Below, piece by piece: positions 1 through 9,442 of a stretch of 9,442 bases of DNA. A model generated the notes under the pieces. It was not told where the DNA came from. It saw only the letters and a list, made by a program, of their open reading frames with translations, and searched no databases. The stretch lies in contig PATE01000068.1 in the NCBI GenBank assembly GCA_002712305.1, positions 7,409 to 16,850 of the forward strand, read 5' to 3'. The position numbers were made by a program, and so were the translations under genes. The DNA comes from Gemmatimonadota bacterium (GTDB taxonomy: Bacteria; Latescibacterota; UBA2968; UBA8231). Within the stretch, counting starts at the first letter, position 1; the number at the start of each line of letters is the position of its first letter.

Positions 1-257
1 GGAGGCATGGAACTTGACCTTCGGGATAGACGGCTGTTGCCAGGCACCAAGGGCATGCAATCGACGGCAGGAAATGGCGTCGGGCTACCTTACGGGGGGT
101 CTTTCGGGGCGTCAAGCTACGCCCGGGCCTCTGAGGAGGGCAGTGGGGTCTCTACCGTGCCTGACGCTTGCTCAACAGGGGGATATACGGTTAAGTTAGA
201 CGCTCTATTATAGAATCTGATTCAGCCCCTCCAACACAGGTCACTGAACTGAGCACG
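1..257. other. Gene-free leader region with nested complementary segments
   Basis: I see no recognisable gene here. Two short open frames exist (7-213 and 14-199), but their products look like no family and have no clear ribosome binding site. The stretch contains ordered complementarity. Bases 34-39 (ctgttg) pair with 173-178 (caacag), and just inside them 41-47 (caggcac) pair with 157-163 (gtgcctg). Local hairpins are possible at 62-66/78-82, 107-112/119-124 and 128-131/136-139. A UUCG-type loop occurs near 18-25. This could be a structured 5' leader of the oxidoreductase gene or the 3' part of a small RNA that begins before the window. It does not match tRNA, tmRNA, SRP RNA, RNase P RNA or 5S landmarks that I know. 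In GC-rich DNA such pairings also arise by chance. Confidence 0.3.
191..216 (+). promoter_or_regulatory. Possible promoter of the quinone oxidoreductase gene
   Basis: An AT-rich island at about 183-216 stands out from the GC-rich surroundings. TAGAAT (211-216) matches the sigma70 -10 consensus at five of six positions. TTAAGT (191-196) is a poor -35 candidate, and its 14-base spacer is shorter than the usual 16-18. Transcription would start near 222-224, giving a leader of about 35 bases before the ATG at 258. The weak -35 makes this tentative. Confidence 0.3.
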
Positions 258-1226
258 ATGAAGGCAACCCTTTTCAACGCCCACGGCGGCCCCGAGGTCT
301 TGTCCTACGAGGATGTCTCCGAGCCCACACCCTCTGCTGGCGAGGTTCTGCTGCGCCTGGACGCAGGTGGTCTCAACTACATCGACACCTATCATCGCGA
401 AGGTCTGTATCCGGTAGATCTGCCGTGCATTCCAGGCGTCGAGGGGGCCGGCGTCGTCATCGGACTCGGTGATGGCGTCACGGACGTCAAAGAAGGCGAT
501 CGTGTTGGTTTTGCCGGCGCCATGGGTTCCTACGCCGAACAGATCGCAGTGCCTGCGGACCGGCTGATCCCACTCCCAGAGGGATGCTCCAGCGAAGATG
601 CAGCGGCAGTTCTGCTGCAAGGGATGACGGCCCACTACCTGGTGCATGGTTCCTATTGTCTGGGAGCCGACGATACGGCCCTCGTTCACGCCGCCGCCGG
701 TGGGGTCGGGCTTCTGCTGGTGCAGATGGCCAAGAAGCGGGGTGCCCGCGTGATCGGCACCGTGTCCACGGCCGAGAAAGAAGCACTTGCCCGTGAAGCA
801 GGTGCCGATGAAGTCATTCGATACACCGAGACGGACTTCGAAGCCGAGACCCGCCGCCTCACCGATGATGCCGGCGTCGAAGTGGTCTACGACTCGGTCG
901 GCCTTACAACCTTCGACGCAGGCCTCCGCCTGTTGAAGCCCTTGGGCACGATGGTCTTGTTTGGGCAGTCTAGTGGCCCTGTCCCTCCCGTGAATCCGCA
1001 GATCCTGAGCGCGGAAGGGTCGCTGTTCCTGACTCGGCCGACCATGGCCCACTATATCCTCACCCGGCAAGCACTCCTCGACCGTGCTTCAGAGGTGCTC
1101 AACTGGGTCGCCTCTGGTGAGCTTTCGGTTCGCGTCGGCGCACGGTATTCGCTTGCCGAGGCTGACGCGGCCCATACTGCACTGCAGTCTCGCCAGACGA
1201 CGGGGAAGGTCCTGTTGCTGCCCTGA
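258..1226 (+). CDS. Zinc-free NAD(P)H:quinone oxidoreductase (QOR, MDR superfamily)
   Basis: This 322-residue protein has the usual length of the zeta-crystallin/QorA family. These cytosolic enzymes use NADPH to reduce quinones or other activated double-bond substrates. Visible signatures include the substrate-site GLNYIDTYHR segment (38-47), PGVEGAG (59-65), LQGMTAHYL (120-128), the Rossmann nucleotide loop HAAAGGVG (144-151), YDSVG (211-215), FGQSSGPVPP (235-244), the RPT..HY segment (260-266) and the C-terminal TTGKVLLLP. The zinc-binding cysteines of alcohol dehydrogenases are absent, which separates it from zinc MDR enzymes. The ATG at 258 starts right at the conserved MKA first strand, although no good Shine-Dalgarno precedes it. 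It sits alone on the plus strand, 92 bases ahead of the S1-protein gene. The family assignment is secure; the physiological substrate cannot be told. Confidence 0.92.
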   Translation: MKATLFNAHGGPEVLSYEDVSEPTPSAGEVLLRLDAGGLNYIDTYHREGLYPVDLPCIPGVEGAGVVIGLGDGVTDVKEGDRVGFAGAMGSYAEQIAVPADRLIPLPEGCSSEDAAAVLLQGMTAHYLVHGSYCLGADDTALVHAAAGGVGLLLVQMAKKRGARVIGTVSTAEKEALAREAGADEVIRYTETDFEAETRRLTDDAGVEVVYDSVGLTTFDAGLRLLKPLGTMVLFGQSSGPVPPVNPQILSAEGSLFLTRPTMAHYILTRQALLDRASEVLNWVASGELSVRVGARYSLAEADAAHTALQSRQTTGKVLLLP

Positions 1227-1258
1227 CAACCGTCCATCCACCCTACGATTTCGACCTC

Positions 1259-1291
1259 ACACGATTCGGATCGCACCGACTCCGATCGTGT
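1259..1291. repeat. Inverted repeat (11-bp stem) between the oxidoreductase and S1-protein genes
   Basis: Bases 1259-1265 (acacgat) are perfectly complementary to 1285-1291 (atcgtgt). After a single bulged T at 1266, cgga (1267-1270) pairs with tccg (1281-1284). The result is an 11-bp stem with a 10-base loop. It begins 33 bases after the oxidoreductase stop codon and ends 27 bases before the S1-protein start. No T-run follows, so it is not a classical Rho-independent terminator. It could be a transcript-end stabilising hairpin, a leader structure of the S1 mRNA, or an operator for a dimeric regulator. Confidence 0.5.
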
Positions 1292-1318
1292 TGCCACCGC
1301 AGGAGCGACTAGAAACAG

Positions 1319-2986
1319 ATGCAGGACAACGCGGAGAACCCGACCGACGACGCGCAGCAGGCGATGGACACTGCGCAGCCTCAACCCGAGGCTGCCGTGA
1401 CATCGTCAGTCAAGCCAGATGCTGAGGCGGGCGCTGAAGCGGCACCCGCAGCCTCAGAAGAGGCTGTATCAGCAGCTTCGAACGCCCCGTCTGCGTCGGT
1501 TGACTCAACTACAGAGTCCAATGCCTCGACGTCGGTGCCATCGGTGGCCACGGAAAGCACCTCTCCAGTCGTTGCGAGTCCGGAACCCGCTCAGACCCCC
1601 GAAGCTCAGCCTGCCAGTTCGGACGGGCAGACCTCACCCGAGTCGAGCCCCGTCGTCGATGCAGTTGATGCCTCTCAGCCTGCCTCAACAGCGGCAGAAG
1701 CTGCTGTCCCGACCCAGCCAACGACCGACGCGACGTCTACTACGCAGGTTGATGCACCAGCCGCTCAGGTCGAGGAATCAGCTGAACAGGCAGAAGAGCC
1801 TGCTGCGCAGGTAGACATGGGAAAGCTGCTCGAAGGCGAGAATGTCACCCCGGGCGCACAGATCAAGGCCGGTGAGCGGGTCAGTGGCGTGTTGGTGCGG
1901 GTAGGAGACGAAAACAGCTTCGTCGATTTTGGCGGGCGTTCGGAAGGGATTCTGTCGACGAGCGAATTGAAGGGGGAAGATGGCGAGTTTGCCTTCGCCG
2001 TGGGCGACCCCCTCGAGGCTTTCGTTGTCAGCGCCGCTGACGAGGTCCGTCTGTCCCGCTTCCTCAAAGGCGAGGATCGCGAGGCCGATATGCTCTACAA
2101 GGCCTTCAAGTCGGGCACTCCCGTCGAAGGCCGAGTCATGGCGGTCAACAAGTGGGGGCTGGGCGTTGAATTGGCAGGTACACGTGCCTTCTGCCCGATT
2201 TCCCAGATCGACACGTCCTTCGTGCAGAATCCGGAGGAATACCGTGACAAGACGATGCAATTCAAGATCATTCGATTCAGAGATCGCGGTCGTAGCATCG
2301 TCCTGTCTCGTCGAGCACTGCTGGAAGTAGAGCAGGAGAAACATGCCACTACGGTTCGGGCACAGATCGCCGTCGACGAGGTGCTCACCGGAACCGTGAC
2401 ACGCCTGGAGTCGTTCGGTGCCTTCGTCGACCTGGGTCATGGCGTGGAGGGCTTGGTACACGTCTCGGAATTCAAGCATGAACGTGTCGGCCATCCACAA
2501 GAGGTCGTCGAGTCCGGACAGGAAGTGAAGGTGAAGGTTCTTGAGGTCAAGAGTCTGGGCAGCCGTCGTAAAGAGCGGATCTCGCTGAGCCTGAAGGCTC
2601 TGGAGGCGGATCCCTGGGGTGAAGTTCGGGCCCAGTTCCCGCAGGGCAGCGTGGTGAACGGCAAGATTGAATCTCTCGAATCGTATGGTGCCTTCGTCGA
2701 GCTTGCCGAGGGGGTACGTGGGCTCGTCCACGTGTCTGAAATGGCTGATAAGCGCGTGAATCATCCACGAGACGTGGTCTCCGTCGGCGACGAGGTGAAG
2801 GTTGCCGTCGTCGAGCTCGACAACCGTCGCAAGCGGCTGCGCCTTTCGATTCGCCGCGCAGAGCAGATGGAGGGTGAGGCCAATCTCAAGGAATTCACCG
2901 ACCGGCAGCAGCGAGAGCAGGAGGAGGCCGGTAGCGCCAATTCGGCCATGCTCGAGGCACTGAAACGCGCACAACTCATCGGCTGA
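1319..2986 (+). CDS. S1 RNA-binding protein with four S1 domains and a long disordered N-terminus
   Basis: This 555-residue protein is related to ribosomal protein S1 and probably binds mRNA or ribosomes in the cytoplasm. Residues 1-165 are low-complexity, rich in Ala, Ser, Glu, Gln, Pro and Thr, with net acidic character and no predicted fold. Four S1 (OB-fold) repeats follow at about 184-250, 265-333, 353-427 and 442-514. Repeats 3 and 4 are the most canonical, with SFGAFVDL/SYGAFVEL followed by GLVHVSE; repeats 1 and 2 are divergent. A charged tail rich in Glu and Gln (515-555) ends the protein. With four repeats it is smaller than the six-repeat E. coli S1 and could be an accessory paralogue. 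AGGAG at 1301-1305 precedes the ATG by 13 bases, which is rather long. An internal ATG at 1817, behind caggt, would give only the S1 domains. trpB follows after 12 bases, so the genes are probably co-transcribed. Confidence 0.9.
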   Translation: MQDNAENPTDDAQQAMDTAQPQPEAAVTSSVKPDAEAGAEAAPAASEEAVSAASNAPSASVDSTTESNASTSVPSVATESTSPVVASPEPAQTPEAQPASSDGQTSPESSPVVDAVDASQPASTAAEAAVPTQPTTDATSTTQVDAPAAQVEESAEQAEEPAAQVDMGKLLEGENVTPGAQIKAGERVSGVLVRVGDENSFVDFGGRSEGILSTSELKGEDGEFAFAVGDPLEAFVVSAADEVRLSRFLKGEDREADMLYKAFKSGTPVEGRVMAVNKWGLGVELAGTRAFCPISQIDTSFVQNPEEYRDKTMQFKIIRFRDRGRSIVLSRRALLEVEQEKHATTVRAQIAVDEVLTGTVTRLESFGAFVDLGHGVEGLVHVSEFKHERVGHPQEVVESGQEVKVKVLEVKSLGSRRKERISLSLKALEADPWGEVRAQFPQGSVVNGKIESLESYGAFVELAEGVRGLVHVSEMADKRVNHPRDVVSVGDEVKVAVVELDNRRKRLRLSIRRAEQMEGEANLKEFTDRQQREQEEAGSANSAMLEALKRAQLIG

Positions 2987-2998
2987 CACGGTCAGATC

Positions 2999-4291
2999 AT
3001 GAGCCCTACCCCCAACGCCGTTCTCAGCCCTGCCGGCTGGGAGCGGCTTCTATTTCCCACCGACTACGATCCCGATGCCCGCCTCGGTTACTACGGCCCG
3101 TATGGCGGCTGTTTCGTGCCGGAGATCCTGTACACGACGATGCAGGAATTGACCGCCGTCTTCGACCAGGCGCGTCGCGATCCGGCGTTGTGGGCAGAGT
3201 TCGTCAGCGTGATGAGCACCTATTCCAGCCGTCCCACGCCCGTCACACATCTTGAGCGGCTCAGCGAGCGTCTTGGGGGCGCTCAGATCTACCTGAAACG
3301 CGAAGATCTCAACCAGACCGGTGCCCACAAGATCAACAATGTCATCGGCCAGGGACTGCTCATGCGCCGCATGGGGAAGAAGCGGGTCATCGCTGAAACC
3401 GGTGCCGGCCAACACGGCGTGGCCACGGCGACGATGGCCGCGAGATTCGGTCTGGAGTGCACGATCTACATGGGGGCTGTCGACGTGGAACGGCAGCGTC
3501 CGAATGTCTTCTGGATGGAGCAGCTCGGGGCGCGGGTGGTTTCGGTGGAAGACGGTTCAGCAACGCTGAAAGACGCCATCAACGAATGCCTCCGCGATTG
3601 GGCCTTCTCCATGGAGGACACCCACTACGCACTCGGTACCGCTTGCGGCCCCCATCCTTTCCCGCAGATGGTCGCCTGGTTTCAGAGACTCATCGGAGAA
3701 GAGGCCCGCGCCCAGATGGCAGAGGGGCCGGGGCTGCCAGAATGTGTGTACGCGTGTGTAGGGGGTGGTTCGAACGCGACGGGCATGTTTCTCGGATTTC
3801 TCGATGACGAGGTCGAACTGGTCGGCGTAGAGGCGGGCGGTGAGGGGATCGACAGTGGTCGACATGCGGCCCGTCTGGTCGGCGACGATGCCCGACCCGG
3901 CATCGCCCAGGGATACAAGACCTATTTCCTGCAGGACGAGGAAGGGCAGATGCGCCATACCCACTCGGTCTCGGCAGGCCTCGACTATATCGGTGTGAGT
4001 CCGATTCTCGCACACCTCGGCGACACAGGGCGAGTGCGATTCGAAGCCGTTACCGATGACGAGGCGATCGCTGCCCTGCGCCTGCTGATGGAGACGGAGG
4101 GGATCATCGGGGCTCTCGAGAGCACACACGCCGTAGCGGGTGCGATTCGCGAGGCTCCCACGATGAAAAAAGATCAGCGAATCCTGATCAATCTCTCGGG
4201 GCGTGGAGACAAAGATATCTTCACGATTGCAGACGCCCTGGGCGACGACAACTGGCAACAGTTCCTGCGCCGCCGCGGGCAGGGGGCATAA
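2999..4291 (+). CDS. trpB: Tryptophan synthase beta subunit
   Basis: This PLP enzyme condenses indole with L-serine to give L-tryptophan and works in a complex with TrpA. Key elements are present: LKREDLNQTGAHKINN, with the PLP lysine at K111; AETGAGQHG, with the catalytic glutamate E133; the PLP-phosphate loop GGGSNA (255-260); SVSAGLD, with D329; ALESTHA (372-378); and GRGDKD (401-406). At 430 residues it is somewhat longer than the common length of about 400, through an N-terminal extension before GYYGPYGG and a short C-terminal tail. The usual GLDYPGVGPE is replaced by GLDYIGVSPI, marking a sequence subgroup but leaving the catalytic residues intact. No clear Shine-Dalgarno precedes the ATG, so translation may depend on the upstream S1-protein gene, whose stop is 12 bases away. 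The downstream trpA follows after one base. Confidence 0.97.
   Translation: MSPTPNAVLSPAGWERLLFPTDYDPDARLGYYGPYGGCFVPEILYTTMQELTAVFDQARRDPALWAEFVSVMSTYSSRPTPVTHLERLSERLGGAQIYLKREDLNQTGAHKINNVIGQGLLMRRMGKKRVIAETGAGQHGVATATMAARFGLECTIYMGAVDVERQRPNVFWMEQLGARVVSVEDGSATLKDAINECLRDWAFSMEDTHYALGTACGPHPFPQMVAWFQRLIGEEARAQMAEGPGLPECVYACVGGGSNATGMFLGFLDDEVELVGVEAGGEGIDSGRHAARLVGDDARPGIAQGYKTYFLQDEEGQMRHTHSVSAGLDYIGVSPILAHLGDTGRVRFEAVTDDEAIAALRLLMETEGIIGALESTHAVAGAIREAPTMKKDQRILINLSGRGDKDIFTIADALGDDNWQQFLRRRGQGA
4281..4286 (+). promoter_or_regulatory. Shine-Dalgarno that sets the trpA start
   Basis: AGGGGG lies inside the last codons of trpB, six bases before the ATG at 4293. It supports that ATG over the in-frame ATG at 4203, which lies well inside trpB and would add 30 residues unlike any TrpA. 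Confidence 0.7.
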
Positions 4292-4292
4292 C

Positions 4293-5078
4293 ATGGATCT
4301 GGAGGCCTACATCCGCTCTCGCCTCGCTGGCGATCGTCGCGTGTTGCTCATGACCCACGTCATCGTGGGGTTTCCGTCTTTGGAAGCGAATCGTGCGATG
4401 CTCGCCGCGATGGCCGACGCCGATGTCGACCTGGTGGAACTGCAGATGCCCTTTTCAGAGCCCGTCGCCGATGGCCCCACCTTCGCCCGTGCGAACCAGA
4501 AGGCCCTGGAAGCTGGGCTACAGATGGACGACTACTTCGCCTTCTTCGAAGAGGCGGGCCAGTTGTGTCCTTGTCCTCGACTGATGATGGGTTACTACAA
4601 TCCCATCTTTCAGATGGGGCATGAAGCCTTTTGCGAACGCCTGCAGAACGTGGGTGGTGCAGGGTTCATTCTTCCCGATCTACCCTTCGAGGAGTATGAC
4701 GACCTGTTTCCGTTGAGCCAACAGCATGGGTTGACTTCGATCCTGTTGATGACCCCCACGAATCACACAGATCGGCTTCGGCAGATCGGTGAACACGCAC
4801 GAGGATTCGTCTACGCCGTTGCGCGCAAGGGAGTCACCGGGTCACGGACCCAGATGGAAGAAGAAGGAGGCGTCTTCGATCTGCTCTCACGGTGTCGAAG
4901 TGCGACGCAACTGCCTCTGGCCCTGGGTTTCGGACTGAGCAAGGGAGAGGACCTCCGGTTGCTCCACGACAGCGAAGCCGACGTGGGCATCGTAGGGTCT
5001 GCGTTGCTGCGTTCCTGGGAGGAAGAGGGCGAGCAGGGATACGCACGTCTGCTGACGGAGCTTGCCCAGGCGCGCTGA
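4293..5078 (+). CDS. trpA: Tryptophan synthase alpha subunit
   Basis: This TIM-barrel enzyme cleaves indole-3-glycerol phosphate to indole and glyceraldehyde-3-phosphate and channels the indole to TrpB. The 261 residues are normal length. Both catalytic acids fall at the same numbers as in the Salmonella enzyme: E49 in DLVEL and D60 in VADGP. Other signatures are MMGYYNPI (98-105), GFILPDLPFEE (124-134), the phosphate-binding ARKGVTGSRT (177-186) and VGSALL (234-239). The active-site segment reads VELQMPFSEPVADGP rather than the more common VELGIPFSDPLADGP, and the N-terminus has MTHVIVGFPS, so this is a divergent TrpA branch whose chemistry should be unchanged. It starts one base after the trpB stop, and the pair is almost certainly translationally coupled. 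No other trp gene is in the window, so the pathway genes are at least partly split. Confidence 0.95.
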   Translation: MDLEAYIRSRLAGDRRVLLMTHVIVGFPSLEANRAMLAAMADADVDLVELQMPFSEPVADGPTFARANQKALEAGLQMDDYFAFFEEAGQLCPCPRLMMGYYNPIFQMGHEAFCERLQNVGGAGFILPDLPFEEYDDLFPLSQQHGLTSILLMTPTNHTDRLRQIGEHARGFVYAVARKGVTGSRTQMEEEGGVFDLLSRCRSATQLPLALGFGLSKGEDLRLLHDSEADVGIVGSALLRSWEEEGEQGYARLLTELAQAR

Positions 5079-5100
5079 TACAACTCTGCACGTGTTTGGG

Positions 5101-6003
5101 TCAGGCTGCCTCTGCCTGATCTCGCAACCTCTCCAAGTATTCCCGATAGTCACAGTTCGGCAGGCGAGCGATGAGTCGCTGGAAGCCATCGGCATCGATG
5201 AAACCCTGTTCGAAGGCGATCTCTTCGAGGCATGCGATCTTCAACCCCTGCCGCTGTTCGATTGCTTCGATGAAATTGCTCGCCTCCTGCAGGCTCGACG
5301 GTGTGCCCGTATCGAGCCAGGCGATTCCGCGACCCAGTCGAGTGACCTCGAGATCTCCGCGTTCCAGATACGTGCGATTCACGTCGGTGATCTCCAACTC
5401 CCCACGTCCCGAAGGGCGCAGCGCCCGGCACACATCGGCCACGTCTGCCCCGTACAGATACAGGCCAGGTACGGCGTAGTTCGACTTGGGTTGTGGCGGC
5501 TTTTCTTCGATGGCGATAACGCCGCCCTCCGCATCCAGTTCGAGGACGCCGAAGTCCTGAGGATTGCTGACGTAGTATGCGAAGATGCGACCTCCCGCCT
5601 GGAAGGCGGACACATCGCCCGCGAAGCCACGATCCGATCCATCTCGGCCTCCCTGGAAGTAATCTCCATAGAAGATGTTGTCGCCGAGAATCAGGCAGGC
5701 CGGCTCGCCGGCAAGGAACTGCTCGGTCAGAAGGAAGGCCTGGGCGATTCCCTCCGGCTTCTCCTGTACGACATAGGTGAACTCGACGCCGAGATCGGAT
5801 CCATCTCCGAGGAAATCCTCGATGATCGGTAGATCACGAGGTGTCGAGATGATGCAGATCTCTTTCATGCCGCCCAGCATCAACGTCGACAGGGGATAAC
5901 AGATCATGGGTTTGTCGTAGATGGGCAGCAGTTGTTTGCAGACGATGCGAGTCAACGGATAGAGACGTGACCCCGTCCCGCCGGCGAGGATGATTCCCTT
6001 CAT
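5101..6003 (-). CDS. rmlA: Glucose-1-phosphate thymidylyltransferase
   Basis: This cytosolic nucleotidyltransferase makes dTDP-glucose from dTTP and glucose-1-phosphate. That is the first step toward dTDP-L-rhamnose and other dTDP-deoxysugars for O-antigen, glycans or glycosylation. The 300 residues fit the family, which is about 290 long. The nucleotide-binding loop GGTGSRLYPLT (8-18) is followed by KQLLPIYDKPM (23-33), the metal-binding aspartate D108 in LGDN, EEKP with K168, GRGELEITDVN (199-209) and WLDTGT with D231. About five extra residues appear near 117-137 relative to what I recall of typical RmlA, and the usual DPERYGV reads NPQDFGV. The gene begins nine bases after the SDR gene stop, and AGGC overlaps that stop as a plausible ribosome site, so the two form an operon. 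It converges on trpA with only 22 bases between stops and no visible terminator. No rmlB, rmlC or rmlD is nearby. Confidence 0.95.
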   Translation of the reverse strand: MKGIILAGGTGSRLYPLTRIVCKQLLPIYDKPMICYPLSTLMLGGMKEICIISTPRDLPIIEDFLGDGSDLGVEFTYVVQEKPEGIAQAFLLTEQFLAGEPACLILGDNIFYGDYFQGGRDGSDRGFAGDVSAFQAGGRIFAYYVSNPQDFGVLELDAEGGVIAIEEKPPQPKSNYAVPGLYLYGADVADVCRALRPSGRGELEITDVNRTYLERGDLEVTRLGRGIAWLDTGTPSSLQEASNFIEAIEQRQGLKIACLEEIAFEQGFIDADGFQRLIARLPNCDYREYLERLRDQAEAA

Positions 6004-6012
6004 AGGGTGTGC

Positions 6013-6753
6013 CTAGTCCATGTGGAGACCGCCATTGACGTCGACGATCTCTCCGGTGATGTGAGTAGCGTCATCGCTGGCAAGAAACAGCGCACAGCGG
6101 GCGACATCTTCGGGATGGCCCTTGGAGCCCAAAGGAATCTGTTGGGCCAGAGCCGCGTGATCGGGGGACAGGCCGCGCGTCATCTGCGTGTCGATGACGC
6201 CAGGGGCGATGGCATTCACTCTCACACCATGGGGGGCAAGGATCCTGGCCAGGTGCACGGTCAGGTTGGACACACCTGCCTTGGCTGCCGAATAGGGGGG
6301 GCCGGCGGCAATGCCGCCGTTCTTGGCTGCCAGTGAGGACATGTTGATGATGACTCCCTTTCCCCGATCCTGCATGTGGGGCATCACGGACTGCGCACAG
6401 AAAAAGGGCCCGCGTAGGTTGATCGCCAGGAGTCGATCCCACGTCTCTTCATCACAATCCTGAGCCGTCGTGAAGACGAGGTAACCTGCATTGTTGACGA
6501 GGATATCTAGGTGGCCGAATTCTTCGATCACCTTTGTTACACCTGCTCGGCAGGCAGCAACATTGGCTACGTCGAGGGGCAGAGAGAAACTGCCCGAACT
6601 CAGCGTCGCCGCCATGGCGGCGGCGCCCTCCGTATCGATGTCGGCGACGGCCACCTTGGCTCCTTCGGCGGAAAAACAGGTGCAGATCGCCGCACCGATC
6701 CCTCGGGCGCCACCCGTGACCAGCGCCGTGCGCCCCTGCAGTCTTCCGCTCAT
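6013..6753 (-). CDS. SDR family NAD(P)-dependent oxidoreductase (FabG-like)
   Basis: This 246-residue classical short-chain dehydrogenase/reductase is cytosolic and oxidises or reduces an alcohol/ketone pair. It shows the cofactor loop TGGARGIG (13-20), D38 at the end of the second strand (ADID, suggesting NAD(H) preference), NNAG (87-90), structural N112, catalytic S140 in NMSS, and Y154 and K158 in the YSAAK motif. The C-terminal ITGEIVDVNGG is typical of the FabG/glucose-dehydrogenase-like group. AGGGA seven bases before the ATG supports this start. It lies directly upstream of rmlA on the same strand, so a role in sugar metabolism is possible. It is not RmlB or RmlD, which belong to the extended SDR class, and the substrate cannot be assigned from sequence alone. 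Confidence 0.9.
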   Translation of the reverse strand: MSGRLQGRTALVTGGARGIGAAICTCFSAEGAKVAVADIDTEGAAAMAATLSSGSFSLPLDVANVAACRAGVTKVIEEFGHLDILVNNAGYLVFTTAQDCDEETWDRLLAINLRGPFFCAQSVMPHMQDRGKGVIINMSSLAAKNGGIAAGPPYSAAKAGVSNLTVHLARILAPHGVRVNAIAPGVIDTQMTRGLSPDHAALAQQIPLGSKGHPEDVARCALFLASDDATHITGEIVDVNGGLHMD

Positions 6754-6830
6754 GATGGTTCCCTGGGTAGCAGGTCAGTTCGAAGTGTAAGACGAAACAT
6801 CAGCCGACCAGTTCCTTCGTCAGAGCCATT

Positions 6831-7667
6831 TCATAGGACCATGAGAATCGATACCGCGCTGACCCCGACGCCGAGTGCCGCCAATCGGCTAAGAGGTTCA
6901 CGCCAGATGAAGTGGGCGCACAGCCCATCGAGGATCACCACCAGACACCCATGGGCCGGGAAGAATCGGGTGCCCTCCAACTGGCTCAGTGCAGTCAGCA
7001 AAACGGCCAGTGCCACAAGATTGTAGATGCCGATGGCACTGCCCATCCACAAGTCACGTGCCTGCGGACGGTATCGGGTCAGCAGGACGATCCCGCCTCC
7101 GAGACCACCGGCTGTTGCCGCACAAAGCATCAGAACGATCAATCGCTGTGAGTCGAGACCGGCATAATGTACCCAACGAAGACAGACCTGGCTCAGCCCC
7201 TGGGTGAGGAAGACGATCGCCGCCGCTGCGAGCAAGGCCCACATGCCCGCATATCGATGCGGAATCGAGGTCTGCGTCGTGAGGCCCACGCCCGCCAGAG
7301 CCAGCAGGATGCCGCATGCCTGCCAGACAGAGATCGTTTCGCCCCACAAGAAAACGGAGGCCACCACGGGACAGAGGATGGCCAGGCGGAAAGCGGTCAA
7401 CACGATACTGACCGGTGCCCGCTCCAGCGCTCGCGTCATCGTCCACATGGAGACGATGAAACTGACGCCCATGCACCCGCCAACCAGCAGGGCCGGTGCG
7501 GTCACCTCCAAGACGCCTTGCACGTGAAGGGCGAGACCCAGGGTGGCGGCCAGAACGACATAGTTGGTCGTCACCACCGTCGGCGCATGACAGCGACGGC
7601 GTTGTGACCACTTGAACAACTGGCCGAAGCCGAAAGAGAGGAAGGACGCCAGGATTAACCAGAACAC
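6831..7667 (-). CDS. EamA/DMT-superfamily permease, ten membrane helices
   Basis: This is a very hydrophobic integral inner-membrane protein of about 278 residues, arranged as two homologous halves of roughly five helices, as in drug/metabolite transporters. The first half closes with the family-typical FLWGETISVWQACGILLALAGVGL region (split here as FLWGE at 106-110 and the Gly-rich helix at 119-129). The second half has the parallel HFIWREPLSRLAALG at 252-266. The substrate is unknown; family members export amino acids, metabolites or drugs. The start is uncertain. The open frame continues to 8252 but would then run antisense through mgtE, and no ATG lies near the first helix. GTG at 7667 is the best conventional start. 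A CTG at 7679 lies 11 bases after AGGTG (7695-7691) and would add four residues. The SDR gene follows 77 bases downstream on the same strand and may share the transcript. Confidence 0.8.
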   Translation of the reverse strand: MFWLILASFLSFGFGQLFKWSQRRRCHAPTVVTTNYVVLAATLGLALHVQGVLEVTAPALLVGGCMGVSFIVSMWTMTRALERAPVSIVLTAFRLAILCPVVASVFLWGETISVWQACGILLALAGVGLTTQTSIPHRYAGMWALLAAAAIVFLTQGLSQVCLRWVHYAGLDSQRLIVLMLCAATAGGLGGGIVLLTRYRPQARDLWMGSAIGIYNLVALAVLLTALSQLEGTRFFPAHGCLVVILDGLCAHFIWREPLSRLAALGVGVSAVSILMVL

Positions 7668-7754
7668 GGGGTAGGACAGTAGGCGGCCACCACCTGGGAT
7701 GCAACCGGCCCGTATATTGTTGCCCTCCCGTCTGTTCTGTCTACGAGGACCTCC
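7668..7754. promoter_or_regulatory. Divergent spacer between the permease and mgtE genes
   Basis: These 87 bases must hold the start signals for both divergent genes. TATATT at 7713-7718 is a five-of-six match to a -10 element for mgtE, but no good -35 lies 16-18 bases upstream. GAGGAC at 7745-7750 is a clear ribosome site four bases before the mgtE ATG. The spacer is too short for a full Mg2+-sensing M-box riboswitch, and none of its landmarks are seen. Confidence 0.4.
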
Positions 7755-8975
7755 ATGTCCAAACGTGTGCACAATGCAGAAGCGGCCGATGTGGTTGATC
7801 TGCACGTGCGGGATGACCGTCGCCGTATCCTGATCGAGACGACACGCGAAGCCCTGCATGGCGACGATGAGGAGACGTTGTGCCTCATCCTGAATGATCA
7901 GCATCCGTCTGATCTGGCCCAGGTATTCCGCGTTCTCGATGCCGACGACCAGCGGCGCACCGTCGAATTGCTGGGTGAACTTGATCGGGCATCGGTAATA
8001 AGAGTCGCAGACGCACTGCGCGACGAGCCGCTCAGCGACATCGTCGATGAGATGGAACCCGACGCCGCCGCTGATGTTCTGGCCAAACTGCCCCACGACA
8101 CGAGCGAACGTGTCCTGGGTCTGATGGAGGAGGGTGAGGCGGACGAGGTGCGCCCGCTCATGTCTCATCCTCAGGACACGGGCGGCGGCATCATGACCTC
8201 TGGCCTGATCGCTGTGAGCGAGCAGGTCACCATCGCAGAGGCGACGCAGCACCTGAGATCCACGGCCCTAGACAACGAGGATCTGCTGGCGGTATTTGTG
8301 GTCGACGCCGACCAGCGCCTCATCGGTGTTGCCTCCCTGCGATCGATGCTTCTGGCCTCGACGGAGGTGACGATGGGGAGCATTGCTGATCAGGAGGTGA
8401 TGCGAGTTCTCCCGCAAATGGACCAGGAGGAGATTGCAGATCTCTTCGCCGACTACAATCTGGTCGTGATGCCCGTCGTCGATGAGGGGGGGCTGACTGG
8501 GCAGGTGACGGTGGACGACATCGTCGACGTGATCCGGGACGAAGCGACGGAAGACATGGTGAGGTTGGCGGCCACCAGTTCTGCCGAGATGGAGGAGCGC
8601 TCGGTGTTCGGCGTGATGCGCAGGCGTCTGCCCTGGTTGCTCCTGTGCCTTGTGGGCACCCTCCTGTCGGGTGGTGTGCTCGAGCACTTCGATCGTCTGC
8701 TGACGGCCATGAGTTCACTGGTCCTGTTCGTTCCCGCCATCATGGCGATGGGGGGTAATTCAGGCATTCAGACCTCCACAGTGACGGTCAGGTCTCTGGC
8801 CACCGGTCGACTGCGGCCGGGGGAAGTGATGCAGGCGCTTTGGCGTGAGCTGCGCGTGGCGATGGGAATGGCCTGTCTGCTGGGGTTGCTCGTGTTCGCC
8901 GTCGCCTGGGTGTGGACCCATGGATCTCGAGTCGGTCCCTGCGAATCGATCCTGCCACCGCTTCAGGGCCTCTGA
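7755..8975 (+). CDS. mgtE: MgtE-type Mg2+ transporter, truncated by a deletion and frameshift
   Basis: MgtE is a dimeric inner-membrane Mg2+ channel gated by cytoplasmic Mg2+ binding. The frame encodes 406 residues against the usual roughly 450. It has the helical N domain (about 38-135, with HPSDLAQVF), CBS domain 1 (141-200, beginning TGGGIMT), CBS domain 2 (about 205-262, with NLVVMPVVDE and TVDDIVDVI), a connecting plug helix (about 265-290), TM1 (about 292-312), TM2 with the pore motif GGNSGIQTST (333-342) and TM3 (about 365-388). After WTHGS the last 15 residues resemble nothing in MgtE. The true C-terminus lies in another frame at 8942-9052. TM4 is missing entirely, so the product should lack the five-helix pore unless this is a sequence error. 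The start is supported by GAGGAC four bases upstream. If the loss is real, the protein is probably non-functional, or acts only as a truncated subunit. Confidence 0.9.
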   Translation: MSKRVHNAEAADVVDLHVRDDRRRILIETTREALHGDDEETLCLILNDQHPSDLAQVFRVLDADDQRRTVELLGELDRASVIRVADALRDEPLSDIVDEMEPDAAADVLAKLPHDTSERVLGLMEEGEADEVRPLMSHPQDTGGGIMTSGLIAVSEQVTIAEATQHLRSTALDNEDLLAVFVVDADQRLIGVASLRSMLLASTEVTMGSIADQEVMRVLPQMDQEEIADLFADYNLVVMPVVDEGGLTGQVTVDDIVDVIRDEATEDMVRLAATSSAEMEERSVFGVMRRRLPWLLLCLVGTLLSGGVLEHFDRLLTAMSSLVLFVPAIMAMGGNSGIQTSTVTVRSLATGRLRPGEVMQALWRELRVAMGMACLLGLLVFAVAWVWTHGSRVGPCESILPPLQGL

Positions 8976-9052
8976 TCACCACCCTCAATGATGTGGTATC
9001 CCTGCTCATCTATTTTGGCGTGGCCCTCTTTGTCTTCTCCTGGATGGCATGA
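8942..9052 (+). pseudogene. mgtE: Out-of-frame C-terminal remnant of mgtE (TM5)
   Basis: In the frame ending at TGA 9050-9052 the sequence reads RIDPATASGPLITTLND, then a hydrophobic helix (VVSLLIYFGVALFVF). This matches the conserved end of MgtE, where a K/R-R-L-G-I/V-D-P-A segment precedes the last helix. It has no start of its own and is in a different frame from 7755-8975. The family normally has about 30 more residues (TM4) between TM3 and this segment. Good conservation and absence of stops imply a recent event or an assembly error. Confidence 0.85.
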
Positions 9053-9442
9053 AACGATCGATGTCGTGGCAGGGGCTGTCTCTGATGGGCTGTTTGCTGA
9101 TCAGTTCCTGTGTCAGCATCAAGCGGCCGGTACCCGATCCGATGGGACAGGTCTCCATTCACATTCGACATCTCTTGCACGGAAGGTCCGGCCCCGATCA
9201 TCGCGACACGCCACGAGATCGTTACCGGCAGTCCATGCTGGTGCGGTTTTATAGGTCTCGTGATGATCGACCGGCCTGGGTCGGACCTCGCGGCGTTCTG
9301 AGCCAGGCTGACCAACTGATTCAGGCCGTCGAAGCGGGGGCTGGCGTGGGACTGCCGGGGGAACTCTATCGGCTCGTCGATCTGCGTGAGGCCGTTGAGG
9401 CGTCCAGAGGCCCTCGTGACGCAGAACACCTTGCACGGGTCG
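9049..9442 (+). CDS. Lipoprotein, N-terminal part of a probable YcbB-like L,D-transpeptidase (partial)
   Basis: The frame is open to the window end, giving 131 residues of an incomplete protein. It starts MKRS, then a hydrophobic stretch ending in ISSC, which fits a lipobox with lipidation at C21, so the mature protein would be anchored in the envelope. After a polar linker, residues 64-109 (LVRFYRSRDDRPAWVG at 64-79, then a helix with QADQLIQAV and GLPGELYRL) resemble the scaffold domain before the catalytic YkuD domain in YcbB/LdtD-type enzymes. Those enzymes make 3-3 cross-links in peptidoglycan. The catalytic domain would lie beyond the window, so the function is provisional. Its ATG overlaps the ancestral mgtE stop as ATGA (9049-9052), implying translational coupling to full-length mgtE. 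With mgtE now ending at 8975, that coupling would be lost. Confidence 0.65.
   Translation, partial: MKRSMSWQGLSLMGCLLISSCVSIKRPVPDPMGQVSIHIRHLLHGRSGPDHRDTPRDRYRQSMLVRFYRSRDDRPAWVGPRGVLSQADQLIQAVEAGAGVGLPGELYRLVDLREAVEASRGPRDAEHLARV

Follow-up and report, generated by a model that had tools for sequence, protein, structure and literature searches.

What has become of the mgtE gene in this window, and did its damage arise in living cells or in the making of the assembly? The window, that is, the whole stretch of 9,442 nucleotides analysed here, corresponds to bases 7409-16850 of contig C89 of the draft genome G000 (4.77 Mb in 146 contigs), and its right end is the end of the contig. A sequence-only reading of the window had proposed that mgtE carries an internal deletion together with a frameshift.

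Two parts of mgtE in two reading frames

The open reading frame at 7755-8975 encodes a product of 406 aa, residues 29-390 of which match positions 22-383 of the 450-position TIGR00400 mgtE model; it also matches Pfam MgtE_N, CBS and positions 1-65 of the 125 positions of PF01769. A fragment in another frame (8912-9052) matches TIGR00400 positions 412-446 and PF01769 positions 95-125. As the E values of these two matches are 6.8e-70 and 5.7e-11, a chance match was rejected and, judged by the model matches, the open reading frame and the fragment are two parts of one mgtE (Table 1). The gene is a clear orthologue of family members (identity up to 59%), in which the MgtE_N and CBS domains are present and a complete PF01769 in one frame is absent, positions 66-94 being missing. 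The sequence-only reading had followed MgtE in the main frame to WTHGS (about residue 391) and to a stop at 8975: the stop stands, but the homology reaches further, to the Cys at 8940-8942. The continuation of a conserved motif and of TM5 in a different frame, also claimed there, agrees with the matches of the fragment ending at 9052, and the ATGA junction to the next gene is present at 9049-9052.

Table 1. Features of the window discussed in the text (window positions).
Feature	Positions	Strand	Remarks
EamA-type transporter gene	6831..7667	-	divergent; left border of the conserved slot
Promoter-like stretch CCCGTATATTGTTGCCCTCCCGTCTG	7709..7734	+	upstream of mgtE; DNA alignment with G001; putative promoter function
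mgtE 5' part	7755..8942	+	in frame; N domain, CBS pair, TM1-TM3, start of the TM3-TM4 loop
Deletion junction CGGTCCCTGC	8933..8942	+	GPC (left edge) in one frame, RSL (right edge) in the other
mgtE 3' part	8933..9052	+	shifted frame; loop, IDPATASGPLITTLND motif and TM5; its TGA stop overlaps the start of the next gene (ATGA)
Out-of-frame tail of the truncated product	8943..8975	+	TGA end
L,D-transpeptidase-like gene, start	9049..9442	+	ldt/ycbB-like; Pfam Scaffold domain; truncated at the contig end, remainder on C62

Size and junction of the deletion

The gap was sized by alignment to relatives, as had been suggested earlier, using 10 relatives with gap-free spacing, taken from the same family and from public MAGs that bear names, at identities of up to 59%. 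In all ten, 38 codons (114 nt) separate the conserved Trp (8913) from the Asp of IDPA (8948), vs 35 nt in the window; 79 bp are therefore missing, a figure that assumes that the ancestor had the family spacing. Since 79 is 1 mod 3, the reading frame is shifted, and TM4 and the flanking loop are removed. The earlier estimate of 85-95 bases, not a multiple of three, was thus right as to the frame and too high as to the size, and the loss of TM4 that it implied is borne out by the alignment with the 10 relatives. That a single-base error is insufficient, as had also been stated, holds as well: 26 codons and one base are absent, which rules out a sequencing error of this kind.

At the protein level, the ten bases of the junction are compatible with either edge of the gap. 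In the left reading, V-G-P-C at 8931-8942 still fits the relatives (the closest has V-A-P-C), and in the right reading, R-S-L at 8933-8941 fits the conserved F-R-[AS]-[LV] segment. Among the shifted-frame triplets of the same gene, 4 of 651 score as well on the right side and none of 651 on the left. The junction would be the footprint of a ~10-bp direct repeat, both ancestral copies of which are reconstructed from this protein-level fit. A deletion between two such repeats is the simplest and most likely cause: two ~10-bp direct repeats would have flanked the lost segment, and replication slippage or microhomology-mediated deletion between them would have removed the 79 bp. With TM4 lost and the frame shifted, translation would then stop at 8975, and a product devoid of TM4, TM5 and the pore aspartate would not form a working Mg2+ channel.

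The truncated product and the next gene

The truncated product ends 33 bases past the junction and lacks, besides TM4 and TM5, the Asp of TTLND, which is found only in the shifted frame and corresponds in the alignment to residue 455 of the 2yvx chain (473 residues). We take this residue to be Asp432 of T. thermophilus, provided that the first 23 residues of the chain are a tag, which we assumed because the family model has 450 positions. In the T. thermophilus work cited in PMC6533229, the D432A substitution abolishes Mg2+ transport by MgtE. Under the same assumption of a 23-residue tag, the equivalent of this pore aspartate is absent from the product, and MgtE function has presumably been lost in G000. 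The stop at 8975 falls 74 bases short of the next gene, whose start it no longer overlaps, a displacement by which expression of that gene may also be lowered.

Age of the lesion and the slot in relatives

The deletion aside, the divergence of mgtE at conserved columns does not exceed that of intact orthologues (departures: 15-22 in 141-156 columns, vs 11-27 in 150-166), giving no sign of relaxed constraint. Its 5' part contains neither a stop nor a frameshift, and in simulations of neutral drift this frame acquires a stop in 39% of cases at 2% divergence and in 94% at 10%. The lesion is therefore young. The sequence-only reading had called the loss "very recent or artefactual"; the lack of relaxed constraint in the rest of the gene is consistent with this, and of the two we favour a recent real loss, for the reasons given in the Discussion.

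Across the family the genes keep the order trpB ... SDR-EamA (divergent) mgtE-ldt-glgC, interrupted by some gaps where contigs end, and the EamA-type gene reaches 79% identity in the slot comparison. At this slot, mgtE is deleted, gutted or frameshifted in 6 of the 11 genomes compared, G000 counted, and the lesions differ; most of these genomes are draft assemblies, so that single cases may contain errors. A full-length mgtE occupies the slot in G017, G018, G022, G023 and G024, and in G002 and G003 the slot is present with no recognisable mgtE. The mgtE remnants of G001, G007 and G008 are like the window gene in that they lie in the same syntenic slot with the gene ends kept and the interior lost, and unlike its 79-bp frameshift in what was removed. 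G001, the one further genome of the genus, retains EamA, ldt and glgC in position together with the promoter-like stretch (CCCGTATATTnTTGnCCTCCCnTCTG), and more than 1 kb has been lost between intact flanks, leaving ~24 C-terminal codons; in G007 the N and CBS domains were lost in frame; in G008 the in-frame loss runs from the CBS region to TM3 and is accompanied by changes at conserved TM5 residues. As 0.55-0.70 of fourfold sites differ between G000 and G001 in neighbouring genes, a single ancestral lesion common to both is unlikely, since drift over this divergence would put stops in the 1.17-kb frame; the two losses are very probably independent.

Two further mgtE fragments were observed. 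An isolated C-terminal remnant lies away from the slot in the single-contig genome G012 (L072, C1:4500000-4508000, 2886-3058), and in G011 (L073, C154, 9490-9624) a second C-terminal fragment, whose matched domain is reported to contain a stop codon, lies ~2.7 kb downstream of a full-length mgtE.

Assembly of the genome

The end of C89 (window 9356-9442) overlaps C62 exactly over 87 bases (ends of L067 and L066). C89 breaks off inside ldt, and C62 holds the remaining ldt and then glgC; the two are probably neighbouring contigs. Single ambiguous bases are clustered in 44 of 60 sampled stretches of G000, and also in C89 itself (L067, 3628-7408). Such clusters probably mark places at which contigs from different strains were joined, so that gene calls within them need caution, and the assembly as a whole looks composite. 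The pattern resembles that of a published type of pipeline in which per-sample MEGAHIT contigs are merged by Minimus2 with a minimum overlap of 100 bp (PMC5769542); the unmerged 87-bp overlap of C89 and C62 would fit this minimum, and its exactness suggests a k-mer graph assembler. A single scan of genome contigs yielded nothing more closely related to the species.

When ~107 kb of orthologous DNA was surveyed for frameshifts, four candidates emerged, of which two were set aside (one consisted of adjacent paralogues, and one looked like an open reading frame in the wrong frame) and two, on C16 and C59, look like damaged genes. In-frame stop counts (5/74 vs 5/62) did not separate the genomes, and some of these stops were terminal-stop run-ons. 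The gene on C16 (L090, 7093-8177), which looks like a putative endonuclease/exonuclease/phosphatase-type gene, is 73-76% identical to its G001 orthologue, against which it shows one frameshift and two in-frame stops, and is likely a pseudogene. The gene on C59 (L133, 19076-19970) differs from G001 by a change of frame, a single in-frame stop and 45 residues in length, and adjoins a zone of ambiguous bases.

Magnesium supply

The search for a second mgtE or a corA proposed in the sequence-only reading found neither in the G000 assembly, nor did the assembly give an MgtA-type match. G000 has two CNNM-domain genes and Nramp-family genes, one of them of 457 aa on C6, as well as a weak ZIP match below the cut-off; because the assembly is 91% complete, another Mg2+ importer could sit in the missing part. 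Across the family, 7 of 25 genomes give no MgtE match at all, and six (G001, G002, G003, the single-contig G013, G014 and G021) give neither an MgtE nor a CorA match, so that the absence of MgtE is not unusual in this family.

Discussion

Taken together, these results make it probable that mgtE in G000 is a young pseudogene that arose by a 79-bp deletion, most likely between ~10-bp direct repeats, and we infer that the deletion exists in living cells. A recent real loss is favoured over an artefact because of the microhomology at the junction, the position of the site outside the merged zones, and the differing losses at the same slot in relatives. Rather unlikely, in our assessment, is an artefact of assembly or library, in which 79 bp of an intact gene were dropped over a ~10-bp overlap by a false join or by a read that was chimeric or merged in error. 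Ten-base overlaps can indeed come from false read merging or library chimeras, and the overlap seen here is of a compatible size; moreover, the remaining mgtE is fully conserved, the contig ends ~500 bases beyond the junction, the assembly has a composite look, with clustered ambiguous bases in C89 as well, and it contains a few other discrepancies of frame or stop. It would also count against a real loss that G000 is left without an MgtE, CorA or MgtA-type match, though G001, G003 and G013 are likewise without MgtE and CorA. However, ~8.9 kb separate the deletion from the closest group of ambiguous bases, which places it in an unmerged part of the contig; on this ground a merge of overlapping contigs was rejected as its source. 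A k-mer graph assembler, to which the 87-bp contig-end overlap points, would be expected to pass over 79 bp at a 10-bp repeat only if reads carry the junction, and the same gene has been lost in other ways in the same slot, the same genus included.

Within the pseudogene reading, it is conceivable that the deletion is carried by part of the population only, with intact alleles alongside: polymorphism is to be expected of a very young lesion and the clustered ambiguous bases suggest a mixture of strains, but one allele only is present in the assembly, and we hold this sub-case to be possible rather than likely. That the two parts form a functional split or recoded protein, by programmed frameshifting or as a two-subunit MgtE, is highly improbable. 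Both parts retain conserved sequence, but 26 codons are missing, TM4 with them, and no frameshift restores it, which comes close to refuting this proposal; the second part is without a well-placed start of its own, and the arrangement is absent from all relatives compared.

The pseudogene reading agrees with a lineage that can do without mgtE and has repeatedly deleted it at the slot, the downstream L,D-transpeptidase gene being retained. G000 with its first small lesion, G001 with the gene ends only, and more distant relatives that have lost the gene in other ways, in part or completely, would represent gene loss in progress. More tentatively, and with considerable doubt, mgtE may in this family be repeatedly gutted between the EamA-type and L,D-transpeptidase genes by independent internal deletions that spare the promoter and the 3' end because these express the downstream cell-wall gene, Mg uptake having moved to other transporters. 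A family in which several members, including the single-contig G013, are without MgtE and CorA raises the question of the route by which these bacteria import Mg.

Compared with MgtE as known (TIGR00400; PF03448, CBS and PF01769; structure 2yvx), the window gene has the N domain, the CBS pair and TM1-TM3 in one frame; it differs in that TM5 lies in another frame, TM4 is absent with the 79 bp lost, and the pore Asp, by the numbering used here, falls outside the product. A parallel in kind is with bacterial pseudogenes produced by deletion between short direct repeats, with which it shares a frame-shifting loss in an otherwise conserved gene and, as far as the protein-level fit shows, probably also ~10 bp common to both edges. 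There is no essential difference between them, the ancestral repeat copies being here deduced rather than seen. The mgtE of G000 is thus most likely a real, young pseudogene made by a common and ordinary mechanism in a family that loses mgtE repeatedly at a conserved place, and it is this recurrence that is mildly interesting.
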